DNA from: a virus
Virus record (IMG/VR): IMGVR_UViG_3300030331_000301
Location: 793 to 27,846 of that record
Strand: one strand, 5' to 3'
Length of the DNA: 27,054 bases
A program made the position numbers and the translations under genes. This document shows, piece by piece, positions 1 to 27,054 of this stretch (position 1 is the stretch's first letter; each line of letters starts with the position of its first letter). The notes beneath the pieces were generated by a model. That model did not search any database, had not been told where the DNA came from, and was given only the letters and a program-made list of their open reading frames with translations.

Positions 1-1
1 C

Positions 2-457
2 TTAGTTACTCTGCAAAACGATATAGATCTTGCAGATGCTATATTACAAAACGATGGTACTGCATTAGCAGCCAATGATATCATTGAGGCTATTGCTGTT
101 CCTGCAAACACTTTGATCCTGCATGCAGGTTTTGAAGTTGTAACTGCAATGGCAGGTACTACCACAGATTCTGCGCTTCACGTAGGTATCACAGGAACAG
201 ATGTAGATATTTTTGCTGCATCATTTGACCTAGACGGTGCATCAGTAGGAGATCACACTCCTGCTATTACATCTTCAGGTGTATGTTCTAACTTACCAGT
301 GTTTACTGCATCAGCAGACACTATTGATGTAGAGATTCATGCGTCAAGTGGAACTATCACTGGTGGTATTATACGTGTATATGCTGTCTGTGTAATGATG
401 GATGACGTATCACAGTCTTCATCTGCTAATGAAGTAGATCGTGATCTACTAGCATAA
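2..457 (+). CDS. Virion structural protein, C-terminal part (5' end outside window)
   Basis: The reading frame is open from the window edge to the TAA at 455-457, so the gene is cut off on the left; the first in-frame TTG (113) is internal and an unlikely start. About 151 residues are visible. The stretch is rich in Ala, Thr, Val and Asp with short alternating beta-prone segments (a PANTLILHAGFEVV-type strand, then DVGIT/TDVDIF-like turns), typical of small head-decoration or capsid-associated beta proteins in marine phages. It sits just before the neck gene, where the capsid region normally ends. The exact family is not recognised; the capsid association rests on composition and position. 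A strong hairpin follows the stop. Confidence 0.7.
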   Translation, partial: LVTLQNDIDLADAILQNDGTALAANDIIEAIAVPANTLILHAGFEVVTAMAGTTTDSALHVGITGTDVDIFAASFDLDGASVGDHTPAITSSGVCSNLPVFTASADTIDVEIHASSGTITGGIIRVYAVCVMMDDVSQSSSANEVDRDLLA

Positions 458-463
458 TACTTT

Positions 464-485
464 GGGGGCTGGGCAACTGGCCCCC
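464..485 (+). terminator. Strong G/C hairpin between capsid-side gene and neck gene (no T-tract)
   Basis: GGGGGC at 464-469 pairs perfectly with GCCCCC at 480-485. The inside can be extended by two T-G/G-T wobbles and one G-C pair, which leaves a GCAA tetraloop at 473-476. It starts 6 nt after the stop codon. No run of T follows (TAACTACAT), so it does not look like a standard intrinsic terminator; a 3'-end stabiliser, processing site or leaky terminator would fit as well. Confidence 0.6.
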
Positions 486-508
486 TAACTACATATTAGG
501 ATGTACTT

Positions 509-1450
509 ATGGCAGAGACATTTCTCACACTGACAAATAAAACTCTTGTTAGAATGAATGAGGTAGAACTCACATCTTCTAACTTTTCAAGTCCAAGAGG
601 CGTACAAACACAGTGTCAAAATGCTGTTAACGAATCCATTCGCTACATCAATCAAAGAGAGTTTTCTTATCCGTTTAACCACTCTCAAAACTCTTCTACA
701 CTTACACCAGGTGTTGTAAAGTATGATGTTCCTGCTAGCACTAAGTACATTGATTACAACACAGCAAGAATAAAAAAAGACGATGACCTTAACTCTTCAG
801 GTAATAGTCTTACAAGATTAAACTATAACGAATACATATCAAGAGATTACGCTACACAAGAGGACGATATCTCCTCTACGACAGTGAATGCAAGTTCTGG
901 ATTATCAGCAGCAGTGACAACGATAACTGTTGCATCTACTACAGGTTTTGATTCCACAGGCACTTTGTTTATAGGTGGAGAACAAATAACTTATACAGGT
1001 ATATCAGGCAACGATTTTACAGGATGTACAAGAGGAGCTAACAGCACTACAGCAGCAGCAATATCTAACGGAACTACAGTAACACAGTTTACAAAAGGCA
1101 CAATACCTAGATTTATAGTACGTACTCCAGACAATAACTATTTGCTATATCCTTTTCCTGATAAACAATATACACTAGTGTTTGACTTTTACACGTTTCC
1201 AACTGAGTTGTCTGCACACGGAGATACAACGACAATACCTGATAGGTTTGCATCTGTGATAGTGGATGGTGCAGTTGCTTTTGTTTATCAATATCGTGGC
1301 GAAATACAACAGTATCAGGTAAACTTTGAAAGATTTGAAGCAGGCATAAAACACATGCAAACACTTGTAATAAATAAATTTGATTATATAAGATCAACTA
1401 TGATGGGTGGAGAGACATCAGCTTATAATCCTGTGTTGAGAGTATCTTAA
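509..1450 (+). CDS. Tail tubular protein A-like neck/adaptor protein with inserted beta module
   Basis: A 313-residue protein in the position and with the general character of T7 gp11-like tail tubular A proteins, which form the ring between portal and nozzle. The N-terminus is helical (residues 1-55, with an AVNESIRYINQ segment), followed by beta-rich core segments, and the C-terminus is helical again around the FERFEAGIKHMQ region. Residues about 122-193 are a Thr/Ser/Gly-rich beta module (SSTTV to TTVTQ) that interrupts the core; without it the protein is about 240 residues, nearer the family size. The start is ATG with TTAGGA 7 nt upstream. It is followed after 1 nt by the nozzle-like gene. 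Assignment is by order and overall resemblance; no single diagnostic residue proves it. Confidence 0.65.
   Translation: MAETFLTLTNKTLVRMNEVELTSSNFSSPRGVQTQCQNAVNESIRYINQREFSYPFNHSQNSSTLTPGVVKYDVPASTKYIDYNTARIKKDDDLNSSGNSLTRLNYNEYISRDYATQEDDISSTTVNASSGLSAAVTTITVASTTGFDSTGTLFIGGEQITYTGISGNDFTGCTRGANSTTAAAISNGTTVTQFTKGTIPRFIVRTPDNNYLLYPFPDKQYTLVFDFYTFPTELSAHGDTTTIPDRFASVIVDGAVAFVYQYRGEIQQYQVNFERFEAGIKHMQTLVINKFDYIRSTMMGGETSAYNPVLRVS
872..1087 (+). repeat. Beta insertion module, copy 1 (in tail tubular A-like protein)
   Basis: This encodes residues about 122-193 of the neck protein: a TTITVASTTGF strand, GTLFIGGEQITYTG, and FTGCTRGANSTTAA. The same order of elements recurs in the next gene at 1749-1955. 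The two share the pattern V-x-S-T-x-G-F, S-x-GTL-x-I, E-x-x-TYTGI, FTG-x-TR and STTAA. The match is clear in protein but weak in DNA, so it is an old shared module rather than a recent duplication. Confidence 0.75.
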
Positions 1451-1451
1451 A

Positions 1452-3191
1452 ATGCCAGATACGTCAACACTACAACCAGCAGCTTATAACTGCGAGGGTG
1501 GGCTAGTTTTAAACAGGTCCACCTTTCTTATGCAACCAGGTGAGGCTTTAGTTTTAGAAAACTTTGAGCCTGACGTTGAGGGTGGCTACAGACGTATAAA
1601 CGGTTTTCGTAAGTATGTTAATCAGATAGTTCCTCAAACATCTAGCTCCACAGAAAAAATTTTAATGACAGCTAGATTTGCTAACAGAGTTGTTGCAGCT
1701 AGAGGTGAAAAAATATTTAGTGCTGGCTCTACTGAGCTAACACAAAAAGTAACTTCAACAACTACCATGTCTGGATCTGGTACGTTAAACGTAGACTCTA
1801 CTGCAGGTTTTGGATCTAGCGGAACATTATTAATAAACAGTGAAGAGTTTACTTACACAGGTATAACTAGTACAACCTTTACTGGTGTTACTAGATCTAC
1901 ATCAAGTACAACTGCAGCAAATCACGCAATAGATGATGCAGTATCAGAGAACTGGACAGAAAGAGATACAGGTAGAACCAGCGCAGACAAGTACGACTTT
2001 GAAAGATTTAACTTTGATGGCAACGATAAATTTATTTGTGTTGATGGTGCTAATGCTCCTGTAGTATTTAACTCGTCTATGAGTGCAACAGATGTTAGTG
2101 AAAGCACAGTATCAGGATCAAAGTTTGTGGCTGCATTTAGAAATCACATGTTTTACGCAGGTAAGTCTACTACACCACAGACGTTAGTATTTAGTGAACC
2201 TTTTGATGAAGACGGTTTTAACTCAGGAGATGGTGCTGGTAGTATCAACGTAGACGATACTATAGTAGGACTAAAAGTTTTTCGTGATAACTTATTTATA
2301 TTCTGCGAAAATAGAATATTTAAACTAACAGGTTCAGCTTTGGCAAGTTTTGCTGTAGAGCCTGTAACTAGAAATATTGGTTGTGTAAACGGCAACACTA
2401 TACAAGAGTTTGCAGGTGATCTAATCTTTCTTGGACCTGATGGTTTACGAACTGTTGCTGGTACTGCTAGGATTGGTGACGTTGAGCTAGGCACGATATC
2501 TAAAAACGTGCAATCTTTGTTTGACGAGAATATAACAGATTCTAGTCTTTTTGATAGTGTTGTTATACCAGATAAAACACAATATAGAATATTTTTTACT
2601 AAAGACACTATTGCACAAAAAAGAACAAAAGGAGTAATATGTGTTATGAAGGGTGATGGTTTTGAGTTTGCTCAGTCATTAGGTATTAAACCATCATGCT
2701 CAGATACTTTAGTAGAGGCAGGTGATGTTGTTGTTATCCACGGAACTTTTGATGGATTTGTACAACGACAGGAAAAAGGAAATAGTTTTGATGGCACAGC
2801 TATATTAGGTAGATATAGAAGCCCAGACTTAAACTTTGGAGACGTAGGTGTAAGAAAAACTATGCACAGAGTTATTCTTAACTACAAGCCTGAAGCCAAC
2901 ATCAGTGCAGATTTATTTTTACGATATGATAACGATAGTGTGGGTGCGTCAAGACCTGCAGCTTATAGTTTAACTACCTCCACGGTAGGAGCACAGTACG
3001 GAACTGCTGTTTATAGCACGTCCTCTTCAGCCACACAGTTTGTTTATGGAGGTGGATCACAACCTTTAGTAAGACAACCTGTAGAGGGTTCAGGTTTTAC
3101 TGTTGCATTAAAAGTAGATGATAATGGTGAATCACCACCATACTCACTAAAAGGATTTCAATTAGAATATCAAGTAGGAGCTAGACGCTAA
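1452..3191 (+). CDS. Tail tubular protein B-like nozzle / stabilisation protein
   Basis: A 579-residue, beta-rich protein directly after the neck gene. The N-terminus (residues 11-55) has YNCEGGLVLNRS, PGEALVLENFEPD and GGYRRINGF, a start I associate with podovirus tail-nozzle proteins of the T7 gp12 / P22 gp10 type, where the first strands announce a propeller-like barrel. Later segments such as DGANAPVVFN, FRNHMFYAGK, FRDNLFIFCENRIFKL and FLGPDGLRTVAG look like repeated propeller blades. Residues about 100-168 hold the same beta module found in the neck protein. The stop overlaps the ATG of the next gene by one base (TAATG), so the two are translationally coupled. It is smaller than T7 gp12 (794 residues). 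Family assignment is moderately sure. Confidence 0.65.
   Translation: MPDTSTLQPAAYNCEGGLVLNRSTFLMQPGEALVLENFEPDVEGGYRRINGFRKYVNQIVPQTSSSTEKILMTARFANRVVAARGEKIFSAGSTELTQKVTSTTTMSGSGTLNVDSTAGFGSSGTLLINSEEFTYTGITSTTFTGVTRSTSSTTAANHAIDDAVSENWTERDTGRTSADKYDFERFNFDGNDKFICVDGANAPVVFNSSMSATDVSESTVSGSKFVAAFRNHMFYAGKSTTPQTLVFSEPFDEDGFNSGDGAGSINVDDTIVGLKVFRDNLFIFCENRIFKLTGSALASFAVEPVTRNIGCVNGNTIQEFAGDLIFLGPDGLRTVAGTARIGDVELGTISKNVQSLFDENITDSSLFDSVVIPDKTQYRIFFTKDTIAQKRTKGVICVMKGDGFEFAQSLGIKPSCSDTLVEAGDVVVIHGTFDGFVQRQEKGNSFDGTAILGRYRSPDLNFGDVGVRKTMHRVILNYKPEANISADLFLRYDNDSVGASRPAAYSLTTSTVGAQYGTAVYSTSSSATQFVYGGGSQPLVRQPVEGSGFTVALKVDDNGESPPYSLKGFQLEYQVGARR
1749..1955 (+). repeat. Beta insertion module, copy 2 (in tail tubular B-like protein)
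   Basis: This encodes residues about 100-168: SGTLNVDSTAGF, SSGTLLINSEEFTYTGI, TFTGVTRSTSSTTAA. It lies near the N-terminus of the nozzle-like protein between two apparent propeller strands (before it EKIFSAGSTELTQ, after it NWTERDTGR). It is the second copy of the module at 872-1087. Confidence 0.75.
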
Positions 3192-6100
3192 TGGGTGCTA
3201 CATATACAAGACAGTCCACGTACACAGAGGGTGACATAATCCAAGCATCAGACACGAATGACGAGTTTGATCAACTTCTTGCCGCATTTGCTGCTAGTAC
3301 AGGACACACACACGATGGTACAACTGGAGAAGGTGGACCTATAACTACACTTGCAGGTCACGGTATCACTATAGGTTTAGGTACAGCAGGAACAGATATT
3401 ACCTTAACTTTTGATGGTGAGTCAAATGATGGTGTGTTAAAATGGATGGAAGACGAGGATTACTTTGAGTTTTCTGATGATATACTTATTGCTTCGGCAG
3501 AAAAAATACAGTTTCGTGATACTGCTATTTCTATTAACTCTAGTACTGATGGTCAGCTTGATCTTGTTGCTGATACTTTGGTTCAAGTTGCCAGTGCTGC
3601 ATTTACTGTGGACGCAAGTGGAGACATAACTTTAGATGCAGGTGGAGCAGACGTTGTACTAAAAGATGACGGAACTACGTTTGGTAGTTTGACTAACAGC
3701 AGTGGTGAGCTTGTAATAAAGTCTGGATCAACACCAACAGCAGCATTAACATTTAGCGGTGCTAACATCACTGCAGAGGGTAACTTAACTGTAGATGGTA
3801 ACTTAGATGTAACAGGCACGTTTGATCTTAGCGACTCCAACTTTACCAACGCAGGTAACATACAACTAGACAGTATCTCTGGAGATGCAGATACTAATAC
3901 AAGTATTACGTTTAGCGGATCTGACGTAATTACAGTTGCGACAGGTGGCACTACATCTTTTACTGTAGATGCAAGTCAAAATATTTTAATGAACGCTGCA
4001 CAGAAAGTACAGTTTAGAGATACTGCACTTACTATCCACTCCAGCACAGACGGTCAATTAGATATCAATGCTGATACTGAACTTGAGATAACTGCACCTA
4101 CTGTTGACATCAATGCTAGTAGTGGAGTAGACATTAGTGCTAACTTGACCGTTGGTGGTTCTACTACACTTGGAGCTACATCTTTTGGAGATGCCGATAT
4201 TACAAACGTAGGTAGTATTGCTCTTGACACTATTACTAACGATGGAACTGATATCACATTAGACTCAGGCGGTGACATCATACTAGATGCTGCTGGCAAT
4301 GAAGTATTTTTTAAATCTTCTGGTACATCAATACTTGAGTTTAAACACGATTCAGGTGACGCAGTATTTACAGTAAGCACAGCAGACAAAAACTTTACTA
4401 TTAAAGGCACAGATAGTTCTAGTGCTATTACTGCTCTTGACATTGATATGGCTCTTGCAGGTAAGGCTACGTTTAACGGTGATGTAGTTGTAGGTGGAGA
4501 TCTTACTATTAGTGGTGATGACCTTGTAATGGGCACGAACACTTCAGGACATCTTCTCATAGCAGACGGTACAAACTTTAATCCTACTGCTGTAGGTGAT
4601 TTATCTGAGATTAGTACGGTAGCTAACGATGACGTGTTTCTTGCTGTAGATACATCTGGCGGTGGTCTTAAAAAGATTACACGTAGCACCATAGTATCAG
4701 GTCTTGCTGTGTCTGGCGCTGCCATAGGTAACGTAGTAGAGGATACTACACCACAGCTAGGCGGTGATCTAGATGTAAATGGTAACGGTATTGTTTCTAC
4801 ATCTAATGGTAATATTGCACTAACACCAAATGGTTCAGGTGTTGTTAGAATAGATGGTTCTAACGGTATTGATATGCAGTCAGGTGCTATCTCTATTAAA
4901 AACTCTGGAGCACAATCATATGTTAGATTTTATTGTGAATCTTCTAACGCACACTATGCTCAACTACAAGCTCCTGCTCACTCAGCATTTAGTGGAAACA
5001 TAACACTAACATTACCTGCCACTACAGATACATTAGTAGGTAAGACCACCACAGATACACTAACAAATAAAACGTTTGGTGACAATACTAGCTTTGGTGA
5101 TAACAATATAACTAACGTTGGTGACATTGCACTAGACTCTATTAGTGCCGATGATACAGATATTAACGTTGCTGTTACTGATAACTCAGCCACTGCATTT
5201 ACAATCAAACAAGGATCAGATGCTTATCTTATAATTGATACGGCTAACAGCAGTGAGTCTGTATCTATTGGTACTGGTATATCTGGTACAGCTATCACAT
5301 TAGGTCACAGCACCTCAGAGGTAACAGTAGCAGACAACCTTACAGTTACAGGTGACTTAACTGTATCGGGTACAACTGTAACAGTAAACTCTACCACTGT
5401 AAATCTTAACGATCATAACATTGTTCTTGATAGTGGTAACAGTACATCTGCTGTAGTTAATGGTGCAGGTATTACAATAGAGGGCGGTAGTGGTGATGAT
5501 GCTACGTTTACTTACAATACTACAGGTCCAAAGTTTGAGTTAAAGCTGGGTTCTAATCACGAGGACTTACAGGTTGATCAACTTATAGCAGCTTCTTTAG
5601 ATATATCTGGTAACGTAGATGTAGACGGCACACTTGAGGCAGATGCAATTACAGTAGATGGAACTGCTCTTAATACAGTTATAGCAGGTGTTACTGTTAC
5701 TGATGCAACAAACGCCGCACACGTTCTTGTCACAGATAATGAAAATACAAATGAAGATAACTTAATTACATTTGTAGAAAACGCTACATCTAGCACAGGC
5801 AATGTCGGCTTGGAGATGGATGGGGATCTAACCTACAATCCAAGCACAGGTAACTTGACAACAACAAAAATTACAGCCAACGGTGGTGTAGTTGTTGACA
5901 ACATAACAATTGATGGCACAGAGATTGATCTTAGCTCTGGAGACTTGACAGTTGATGTAGCTGGTGATATAATACTAGACGCAGGTGGTGGTGATGTAAA
6001 GTTTGCTGCTGCAGGTACAGAGATACTTAGTGTCACTAACTCATCTAGTGATGTAATTATTAAACCTATCGTGGATGCTAAAGATATAATCTTTCAACAA

Positions 6101-6388
6101 CGAGATGGTACAGAGGTAGCTAGGGTAGAGGACAATGGTACGTTTAACGTTGTCACAGATAAACTAGCAATAAACGGAACTGCTGTAACTGCCACTGCAG
6201 CAGAACTAAACTTGATAGATGGTGGTACTTCTGTTGGTAGTTCAATAACACTAGCAGACGCTGATGGTTTTATAGTTAACGATAATGGAACAATGAAAAC
6301 TATTCCAGCATCAGATGTAAAAACTTATGCAGCAGGTAGTGCTGCCACTAAAGGATTTGCTATTGCTATGGCAATAGTATTTGGATAA
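3191..6388 (+). CDS. Large repeat-built tail fibre protein
   Basis: A 1065-residue protein with almost no Cys and very high Asp, Thr, Ser, Gly and Asn, the profile of a trimeric beta-helical fibre shaft. The N-terminus (residues 14-50: GDIIQASDTNDEFDQLL, then HTHDGTTGEGGPI) is likely the virion-attachment part. A KIQFRDT/KVQFRDT block followed by SSTDGQLD occurs at residues 105 and 272, a ~167-residue super-repeat. A D-I-x-LDA-GG-x-x-V block recurs at residues 145, 362 and 926. A TATAAELNLIDGGT segment common in marine phage fibres lies near residue 1000. The end (KGFAIAMAIVFG) is hydrophobic. No intramolecular chaperone domain is evident. Start overlaps the previous stop by one base. Fibre role is well supported; receptor unknown. 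Confidence 0.85.
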   Translation: MGATYTRQSTYTEGDIIQASDTNDEFDQLLAAFAASTGHTHDGTTGEGGPITTLAGHGITIGLGTAGTDITLTFDGESNDGVLKWMEDEDYFEFSDDILIASAEKIQFRDTAISINSSTDGQLDLVADTLVQVASAAFTVDASGDITLDAGGADVVLKDDGTTFGSLTNSSGELVIKSGSTPTAALTFSGANITAEGNLTVDGNLDVTGTFDLSDSNFTNAGNIQLDSISGDADTNTSITFSGSDVITVATGGTTSFTVDASQNILMNAAQKVQFRDTALTIHSSTDGQLDINADTELEITAPTVDINASSGVDISANLTVGGSTTLGATSFGDADITNVGSIALDTITNDGTDITLDSGGDIILDAAGNEVFFKSSGTSILEFKHDSGDAVFTVSTADKNFTIKGTDSSSAITALDIDMALAGKATFNGDVVVGGDLTISGDDLVMGTNTSGHLLIADGTNFNPTAVGDLSEISTVANDDVFLAVDTSGGGLKKITRSTIVSGLAVSGAAIGNVVEDTTPQLGGDLDVNGNGIVSTSNGNIALTPNGSGVVRIDGSNGIDMQSGAISIKNSGAQSYVRFYCESSNAHYAQLQAPAHSAFSGNITLTLPATTDTLVGKTTTDTLTNKTFGDNTSFGDNNITNVGDIALDSISADDTDINVAVTDNSATAFTIKQGSDAYLIIDTANSSESVSIGTGISGTAITLGHSTSEVTVADNLTVTGDLTVSGTTVTVNSTTVNLNDHNIVLDSGNSTSAVVNGAGITIEGGSGDDATFTYNTTGPKFELKLGSNHEDLQVDQLIAASLDISGNVDVDGTLEADAITVDGTALNTVIAGVTVTDATNAAHVLVTDNENTNEDNLITFVENATSSTGNVGLEMDGDLTYNPSTGNLTTTKITANGGVVVDNITIDGTEIDLSSGDLTVDVAGDIILDAGGGDVKFAAAGTEILSVTNSSSDVIIKPIVDAKDIIFQQRDGTEVARVEDNGTFNVVTDKLAINGTAVTATAAELNLIDGGTSVGSSITLADADGFIVNDNGTMKTIPASDVKTYAAGSAATKGFAIAMAIVFG

Positions 6389-6402
6389 AAAGGAAAAGGT
6401 AA

Positions 6403-6765
6403 ATGGCAACTCCAAATATAATTAATGTAGCAACTATTACACCAAAGGTGGCAGTTGGTGCAGTGACAACAAGTAGAGCAGACATTGTTGATGTACCTGC
6501 AGAAAACTGTGCAAAGATAAACACGTTAATGATATCAAACATAGATGGTACAAATGCTGCTGACATTACCGTTGAGGTAAGTGTAGATAACGGATCAAAC
6601 TATGTTAAGATAGCTAACACAATATCTGTACCTGCTGATGCAACATTAGTTGTTGTAGGTAAAGACAACGGATTTTATTTAGACGAAACAGATTTACTTG
6701 CTGTTACAGCTTCTGCTAACAGTGATCTAACATACTTGGTTAGTTACGAACTTCTAGTAGACTAA
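6403..6765 (+). CDS. Small beta-rich virion-associated protein
   Basis: A 120-residue protein with alternating strands (PAENCAKINTLMISN, ITVEVSVDNGSNYVKI, ATLVVVGKDNGFYL, LTYLVSYELLVD), suggesting a compact beta sandwich. Proteins of this size and pattern sit next to fibre genes in marine phages; I cannot name the family. It could be a fibre accessory or a small decoration protein. The start is ATG with AAAAGG 4 nt upstream (positions 6393-6398), 14 nt after the fibre gene. No catalytic motif is visible. Confidence 0.7.
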   Translation: MATPNIINVATITPKVAVGAVTTSRADIVDVPAENCAKINTLMISNIDGTNAADITVEVSVDNGSNYVKIANTISVPADATLVVVGKDNGFYLDETDLLAVTASANSDLTYLVSYELLVD

Positions 6766-6777
6766 AGGTAATTAATA

Positions 6778-9033
6778 ATGCCCAGATACAACGGTGGTTT
6801 TATAGGCCATGATGGTTTGGATGCACCTGATGCACCAACTATTGGTACACCTAGTGCAGGTTCAGCACAGGCAGATATAGCATTTACTGCAGGTGCTGCA
6901 GGAACAACTGCTACAACAGAATTTGTTGCTACAACTAATGATGGTATCGGAGCTACAGGTACTTCATCACCTATAACTATTACTGGTTTAACTAACGGTA
7001 CATCTTACACAGCTAGAGTGTATGCTAAAAATTCTCATGGTACATCTGCTGCTAGTGCAGCTAGTGCTAGTTTTACCCCTCTTGCAGAAGTTATTAGTAG
7101 TTTGTTTAGCACTCATTTATATACTGGAAATAGCTCTACACGAACAATTACCAACGACATTAATCTAAGTGGTAAAGGTGGTTTAGTTTGGATTAAAGAT
7201 AGAGATAGTAGCTCTAACTCAAATATACTTTATGACACTGAGCGTGGCGCTTATAAAGGTTTATTTTCAAATCTTACTAACGCTGAAGATACTAGAAGCA
7301 CTGGTTTAACTGGATTTACTTCTAGTGGTTTTACATTAGGGTCATTAGGTGCAGAAAACGGTTCTAGCAATGATAAAGTTTCTTGGACATGGAGGAAACA
7401 GGCTAAATATTTTGATATAGTTACGTATACTGGAAATGGTACTGCAGGTAGAACAATCAGTCATAACTTAGGTTCTATCCCAGGGATGATTATGATAAAA
7501 CAATATCAAGCAGGAGAAGCTAGATCTTGGTCTGTTTATCACAGAGGAATGGATTCTTCAGCACCAGAAGATTATTATATGAGATTAGAAACTACAGGAG
7601 CAAGATCAGATGATGTAGGTCAATGGAATGATACTGCTCCTACTTCTTCTGTATTTACTGTAGGCGATAGCACTTATGTTAATAGTAATGGAGAGTCCTA
7701 CGTAGCCTACCTATTTGCACATAATAATAATGATGGGGGTTTCGGACCTGACGGTGAAGATATTATCAAGTGTGGGAGTTTTACTGGTGTAGGTACTGGT
7801 GCGGTTAATGTTAATCTTGGTTTTGAGCCTCAGTGGATAATGGTTAAAAATGCTACTAGGTCAGAGGGATGGTTTATACAAGATTCAATGAGAGGTATGG
7901 CACATGGTGATTGGGAATATCTGTTAGCAAATGAAATTTCCGCAGCAGCAGGTTCTGCTACTAATAGGGTAGTTCCAACTGCTACTGGTTTTACAATAAA
8001 TAATAATGGTAGTAGTGCTTTTGGTCAATCTGGAGATACGTGTATCTACGTAGCAATACGTAGACCTGATCAAAGTACCCCTACTGCAGGAACTAGTGTG
8101 TTTCAAGCGCACACTTATACTGGAGATGGAAGCACAAGAAAGTACAGCTTAAATATAACTCCTGACATGGTTATAAACCTAAGTAGGAATATTTCTGGTG
8201 ACTCACCTTCTATCAACGATAGGGTAAGAGGTAGTGGTAAGGAAATGTATACAAGTGGTACTGGGGGTCAAGCTAGTTATCCAAGTCAAGGTTTGCAGTT
8301 AGATCATACTAATGCAATAGAAGTACAAGACTATAGAGACACTAATACTAAAAATTATCTTAATCTTTGTTGGAAAAGAGCTAAAGGCTATTTTGACATA
8401 GTCGCTTACTCAGGCACAGGAAGCAATAGAACTGTAACCCATAACCTTGGTGCTGCACCTGAAATGATGTGGATAAAACGTTATGATACAACAGGTTCTT
8501 GGATGGTATATCATAAAGGTTTAAATGGTGGCACTAATCCAGAGCAATATGTGTTCTATCTACATGATCCACAAGGCCCTGATCAATCATCTGGACCTTG
8601 GAATAATACAGCACCGACAAGTAGTGTGTTTAGTGTGGGTACTAACAACGCTGTTAATAACTCAAGCGGAGAATACGTAGCCTACCTTTTTGCAACAGTA
8701 GCAGGTGTGTCTAAGGTAGGAAGCTATACATCAACGATAGATGCCACTGGCAATGGTACAAATCAAACTATTGATTGTGGATTTACCAATGGTGCTAGAT
8801 TTGTGTTTATTAAACGCTCAGATGGTGCAGGAGACTGGGTAATTTTTGATTCAACAAGAGGGATAACAACTAACAGCGATCCACATTATAGATTAAATCA
8901 AACATATACAGAAGACTCAGATGCTTATGTTGATATAGAACCACATTCGTCAGGCTTTATAGTTAACCCAGGTTCAGTACATGTAGGGGGTGATACTCAG
9001 GGTCAGACATACGTCTTCTACGCAATCGCATAA
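6778..9033 (+). CDS. Receptor-binding candidate: fibronectin-III plus six ~100-residue fibre repeats
   Basis: A 751-residue protein. Residues about 16-102 form a fibronectin type III domain (APDAPTIGTPSAGSA start, SSPITITGLTNGTSYTARVYAKN core). The rest is six units of roughly 100 residues beginning near 111, 212, 329, 441, 539 and 645. A typical unit starts with a [T/S]YTGNGT strand, has an [S/T]HNLG-x-x-PGM-x-x-IK strand, a W-x-VYHRG strand and ends YVAYLFA or a variant. Units 1-3 and 4-6 resemble each other as triplets, so the array looks like a duplicated trio. This repeat resembles what I recall as DUF7483 of marine phages. The C-terminus ends YVFYAIA, as in the paralogue at 10264. Start ATG with AAAGGT upstream. 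Likely a host-surface recognition protein. Confidence 0.8.
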   Translation: MPRYNGGFIGHDGLDAPDAPTIGTPSAGSAQADIAFTAGAAGTTATTEFVATTNDGIGATGTSSPITITGLTNGTSYTARVYAKNSHGTSAASAASASFTPLAEVISSLFSTHLYTGNSSTRTITNDINLSGKGGLVWIKDRDSSSNSNILYDTERGAYKGLFSNLTNAEDTRSTGLTGFTSSGFTLGSLGAENGSSNDKVSWTWRKQAKYFDIVTYTGNGTAGRTISHNLGSIPGMIMIKQYQAGEARSWSVYHRGMDSSAPEDYYMRLETTGARSDDVGQWNDTAPTSSVFTVGDSTYVNSNGESYVAYLFAHNNNDGGFGPDGEDIIKCGSFTGVGTGAVNVNLGFEPQWIMVKNATRSEGWFIQDSMRGMAHGDWEYLLANEISAAAGSATNRVVPTATGFTINNNGSSAFGQSGDTCIYVAIRRPDQSTPTAGTSVFQAHTYTGDGSTRKYSLNITPDMVINLSRNISGDSPSINDRVRGSGKEMYTSGTGGQASYPSQGLQLDHTNAIEVQDYRDTNTKNYLNLCWKRAKGYFDIVAYSGTGSNRTVTHNLGAAPEMMWIKRYDTTGSWMVYHKGLNGGTNPEQYVFYLHDPQGPDQSSGPWNNTAPTSSVFSVGTNNAVNNSSGEYVAYLFATVAGVSKVGSYTSTIDATGNGTNQTIDCGFTNGARFVFIKRSDGAGDWVIFDSTRGITTNSDPHYRLNQTYTEDSDAYVDIEPHSSGFIVNPGSVHVGGDTQGQTYVFYAIA
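8374..8423 (+). repeat. 50-nt near-identical segment, copy 1
   Basis: It matches 12178-12227 in the paralogous fibre gene with 4 differences in 50 bases, all transitions, and a 20-base identical run (8404-8423). It encodes the KRA-x-GYFD-x-VAYSGTGS junction between repeat units 4 and 5. The flanks are much more diverged. Confidence 0.8.
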
Positions 9034-9052
9034 CATAAAGGAATAATAAATA

Positions 9053-10264
9053 ATGTCTAACCGTAATGGCGTATGGTCACTATCTGCACATCTACAAGCC
9101 ATAGGAGATACTAACTGGCTTATGCCTCCAGGTGTTCCTACAAGTGTAAGTGCTACAGCAGGAAATGCACAAGCAACTGTAACTTTTACTGCACCCACCT
9201 TTGCAGGTGTACCAGGAACTATTACAGGATTTAAAGTAACTTCTAGTGAAGGAGAAACAGCAACTGGTTCATCATCACCTATAACTGTCACTGGTCTTAC
9301 AAACGGAACAGCATATACTTTTACTGTACAAGCACAAAACTCTACTGGTTTTGGTGGTTCTAGTTCTGCAAGTAGTTCAATATCACCTGCTCTTGGAAGA
9401 GGTATTTTTGGTGCAGGTTCTACAGGATCTAGGGTAAATACTATAGACTACGTAAGTATTGCAAGCACAGGTAATGCTACAGACTTTGGTGATCTTACTG
9501 TAGCAAGACAATGTTCCCCCTCTCTTATGTCATCAAGCACAAGATGTATTTTGGGGTCAGGTATAGAAGTTAGTGTTACTTATGCTACAACGCTTGATTA
9601 TGTGACAATAGCTAGCACTGGTAATGCTACTGATTTTGGAGATTTAACTGTTGGTAGGTATGGTCAAGCAGGTTGTTCTAATAGTACAAGAGCCGTCACA
9701 TTTAATGGAGATCAACAGTCAGGTACAGACAATACAATTGATTATGTAACCATTGCAAGTACAGGTAATGCTACAGATTTTGGTGATACGCAAACTACTG
9801 TTCGTAATCATGGTGCTTGTGCGTCTCCAACAAGAGGGCTAAGATGTGGAGGAAATGAGAGTGACGTTATAGAATACATTACGATTGGTACAACAGGAAA
9901 CTCTACAGACTTTGGTAATCTTACACAGTCGAGATACTCCCCTGCGTGTGCAGGTTCTAACACAAGAGCTTGCATGGCAGGGGGAGAACATAGCTCAAAA
10001 TTTAATATAATAGATTATGTAACAATAGCTTCAACAGGTAACGCTACTGACTTTGGCGATTTAACTGAGGCGCTTCAGGGTGCAGGTGGAACTAGTAATA
10101 GTACTCGTGCAGTTTATGGAGGTGGGGAAACTAGTAGCACTAATAGAAATAATATTGATTACATTACAATAGCAAGTACAGGTAATGCACAAGATTTTGG
10201 CGATCTGACACAAGGCCGAAGGGCTACGACATGTGGTGGAGATAGTCATGGAGGGATTGCATAG
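9053..10264 (+). CDS. Fibronectin-III plus six-repeat kelch-like propeller protein
   Basis: A 403-residue protein. Residues 1-24 carry a GVWSLSAHLQAI...NW motif also seen at the N-terminus of the next gene product, probably a virion anchor. Residues 27-112 form a fibronectin III domain (SSPITVTGLTNGTAYTFTVQAQN core). From residue 115 to the end are six repeats of 44-50 residues marked by IDYVTIASTGNATDFGDLT, starting at residues 131, 181, 229, 273, 320 and 368, each followed by R/L..., a Cys or Gly-rich turn and STR[A/C]. This layout predicts a six-bladed kelch-like beta propeller. Start ATG with AAAGGA 10 nt upstream. The TAG stop overlaps the GTG start of the next gene by one base. Ligand unknown; carbohydrate or surface binding is inferred. 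Confidence 0.8.
   Translation: MSNRNGVWSLSAHLQAIGDTNWLMPPGVPTSVSATAGNAQATVTFTAPTFAGVPGTITGFKVTSSEGETATGSSSPITVTGLTNGTAYTFTVQAQNSTGFGGSSSASSSISPALGRGIFGAGSTGSRVNTIDYVSIASTGNATDFGDLTVARQCSPSLMSSSTRCILGSGIEVSVTYATTLDYVTIASTGNATDFGDLTVGRYGQAGCSNSTRAVTFNGDQQSGTDNTIDYVTIASTGNATDFGDTQTTVRNHGACASPTRGLRCGGNESDVIEYITIGTTGNSTDFGNLTQSRYSPACAGSNTRACMAGGEHSSKFNIIDYVTIASTGNATDFGDLTEALQGAGGTSNSTRAVYGGGETSSTNRNNIDYITIASTGNAQDFGDLTQGRRATTCGGDSHGGIA
9443..10207 (+). repeat. Six tandem kelch-like repeats
   Basis: The six IDYVTIASTGNATDFGDLT-type blocks begin at 9443, 9593, 9737, 9869, 10010 and 10154, spaced 150, 144, 132, 141 and 144 bp, always a whole number of codons. The fourth copy is the most diverged (IEYITIGTTGNSTDFGNLT). 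The third has lost the final Leu-Thr pair (FGDTQTT). The bases differ at many silent sites, so the protein sequence is being kept. Confidence 0.85.
10250..10255 (+). promoter_or_regulatory. Shine-Dalgarno GGAGGG supporting a GTG start
   Basis: GGAGGG lies 8 nt before the GTG at 10264, inside the last codons of the kelch-like gene. It supports GTG as the start and coupling through the TAGTG overlap. Confidence 0.75.
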
Positions 10265-12801
10265 TGTCAACTAGAGATTATACAGCTAACGTTATATCTG
10301 CTACTCCAGTAGTACCTGATGGTAACTTTAAAGATAGCAAAGCATCAGGTGTGTGGGATATTAATGAAGCACTAGATCTTATCAAAGGTGGTAACTGGCC
10401 TAACGCAGCTAACCTTAACCCTGCTGCTTTTGTTGATGGTTTGTTTCAGACTCATTTGTATACTGGTACAGGCTCTTCTGCACAAACGATTACAAACAAC
10501 ATTGATCTAACCAAAGGTGGGCTGGTTTGGGTAAAACATAGGTCTTTATCAGCTAGTCACATTTTAACTGATAGTGAGCGAGGTGTCCAGTATTTAAGAT
10601 CAGACACAAATGATGCACAAATAAACCAATCACTGATAACAAATTTTGTATCAACAGGTTTTACTGCAAATGGCGACAGTGTAAATTATGCTAATGATAA
10701 TGGCGAAGATTATGTCTCTTGGACCTTTAGGAAGCAGCCTAAATTTTTTGATATTGTGACGTATACAGGGAATGGAAGTTCTAGCCAAACGATAAGTCAT
10801 AGTCTTGGGTCAGTTCCTGGCATGATAATTGTAAAGCGTTATGATGGCACATCAACTGAAGGTTGGGAAGTGTACCATAGAGGGGTTTCTTTTAATGCAG
10901 GAAATCGTTTATTCTTAAACCTTACTAATGCAGTAGCTGTCGGCTCAGGGGCTTTTGCATCTGCACCAACTTCAACAGAGTTTTACGTTGGTCCTGACAG
11001 TGGCACTAACGCCTCTAGTGGCTCATACATAGCCTACCTATTCGCACACAATGCTGACTCAACAGACTCTGTGCAAACATCACTACAAGGTAAAACCTTA
11101 TCAAACTTAGGAAGTGCTTTTGATGGTAGTTATCCAATTACAGAAATAAATGATGGAGTTGCTGAAACAAATAATGCAAACAGTATAGGATATGTTTCCA
11201 ATGCTGACATGGACATTTCCGTTGACTATGGTTCAGCCGTTGTTGCAAACGCATATTATATTGCTCCCCAAGGAGATCAAGGTGGTTCAGTATATAATAC
11301 ACCAACAGCTTTTACTGCATATGGTTCTAATGATGGTTCTTCTTGGACAAGTTTAGCAAGTTTTTCAAGTATTAGTGGATTTGCGGCAGGTTCTTTTAAA
11401 GAGTTCACTTTTAGTAATACAACAGCTTATAGATACTACAGGCTTGAAATTACAGCTTCATCTGCATCAGGAGTGTCTATAAGTGAATGGGAACTTGGTC
11501 TTAAACCTGATGCATCAGAAGTAGGTGACTTTGGTGAGGCTGGAGATTCTAATATTATTAAGTGTGGGGGTTACACTGGTAATGGTTCTACGGATGGCAC
11601 AGAAGTAAACCTTGGATTTGAACCGCAATGGTTAATGATAAAGGCTACTTCGGTAGCAAGAGATTGGCATATATTCGATGCTATTCGAGGCACTGTTGTT
11701 GGTGGTAATGATTCTTTACTACAAGCTAATTTAAGTGATGCTGAGTCATCAGGCACAGAGTTTGTTTCATTTACCCCGACAGGTTTTAAGCTTAACTCAA
11801 CAGATAATAAAGTAAACGGTAACAATCACACCTACATCTTTATGGCAATAAGACGTGGTGGTATGCAAACCCCAACTTCAGCGTCTGATGTGTTTGGTGT
11901 TAATTACACTTACACATATGATGTTAATGGTGCTACTGGCGGTAGTTCAGCACAACTTATAGGTTATATAGGCGAACCTGCTGATCTTAATATGCAAGGT
12001 TATAGAAGCGGTAGTAGTTTTAATGCTACTGTTTACGATAGATTGCGAAACAATAAGTATTTTATTACTAATAGTAATCCAGCAGAAGCATCTGTTTCGG
12101 GTAATTTTTGGGATAATATGGCAGGTTTTAGAGAAGTTGCTTCTGCTCAAGATACAACCATGATTAGTTGGACTTGGAAAAGAGCTAGAGGTTATTTTGA
12201 CATGGTTGCTTACTCAGGCACAGGAAGTGCAAGAACCGTAAGTCATAACCTTGGTGCAGTGCCTGAGATGATTTGGGTTAAAAGAAGAGATTCAGGAGGC
12301 TCTTGGGGAGTTTGGCATAAAGATCTTACCTCTGGATACTATTTAAGTATTAACACTAGCGATGCAGAAGGCTCAAATAGTAATGTTTTTACTACCACTG
12401 ATCCTACTGCAACACAGTTTTCAGTAGGTAGTCAAGGTTTTACTAACAACTCTGGCGGAACATTCATGGCCTACCTTTTTGCTACCGTAACAGGTGTATC
12501 GAAGGTGGGAAGCTACTCTGGGAATGGTGGCAGTCAGACTATTGATTGTGGTTTTAGTGGCGGTACTGGTGCTAGGTTTGTTTTAATCAAAAGGACAGAT
12601 CAAGCGGCTGATTGGAAAGTTTATGATACAGTACGAGGTATTGTTGCAGGTAATGACCCTGAATTAGCTTTAAACTCAAATGCAGCAGAGGTTACAGGAT
12701 ATGATTATATAGACCCACATTCTTCTGGGTTTATTATACCAGTTGATAATTTTAATACAAATGCATCAGGTGGCTCATACATCTTCTACGCAATAGCATA
12801 G
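10264..12801 (+). CDS. Receptor-binding candidate: six fibre repeats with inserted discoidin-like domain
   Basis: An 845-residue paralogue of the 6778 gene product, starting at GTG. The N-terminus differs: residues 28-46 hold a GVWDINEALDLI...NWP anchor motif like that of the kelch-like protein, and there is no fibronectin domain. Six ~100-residue units start near 60, 161, 429, 543, 644 and 745, with the same landmarks (LYTGTG, SWTFRKQPKFFDIVTYTGNG, SHSLGSVPGM, W-x-VYHRG, YIAYLFA; end YIFYAIA). Between units 2 and 3, residues about 275-412 form an extra domain with F5/8 type C (discoidin) hallmarks: NDG-x-AE, D-x-SVDYGS, FTAYGSNDGSSWTSLASF and YRYYRLEITAS. Such domains bind glycans or lipids. 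Role in host-surface recognition is inferred from domains and position. Confidence 0.8.
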   Translation: MSTRDYTANVISATPVVPDGNFKDSKASGVWDINEALDLIKGGNWPNAANLNPAAFVDGLFQTHLYTGTGSSAQTITNNIDLTKGGLVWVKHRSLSASHILTDSERGVQYLRSDTNDAQINQSLITNFVSTGFTANGDSVNYANDNGEDYVSWTFRKQPKFFDIVTYTGNGSSSQTISHSLGSVPGMIIVKRYDGTSTEGWEVYHRGVSFNAGNRLFLNLTNAVAVGSGAFASAPTSTEFYVGPDSGTNASSGSYIAYLFAHNADSTDSVQTSLQGKTLSNLGSAFDGSYPITEINDGVAETNNANSIGYVSNADMDISVDYGSAVVANAYYIAPQGDQGGSVYNTPTAFTAYGSNDGSSWTSLASFSSISGFAAGSFKEFTFSNTTAYRYYRLEITASSASGVSISEWELGLKPDASEVGDFGEAGDSNIIKCGGYTGNGSTDGTEVNLGFEPQWLMIKATSVARDWHIFDAIRGTVVGGNDSLLQANLSDAESSGTEFVSFTPTGFKLNSTDNKVNGNNHTYIFMAIRRGGMQTPTSASDVFGVNYTYTYDVNGATGGSSAQLIGYIGEPADLNMQGYRSGSSFNATVYDRLRNNKYFITNSNPAEASVSGNFWDNMAGFREVASAQDTTMISWTWKRARGYFDMVAYSGTGSARTVSHNLGAVPEMIWVKRRDSGGSWGVWHKDLTSGYYLSINTSDAEGSNSNVFTTTDPTATQFSVGSQGFTNNSGGTFMAYLFATVTGVSKVGSYSGNGGSQTIDCGFSGGTGARFVLIKRTDQAADWKVYDTVRGIVAGNDPELALNSNAAEVTGYDYIDPHSSGFIIPVDNFNTNASGGSYIFYAIA
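11086..11499 (+). other. F5/8 type C (discoidin)-like domain insertion
   Basis: It encodes residues 275-412. The order is as in the family: N-terminal G-x-AFDG...NDG strand, DISVDYGSAVVANAYYI, then AYGSNDGSSWTSLASF, a KEFTFSN strand and the closing YRYYRLEITAS...ISEWEL. It is absent from the paralogue at 6778-9033, where the flanking AHN and DxIIKCG segments are separated by only about 12 residues. Confidence 0.7.
12178..12227 (+). repeat. 50-nt near-identical segment, copy 2
   Basis: Partner of 8374-8423 (46 of 50 bases the same). It lies at the same place in the protein repeat array, the junction of units 4 and 5. Confidence 0.8.
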
Positions 12802-12827
12802 TAAAAAAATAACAACAAAGGATTAAA

Positions 12828-13694
12828 ATGTTAAAAGACTTATCAAAAACTTATAACGAGGATCAGACACAACTGGTCACACAAGACATAGACATTCAGC
12901 TACCAATGTCAAAGCCTGAATACAAATCTATGTTGGCTAATATAAAAGAACATGCTCCTGCTATACGACAGGCATCAAGCAACTTCTACAAGTCTCACTC
13001 ACAGATGATGAGTGTAACACTGGACGTTACAGCTATCACACCCATACGTTCTATCAAACACAGTCTGGCTGAGATAGAAAAAACTAAATCTGCACTACAA
13101 GAGTCTTACTTTAAAATGAAGAAGGATGAAGTAAAACTAAAGAAGTTAGAACGTAAGCTACTAGAAGAGACTGACGATTTAGAACGGGAGATGCTAGAGA
13201 TTAAGATAACAGAGAAGCAAGCACAGGCTGCAAGCTCTCGTGGTTATGTCGAAGGTGCAGTTCGTAAGTTAAACTTCTTTACAAATCAGTACGACAATTT
13301 GATGGAGAAAATAGGTAAAGAGGAACTAACAGAAGAAGACTACGAGCTAGAAGAAATCAAGTACCACATTATGACCTGCATGAAACAAGCACTCAACAGT
13401 GCGAGACCTAGAGGTGGTGTCATTGATGAAGGTAACATGATCTACTTGTTTGACTTGGGTATCAACGCAGCACAGGCACAGGCTGAAGTATTTGCTTACC
13501 TAGAGTGGGAGAACAAGATAGTACAAGAAGGTAAAGCACCAGAGCATCATCACACAGTACAGTGGCTAGAGGCTTGTGCAGACAAGTGGGCACACTGCCC
13601 AGGTGACTTTGCTAACAGTCGTGGATTTAACATACTAGATAAAACATCTTTAACAAACACACCTCAATTGGAGGATAATACAAAGGAGAACTAA
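12828..13694 (+). CDS. Coiled-coil protein of unknown function
   Basis: A 288-residue protein I do not recognise. Residues about 75-165 are strongly charged and helical (EIEKTKSALQES, KLKKLERKLLEETDDLEREML), a likely coiled coil. The C-terminal third is different: residues 207-260 have a predicted helix (AAQAQAEVFAYLEWENK) and a His/Cys cluster (His240-242, Cys250, His256, Cys257) that could bind metal, though spacing matches no zinc finger I know. ATG is preceded by AAAGGA 5 nt upstream. It is followed after one base by the DUF6447-like gene with which it probably forms an operon. It lies between receptor-binding and ejection genes, so a virion or assembly role is possible but not shown. Confidence 0.75.
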   Translation: MLKDLSKTYNEDQTQLVTQDIDIQLPMSKPEYKSMLANIKEHAPAIRQASSNFYKSHSQMMSVTLDVTAITPIRSIKHSLAEIEKTKSALQESYFKMKKDEVKLKKLERKLLEETDDLEREMLEIKITEKQAQAASSRGYVEGAVRKLNFFTNQYDNLMEKIGKEELTEEDYELEEIKYHIMTCMKQALNSARPRGGVIDEGNMIYLFDLGINAAQAQAEVFAYLEWENKIVQEGKAPEHHHTVQWLEACADKWAHCPGDFANSRGFNILDKTSLTNTPQLEDNTKEN

Positions 13695-13695
13695 A

Positions 13696-13905
13696 ATGGG
13701 AAAAGATAAAAAGACCCCAGTAATTGTTAATAATAAAGAATATTTTGCAGAAGACTTAACAGATCAACAGAAGAGTATGTTGAATCACATACAAGACTTA
13801 GACCGTAAATTAAAAAGTGCTAAGTTTAACGTTGATCAACTTAACGTAGGCCGAGAAGCATTTATAAGTATGCTATCTAACTCACTAGAGAACGTAAATG
13901 AGTGA
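13696..13905 (+). CDS. DUF6447-like small protein
   Basis: A 69-residue protein with the DUF6447 pattern: a short basic start, PVIVNNKEYFAEDLTDQQK (a V-x-I-x-[GN]-KEY strand and a D-L-[ST]-D/E helix cap), then a helix (MLNHIQDLDRKLKSAKFNVDQL) ending in a second helix with aliphatic spacing. The family is of unknown function and common in phages. ATG with AAGGAG 7 nt upstream. The last 8 bases overlap the next gene, whose start ATG lies inside this reading frame. Family match is from memory. Confidence 0.8.
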   Translation: MGKDKKTPVIVNNKEYFAEDLTDQQKSMLNHIQDLDRKLKSAKFNVDQLNVGREAFISMLSNSLENVNE

Positions 13906-14152
13906 CATCAAACTAACCCCTGAAGATCTAGAAGAGATGCTAGACAACGCAGCTAGACGTGGTGCTAAAGAGGCACTGCGTTCTATTGGGTTACTTGATG
14001 ATGATGCAGCTAAAGATATCATAGAGATGCGTAGTCTTCTAGAGGCTTGGAGAGACACACGTAAATCTGTTTGGTCAACAATAGTTAAAGTAACCACTGT
14101 CGCACTGCTAACATTTATTGCAGGTGCAGTGTGGATGACAATGGGTAAGTAA
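13898..14152 (+). CDS. DUF6127-like small membrane protein
   Basis: An 84-residue protein resembling DUF6127: an N-terminal helix (TPEDLEEMLDNAARRGAKEAL), a short GLLDDDAAKDI segment, a conserved EMRSLLEAWRDTRKSVW helix and a C-terminal membrane segment at about residues 62-81 (TIVKVTTVALLTFIAGAVWM). One membrane span and a charged N-terminal half suggest a tail-anchored protein on the inner membrane. Its gene overlaps the DUF6447-like gene by 8 bp and shares its operon. No classical holin features (two or three spans) are present, but a single-span holin or membrane accessory cannot be excluded. Function unknown. Confidence 0.8.
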   Translation: MSDIKLTPEDLEEMLDNAARRGAKEALRSIGLLDDDAAKDIIEMRSLLEAWRDTRKSVWSTIVKVTTVALLTFIAGAVWMTMGK

Positions 14153-14162
14153 GGGAATAGAC

Positions 14163-16040
14163 ATGGCAATTTCAGAAAATTCACCAGATATAAGACTTGC
14201 AAGAAAGTTCTTAGGCTTTGAAGGACCACCTCAACAGCTTGATAATTTTTTACAAGCTAATCCTGCAGCAGCTGCACGTATGGGTAAATACAGACAAGCC
14301 ATGATGAGTATGAGTGGTATGCGTGTAGGTGCTCAAGCAGGCACTGCTGGAACATCTCTTGAAGACTTTCAAAAGATGCAGCAAGATCTTATTGTTCAAA
14401 CTATGAAACCTGCCCCTGCTACTGTAAGCCAGATCACACCTCAAGCAGGTCAAACTATTCCATCTACTGCAGGTCAGGCAACTGCGACAGCTCCTACAAC
14501 TCCTGCTGCTACAGTGGGATCAGTACAGCAAATGCCTACACCTACAGCAATGACTGCTGGAACTATGACTGCTGATACTGCTGCTACAGATGTGGCTACA
14601 GAGGCTGCTAAATTAACTGCTGCTCAAGGAGCTATAAGACCTGGTGCAATAATTCCTGTAGAACAACAAACAACTAGTGCTGTTTCTAATGTAAAAGAAG
14701 CTCAAGGAACAGCAATACAAATAGACAGTCCAGAAGCTAGAAAAATAAAAACAGATCCTGTAACTGGTGAAAGTGAAATAATATCTGGTGCTGCTAATGC
14801 TCAAACTGCGGCTGCATTTACTGAAGCAAGGCAACATGCTGAAGCTACACCTACTAAACAAGCCACAGTTCAAGGTCAGTTAGAGGGATTGATGGCTCAG
14901 TTCGAGAGTGGTGCTACACCCTCTTGGGCTGCTGGAGCCATGAGAGCTGCAACCAGTGCTATGATTTCTAGAGGTTTAGGTGCATCTTCGATAGCAGGAC
15001 AAGCTATTGTACAGGCAGCTATGGAATCTGCGTTACCAATTGCACAAATGGATGCACAGGTAATGGCTCAGTTTGAAGCACAGAACTTATCTAACAGACA
15101 ACAACGTGCAATGCTTGCTGCACAACAACGTGCTGCATTTATAGGTCAAGAGTTTGATCAAGCATTTCAAGCTCGTGTGCAAAATGCTTCTCGTCTAGCT
15201 GACATAGCTAATAGAAACTTTACAGCTGAACAACAGATAGCATTAGAGGATTCTCGTGCTCTTAACACAATGGAGTTATCTAATCTATCTAATAGCCAAG
15301 CCATAGTAATGGCAGAGGCTGCTGCTTTATCTCAACTTGACATAGCAAATTTATCAAATAGACAACAAACTGCTGTACAAAATGCTCAAAACTTTTTGCA
15401 AATGGATATGACAAACCTTGCAAATACACAGCAAACTGAGTTGTTTAAGACTCAACAAAACATACAAGCTTTGTTTACAGATCAAGCTGCAAGAAATGCT
15501 GCAGAACAATTTAACGCTACAAGTGAAAATCAAACTAACCAGTTCTTTGCTAATCTTTCTGCCCAAGCATCACAGTTTAATGCAGCCCAACAGAATGCCA
15601 TGAATCAGTTTGATGTAAATGCTACCAATGCCATGCGTCAGTTTAACTCAGAGGTACAACAACAACGTGATCTGTTTAATGCACAAAATGGTTTAGTCAT
15701 TGCTCAAGCTAACGCACAGTGGAGACAGAATCTAGCAACAGTTAATACTGCAGCAGAGAATCAAGCAAACATGGACTTTGCTAAAACTATAAATGCTATG
15801 TCCATGAAAAACTTAGATGAGATATGGCAACGTGAACGAGACATTATGTCGTTTGCATTTACTGCTGATCAGTCTGCAATGGATAGGGCATTACAAATTA
15901 TAATGGGTGATAAAGAACTTGAGATAGCTAGAGAAAAACTTAACAATGTTAAGAAAACAGAAAATACACAGCTTGCCATGAGATTCTTATTTGGCTCAAG
16001 TCCAACAGGTATTCTTGGTGGAGTACTAGGAGCGTTATAG
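14163..16040 (+). CDS. Gln/Asn/Ala-rich virion protein with 11-residue helical repeats
   Basis: A 625-residue protein, probably an internal or core virion protein. Residues 1-75 are mixed with a charged helix start. Residues about 83-180 are Pro/Thr/Ala-rich and likely flexible. From about residue 235 to 600 the protein is helical and extremely rich in Gln, Asn and Ala. NLSNRQQ-type motifs occur at residues 308, 374, 396 and 418 (22-residue steps, with weaker matches at 330 and 352). Phenylalanines at 450, 461, 472, 483, 494 and 505 are exactly 11 residues apart (QFNA motifs). That is the signature of an 11-residue (hendecad) coiled coil. The C-terminus is a small hydrophobic Gly-rich tail (GILGGVLGAL). 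ATG with AAGGGA 6 nt upstream. Ejection or core role is inferred from the following lysozyme and giant gene. Confidence 0.75.
   Translation: MAISENSPDIRLARKFLGFEGPPQQLDNFLQANPAAAARMGKYRQAMMSMSGMRVGAQAGTAGTSLEDFQKMQQDLIVQTMKPAPATVSQITPQAGQTIPSTAGQATATAPTTPAATVGSVQQMPTPTAMTAGTMTADTAATDVATEAAKLTAAQGAIRPGAIIPVEQQTTSAVSNVKEAQGTAIQIDSPEARKIKTDPVTGESEIISGAANAQTAAAFTEARQHAEATPTKQATVQGQLEGLMAQFESGATPSWAAGAMRAATSAMISRGLGASSIAGQAIVQAAMESALPIAQMDAQVMAQFEAQNLSNRQQRAMLAAQQRAAFIGQEFDQAFQARVQNASRLADIANRNFTAEQQIALEDSRALNTMELSNLSNSQAIVMAEAAALSQLDIANLSNRQQTAVQNAQNFLQMDMTNLANTQQTELFKTQQNIQALFTDQAARNAAEQFNATSENQTNQFFANLSAQASQFNAAQQNAMNQFDVNATNAMRQFNSEVQQQRDLFNAQNGLVIAQANAQWRQNLATVNTAAENQANMDFAKTINAMSMKNLDEIWQRERDIMSFAFTADQSAMDRALQIIMGDKELEIAREKLNNVKKTENTQLAMRFLFGSSPTGILGGVLGAL
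15084..15683 (+). repeat. Region coding for 11/22-residue periodic repeats
   Basis: It encodes residues 308-507. The first half repeats with a 22-residue step (motifs at 308, 374, 396, 418), the second half with an 11-residue step (Phe at 450, 461, 472, 483, 494, 505). The two halves are out of phase by 9 residues around 419-450. Confidence 0.75.
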
Positions 16041-16055
16041 GTTAAGGAATAAAAT

Positions 16056-16877
16056 ATGTCTGAATTAAATTATAAAATTAATTACACAAGTATGATTGAT
16101 GCTCTACAAATGGGTGGCACTGCAGGTTTAGAATCTCTTAGATCTTCTAGAACTACTAGAGGTCTTGGTACAAAATTAGATACTGAAAAGTATGTAAAAG
16201 ATGAGGAGGATAAACCATCTCTACAAAAAAGAATTTTAGATAGTATGGATAAAGTTAAAAAAGAAAATAAAACTATGGCGGAGAGGATGAAAGAATTTGG
16301 TGTTGAAAAAGATCCTGTAACTGGAGAGCTAGTAAGGACAGATCCACCAATTAAAAAACCAACTGAGATTTCTAAAACATCTGGTATAACTGTAGACTCA
16401 GCCTATGAAACTTCTTTTAAATTAATGGATGATTTGAGGAAAGATTATAATTTAACTACAGAACAAGCTGCAGCTTTTGTTGGAAACCTTTGGTATGAAA
16501 CTGGTGGGTTTACTGCCTTTCAAGAGATTGATCCAAAAGTAGGAAGAGGTGGTTTAGGATTTGCTCAATGGACAGCATCAAGAAGAGTTACTTTTGAGGA
16601 ATATCTTAGACAACAGGGTAATTTAAGTGCAGACGATTATGGTGCAAACTATGGGTATTTAAAGAAAGAATTAAATTCAACAGAGAAAAAAGTTTTAAAG
16701 ACTTTACGAGGTCAAGTTGCAAGATCTGGAGAAAATGTAGTTGATATAGAAGAGGCAACAGAAATAATATCTGATGTCTTTTTTAGACCTAAAGAAGAAA
16801 CAGCACGTAAAGATAGAAGAATTGATGCTGCAAAAGATATTTTACAAAGGTACAAAGAGGACAGGAGTCTTAAATAA
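16056..16877 (+). CDS. Virion-associated lysozyme (phage tail lysozyme family domain)
   Basis: A 273-residue protein. Residues 1-110 are charged, Lys/Glu-rich and probably a virion-binding arm. Residues about 113-265 match the phage tail lysozyme pattern (Phage_lysozyme_2-like): NLTTEQAAAFVGNLWYETGGF with a candidate catalytic Glu148, GRGGLGFAQWTASRR at 163-177, EEYLRQQG, and a C-terminal YGYLKKEL...EATEIISDVFFRP segment. Such domains cut peptidoglycan locally during DNA entry rather than lysing the cell. Neighbours are candidate ejection proteins, consistent with a T7 gp16-like activity placed in its own gene. ATG with AAGGAA upstream. The TAA overlaps the next ATG by one base. Domain assignment is good; the catalytic residue is inferred. 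Confidence 0.8.
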   Translation: MSELNYKINYTSMIDALQMGGTAGLESLRSSRTTRGLGTKLDTEKYVKDEEDKPSLQKRILDSMDKVKKENKTMAERMKEFGVEKDPVTGELVRTDPPIKKPTEISKTSGITVDSAYETSFKLMDDLRKDYNLTTEQAAAFVGNLWYETGGFTAFQEIDPKVGRGGLGFAQWTASRRVTFEEYLRQQGNLSADDYGANYGYLKKELNSTEKKVLKTLRGQVARSGENVVDIEEATEIISDVFFRPKEETARKDRRIDAAKDILQRYKEDRSLK

Positions 16878-17398
16878 TGTTAATGTTTGAAAGACCTATA
16901 CCAGGCCAGTCATTGACTGCAGAACCAAAGAGCCAAGCTTTTGAAAGACCTCCAGAGATAACTGATCCTATCGAAGCTTTAGATGCACACATGGATAATC
17001 TTGCTAGAGAAGGTGCAATGGAAGATGCACTATACTTTTTAGAGTTTGGTGTAGATCTGGTAACACTAGTTCAAGGTATACTTCGTGGTGCTGTAATGGA
17101 AGGTATACATAGTATTGATGTAAGTCTTATCATCGCACCTGTATTACACGAACATATAAAGGGTTTTGCTGATGCATCTGGAGTAGAGTATGACGAGGGT
17201 TTTGAAAACGAAGAGGGTAAGAAAGCATTGTCTTACAGGCGTGATGTAGCTAGGGCAAAAGAAATGTTAAAACAAATAAAAGAAGAAGATGCTCCTAGCC
17301 CAGACTCTTTTGTTCCAGAGCCTATGGAAGAACCAGAACCAGAGCCTGAGATAGAAGAACAAGAACCAGTTCAAACTGGTCTAATGGCGAGGATGTAA
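16877..17398 (+). CDS. Unrecognised virion-region protein with acidic C-terminal tail
   Basis: A 173-residue protein. The start is ATG at 16877, overlapping the lysozyme stop by one base; a second ATG at 16883 could also serve. It opens with FERPIPGQSLT and repeats FERPP at residues 22-26. The middle (residues 48-105) is helical and well-structured (LYFLEFGVDLVTLVQGILRGAVMEGI, then SIDVSLIIAPVLHEHIKGF). Residues 140-173 are a Pro/Glu tail (EPMEEPEPEPEIEEQEP), likely disordered and strongly negative. I have seen similar proteins next to internal virion genes in marine phages but cannot name the family. A chaperone or scaffold-like role would fit the tail, but is speculation. Confidence 0.75.
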   Translation: MLMFERPIPGQSLTAEPKSQAFERPPEITDPIEALDAHMDNLAREGAMEDALYFLEFGVDLVTLVQGILRGAVMEGIHSIDVSLIIAPVLHEHIKGFADASGVEYDEGFENEEGKKALSYRRDVARAKEMLKQIKEEDAPSPDSFVPEPMEEPEPEPEIEEQEPVQTGLMARM

Positions 17399-17400
17399 CT

Positions 17401-18363
17401 ATGGGTGTTGCTAGAGGAATACTTAATTATTTAGAAGATGTAGATGCAGCTCGGGCTGTAGAAAAGAAAAAACAAGATGAGCGAGAAGCTCTAGCTTTTG
17501 AGTTAGAGATGAAGTATGGTAGTAACTTTTTAGCTCCCTCTAAAAAAGGTAAAGATACAGGTACATCTTCTAGGACAGCTGTCGCTGCATTGATGAAAAC
17601 ATACAATGTTAGTGAAGAAGCACTTGCGCCTATCTTAGCTAGTGGTGATAAAACAGCGGCACCTAGATTATTAAATATATTAGAGAAACAGAAATTAAAA
17701 TATGGAGGTGAAGGATTAATTTTACCTGAAGATGTTGTATCAGGTATAATTGAAGATGCTGTGATAACTCAGTCAGCTACAAGGGAAATAGATTTTTCTA
17801 GGCTAGAAGACTTTATTGGTCGTGAGATGGATTCATTGTATAAGGATCTCTTAAAGTCACAGTCAAAAGATCCTGGAGCTGTGTTCTTTCCTGAACCTGT
17901 TTTTGTGGAGAGACCATCTTTAGAAGATCTAGATAGGTTTGAGAAGAGAGCAATTGCAGGTAATCTAACTCGTGCTCAAGATGAATTAAATATGGTTATG
18001 AATAAAATAGCTGAGTTTAATTCTTTAGATGAAGGTGGTAATCTTACAACAGATCAGATAGCTGAACGTGCTTGGTTGACTGACAGAAAAGTTGAAATTG
18101 AAACTGCTGTAAAATCTTTTGAAGATGATAACGTAGTGCCAATAGCAGGTTTATATGGAACAGCTTATACTAGAACATTACAACAACTCTATCCTAAGTA
18201 TGAAGATGCTTATCTTAATCCTGCACTATTAAATGCCTCTAGTAAAGATATTACTGTTCCTAATAGAGCAGTTGCTGAAAGTTTAGCTGCAGCTGGAATA
18301 TTAAAAGAAGGCGATGTTGTAATTAATGGGCAGACTGGTAAGAAAATTAGAATTGGTGGCTAA
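17401..18363 (+). CDS. Unrecognised protein in the ejection-protein block
   Basis: A 320-residue, mostly helical, charged protein with no known motif. Residues 1-40 are a Lys/Glu-rich helix (ARAVEKKKQDEREALAFELEM), then a Lys/Gly/Ser linker, a helical core (residues 60-225, with LLNILEKQKLKYGGEGLI and FSRLEDFIGREMDSLYKDLL), and a C-terminal part ending VINGQTGKKIRIGG, which looks like a small beta hairpin. GAGGATG lies 5 nt before the ATG. It ends directly against the next gene (TAA then ATG with no spacer). The position between lysozyme and giant protein suggests a virion interior component. Confidence 0.7.
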   Translation: MGVARGILNYLEDVDAARAVEKKKQDEREALAFELEMKYGSNFLAPSKKGKDTGTSSRTAVAALMKTYNVSEEALAPILASGDKTAAPRLLNILEKQKLKYGGEGLILPEDVVSGIIEDAVITQSATREIDFSRLEDFIGREMDSLYKDLLKSQSKDPGAVFFPEPVFVERPSLEDLDRFEKRAIAGNLTRAQDELNMVMNKIAEFNSLDEGGNLTTDQIAERAWLTDRKVEIETAVKSFEDDNVVPIAGLYGTAYTRTLQQLYPKYEDAYLNPALLNASSKDITVPNRAVAESLAAAGILKEGDVVINGQTGKKIRIGG

Positions 18364-21300
18364 ATGGCAGAGCAATTTGAAGATCCAATAACTATAGGTG
18401 ATAAAAATTTTGAACCACCTATAGTTACAGAAGGAGACTTTGAAGAACCTATTGAACTAGACAGAGTTACTACTCAGTCTCCCATAGTTCCTCAAGGTAT
18501 TGACAACTCTTCCTATGTTGATCTAGAAAAAATTTTTGCAGACTATGGTCGTAAGCTAACTAAAGAAGACATCTTAAATGATGATCGTCTCATGGAAGTT
18601 ATTCGTTCTAGTTTAGAAGCTAGATTTACTCCAAGTGGTGTGCTCACTAAAGCTAGACGTGGTGTCACTGGTTTAGCAGGTGGTGCCATAGGTGGATTAT
18701 CTTCTCAAGACTACCGTGAGATGAGTGACAATAAAGTTTTTGAGGTCTGGCAGAACTATCAAAGATCTTTTGCTGGGGGTCAGACAGTTACGACAGGTAA
18801 CGAGATAGCCTATGGTATGTCATCAGATGATAATACTAAGGTAAAACTTGGGGCAGGTTATCTTTTATTCGACCAAATGGACAATGCTTTTACAGGCGAA
18901 GGTTCTTGGTCAGAGATGGGTGATGCTATTTGGGACTACAGTAAGTCTGCTGTTTATGACCCATCAACAATACTTTCTTTAGGTTTAGGTAAACTATTTG
19001 GTTTTGGTGCAACTAAAGCAAGCGGTGCAGTAGCACGTAACCTTATGGTCAAGGCTTATCAAGAACAGGTTAAAAGAGGTGTAGGTAAACAGACAGCTCT
19101 AGCCAGTGTAGGCAAAGCAGTTGCCACTACTCTACCATATGCCACAGCAGATGCTATAATAGGTGCAGGTGTAGATGTATTGTATCAAACCCAACTTATT
19201 GATGTAGGTGTTCAGAAAGAATATTCAGCTGCTCAAACAGCGATTGCATCGGCAGGTGCTCTTGTTGTTATACCTACATTAAAAACAGTAGGTGCATCTA
19301 TCAAAGAGTTTCGTAAAAGTGAGATAGCACCACAGTTTTTAGCATATAAAGAGTTCGATGAGAACGTTCTTAAAATAAGTTTAGAAGATGCTAAGAAAGC
19401 ACTTCGTAAACGAGTTAAAAAGAAAGTTCTCATTGATTCCGTTGACGAGAACTTTGGTTTAATAAAAGGCAATACAAAAGATTTTTTAGCTTGGCCTAAG
19501 TTTAGAGAAAAGGCAAAAGAACGTGTTGCAGTTCGTGGTGAAAAATATACAGATGACGAAGTGACAAATGCTTTCTTTCAATACTTCTTTTTAGGAAATC
19601 CAGATGGTAAAACAAAAGGTTATTATCAAGCTTTAAAAGAAGCAGGGTTTGTTGTTCACGAATCTATGTTAGAAGAAGTAAATAAAAAGACTGGTAGAAG
19701 CATTGGCATATCAGGTGTATTTGGTCAAAGTATTAAATTTCTTTCAGTACCTAAAGTTAAACAGATAGTTAAAAAGTTTGAGAAAGATACTGGATATAAA
19801 CTAAGGTTTATGGATGAGGACGGTATTGTTATAACTGGAGATAACGTTACACCAGTAAGTCTTGCCTCACACTTTGCACGTCAAGCAAGTCTTGCAGGTG
19901 AAAGCTTGTGGCTACCATCTCACCTTAGTCGTTTAGAAAAAGCTGGAGTAGATATTAAAGATGCTGTAGCAATCGCAGGTGGTAATGCTAAACTAGCTGA
20001 TGAACCTAAACGATTACAATATACCATGTCTGTTTATAAAAGACTTCTTACATCTCACTTAGCTACAACTGGTGCAAACGTAAAAGGTTTTACACAGCTT
20101 GTAAGTATTAACAGTCTTGCAGATTTTTTTACAGCTGCTGTTAATCTTGGTCAAGCACGTTTAGCTAAACGTGCAGGTGATATAGAGTCTGCAGAAAAAT
20201 TTATGAATAGATCCTATGGCTCTGCAGTTGGTGCTATCCGTAGAGGAGTTGATGTATTATCTCCAGACATATCTATGGAGTACGCTGACAAAATACTTTC
20301 CTTAAATCCAGAGGTTGCTTCAAAATTATTTAGAGATGTTTCTGGTGATGGTGGTGTGCGTGATGCTTTATCTGATTTTAATTTAGATAAGATTAAACGT
20401 AAACCAGGCAGTGTTCTTGAAGGATCAGAAGAAGCAGAGATGCTAGCGTTTAGAGGCATTGATGCTGTAACCAAAGGTGCTCAAACATTAACCATGGTTA
20501 GGCTACAAGATGAGCTAACTAAGATATGGTCTTTTGGTACGAACCTAAATCAGGCAATCATGCGTGAATATGGCATGACATTTGAGAAGTTTTTTGATCC
20601 TGCTAAAGCTGCTGACACTGCACTTGAAATGTCATCTGATAGATTTCAAAAAAATGTTTTAGATAAAGCAGTGTTTCGTACACTAAGAGAAACAGCTTCT
20701 GTCAATTGGTCCACACTTCCAGGAAAAGAATCTTTAATCTCTGCTAGAACTTGGGCAAAGAGTGTTGAAGCATTTACAAACAAAACTCCTTTGGGTTTTA
20801 TAGTACCTTTTGGTAGCTTCTTAAATACTACAGTAGCAACCATGGCTGACTTAATTGGTATAAATGCCATGAGGTTTGCAGTTAAAAAGATGACAGGTCA
20901 AGAGTTAGACTTTGCAACTCGTGAGGGTGCAGAGGCACTAGGTAAAATGGCAGCAGGTTGGTCTCTAATTGCAACAGGTATTTATGTAACAGGTGGTGCT
21001 AAAGATAGAATAGAAAACAACCTAGCTTACAACCAAGATATGCAACCTGATGGTAGTATTCAAGATAGAAAATATGATTGGCCTGTCTCAACTATGAGAC
21101 TCTTATCTCAGATAGGTGCACATGGCTTAGGTGTAGATAATAATTGGGAATGGAGTGAAGTTCCTACAGATCTTTGGAAAGAATTAGCAGTTCAAGTTGG
21201 TGGACAAGCTGTAAGAGATCTAGATGCTACGGGTCAAACTATTGTTTACGCAAGTGAACAAGCTCTAGAAGGTAATTTTCAACCTTTAGAAGATATGTTT

Positions 21301-22011
21301 GGTGGGGCCACAGCTAGAATTACTCAAGGTGCAACAAGACCACTAGATCCTATCAATCAAGTTTGGGGTATGGTATCTGATGTTAATCTAAATCCTGATA
21401 GAAGACAGGGTGCAGAAACTCAGAATCAAATGCTTCGTTATATTGATAATGTACTTGGTAATACAAAAGAGGGTATGCCAAGACGTGCTACTCCAACAAG
21501 AGGTAGACAGTTTGTCCCAGATATAGGAAAACAAATACTTGGAAATAGAACACTTCAAGTTCCTAATCTAATAGAGAAGATGATGAATGCTGCAGGTAGA
21601 CCGTACTGGAAGTCAATACGTTTTGATGGACCTGCAGAGATTAAAAATAAAATGGACGCATTGGCAGCTCCGTTCTTTGAGACAAGAGCTTTAGAGTATT
21701 TAAAAAAGAATCCAGATTATTTTAGATTACCGTTAAAAGATAAACAAAAGATATTAGATACAATATCTACAAAAGTTAAACAAGATGTAACCGACATTGT
21801 AAAAACAGGTATGCCTAAAAGTATAAATGTTTTAAGAACTCTTTCAGGTAAAAATAAAAAAGAAGTTAGAAACGTCATGAAGTTTCTAGGTATCGAAGGT
21901 AGTATAGAGGACTTATTAAAAGAGGAGGATGGTCTCCAACAACTGTTACGAATACAAAGTCTAGTTGATAGCTACGATGATATATTCTATGGAGATCTAG
22001 ACTTAGACTAA
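18364..22011 (+). CDS. Large internal virion / DNA-ejection protein candidate
   Basis: A 1215-residue protein, the largest in the window and the last of the + strand run. The N-terminal 40 residues are acidic with a repeated [F]-E-x-PI motif (FEDPITIG, FEPPIVTE, FEEPIEL), perhaps a peptide that docks a partner. The body is mainly helical with hydrophobic patches: AGGAIGGLSS near residue 106, LPYATADAIIGAGVDVLY near 260, GFIVPFGSF near 811 and AAGWSLIATGIYVTGG near 865. Giant helical proteins with such patches at the end of a podovirus virion operon are usually ejected with the DNA to make a channel (T7 gp16 role). No lysozyme domain is visible here; it is carried by the separate gene at 16056. 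Role inferred from size, place and composition. Confidence 0.65.
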   Translation: MAEQFEDPITIGDKNFEPPIVTEGDFEEPIELDRVTTQSPIVPQGIDNSSYVDLEKIFADYGRKLTKEDILNDDRLMEVIRSSLEARFTPSGVLTKARRGVTGLAGGAIGGLSSQDYREMSDNKVFEVWQNYQRSFAGGQTVTTGNEIAYGMSSDDNTKVKLGAGYLLFDQMDNAFTGEGSWSEMGDAIWDYSKSAVYDPSTILSLGLGKLFGFGATKASGAVARNLMVKAYQEQVKRGVGKQTALASVGKAVATTLPYATADAIIGAGVDVLYQTQLIDVGVQKEYSAAQTAIASAGALVVIPTLKTVGASIKEFRKSEIAPQFLAYKEFDENVLKISLEDAKKALRKRVKKKVLIDSVDENFGLIKGNTKDFLAWPKFREKAKERVAVRGEKYTDDEVTNAFFQYFFLGNPDGKTKGYYQALKEAGFVVHESMLEEVNKKTGRSIGISGVFGQSIKFLSVPKVKQIVKKFEKDTGYKLRFMDEDGIVITGDNVTPVSLASHFARQASLAGESLWLPSHLSRLEKAGVDIKDAVAIAGGNAKLADEPKRLQYTMSVYKRLLTSHLATTGANVKGFTQLVSINSLADFFTAAVNLGQARLAKRAGDIESAEKFMNRSYGSAVGAIRRGVDVLSPDISMEYADKILSLNPEVASKLFRDVSGDGGVRDALSDFNLDKIKRKPGSVLEGSEEAEMLAFRGIDAVTKGAQTLTMVRLQDELTKIWSFGTNLNQAIMREYGMTFEKFFDPAKAADTALEMSSDRFQKNVLDKAVFRTLRETASVNWSTLPGKESLISARTWAKSVEAFTNKTPLGFIVPFGSFLNTTVATMADLIGINAMRFAVKKMTGQELDFATREGAEALGKMAAGWSLIATGIYVTGGAKDRIENNLAYNQDMQPDGSIQDRKYDWPVSTMRLLSQIGAHGLGVDNNWEWSEVPTDLWKELAVQVGGQAVRDLDATGQTIVYASEQALEGNFQPLEDMFGGATARITQGATRPLDPINQVWGMVSDVNLNPDRRQGAETQNQMLRYIDNVLGNTKEGMPRRATPTRGRQFVPDIGKQILGNRTLQVPNLIEKMMNAAGRPYWKSIRFDGPAEIKNKMDALAAPFFETRALEYLKKNPDYFRLPLKDKQKILDTISTKVKQDVTDIVKTGMPKSINVLRTLSGKNKKEVRNVMKFLGIEGSIEDLLKEEDGLQQLLRIQSLVDSYDDIFYGDLDLD

Positions 22012-22014
22012 AAC

Positions 22015-22044
22015 AAAAGGGGGCTAAACGCCCCCTCTTTTTTA
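22015..22044 (+). terminator. Intrinsic terminator between convergent operons
   Basis: GGGGGC (22019-22024) and GCCCCC (22030-22035) form a perfect 6-bp stem with loop TAAAC, flanked by AAAA on the left and CTTTTTT (22037-22043) on the right. The T-run serves the + strand transcript; the A-run gives a U-run to the - strand transcript, so it probably acts in both directions. The stop codon of the last - strand gene (22042-22044) lies in its T-run. Confidence 0.9.
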
Positions 22045-22248
22045 TGTATCATCTTCTAACATATAGTCTGCCCAATCAAAAGATGCTTTCTTAATTTCTT
22101 GCATTCTCCAAGTCTGTCTACCTGATGAGATAAAACCACCCATAGCTTGACCTGCTAAGTATAAACGAGGTGTTAATTCTTTTACCTTAGCAGGTTTACG
22201 TTTTTGTTGAGCAAACTTTTTAGCTTCTTCTTCGAGACTCTTTGTCAA
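22042..22248 (-). CDS. Small basic conserved phage protein, TTG start
   Basis: With the start chosen here the protein has 68 residues: a Lys/Glu-rich helix (KSLEEEAKKFAQQKRKP), a KVKELTPRLYLAGQAMGGFI core and an acidic end (DWADYMLEDD). The TTG at 22248 has AAGGAG at a 7-nt spacing. An earlier in-frame TTG at 22290 would add 14 residues (ALTKPTSKTRSKYL) but has no well-spaced ribosome site and would overlap the previous gene by 71 bp instead of 29 bp. The family is not recognised by name; the surface looks basic, so nucleic-acid contact is possible. It is the last gene of the leftward operon. Confidence 0.65.
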   Translation of the reverse strand: MTKSLEEEAKKFAQQKRKPAKVKELTPRLYLAGQAMGGFISSGRQTWRMQEIKKASFDWADYMLEDDT

Positions 22249-22426
22249 GTACTTGCTCCTTGTTTTTGAAGTAGGCTTTGTTAAAGCCAAACTCCCAGTC
22301 CCTATGATCTTTTGTATTTTGAGGATAGGGATTAGTTAGGTTTCCTACTAAGAAACCTCTGTAGCCTTGATTAAACGGCTTGGCTACTTTCGCTTTTGTA
22401 GTTGTACTAGTGCGCTTAGATACCAT
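22220..22426 (-). CDS. Small conserved phage protein (NPYP...RDWEFGFNKAYF motif)
   Basis: A 68-residue protein with a basic start (SKRTSTTTKAKVAK) and a conserved-looking centre: GYRGFLVGNLTNPYP, then TKDHRDWEFGFNKAYF. The G-x(6)-NP-x(n)-W-x-x-G[FW]-x-x-A[YW] layout is shared with small phage proteins and vaguely with ribosome modulation factor, but that likeness is only a pattern. GGAG lies 8 nt before the ATG. It overlaps the upstream DUF3310 gene by 43 bp and the downstream gene by 29 bp (or 71 bp with the alternative start). Function unknown. Confidence 0.7.
   Translation of the reverse strand: MVSKRTSTTTKAKVAKPFNQGYRGFLVGNLTNPYPQNTKDHRDWEFGFNKAYFKNKEQVLDKESRRRS
22256..22261 (-). promoter_or_regulatory. 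Shine-Dalgarno AAGGAG that decides a TTG start
   Basis: Read on the - strand, AAGGAG is followed by CAAGTAC and TTG (22248). The perfect site and 7-nt spacing favour this start over the upstream TTG at 22290. Confidence 0.65.
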
Positions 22427-22692
22427 TGTGCTTTCTCCAAATCTTGTACACCATTTTTATATCGCCATCTGTGGAGATACTTTGCAATATTACCTCTATA
22501 GTAACCTGTTAGCTCTTCATCTGTCAAGAAGTCTTCTATATACTTAATACATTCTATTGTGCCTTGACCATAGTGTTGAGGCTTTTTTACTGGATCATAG
22601 TCATTACCCATAGTCAGTGTTGTAGGACTATCGTCAGTTATAGTTACAGTATCTTTAGATAACTCTGCTATCGCATCATCAAAATTTATCAT
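22384..22692 (-). CDS. DUF3310 protein
   Basis: A 102-residue protein with the DUF3310 signature: PQHYGQG (residues 38-44), IECIKYIED (46-54), GYYRGNIAKYLHR (63-75) and KNGVQDLEKAQWYL (79-92). The first 30 residues are a low-conservation arm. The family is widespread in phages, is often labelled as a nucleotide-kinase-like or host-takeover protein without proof, and has no known reaction. Its ATG overlaps the stop of the upstream gene by 4 bp (ATGA), so they are translationally coupled, although its own GGAG lies 11 nt upstream. Confidence 0.88.
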   Translation of the reverse strand: MINFDDAIAELSKDTVTITDDSPTTLTMGNDYDPVKKPQHYGQGTIECIKYIEDFLTDEELTGYYRGNIAKYLHRWRYKNGVQDLEKAQWYLSALVQLQKRK

Positions 22693-23135
22693 AAGTTTAT
22701 TAACTCCGCTTCTTGGTATGGAATGTGAAAGAATGTTTCACCCTTTGGGATTCTCCTGCCGACAGCAACCTTGAGTGTATCATCTGTCATAAGAGTATCC
22801 TTTATACGCCATGCTTTGTCCATAAATTTATTTAAGACGTAAAAGTTTAACACTCCATTTTGATCTTTATATTTTTCTACGAGTCTCCTTTTTCTTCCTG
22901 GGATTCTAATCTCAGCCCAATGCTCAGGCCATTCATCTTTCCAAGATGACTTAACTTCTACTTCATTAAAATAGGTAAACCCATCTTTCGTAGAAACTAT
23001 ATCAGCATCAAAAGTTTCTTTGTCCTTAACAATAGTGTGTCCTTTTGATATCAGATAATCTGACAGAGTTTTCTTTGATGGCTCATCTACCAGATCATAA
23101 ATATCTTTTCTAAAAGGTCTAACGTGAACTTGCAT
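22689..23135 (-). CDS. PD-(D/E)XK-like small nuclease candidate
   Basis: A 148-residue protein. The segment at residues 43-62 reads D-A-D-I-V, a short loop, and then a strand NEVEVK with Asp45, Glu60 and Lys62 in the D-x(n)-E-x-K order of the PD-(D/E)XK fold. An SSWKDEWPEHWAEIRIPGRKRR segment follows, with a basic patch fit for DNA. The C-terminus (GRRIPKGETFFHIPY) is beta-rich. It starts at ATG with AGGAG placed over the end of the RNR gene and overlaps DUF3310 by 4 bp. It sits right after RNR in the same operon. Nuclease activity is inferred from the motif only; a nuclease-like inactive protein is possible. Confidence 0.65.
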   Translation of the reverse strand: MQVHVRPFRKDIYDLVDEPSKKTLSDYLISKGHTIVKDKETFDADIVSTKDGFTYFNEVEVKSSWKDEWPEHWAEIRIPGRKRRLVEKYKDQNGVLNFYVLNKFMDKAWRIKDTLMTDDTLKVAVGRRIPKGETFFHIPYQEAELINL

Positions 23136-23136
23136 A

Positions 23137-25038
23137 TTATGCTCCTATGTCTACTATTTCACAAACGTCACCAGTACAAGCAAGAGTTTGGCTGCTTGCA
23201 GTAGTATCTTCTTTTTCATACTCTGAAAGCTTTGCCCAGTCAATACTTTTTGGCATTATTTTTGATAATTTTTTATAATCGTCTTTTGTGCAACTCTGGT
23301 ATGGAGCTTGCTGATAAGTGTGTTCGTTGTAAGGTAAGAAACTTACTCCAGACATCTCATCAAAATGCTCGTAAACAAATGCACCCACTTCAAACCATTC
23401 ATCCTTTCTTACATTAATTGTTACGCTAGGTTTATGTTCACACCAATGTCTTTGATACACTAACCAAGTTTTTAATTGTTGAATAGCTGAGACATTGTCA
23501 GTGACAACTGCTCCTTGGGGAGCTTTAACTGGAAATGAGAACACAGTTGTTTGATCTGGTTTCATAAAGTCAGCTTCACTTGGAATGCCTTGATCTTTCA
23601 TAAACTGTGTGAGTGGATCTTTGTTATCTCCTCTGACGGTTCTAATGTAATGATATGAATGACGTGCATGGATTCCAGAGGCAGAGTCAACCAATTGTGA
23701 TACTGTGCCTGATGGTTTGACACACGTGATTGCTGCGCTTGGTGTAATGCCAAGGCGGTCAGCCCAATCAGTATTAGTAGAAATAGCAACTTTTCGTAAA
23801 TGTTCAAGAGTATTCTCCAATCCTTTGTTTTTAAGTGTTAGTAGTTGGTTATCCATTATCCCTGTGAGAGACACACCGAGCAGTCGTTCTTCTTCGGTAT
23901 TTCGCTGCCACACCTTTCGCAGATATGGGAATTTTGTGAACGTGCTTTGGATCGTCCCAAGTATTGTGGCACATCTGACCTTTCGCTCCAAGTCTTCAAT
24001 CGTATCAGTGGCTCGTACAACAACCTCTGTAAGATTACAGAATTGATAAGGTCTAAGAATAATCTCGCTGCACGGATTGGTGCCAAACTCAAAGTCAGGA
24101 TCACGTCTCCCATTTTTTGCAGCTTGTTTTTTAGATGCTTCCCTATTAAATACACCTCGTTCTCCACTTCCTGATTCTACTAGTGCTAACCACTCTCGCA
24201 TGAATGATACACTATCTGGTTTCTCTGTATAAGAAACAGAGTTGTTTGCTAAAGCTCTTTGTGGATTGTTGTCCCACCAGTTACCCGACTTAGCATGACG
24301 CATTCTGTCATCTGACAAATTAGATAGACTTATCATTGCAGATCTTCGAACACCGCCTACTACTACAACCTCGCCAATCTTACACATCAGATCGTGACAT
24401 TCAATTGATGATAGCCTACGTCCTTGTGCCTCCTTAAATATACTCACCGCAAAGTTGAATAAGTCAACCAGTGGTGCAGGGCCAGATGCTCTACCACCAA
24501 AGGTTTTAAGTCTTGCACCTGCAGGACGAACTTTAGAGACATCCCACTTGGAGATCTCACCTGCCCAAAGAAGAGCTAGCAGTTGTCTAAACGCCTTAGC
24601 CCAGCCTTCCTTACTGTCCTTTACCACAATGGTAGTATCACTCTCGAAGAGTTCTGGAACCTCTGGGAGCTTAGAGATGAACTGACGCTCGACACTAAAG
24701 CCAACGCCAGTACCACAGAGCAAGATAAACATAGCCTCATCGAAGGACTTTGGATCATCTACAGGTAAATAGCTACAGTTATATCCTGCAGTATTATCTC
24801 TTTCTAGAGCTGGACCTGCAGTCATCATGGCTCTCATAGAAGGCATGACTTCTAATCCAAGTATAGCCTCTCTTATTTCGTTGTAAGTGTCGTGATCAAT
24901 GTCATAGCCTACAACGTTACCCATGTAACGATCCACTGTTTCTGACCAAGACTCTCGTCTTCCCTCATTCTCAAGCCAACGAGCATACCGTGAAGTATGT
25001 ATGAAAGCTTGATAGTCAGTTGGTAAATAGTTATTCAT
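23137..25038 (-). CDS. nrdJ: Adenosylcobalamin-dependent (class II, monomeric-type) ribonucleoside-triphosphate reductase
   Basis: A 633-residue class II ribonucleotide reductase, turning NTPs into dNTPs with vitamin B12 coenzyme. Landmarks: GYNCSYLPV with Cys88 (redox cysteine), GTGVGFSVER (109-118), RRSAMISL (231-238), NPCSEI with Asn321, Cys323 (radical cysteine) and Glu325, FCNLTE with Cys334, KPSGTVSQL (441-449), and a C-terminal CTGDVC pair (Cys621, Cys626) that re-reduces the active site. All catalytic residues are in place. No N-terminal ATP-cone is present. The monomeric Lactobacillus enzyme is 739 residues, so this is compact. ATG with AGGAG 7 nt upstream; the start overlaps the MazG stop by 4 bp (ATGA). 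It needs cobalamin from the host and frees the phage from oxygen limits of class I and III enzymes. Confidence 0.96.
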   Translation of the reverse strand: MNNYLPTDYQAFIHTSRYARWLENEGRRESWSETVDRYMGNVVGYDIDHDTYNEIREAILGLEVMPSMRAMMTAGPALERDNTAGYNCSYLPVDDPKSFDEAMFILLCGTGVGFSVERQFISKLPEVPELFESDTTIVVKDSKEGWAKAFRQLLALLWAGEISKWDVSKVRPAGARLKTFGGRASGPAPLVDLFNFAVSIFKEAQGRRLSSIECHDLMCKIGEVVVVGGVRRSAMISLSNLSDDRMRHAKSGNWWDNNPQRALANNSVSYTEKPDSVSFMREWLALVESGSGERGVFNREASKKQAAKNGRRDPDFEFGTNPCSEIILRPYQFCNLTEVVVRATDTIEDLERKVRCATILGTIQSTFTKFPYLRKVWQRNTEEERLLGVSLTGIMDNQLLTLKNKGLENTLEHLRKVAISTNTDWADRLGITPSAAITCVKPSGTVSQLVDSASGIHARHSYHYIRTVRGDNKDPLTQFMKDQGIPSEADFMKPDQTTVFSFPVKAPQGAVVTDNVSAIQQLKTWLVYQRHWCEHKPSVTINVRKDEWFEVGAFVYEHFDEMSGVSFLPYNEHTYQQAPYQSCTKDDYKKLSKIMPKSIDWAKLSEYEKEDTTASSQTLACTGDVCEIVDIGA

Positions 25039-25391
25039 CTGTTGTCTCCTGATCCAGATATTACACCACGTTTTTTTCTGTCTTGTAGTTTACTAAGATT
25101 AGTTTTAGCTATGTCATTCATACTAACATTTAGATCTCTACACAATGCGGCAATGTACCACAGACAATCACCAATCTCATCAGCTATAGCTTTACGATCA
25201 AAGTCACCATCACGTAAGATCTTTTTTACTTTGTTTGCAACTTCACCTGCCTCAGCAGCTAGGCCAAGTGCAGGATATATAACAGCATGTTTACTGCTGT
25301 AGATAGCGGTATCAGCAGCATTCTTTTGATAGTCATCCATATCCTGAGAGTTATAATATTTAAAAGCTTCTATATCAGTTTCATTAATCAC
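25035..25391 (-). CDS. mazG: MazG-like nucleotide pyrophosphohydrolase
   Basis: A 118-residue all-alpha NTP pyrophosphohydrolase. The metal-binding motifs are complete: LAAEAGEVANKVKK (Glu47, Glu50) and ADEIGDCLWYIAALC (Glu72, Asp75). MazG enzymes hydrolyse (d)NTPs to monophosphate and pyrophosphate, and in phages may also affect the host ppGpp alarm. The start is GTG at 25391, with GAGG 6 nt upstream, overlapping the 3' end of a 52-residue gene. The 4-bp ATGA overlap with RNR links nucleotide making and clean-up. No N-terminal extension is seen, so it is a single-domain phage type. Confidence 0.93.
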   Translation of the reverse strand: MINETDIEAFKYYNSQDMDDYQKNAADTAIYSSKHAVIYPALGLAAEAGEVANKVKKILRDGDFDRKAIADEIGDCLWYIAALCRDLNVSMNDIAKTNLSKLQDRKKRGVISGSGDNR

Positions 25392-25542
25392 GGTTTACCT
25401 CACACTCTTCTACTACAATATCATCTATGTCATACAAACTTGTCATTAATAAATCTTGTATGACTTCACAATTGTCTCCAAACGTTTCTAAAAAGTTGGC
25501 ATCAGGGTCAACTATTATTTTTAAAGATATATCAAACTCCAT
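25384..25542 (-). CDS. Small acidic protein (52 residues)
   Basis: The ATG at 25542 opens a 52-codon frame ending at TAA 25384-25386. The protein is acidic with a beta start (EFDISLKIIVDPD), a helix-like middle (CEVIQDLLMTSLYDIDDI) and a beta end (VVEECEVN). AGGGG lies 8 nt before the ATG. It fills the 160-bp gap between the gene at 25554 and MazG, overlapping the GTG of MazG by 8 bp (GTGATTAA), and lies 11 bp after the upstream stop. Tight fit on both sides supports it being real. Function unknown. Confidence 0.7.
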   Translation of the reverse strand: MEFDISLKIIVDPDANFLETFGDNCEVIQDLLMTSLYDIDDIVVEECEVNRD

Positions 25543-25553
25543 AGTAAAGACCC

Positions 25554-25793
25554 CTAGTTATACTCAGGAGTATCAGGCATGTCAACAACTAATGGTTCGA
25601 TATTTTTAAGAAAATACTTTTTCCATTCGTAAGCAGATTCAAAATCTTCAAACCAAAAATTATCTTCACCCATGACTCCATCTATCTCTGATTTACATAC
25701 TAAAAAATAATTAGATCCTTGAGGTATGTTATCATCTTCTACTTCTTCGACAGATATTGGACCTTCCATTACGCCCCATACTTTTACTTTCAT
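25554..25793 (-). CDS. Small acidic phage protein of unknown function
   Basis: A 79-residue protein with many Glu/Asp and aromatic residues: a beta start (KVKVWGVMEGPI), a YFLVCKSEID strand, GEDNFWFEDFESAYEWKKYFLKN (helix) and an acidic end. The layout of two or three strands and a helix suggests a small alpha/beta fold; no known motif is present. It starts at ATG one base after the upstream stop (TAACATG) with a weak GGAA. The aromatic, acidic surface would suit a host-enzyme inhibitor or a DNA mimic, but that is a guess. Confidence 0.75.
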   Translation of the reverse strand: MKVKVWGVMEGPISVEEVEDDNIPQGSNYFLVCKSEIDGVMGEDNFWFEDFESAYEWKKYFLKNIEPLVVDMPDTPEYN

Positions 25794-25794
25794 G

Positions 25795-26136
25795 TTATTT
25801 CCAATTCTTTAATAAGTCTAGGTAGTGCTCAAGACTTATCATTGTTATCCAGGACTTTCTGTCAGCTCGAAAGAACACTACTGGTTCACCTTTTCCATGT
25901 TTACTAGCTTGTTCCATATAGTCATAAGCAGTTTTCATTCCAGACTTTCTACGTTTTACTTCTATAGTTATAGGTAATTTTTTTCTAGCTGCAGGAGATA
26001 GTTGAATATCTTCACCTGTGTCTCCCATAGTTGTAGACTTGATGTCATCTTCTTCAAACTCTGGAAAGGTTTCCAATAGTTTGTCTCTAATTTCATTCTG
26101 TCCAGTTCTACCTTTAGCTTTAGCTGCTCTTGACAT
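25795..26136 (-). CDS. Hjr/VRR-NUC-like PD-(D/E)XK nuclease
   Basis: A 113-residue protein with the Holliday-junction-resolvase-like layout: a basic start (SRAAKAKGRTGQNEI) with Glu15, a GDTGEDIQLSPAARK strand with Asp43, and ITIEVKRRKSG with Glu59 and Lys61, then a helix and a PVVFFRADRKSWITMIS strand pair. E-D-ExK is the catalytic order of archaeal Hjr and related phage nucleases. It likely cuts branched DNA or resolves concatemer junctions. The start ATG lies 6 bp after the exonuclease stop without a clear Shine-Dalgarno site, so it may depend on coupling. Confidence 0.78.
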   Translation of the reverse strand: MSRAAKAKGRTGQNEIRDKLLETFPEFEEDDIKSTTMGDTGEDIQLSPAARKKLPITIEVKRRKSGMKTAYDYMEQASKHGKGEPVVFFRADRKSWITMISLEHYLDLLKNWK

Positions 26137-26142
26137 AACTCA

Positions 26143-26919
26143 TTACAACCAAGATGGTTTTTCCATAATTGTATAGTCACCCCAGTTTGTACCATAATCA
26201 GATTGTTTTTCTGCCTTTGCAATAGTAGCTAAGGTTTTATGTAAATGTTTCATACCCCAATGCATAATCTCATTACCCATAATATGTAGATGAGAAACAT
26301 ACGGTGCAGTTTTTTCACAAGCTATAAAAGAAAACTTCTTTATATTATATCCAGCTAGCTTGCAAGTATAAACATAGTGAGCACCTTGTAAAAAATACCC
26401 ATACTTCACACACTCTTTTAAGAAACCTTTAGGACTAGCATCCTGTGTTGTCTTAACATCAAACACTGTTTGTTCTGATTCAATCATTAAGTCGGGTCTT
26501 GTTTTAAGAGTAAGGCCTGAGATAGGATCTTCTGCAAAAATACTTACCTCGTTTAACCTATCTGGATGGTTAAGGTAAGACGCACAGACTGGATTCTCTA
26601 ACGCACCCTTTGTTATACAGTTAGCTACGTTATATTCTACCTCTGTTAGAAGTATCTGGTCTTCAGTAAGATTTGCTTTTAAATTTTTATATGCAATGCT
26701 AGACTTAGTCTTTGGACCTTTTACTACTAGATCACGTTCTTTTTCTAACAGGTTGGCATGTACTGCACTTCCCATTGCAAATGCAGGATTGTTTGCATTA
26801 CGTTTTTCACCTTTCCAATGTGCAAGTGATTTCTTAAATACAGCTTTCACTGCACTAGAAGATATACCATCTCGCATATGGTATTCTTGGTTAGACATAT
26901 TTTCTATTACATTTTTCAT
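26143..26919 (-). CDS. RecE-like (DUF3799 type) PD-(D/E)XK exonuclease
   Basis: A 258-residue protein with the family's start (ENMSNQEYHMRDGISSSAVK) and the PD-(D/E)XK set: AMGSAVHANLL with His54, NEVSIF with Glu124, TRPDLMI with Asp143, VFDVKTT with Asp154 and Lys156, and KYGYFLQGAHYVY with Gln178 and Tyr182. RecE-type enzymes chew double-stranded DNA from the 5' end to make a single strand for annealing. The large N-terminal arm of bacterial RecE is missing, as usual in phages. ATG with AAGGA 6 nt upstream; a tandem hairpin pair lies immediately upstream. It is probably paired with the SSB-like gene at the right edge. Confidence 0.85.
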   Translation of the reverse strand: MKNVIENMSNQEYHMRDGISSSAVKAVFKKSLAHWKGEKRNANNPAFAMGSAVHANLLEKERDLVVKGPKTKSSIAYKNLKANLTEDQILLTEVEYNVANCITKGALENPVCASYLNHPDRLNEVSIFAEDPISGLTLKTRPDLMIESEQTVFDVKTTQDASPKGFLKECVKYGYFLQGAHYVYTCKLAGYNIKKFSFIACEKTAPYVSHLHIMGNEIMHWGMKHLHKTLATIAKAEKQSDYGTNWGDYTIMEKPSWL

Positions 26920-26930
26920 TCTATATCCTT

Positions 26931-26955
26931 AAAAGGTGGCTCCCCGAAGGGAGCC
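26931..26955 (-). terminator. UUCG-capped hairpin with short U-run before exonuclease gene
   Basis: On the - strand, GGCTCCC, loop TTCG, GGGAGCC (26955 down to 26938) is a perfect 7-bp stem with the stable C(UUCG)G tetraloop. It is followed by ACCTTTT (26937 down to 26931) and then the exonuclease AAGGA site. It is either a weak terminator that reduces read-through, or a processing or protective hairpin. Confidence 0.75.
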
Positions 26956-26957
26956 TA

Positions 26958-26983
26958 GTTGTTTTGGAGGAGGTTAAAACAAC
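26958..26983 (-). promoter_or_regulatory. Inverted repeat with a CCUCC-type (anti-Shine-Dalgarno-like) loop
   Basis: On the - strand GTTGTTTT (26983 down to 26976) pairs with AAAACAAC (26965 down to 26958) in 8 bp. The loop is AACCTCCTCC. The stop codon of the SSB-like gene lies at the left stem/loop border. Two bases separate it from the next hairpin. Confidence 0.6.
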
Positions 26984-27054
26984 ACTTCGCTTTGTTTTTC
27001 TTCTTGAGCTACAGGTGGTGGCGAAGCATCATCCCCTGCAGTATCTGCTACATA
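26974..27054 (-). CDS. Partial gene, C-terminal end; possible single-stranded DNA-binding protein
   Basis: On the - strand the frame is open from the right edge to TAA at 26974-26976, giving 26 residues. It reads as a Gly/Asp/Pro linker (AGDDASPPPVAQ) followed by an acidic-polar tip that ends in Phe (EEKQSEVLF). A disordered Pro-rich linker and an acidic tip with terminal Phe are typical of SSB and T7 gp2.5-like proteins, where the tip docks replication partners. A gene of that kind next to a RecE-like exonuclease would be expected. With only the tail visible this is tentative. Confidence 0.5.
   Translation of the reverse strand, partial: YVADTAGDDASPPPVAQEEKQSEVLF

Follow-up and report, generated by a model that had tools for sequence, protein, structure and literature searches.

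An unannotated podovirus protein family with a phase-locked hendecad array and a possible role in DNA ejection

The array gene and its neighbors

We have analyzed a stretch of viral DNA of 27,054 nucleotides, the window, which comes from a contig of an HMO-2011-type podovirus. The protein of interest contains a long array of 11-residue (hendecad) repeats, and its layout and neighbors are collected in Table 1. The N-terminal part preceding the array is longer by hundreds of residues in some relatives and includes a LysM domain in one, and one clade of relatives has an extra Peptidase_S74 domain at the C terminus. The members of the S74-bearing clade are L090, L092, L095, L271, L286, L316 and L338, of which L095 is the one that also has the N-terminal LysM domain.

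Table 1. The array protein, its segments and the surrounding genes (positions in the window)
Feature	Positions	Strand	Residues	Description
DUF6127 protein, 84 aa	13898-14152	+		directly upstream of the array gene; one likely membrane segment, read from the sequence; candidate holin
Array protein, 625 aa	14163-16040	+		ORF containing the array
N-terminal part	14163-14837	+	1-225	low complexity, Thr/Pro/Ala/Gln-rich; length varies between relatives
Domain preceding the array	14838-15041	+	226-293	conserved, helical; RGL.SS..G.A..QA.MESALPI; AF2 pLDDT mostly >80
Hendecad array	15042-15713	+	294-517	starts at the A in PIAQ.DA, ends at the N in NAQWRQ; 223 residue steps
22-residue-unit section	15042-15503	+	294-447	unit of two hendecads
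Phe section	15504-15701	+	448-513	Q-F-N-A hendecads; Asn register as in residues 294-447
C-terminal part	15714-16037	+	518-625	conserved, helical, starting AQWRQ; Gly-rich hydrophobic tail
Phage_lysozyme2 (tail lysozyme) protein	16056-16877	+		directly downstream of the array gene
PIPG protein, 173 aa	16877-17398	+		same position in distant relatives
320-aa protein	17401-18363	+		same position in relatives
1215-aa protein	18364-22011	+		ends the block, at the position of T7 gp16

The array protein is matched by no model in Pfam, PHROG or NCBIfam. Its close relatives are found in Roseobacter phage CRP-2 (61% identity) and in HMO-2011 (gp25, 55%), and its distant relatives in SAR11, Rhizobium, Vibrio, Aeromonas and Pseudoalteromonas phages. 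HMO-2011 gp25 and its relatives, a group that extends to SAR116 phages, are direct homologues encoded at the same gene position, with arrays of different length. None of the homologues has a functional annotation; they are hypothetical proteins or unannotated, apart from one in the podovirus ctYwJ313 (L006:2360-4951, MW202701.1) that is labelled 'huntingtin', probably a misannotation caused by its richness in Gln. In related phages, genes neighboring the homologues also bear odd labels, for example 'dimodular nonribosomal peptide synthetase'. No entry of the PDB matched by sequence, and the best fold match there had an E value of 2.2. A fold search of BFVD gave only three matches at E < 0.001, with low TM-scores and 25-62% sequence identity, and they look like members of the same family. 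We suggest regarding the array protein as a new family, so far without annotation, that carries a phase-locked hendecad array. The 86 kb IMG/VR contig 3300030330_000562 carries two different homologues (L013 and L065), one of them identical to that of the window, and may be a chimera assembled from two phages.

Internal virion proteins of podoviruses are encoded in the late gene block, and the array gene sits among late virion genes, as do the genes of the T7 and P22 ejection proteins. The gene order is conserved even in distant relatives: the array gene is followed, often after one or a few other genes, by those of the PIPG protein of about 170 residues, a protein of about 320-800 residues and one of about 800-1200 residues. 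In the window the intervening gene is that of the tail lysozyme. The PIPG protein has an invariant PIPG near its N terminus, and found no match in the family libraries searched. The 1215-residue protein showed no detectable homology to T7 gp16 in an hhalign comparison with the single T7 sequence. The large proteins of the putative fiber genes at 6778-9033 and 10264-12801 have similar segments (W.VYH.G, APTS..F.VG and YVAYLFA), suggesting a duplication.

CRP-1 and CRP-2 are phages that we take to be included in a published study of RCA phages. Short tails were reported there for the seven RCA phages (PMC6918029). Our literature searches found no virion proteomics or other experimental virion evidence for the phage group.

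The 11-residue register within the array

An earlier note on this DNA drew attention to positions 15084-15683, which encode residues 308-507 of the ORF, as a sequence of strict 11-residue periodicity. The Phe residues on which it relied are indeed found at 450, 461, 472, 483, 494 and 505, in exact steps of 11, and a register of six Phe residues was obtained in none of 200,000 random placements of the seven Phe residues of this segment. A second element, a 22-residue grid of NLSNRQQ-like motifs from 308 to 418, is also real. NLSN or NLAN occurs at 308, 374, 396 and 418, and the grid holds because degenerate copies fill the positions at 330 (EFDQAFQ) and 352 (NFTAEQQ). The consensus of the 22-residue unit is A-[LIV]-x-N-A-x-x-[FLY]-A-Q-[LMV]-x-[LM]-A-N-L-[SN]-N-[RKE]-Q-Q-[AT].

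Self-identity of residues 300-520, compared with shuffled sequences, gave z = 3.9 at a lag of 11, 7.5 at 22, 3.6 at 33 and 4.5 at 44, with no signal at a lag of 7 (z = -0.5). There is also no period of 7/2. A heptad coiled coil is ruled out by these data, and the repeat is hendecad in character as had been proposed.

The same register is traced by a ladder of Asn residues, at 308, 341, 352, 374, 396, 407, 418, 451, 473, 495, 506 and 517. Asp or Glu substitutes at 330, 363, 385, 440 and 484, and the ladder is broken at A319, K429 and F462. The earlier note had placed a phase slip between 419 and 450, splitting the array into two rods. This we do not find. The Asn register runs without interruption through these residues, and thirteen steps of 11 from residue 308 lead to N451, which adjoins F450 on its C-terminal side. 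What changes, at about residue 447, is the hydrophobic partner of the Asn, from a Leu that follows it to a Phe that precedes it; the residue type is switched, but the phase is not.

Fourier analysis bore out one part of the expectation of a peak at 11/3 residues. Such a peak is seen for Phe within residues 420-520, but the strongest peak for the whole array is at 11/4. This is the fifth harmonic, reflecting the Asn and Gln ladders between two hydrophobic seams, and a peak at 11/5 is an alias of the second harmonic. The dominance of the 11/4 peak goes with a helix that has two seams rather than a single face.

Array lengths across the family

Is the 11-residue step retained in the homologues? 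We took array length as the separation of two anchors that hardly ever change, the A in PIAQ.DA and the N in NA.WRR, which were located by profile alignments; in the window these are residues 294 and 517. Arrays were drawn from viral contigs, phages and MAGs, and only distinct arrays were counted. The first set comprised 274 arrays of 18 lengths between 113 and 773 residues, and every one of them leaves a remainder of 3 on division by 11. Among the moduli from 5 to 23, 11 is the only one to give a constant remainder over this set. Once the rule had been stated we fetched a further 71 distinct arrays, of which 70 follow it. The exception (L359) has an insertion of one residue next to the C-terminal anchor. 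In total 344 of 345 arrays, now of 24 lengths over the same range, are at 3 mod 11, and the step is thus conserved as the earlier note had predicted, with no loss in close homologues. Relatives with as little as ~25-30% identity still obey the rule. The lengths track 11, and not 22.

These totals are of sequences, which need not be independent events. When a tree was made from the flanks, with the array excluded, it required at least 47 changes of length, although this was a fast tree and the number is approximate; the 24 distinct lengths by themselves require at least 23. Outside the array, the N- and C-terminal parts vary in length without any mod-11 rule, and therefore the rule is a constraint on the array segment. 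From these alignments we regard the constraint on 11-residue phase as well supported.

Length itself varies even among close relatives: between proteins whose flanks share 80% identity or more, there are differences of 11, 66, 88, 187, 220 or 330 residues. In one pair, L149 and L143, with arrays of 443 and 773 residues and flanks that are 96% identical, the difference is 330 residues, or ~50 nm, which argues against a ruler of fixed length or a length tuned to the cell envelope. As a straight helix an array of 773 residues would measure ~116 nm, far beyond the envelope. The two sections that meet near residue 447 vary in length independently of each other, and for this reason parallel, in-register copies are favored over a single intramolecular hairpin.

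Changes in whole units might arise from recombination between DNA repeats alone, with no structural constraint. Duplication of a 110-residue block, i.e., ten hendecads or five distinct 22-mers, is indeed how the long arrays grew, with lag-110 identity of up to 0.56. Nevertheless, no DNA tandem repeat was found in the array of the window, so that a mutational bias of this kind looks insufficient as the cause. The rule moreover persists in the most divergent relatives, and a single indel of any other length has been accepted in all the arrays while the flanks take such indels freely. We consider recombination alone to be a very improbable explanation. The long arrays are those of L140, L142, L143, L146, L172 and L174 (553-773 residues) and of L346 and L350 (531), and many array lengths lie on two ladders, 113+110k and 311+110k.

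Helical geometry and proposed architecture

The composition of the array was taken from a non-redundant subset of 128 arrays, with 32,027 residues. These contain one Pro and 1.2% Gly, compared with 4.6% Pro and 8.4% Gly elsewhere in these proteins. AF2 models of two subfamilies are mostly helical with no strands, in agreement with the helix of the earlier note, although global confidence is low (pTM 0.31 and 0.28) and the helix breaks inside the array fall in low-confidence stretches. One of the breaks is short, covering 451-454 where confidence is modest, and would allow a possible joint there without a change of phase. The array is thus predicted to be helix.

An alternative fold with Asn ladders is the beta-solenoid, here with turns of 22 residues, and the array has both such a ladder and strong periods of 2.2 and 2.75 residues. 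The near absence of Gly and Pro, the high content of Ala and Gln, the lack of strands in both AF2 models and lengths that follow 11 and not 22 make this the least credible of the readings that we considered.

When hydrophobicity is placed on an 11/3 helical wheel, the first harmonic is 0.005 and the second is 0.082, and shuffled sequences give a second harmonic of no more than 0.004. The seam axis is identical in all seven length groups, at 148-155/328-335 degrees. Of the arcs between the seams, one is rich in charge, the overall charged side lying near 64 degrees, and the opposite one is mostly uncharged Gln, Asn, Ser and Ala, with the amide side near 256 degrees. A tube lined by Gln and Asn had been suggested in the earlier note, and the Gln/Asn-rich side of the helix is consistent with a lumen. 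The asymmetry of charge and amide is weak in the S74-bearing clade. Two opposite hydrophobic seams are the pattern expected of a helix that forms part of the wall of a large barrel. Among our controls, which are few, the heptad part of the phiX174 H tube has a second harmonic of 0.054 against a first of 0.017, the three hendecads of H have 0.102 against 0.110, and the trimeric Sf6 tail needle, at 0.137 against 0.138, lacks the excess of second over first.

A single amphipathic helix is ruled out by the near-zero first harmonic. Repeats of 11 and 22 residues are typical of proteins of the apolipoprotein, synuclein and LEA type, and together with the hydrophobic, Gly-rich C-terminal tail they could indicate an 11/3 amphipathic helix that binds to membrane surfaces. 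Unlike lipid-binding helices of this kind, the array has no strong net 11/3 moment; its charge is low, and a phase lock over hundreds of residues would not be expected to be needed. We regard this reading as very unlikely.

The main rival is a variable external fiber, in which the array would be the shaft of a trimeric coiled coil, folded in some relatives by the S74 domain. An 11-residue phase would keep a three-stranded shaft straight and leave its length free. Peptidase_S74 is a chaperone known from trimeric fibers, the array gene directly follows tail-fiber genes, and shafts may vary as the arrays do, including between close relatives. However, the first harmonic of the array is near zero, unlike that of the trimeric needle and not dominant as a single core seam would make it, and the protein of the window has no S74 domain. 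The C-terminal part is conserved and not variable as a receptor-binding tip would be, and the PHROG entry best matched by an S74-bearing relative, through its S74 part, is a 'DNA ejection protein'. On balance a fiber appears unlikely, if the least so of the alternatives.

We propose that the array forms a parallel, in-register, homo-oligomeric helical tube, and that the protein is most likely an ejection (pilot) protein of a podovirus ejectosome that would form part of a DNA conduit. From the sequences, the AF2 models and the analogy with known systems we give this a probability of about one half. Weighing against it are the low global confidence and helix breaks of the AF2 models, the lack of homology to phiX174 H and to T7 and Sf6 ejection proteins in the single-sequence comparisons, array lengths that are not tuned to the envelope, and the S74-bearing clade with its weak asymmetry of charge and amide. 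The parallel oligomer, the tube and the lumen side are inferred. The array would be a single long, in-phase alpha-helical stretch of 11/3 geometry. Many identical chains would pack in parallel and in register, each contacting its neighbors on two roughly opposite sides, so making the wall of a straight tube or barrel with the charged arc outward and the mostly uncharged Gln/Asn/Ser/Ala arc toward the lumen. The protein would be stored in the virion and released through the tail, and would then assemble as part of a conduit carrying DNA across the envelope, like the phiX174 H tube. A pilot or ejection role is considered most likely because of the gene block, the relatives with LysM and S74 domains, and the parallels with phiX174 H and the decameric tube of Sf6 gp12.

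The protein might instead be a structural rod or scaffold in the core of the capsid, stacked on the portal and not itself the path of the DNA. Gene position and phase constraint would then be the same, and T7 core proteins do occupy the portal before ejection (PMC11784390). However, straight arrays of 443-773 residues (66-116 nm) would exceed a head of ~60 nm, a size that is assumed from that of the genome. A core rod seems to us improbable.

A more specific form of the proposed tube, which we put forward only tentatively, is an alpha-helical tube that assembles by itself and has an amide lining; its length would be free to vary, from ~17 to more than 100 nm, and the 11-residue phase alone would be strictly selected. 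If this is correct it would to our knowledge be the longest natural class of alpha-helical barrel, and tailed phages would have arrived by convergence at a counterpart of the phiX174 H tube. The conduits of short-tailed phages through the cell envelope are known in detail from a few models only. In this widespread, unannotated family a single helical architecture occurs in natural length variants of 113 to 773 residues, and very long in-register alpha-helical assemblies could be obtained from it. Is a Gln/Asn-lined helical tube a general, convergent solution to the movement of DNA? The family allows the question to be asked.

How does the array protein compare with known ejection proteins? T7 gp14, gp15 and gp16 are encoded at a comparable late-gene position, and after ejection a helical channel composed of gp14 is found at the outer membrane (PMC11784390). 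That channel is built of antiparallel hairpins, and neither gp14 nor gp15 has a hendecad array. Sf6 gp12 and the P22 DNA-injection protein gp20 share the class of podovirus ejection protein with a tube stem; gp12 is a decamer, and its helical tube stem is reported to match the structure of phiX H (PMC4755594). No clear lag-11 signal was found in T7 gp14 and gp15 or in Sf6 gp11-13 (z ≤ 1.7). Comparison by hhalign gave no homology of the array protein to T7 gp14 or gp15, to Sf6 gp12 or to phiX174 H (probability <1%), each taken as a single sequence, so that distant homology could be missed.

The phiX174 pilot protein H comes from a tailless, single-stranded DNA phage, in which it acts in DNA delivery. 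Its decameric structure has been solved, whereas the array is known here from sequence. H has three hendecads followed by heptads, and the array has ~10 to 70 hendecads and no heptads. Nevertheless, the H tube (residues 151-271) is a continuous helix with hendecads and a Gln/Asn-rich lumen, where 18 of 23 residues are N, Q or R and where mutations affect DNA delivery (PMC7354561). Its heptad part has the two-seam pattern of the array, and H is self-similar at a lag of 11, with z = 4.0.
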